Shown in pieces: positions 1-5,297 of a stretch of DNA of 5,297 nucleotides (position 1 is its first letter; each line of letters opens with the position of its first letter). Made by a program: the position numbers and the translations under genes. Where the stretch lies: positions 1 to 5,297 of the forward strand of contig JAGLYT010000118.1 of the NCBI GenBank assembly GCA_023132075.1, written 5' to 3'. The notes beneath the pieces are model-generated. The model ran no database searches. It was not told the DNA's origin and saw only the letters and a list, made by a program, of their open reading frames with translations. This DNA is from JAGLHV01 sp023132075 [NCBI: bacterium] (lineage in GTDB: Bacteria > CBDUZB01 > JAGLHV01).

Positions 1-90
1 GCAAAGCGAGTTTTCCATTTTTAGCACAGAAATATCTGTTGTCTTTTCTTTTAACTGTCTTTACTACTTATAACTGTAGTTTCTATCTAT

Positions 91-118
91 GGACTATTGA
101 CTATAGACTATGGACTAT
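91..118. repeat. Four tandem heptamers, consensus NGACTAT
   Basis: Four consecutive 7-base units read GGACTAT, TGACTAT, AGACTAT and GGACTAT on the plus strand, differing only in the first base. The array ends one base before the comF stop codon (minus strand, 120-122). Short tandem heptamers in intergenic DNA are known from cyanobacteria and other genomes; whether this one is dispersed in its own genome cannot be seen here. No function is claimed. Confidence 0.8.
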
Positions 119-119
119 T

Positions 120-833
120 TTACCCATGTGCCAACACCAAACAAAATATTCCTTGCGGGTGACATTGATCAAGCACACGCGCACATTCATTTAAAGTGGC
201 TGTTGTAGTACAAACATCATCTATTAGAAGCAGCCAACGGCCTTTAAATAACTGTGGATTCATTACTTTAAAAGCATTTTCAACATTTTCTTTTCTTTGC
301 TTTCTATTTAAATTAAATTGAGGAGAAGTCTTTTTTATTCTAATCAGATTATCGACAATTTGCGGCTTAGAAAAATGTTTGCCAATTTTTTTAGTCAACA
401 AATCAACCTGATTAAATCCTCTTCTTTTTTTCTGGGATTTAAACAAAGGAACAGGAACTAAACAATCAATTTTTTCTAGATCCACTTTTTCATTTATATA
501 AGTAACTAATAGCTTTCCTAATGGTTGTTGTAAAATTCTTTTCCCTTTATATTTAAAAGAATGGATGCATTTTCTCATAGTTCCTTCATATAAGGAACAA
601 ACATATATCCTTTCAAAATAGTATTTTATATTACGGCATTGACTACACAAAAACCCGGCTTCTTCATTTTTACCGCACTTATGGCAATACGGTTCTTTCC
701 TATATTTAATTTTTTCCAAACACTCCTGACAAAGCCCTCCCTCATTAATTAAATCCTTCCCGCATCCCACACAACTTACAGGGAAAAAAAGATTTAAACA
801 ATAATTTGATATTTCCTTTAATTTCCCCTTCAT
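120..833 (-). CDS. comF: ComF family protein (double zinc ribbon plus phosphoribosyltransferase-like domain)
   Basis: This encodes a 237-residue cytoplasmic protein of the ComF family, which in naturally competent bacteria is needed for uptake or processing of incoming single-stranded DNA. The N-terminus holds four CxxC pairs (C21/C24, C35/C38, C50/C53, C63/C66), enough for two zinc sites. A type I phosphoribosyltransferase fold follows: the family motif VPVP..KRRGFNQ is at about 126-142, RKENVENAF at 180-188, and the PRPP-binding loop LLIDDVCTTTAT at 202-213. The usual loop is DDVxTTGAT, so T211 stands where glycine is normal. Length is typical of the family. An in-frame ATG lies 11 codons upstream (864-866), but the start at 831-833 is preferred because it overlaps the lptE stop in an ATGA arrangement, implying translational coupling, and because family members begin near this point. 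Competence in this organism is an inference from the family only; no other competence gene is visible. Confidence 0.9.
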   Translation of the reverse strand: MKGKLKEISNYCLNLFFPVSCVGCGKDLINEGGLCQECLEKIKYRKEPYCHKCGKNEEAGFLCSQCRNIKYYFERIYVCSLYEGTMRKCIHSFKYKGKRILQQPLGKLLVTYINEKVDLEKIDCLVPVPLFKSQKKRRGFNQVDLLTKKIGKHFSKPQIVDNLIRIKKTSPQFNLNRKQRKENVENAFKVMNPQLFKGRWLLLIDDVCTTTATLNECARVLDQCHPQGIFCLVLAHG

Positions 834-1369
834 CTTTTCTCGCTTATTCCTGAAGCGGCAAACCATCCGTCTATTGTCCTTTTAACTATATCCTTAGCTA
901 ATGATTTTACAATTATATCCTGAGCTTCGCTTTCCGTAAGAGAAATACCTCCCCCCCAAGCAACAACAAAATACTCTGTCTCCGCAGTCATTCTTTTTTC
1001 CACCCAGAGCATTTTATTCGTAGCCGCATCTTTAAGTCCTATATTTACCCAAACCCATAATTTGTATTCCTGAGCAATATAATTTTCATCAAAAGAAAGA
1101 GGCTGTAAAATATATTTACTAATTTCCCCTAATAACACTGCATCCGCTGAATCATGGTTAACCACTCCTACTCTTCTATCCTGTAAAAATTCTTTAACTA
1201 CTTCATCAGTCAACTTTCTGCTTATTAGTGAATGTCCCGTTTTATCTATAAATTGCCGGACACTAATTTTTCTAATGTTTTCCGGCAAAACAGAAGGAGC
1301 AGGTGCATAACCACATCCAAAAACAACGATAATTAACACAACTGAAAAATATAAATAATATTTTTTCAT
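830..1369 (-). CDS. lptE: LptE-like LPS-assembly lipoprotein
   Basis: This encodes a 179-residue predicted outer-membrane lipoprotein. In the LptE family the protein plugs the LptD barrel and helps deliver lipopolysaccharide to the outer leaflet. The sequence shows a lysine-rich start, a hydrophobic segment (about residues 6-17) and a lipobox V-F-G-C with the acylated cysteine at C19, followed by the GY typical of LptE. The body matches the broad LptE pattern: LPENIRKISVRQFIDKT (28-44), LTDEVVKEFLQDRRVGVV (53-70), ADAVLLGEISKY..PLSFD (75-94), EYKLWVWVNIGLKD (101-114), LWVEKRM (121-127) and a C-terminal helix SLAKDIVKRTIDGW (156-169). An ATG 20 codons upstream (1427-1429) is in frame, but the start at 1367-1369 has a near-perfect Shine-Dalgarno and begins directly with the signal peptide. 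The gene overlaps comF by four bases. The LptD partner is not in the window. The family is diverse, so the assignment rests on pattern rather than alignment. Confidence 0.85.
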   Translation of the reverse strand: MKKYYLYFSVVLIIVVFGCGYAPAPSVLPENIRKISVRQFIDKTGHSLISRKLTDEVVKEFLQDRRVGVVNHDSADAVLLGEISKYILQPLSFDENYIAQEYKLWVWVNIGLKDAATNKMLWVEKRMTAETEYFVVAWGGGISLTESEAQDIIVKSLAKDIVKRTIDGWFAASGISEKR

Positions 1370-1378
1370 AATTCTCTT

Positions 1379-1385
1379 ACCTCCT
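1379..1385 (-). promoter_or_regulatory. Ribosome binding site of lptE
   Basis: The minus strand reads AGGAGGT here, nine bases before the ATG at 1367-1369. It is a near-consensus anti-16S match and decides the lptE start against the upstream in-frame ATG at 1427-1429, which has no comparable site and would bury the signal peptide. lptE therefore has its own strong translation start, while comF appears to depend on coupling. Confidence 0.85.
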
Positions 1386-1410
1386 CTTTTTTCTAAAATT
1401 AGAGTTCTGC

Positions 1411-1475
1411 AAAACAAGAAAAATGTCATTGTCCGACCCCCTGATCAAGTCAGAAGACGGGCCTGATCTGACAAT
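1411..1475 (-). terminator. Possible terminator-like hairpin downstream of the sprA-like gene
   Basis: On the minus-strand transcript, AUUGUC (1475-1470) pairs with GACAAU (1433-1428). Inside it GAUC can pair with GGUC (one G-U) and CCC with GGG, giving an imperfect hairpin with an internal bulge and a loop of about 17 bases. The sequence after it, GACATTTTTCTTGTTTT (1427-1411), is T-rich. This could stop transcription from the sprA-like gene before lptE. The stem is interrupted and the T tract starts four bases after it, so this is only a candidate. It coincides with one arm of the REP-like pair. Confidence 0.3.
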
Positions 1476-1523
1476 CCAAACACATTGATTTTACTGGATT
1501 CCCCTGTCAAGCAGGGGAATGAC
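1425..1523. repeat. Pair of REP-like palindromes in opposite orientation
   Basis: Two palindromic units share the same end sequences, GGATT at one end and AATGAC at the other. Unit 1 is on the minus strand (1477 to 1425), with ATTGTC/GACAAT as its outer stem. Unit 2 is on the plus strand (1496-1523) and contains a perfect 9-bp stem ATTCCCCTG / CAGGGGAAT (1498-1506 and 1512-1520) with a TCAAG loop. The two units point away from each other around an 18-base spacer, so the composite is bounded by GTCATT (1425-1430) and AATGAC (1518-1523). The heptamer CCTGATC also occurs twice inside unit 1 (1440-1446 and 1462-1468). The architecture resembles paired REP elements or a small miniature inverted-repeat element. 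No transposase is present and copy number elsewhere is unknown. Confidence 0.7.
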
Positions 1524-1572
1524 CTGCCTTAAAGATTGGCAGACCCACCTTGCGAACTGGTGGACAAGCAAG
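1524..1572. repeat. Two further short inverted repeats
   Basis: CTGCC (1524-1528) pairs with GGCAG (1538-1542), and CCACC (1545-1549) pairs with GGTGG (1559-1563). An alternative to the second pairing is CTTGC (1549-1553) with GCAAG (1568-1572), so the two cannot form together. These follow the REP-like pair directly and lie between it and the end of the sprA-like gene. There is no T tract on either strand, so they are not convincing terminators. Five-base stems can arise by chance; their clustering is the only reason to list them. Confidence 0.4.
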
Positions 1573-1608
1573 CAGAGTGTCTTTTAGTCTCTTTTGCATA
1601 AGTCTATT

Positions 1609-4600
1609 CTAAAAAATAATCGACAAATCGGCTGACAGACTTATACTCCAATAATCATCTTCTTTTTGCTTTCTGTTTTTAAAAGAACTTCCTCCCACCC
1701 CCAGGGTAATTTTTAAATTCTCACTGGTGTCATAGGTACAATCAACATCTACGGAATAAGTATCCGTATTATCCCTTTTATCTTCTATACCGCTTTTTCT
1801 TTCGTGTTTAATGAGAGAATCCACCACTAAACGATTTCTCAAATGCAATCCAATCAAAGGAATTATAAAATCCTTTGCAGTAATATCTACATAAATTTTC
1901 AAACTGGAAGACCGGGTTGTTATCTCCTTGGTCTTTGTTCCTACTTCATTTGTTTCTTCTTCGTCCGTATATTCATAGCGCGGACTAAGACGCCACTTAT
2001 CTAAAAGGACACTTACCTGTACACCTGTTTTCCGACTAAATCCGTCCTTGGTTGTTTCATCAACATTCTTAAGAATATTTATAGTTTTATTACGCCTATC
2101 ATCATAATCAAGAACCACATCATATCTGGTAAAAAGATCAAACCGTAAATCCCCACCATATGTTTTACTAATATCTCTGGAAACATCCTTTGTTTCTATT
2201 GTTTTATGAGAATAATTAATAGCAAGTCGGGAATCACAAATAATTTTACTATCCAGACTAAAAAACTTTTCTATATCCCCGATATTCATAGTTAAATCCG
2301 GCCAAATCTTAGTAAAAATTCTCAACCCACTATTGGTAATTTCCTTATAATCGTCAATTTCGGTATAATTGGTCGTGGTCTCCATAGTCTTTAAAGGACT
2401 AAAAGCATTATTCAAATCCAGTGAACTAAACGGCCTCCAACGATTGTTAGTTTTACGGGTACATCGATTAGAAAAACTTTTGGTTGTTGCACCGGGAAAA
2501 CTTAATTTATCCTTTTTTCGCAACAGCCATAATCCTTCCCATCTACTCCACCTGTTTCTTGCTTCTTTTTTATCTTTTTCCTCTAATCCCTGTTCTTCCA
2601 CATCATAGGAGTCGCCTGTTTCTACCTTATAGCTAGTATCCGTAGTTAAAGAATGAAGAGGGGTTACCCCCGGAAAAAGATTTTTAAACGTTAAAGAATA
2701 ATTTAACTGTCCATCACTATTACGGCTTATTGTTTCTATTTCGCCTGTACGGAAATCATACGACCCCGAAGAGTTTATTTTATAATTAAACGATGGAGCC
2801 AACCAGGTAAAAACTTTTAGATTAGAATCAAAACTGACTGTTTGAGCACGGTATTTATCCTTAAAATATTTATTCTTAAAATCTGTATTAGCAGGCCCAT
2901 CATTCTCCTCTTCTTTGGCTTTGATTACTTCCAAATAATAATAAGGATTAAAAGAAAAACCTTTCCAAAACTTAAAAGGTAACCTTGCGGAAAAATTTTC
3001 AGTCAGATCCCGATAATTATTAGGAGCAATCACAGTAAAGGTTGTTTCTTCAACTACATAATTTTGACGTCTATAGGAAACATCTATTGCTGTCGGCAAT
3101 AAATTTACTCCCCATTCTTCAGGCGTATAAGAGGAATATTTCAAAGGAATATTATAATCTAACGAACCCTTTCGAGTGAAAGTATCCTTTCTTTCCCAAA
3201 GAAGTTTGGAGTTGGAGTGGTCTTCAGCATAATTAATTTTTAAAGTAGGCCAGCGCGGCACCAATAATTCCGCACCACCTTCTCCGGAGAAACTTTCAAC
3301 CTTCCCTTCATCAAAGCTACTATAAGGTGTATCATAGGCTGAAGGGGTCACTGTTTCCTGGTGACTACCGCTAAAAGAAAGAGGTAAAAACTTAAAACGG
3401 GTAAACTCAAGTCCGGCAGATTCCGATTTAATTTCCTGCCCGGAAGTAAGGCTTCGAGTACTAATTAAATCCTGTTGAGAACTACCGGTTGTAATCGTTT
3501 CAAAATCAGCATCTATGTTTTTATGGTTAGCATGAGCATTAAACCATCCCGGTAATTTAAAATCCACAGCTGATTTCCATGCTATACCTTCTTTTTTTTC
3601 TATTCCGTCTACAAATATATCATTCACCCAGATCTCCCCATCGGTAATCTTACCTCCCGTGTTATTCCTTACTCCTATTTTTATCTGCATAATATTGTTC
3701 AAGTAAGGACTACCCTGATATCCGGTAAATCCGTCGGGAATCTCATTTTTGTCTTCATCTTTATTTAAATGAATAGTACAAACCTTCCAGCCTGTCCAAT
3801 TTATTGTTTCGGCATATTCATAATAATTAGTATCATTTGCCCCAAGCTGAATATAAAAAGTCGCATTTTTTGCTTTACTTCCATACAGAAAAAATTTTAT
3901 TTTTTTATATTTTGAATAATCCTGTACCCGGCTAAAAGTTGTTTTTGTATAAGCGGCTGTACTCGCATTTAAAGTATAACTCAAAGAAAGTGCCTGCTCC
4001 TTTCTTTTTTCGGTTACCGAAGAACGATAAAGATTTTCATATTCACTATTATTGGTTATATCTTCGTATTCTGCATCATCTTCATTATTTACGGCTTTTA
4101 CGGTTAAATATTCCCCATCTATTGACTCAAAAGAACCTCCTTCCTTTACACCTTTATCCCATTTTGTTCCCACTATCCCAATAGAACTAATTTTCATTGT
4201 TCCACTTTTTACTCCTGCATCTTTATTCCTTACAGTTAATCTTATGTGTTTAATTGCTGCCCATTGATTCTCATCTACAATGTCAAGAGGGATTTTTATC
4301 AGATTCCATCCTGTCCAGTCAATAATTTGACTATAGAAATTACCGGAACTATTCTTATCATCTAACACATTATCCCCATCTAAATCCTGGGTATCTATCT
4401 TTCCGTTATTCTCCCCAATAAAAGTAACGCTTCCGTCCGGATGAACAAATGGCCATCCGATGTCCTCTCCTTCACCTAAAATACCGTCGCCATTAATGTC
4501 TTCTGTCTTGGGCGCCCCCCCTATAACCCCGGATCCGTCAGAATTTTCATTAATCCCGCCCAAATGAATTTCCAATTCTTCCCCTTCACTTGTTCCATAA

Positions 4601-5297
4601 ATACACATTTCCAAAAACATTTTTTTAGAATAATCTACCCCAACTTGAGAAATTGGGTAGACAATAGAAGCTTCTTCATCAAAACTTTTCAGGTTATAGT
4701 TAAGATTGATAACCTCAACCTCTTCAGACTCTCCCACTTCCTCCAGCCAATTAGGATTGGTTTTTTCTACTATTTCCCTACGCTTGACATCTTCATTCTC
4801 CCAGTTAAGTGCCCCCTTTAAAGTAACTGCTTCCTCAACAGGATTACTGCTTAACTGCCAAAAATCCTTCTCCAGAGGAACACTGCTCATCAATTTTGCC
4901 CCTTCCATATTATCAATCATTGCCTTACCGAATAAATTAGGATTAAATTGACTCTGAGCAATTTCACCGGATATAGTCGTCTTTAACGGAAATTTTTCAT
5001 GCTCAATCTTAACCCTGCTGTCAACATCTACTACTAAAACACTTTGAGGGGTAGAATAAACACTGGGAACAGTAGAAGATTTATCGGTTCCGCTCCAGAT
5101 AACAGTAGACCCGATAAAAAAAGGATCGGTATTTTCCCCATACTGCAATCTGCTTCCCACTAAAGTTTGCTGCGATTGACCTCCAAAAGGAGCATATTCA
5201 TAAGTAATCTCAATATTAGTATCCTCATCTATTTCTTCTTCATTAAAAAAAGTTATAAACCCTGACTCATAATCAATCATATAATCTCTGTCTTTTT
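1609..5297 (-). CDS. sprA: SprA-like giant outer-membrane protein, 5' end outside window
   Basis: This is the C-terminal part (at least 1228 residues) of a protein resembling SprA, the very large beta-barrel that forms the type IX secretion translocon in Bacteroidota. The frame stays open to the window edge, and KDRDYMIDYESGFITFF spans the first visible ATG, the pattern seen inside SprA N-domains, so that ATG (5278-5280) is not the start. Numbering from it as residue 1: SprA-like signature TLVGSRLQY (39-47) and FGKAMIDNMEGAKL (117-130); a beta-sandwich-like module (about 217-377); a second copy (about 455-566); then alternating polar/hydrophobic strands from about 570 to the end. The C-terminus WSISLSADLSIIF ends in phenylalanine, as BAM-assembled barrels do. 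Bacteroidota SprA is about twice this length, so a comparable upstream half may be missing. The role as a protein-export channel is inferred from family resemblance; no other type IX component is in view. A different giant outer-membrane barrel remains possible. Confidence 0.75.
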   Translation of the reverse strand, partial: KDRDYMIDYESGFITFFNEEEIDEDTNIEITYEYAPFGGQSQQTLVGSRLQYGENTDPFFIGSTVIWSGTDKSSTVPSVYSTPQSVLVVDVDSRVKIEHEKFPLKTTISGEIAQSQFNPNLFGKAMIDNMEGAKLMSSVPLEKDFWQLSSNPVEEAVTLKGALNWENEDVKRREIVEKTNPNWLEEVGESEEVEVINLNYNLKSFDEEASIVYPISQVGVDYSKKMFLEMCIYGTSEGEELEIHLGGINENSDGSGVIGGAPKTEDINGDGILGEGEDIGWPFVHPDGSVTFIGENNGKIDTQDLDGDNVLDDKNSSGNFYSQIIDWTGWNLIKIPLDIVDENQWAAIKHIRLTVRNKDAGVKSGTMKISSIGIVGTKWDKGVKEGGSFESIDGEYLTVKAVNNEDDAEYEDITNNSEYENLYRSSVTEKRKEQALSLSYTLNASTAAYTKTTFSRVQDYSKYKKIKFFLYGSKAKNATFYIQLGANDTNYYEYAETINWTGWKVCTIHLNKDEDKNEIPDGFTGYQGSPYLNNIMQIKIGVRNNTGGKITDGEIWVNDIFVDGIEKKEGIAWKSAVDFKLPGWFNAHANHKNIDADFETITTGSSQQDLISTRSLTSGQEIKSESAGLEFTRFKFLPLSFSGSHQETVTPSAYDTPYSSFDEGKVESFSGEGGAELLVPRWPTLKINYAEDHSNSKLLWERKDTFTRKGSLDYNIPLKYSSYTPEEWGVNLLPTAIDVSYRRQNYVVEETTFTVIAPNNYRDLTENFSARLPFKFWKGFSFNPYYYLEVIKAKEEENDGPANTDFKNKYFKDKYRAQTVSFDSNLKVFTWLAPSFNYKINSSGSYDFRTGEIETISRNSDGQLNYSLTFKNLFPGVTPLHSLTTDTSYKVETGDSYDVEEQGLEEKDKKEARNRWSRWEGLWLLRKKDKLSFPGATTKSFSNRCTRKTNNRWRPFSSLDLNNAFSPLKTMETTTNYTEIDDYKEITNSGLRIFTKIWPDLTMNIGDIEKFFSLDSKIICDSRLAINYSHKTIETKDVSRDISKTYGGDLRFDLFTRYDVVLDYDDRRNKTINILKNVDETTKDGFSRKTGVQVSVLLDKWRLSPRYEYTDEEETNEVGTKTKEITTRSSSLKIYVDITAKDFIIPLIGLHLRNRLVVDSLIKHERKSGIEDKRDNTDTYSVDVDCTYDTSENLKITLGVGGSSFKNRKQKEDDYWSISLSADLSIIF
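3583..3918 (-). other. Module B of the internal duplication in the sprA-like gene
   Basis: Residues about 455-566 (counting from the ATG at 5280) repeat the upstream module. Shared landmarks are YSK....F.LYG followed by a strand ending in I.LG, the phrase INWTGWKV (IDWTGWNL in module A), and IKIGVRN (IRLTVRN in A). The module contains a shorter calcium-loop-like stretch, DEDKNEIPD (508-516), just after the tryptophan motif. The WTGW phrase and the strand pattern suggest a jelly-roll fold like carbohydrate-binding modules, but this is inference from appearance. Confidence 0.65.
4150..4632 (-). other. Module A of the internal duplication, interrupted by an acidic insert
   Basis: Residues about 217-377 have the same landmarks as module B: YSKKMFLEMCIYG, then EIHLG, then IDWTGWNLIKIPL and IRLTVRN. 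Between the EIHLG strand and the WTGW strand it has about 70 extra residues (roughly 242-314), where module B has only about 11. The insert is rich in Gly, Asp and Asn and carries two calcium-loop motifs. The repeat in a SprA-type protein would lie in the extracellular part. Confidence 0.65.
4351..4500 (-). other. Two EF-hand/dockerin-like calcium loops in the sprA-like protein
   Basis: Loop 1 (residues 261-272, bases 4465-4500) reads DINGDGILGEGE. It fits the 12-residue EF-hand loop exactly: D, N and D at positions 1, 3 and 5, G at 6, a hydrophobic residue at 8 and E at 12. Loop 2 (299-310, bases 4351-4386) reads DLDGDNVLDDKN, with D at 1, 3 and 5 but N rather than E at position 12. Such loops are common in secreted and surface proteins, where calcium stabilises the fold. 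No flanking helices are evident, so they are isolated loops and not a full EF-hand domain. Confidence 0.7.

What the first reader, a model, noticed from the sequence alone, without database searches (positions are those of the whole stretch)
1609..5297. SprA-type translocon-like protein, possibly outside the usual Bacteroidota setting
The visible part carries the SprA-like pairing of YxxDYESGxIxF, TLVGxxLxY and GKAxIDxxEG motifs followed by a long barrel region ending in F. SprA is the type IX secretion channel. In an AT-rich genome with this neighbourhood (lptE and comF), it may belong to a poorly studied lineage with a variant of the system, or a SprA relative used for something else.
Basis: partly seen in the sequence, partly recalled or inferred. 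Interest (0 to 1): 0.6.

Follow-up and report, generated by a model that had tools for sequence, protein, structure and literature searches.

The report
Divergent protein-export channel with paired carriers
An uncultured bacterium carries a shortened version of the giant export channel SprA, plus many exported proteins encoded right beside their own membrane carriers, but no recognisable motor or sortase of the known system.

Summary
The 1228-aa frame at 1609-5295 (-) is the C-terminal 70% of a SprA homologue cut by the contig end; intact same-genus copies are 1748 and 1731 aa. A family profile finds only SprA in the PDB, E 5.7e-38; Foldseek puts SprA first, E 8e-25 and 4e-25. It misses the NCBIfam SprA cut-off, so it is a divergent, short SprA. 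The genome has 22 type IX sorting-domain matches and 24 PorV-family matches. The surprise is gene order: in six genomes 44 of 95 sorting-domain matches are followed within 1 kb, same strand, by a PorV-family match, about 0.5 expected. Of 11 carriers examined, 8 have a TPR or OmpA tail. GldM was not found, GldL only at chance level, the C25 sortase only weakly in one sister genome. Best reading: a type IX variant in which many cargoes leave through SprA on their own carrier-anchor, powered by something unrecognised. SprA itself is not rare: 153 of 386 sampled genomes match, 2 of them with GldM.

The parts
1609..5295 (-). sprA-like gene, C-terminal 1228 of about 1748 codons; cut by the contig end at 5297
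   Evidence: open frame, TIGR04189 E 2.9e-25, family profile matches only SprA in the PDB, residue 1 here is residue 521 of the intact same-genus copy
   Evidence: pattern positions
830..1369 (-). lptE-like gene (start taken by analogy with the same-genus copies), directly after sprA
   Evidence: PF04390 34.1 bits over cut-off 23; same order in L021
120..833 (-). comF-like gene (start taken by analogy with the same-genus copies)

Best explanation
The gene encodes a divergent, shortened SprA: the outer-membrane channel of a type IX-like secretion system. Cargo proteins reach the periplasm by the Sec pathway, enter the SprA barrel, and their C-terminal sorting domain binds a small PorV/PorQ-family barrel docked at the side of SprA. 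In this lineage many cargoes have their own carrier, encoded immediately downstream. After leaving SprA the cargo most likely stays bound, uncleaved, to that carrier, which serves as its surface anchor; carriers with C-terminal TPR or OmpA tails would tie it to periplasmic partners or the cell wall. No GldM and no convincing GldL was found, and the C25 sortase was not found in two of the three genus genomes, so energy input and any processing must come from unrecognised parts. Shown by sequence: SprA homology, sorting domains, carriers, gene pairing, tails, missing profile matches. Inferred: transport, docking, retention, lack of a motor.
For: SprA homology. Gene intact in two genus relatives; pN/pS 0.17 between the window and its nearest relative, from 28 differences only. 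Sorting-domain matches (TIGR04183): 22, 14 and 23 in the three genus genomes. Across 60 genomes sorting domains occur in 19 of 22 with a TIGR04189 SprA match and 4 of 38 without (Fisher 5e-9, not corrected for kinship). Pairing: 44 of 95 in six genomes, 32 of 59 in the genus; within 1.5 kb none on the opposite strand and 1 on the 5' side. Carriers: 7 of 10 scanned pass the PorV_fam cut-off; 8 of 11 examined have a TPR or OmpA tail. Cargo tails match the C-terminal end of the PorZ model in 5 of 10 and of the PorU model in 5 of 10, always below those models' whole-protein cut-offs; tails of PorU and PorZ are not removed on secretion in P. gingivalis (PMC11285876, passage). Mechanism by analogy: PMC10994853 and PMC12635249 (passages) for CTD, carrier and SprA; PMC12618676 (abstract and passages) and PMC9143113 (passages) for downstream-encoded SprF/PorP carriers and PorE-PorP-cargo complexes.
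Against: The SprA equivalog cut-off is not reached (150.5 and 159.9 of 200 bits for the intact copies). Both AlphaFold half-models are poor (mean pLDDT 49 and 54; TM 0.23-0.24 to SprA), so barrel size and strand number are not established. 27 of 59 sorting-domain matches in the genus have no detected carrier within 1 kb downstream. Carriers are not confined to SprA genomes: 8 of 18 SprA_N-negative genomes searched also match the PorV family, 3 of them over its cut-off. Sorting-domain matches are weak (20-43 bits in the window genome; 3 of 22 below cut-off), and many cargo tails also match flagellar FlgD-type models, so some may be generic. G020 and G029 have pairs without a detected SprA; G058 has SprA but no sorting-domain match. 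GldL and GldM are missing only to sequence profiles; GldK, GldN, SprE, SprT and Plug were not searched.
Confidence: 0.72

Rival explanations
1. A canonical type IX system with motor and sortase, too diverged or too incompletely assembled for the profiles to see.
For: The window genome is 86.7% complete in 389 contigs. G001 has one weak C25 match (37 bits). G002 has one chance-level GldL match (13.7 bits, E 0.05). The Gld profiles were recalled, not shown, to be built on Bacteroidota.
Against: No GldM match at E <= 0.1 in 22 genomes, three of them this genus at 87-97% completeness. GldL: no match over cut-off in 19 genomes, best E 0.0029, no better than matches in 5 of 14 unrelated control genomes. 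The GldM profile works where it should: 264-394 bits in three genomes. No C25 match in G000 or G002, while 12 of the 15 SprA_N-positive genomes outside the genus have one.
Confidence: 0.3
2. A SprA-like barrel used for something else, for instance lipopolysaccharide or lipid export, given lptE and lptF/G genes beside it.
For: lptE directly follows sprA in the genus, and an lptF/G-type gene lies divergently upstream of sprA in 8 of 17 loci with enough flank.
Against: Sorting domains accompany SprA across genomes. Two of the lptF/G-linked loci are in genomes with strong SprA matches and 82 and 150 sorting-domain matches (G003, G047).
Confidence: 0.08
3. The contig is misbinned from another genome.
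For: Short MAG contig with three genes.
Against: Same gene order with 99% and 71% identical SprA in two other genomes of the genus; GC 35.7% against 35.2% in 20 other contigs of the genome; the sequence falls far from the SprAs of the two GldM-positive genomes.
Confidence: 0.02

Closest known systems
SprA / Sov, type IX translocon of Flavobacterium johnsoniae and Porphyromonas gingivalis
   Same: Collinear profile match over positions 63-565 and 793-1110 of the family profile to residues 76-777 and 1158-1571 of F. johnsoniae SprA; best Foldseek match of both half-models
   Different: About 1740 aa instead of 2403; below the SprA equivalog cut-off; one weak SprA_N match; sits in a clade of short proteins with records labelled Elusimicrobia, Elusimicrobiota and Sumerlaeota and with G058
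Type B cargo with downstream PorP/SprF carrier in Bacteroidota (PMC12618676, PMC9143113; passages)
   Same: Carrier gene directly downstream of the cargo gene; carrier is a small outer-membrane barrel; a partner with TPR and OmpA-like domains (PorE) in some cases
   Different: In NCBIfam the PorV/PorQ family is the best carrier family for 10 of 10 carriers scanned, PorP/SprF listed for one; in Pfam PorP_SprF passes its cut-off in 2 of 8 carriers, PorV in 1. 6 of 10 cargo tails pass the type A cut-off, one (L092) is nearer the type B model, one (L083) scores higher with CHU_C. TPR or OmpA parts are fused to the carrier
PorU-PorV-PorQ-PorZ attachment complex of P. gingivalis
   Same: PorQ scores above PorV for 6 of the 7 carriers with both listed; cargo tails match the ends of the PorZ and PorU models
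   Different: Many paralogous pairs instead of one complex; neither the PorQ nor the PorV equivalog cut-off is met; no C25 sortase found in G000 or G002

Membership tests
SprA/Sov (NCBIfam TIGR04189 equivalog) | Whole-protein score over the curated cut-off of 200 bits | tested here: not met
   87.8 (window fragment), 150.5 and 159.9 (intact same-genus proteins)
SprA/Sov (homologous family in the wide sense) | Significant, collinear similarity to SprA of known structure | tested here: met
   E 5.7e-38, two collinear stretches, no other PDB sequence up to E 10; Foldseek ranks 1-3 and 1-4
SprA/Sov | Two SprA_N (PF14349) copies | tested here: inconclusive
   One listed match in each genus genome, rising from 25.5 to 31.2 bits with neighbours in the frame for the window; none listed by hmmscan
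SprA/Sov | 36-strand barrel with lateral opening | tested here: inconclusive
   Half-models with mean pLDDT 49 and 54; fold match to SprA but no reliable strand count
Type IX secretion system | Cargo with C-terminal sorting domains | tested here: met
   22 TIGR04183 matches in the window genome, 19 of them over cut-off; 14 and 23 in its relatives
Type IX secretion system | PorV-family carrier | tested here: met
   24, 24 and 31 NF033709 matches, some being pieces of one gene or below cut-off
Type IX secretion system | GldL/GldM (PorL/PorM) motor | tested here: not met
   No GldM match; GldL only one chance-level match in the genus; absence by sequence profile only
Type IX secretion system | PorU C25 sortase (type A branch) | tested here: not met
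   0 in G000 and G002, one 37-bit match in G001
Type IX secretion system | GldK/GldN ring, SprE, SprT, Plug | not tested
Type IX secretion system | SprA-dependent export of cargo | not testable with these tools
   needs experiment

The most novel reading that the evidence does not exclude
In many lineages the type IX pathway runs without the GldLM rotary motor, and in lineages such as this one it is organised as many cargo-carrier pairs in which a PorQ/PorV-type barrel, often with a fused TPR or OmpA tail, is both exit shuttle and permanent surface anchor. This would be a motor-less, sortase-less branch, possibly close to the ancestral form of the system.
Probability: 0.45. Interest if true: 0.78.

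Novelty: new variant of a known kind. Interest (0 to 1): 0.6.

Why it matters
The passages read describe the type IX system as powered by the GldLM proton motor (PMC10994853) and as absent beyond Bacteroidetes and possibly some FCB phyla (PMC11285876; PMC4793230 found it in Bacteroidetes only). If real, something else pulls the carrier-cargo complex out of SprA, or no motor is needed when cargo and carrier come as dedicated pairs. The pairs also give a list of testable binding partners.

Tried and rejected
Window alone: PDB sequence search with the single fragment found nothing; the family profile was needed. tRNA and Rfam searches of the window were empty. Pfam Lyase_N (16.8 bits, cut-off 26) and DUF2460 matches are below cut-off and were rejected. 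Structure: AlphaFold on both halves gave low confidence; the fold match to SprA is used only as support and no strand number is claimed. In the VIA-align list unrelated CBM-like and barrel chains score Z 9.5-13.4 and interleave with SprA at 13.2-14.6, so that list alone does not single out SprA. Naming the lineage: the public records of the two same-genus relatives are labelled 'Clostridia bacterium' and 'bacterium'; a paper search for their accession prefixes found nothing; I do not name a phylum.

Literature: ten searches gave no paper that, in the listings seen, describes PorV/PorQ-type cargo-carrier pairs or a type IX system without GldLM; this does not prove that none exists. PMC8542988 and PMC6851124 were checked by passage: in the first the terms occur only in its reference list, the second proposes type IX signals in Fibrobacter.

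The listings of the first PorV and sorting-domain searches were truncated, so six genomes were searched again. The three genomes added to the genus (G020, G029, G031) were chosen because I had already seen adjacent pairs in them, so 44 of 95 is not a random sample; the genus alone gives 32 of 59. The carriers and cargo proteins scanned are picks from contigs of the window genome, not all of its matches. In one search one Fisher table had one genome too many; corrected. L103 and L104 were fetched and not used.
Full report
What is in the window. On the minus strand lie the 3' part of a large gene (1609-5295, 1228 codons, open at the contig end), an lptE-like gene and a comF-like gene. Two genomes of the same genus hold the intact gene in the same order: 1748 aa (99% identical to the window) and 1731 aa (71%). 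The window starts at residue 521. Both intact proteins begin with a stretch that looks like a signal peptide by eye.

Is it SprA? Homology is clear. NCBIfam TIGR04189 matches with E 2.9e-25 (fragment), 3.6e-44 and 5.3e-47 (intact), below the equivalog cut-off of 200 bits. A profile of seven sequences (window included) finds in the PDB only the F. johnsoniae SprA sequences, E 5.7e-38, in two collinear stretches. AlphaFold models of the two halves are poor (mean pLDDT 49 and 54), yet Foldseek ranks SprA first for each (E 8e-25 and 4e-25; next unrelated chain 2e-5 and 7e-7). A FastTree tree of 26 SprA rows puts the window genus in a clade (support 1.00) of short proteins with records labelled Elusimicrobia, Elusimicrobiota and Sumerlaeota and with G058, away from the two SprAs of genomes that have GldM. 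So it is a divergent SprA, not an SprA equivalog by the curated rule.

Is there a type IX system around it? Sorting-domain matches (TIGR04183, E up to 0.001) number 22, 14 and 23 in the three genus genomes. PorV-family matches (NF033709) number 24, 24 and 31, counting pieces and matches below cut-off. Among 60 genomes (the window's included), 17 of 18 with a SprA_N match and 6 of 42 without have sorting domains; with the longer SprA profile it is 19 of 22 against 4 of 38 (Fisher 5e-9 without correction for kinship). The PorV family is less specific: it matches in 18 of 18 SprA_N-positive genomes and also in 8 of 18 SprA_N-negative genomes searched, 3 of those over cut-off. The C25 sortase is not found in G000 and G002 and is weak in G001, though 12 of the 15 SprA_N-positive genomes outside the genus have it (and 3 of 18 SprA_N-negative ones). 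GldM is not found at E 0.1 in any of 22 genomes; GldL gives chance-level matches in 5 of 19 (one of them G002) and in 5 of 14 control genomes. In 386 genomes, 153 match SprA (90 over cut-off) and 3 match GldM over its cut-off, 2 of which also match SprA. GldK, GldN, SprE, SprT and Plug were not searched.

The gene pairs. In six genomes 44 of 95 sorting-domain matches are followed within 1 kb on the same strand by a PorV-family match; within 1.5 kb there are none on the opposite strand and one on the 5' side (the 5' side is partly filled by the cargo gene itself). About 0.46 would be expected by even scatter. In the genus it is 10 of 22, 10 of 14 and 12 of 23. Reading the contigs added two further pairs in the window genome: L084 (genes overlap by four bases; tail not listed by TIGR04183) and L089 (one base between the genes; tail 19.7 bits, cut-off 23). 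L089 also has an OmpA-type gene after the carrier, seen by eye, and L081 a carrier followed by three cargo genes. Cargo includes a subtilase (L083) and a beta-helix protein (L079). Of 18 cargo proteins read, 15 end in lysine.

What the carriers are. Of 10 carriers scanned, 7 pass the PorV_fam cut-off (92-204 bits) and 3 do not (50-70 bits). PorQ scores above PorV in 6 of the 7 with both listed (for example 162.7 against 71.0) and below in one; neither equivalog cut-off is met; one (L095) also matches PorP/SprF. Of 11 carriers examined together, 7 have TPR-family matches behind the barrel, 1 has an OmpA domain, 3 have neither. Of 10 cargo proteins scanned, 6 pass the TIGR04183 cut-off, 3 fall below it and 1 is not listed; 5 match the end of the PorZ model and 5 the end of the PorU model, one (L092) is nearer the type B model (32.7 bits, cut-off 35), and FlgD-type matches also occur.

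How it most likely works. In F. johnsoniae the cargo CTD binds the extracellular loops of PorV inside SprA, and energy from GldLM is thought to remove the PorV-cargo complex through the side of the barrel (PMC10994853, passages). Type B cargo has its own SprF-like carrier, commonly encoded directly downstream, and stays bound to it (PMC12635249, PMC12618676, passages); in P. gingivalis PorE, with TPR and OmpA-like domains, is proposed to join such a carrier to the cell wall (PMC9143113, passages). The tails of PorU and PorZ are not removed on secretion (PMC11285876, passage). The genome here fits the same logic with PorQ/PorV-type carriers and with PorE-like parts fused to the carrier. Retention of the tail, docking on SprA and lack of a motor are inference.

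What is not new. SprA-like proteins are widespread in this sample. Dedicated downstream carriers are known for type B cargo. New here, as far as ten searches of the open library show, is the extent of pairing with PorQ/PorV-type carriers, the fused tails, and the missing motor and sortase.

Synteny. An lptF/G-type gene stands divergently upstream of sprA in 8 of 17 loci with enough 5' flank (4 of 21 loci had less than 250 bases). In seven of the eight the gap is 145-1007 bases, with one gene in between in L027; in L041 the called frames overlap by 697 bases, so its starts are uncertain. comF follows sprA in two further loci (L027, L043).

Noticed in passing
L022, L027, L028, L030, L033, L036, L041, L043: An lptF/lptG-type permease gene is divergent from sprA in 8 of 17 loci with enough flank. 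Shared control of LPS export and the SprA channel is a possible reason.
   Followed up: partly
L081:565-8790: A PorV-TPR carrier followed by three consecutive sorting-domain cargo genes: one carrier may serve several cargoes.
   Followed up: no
G064 (genome handle): GldM match of 362 bits but no SprA match.
   Followed up: no
G058 / L043: SprA of the same short clade, with comF and lptF/G genes beside it, but no sorting-domain match and only two PorV-family matches, best E 2.4e-12.
   Followed up: no
G020, G029: Sorting-domain genes followed by PorV-family genes although no SprA was detected.
   Followed up: no
window 87-119: Two CTATGGACTATT units near the contig end; similar GACTATGGACTA units recur in L089 and L092 of the same genome.
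   Followed up: partly
L096, L098: Two PorV-like fragments with, by eye, nearly identical ends and a charged tail at contig edges, suggesting a recent duplication in the window genome.
   Followed up: no
L079, L082, L095: Genes that look by eye like histidine kinases or response regulators sit near the cargo-carrier pairs.
   Followed up: no
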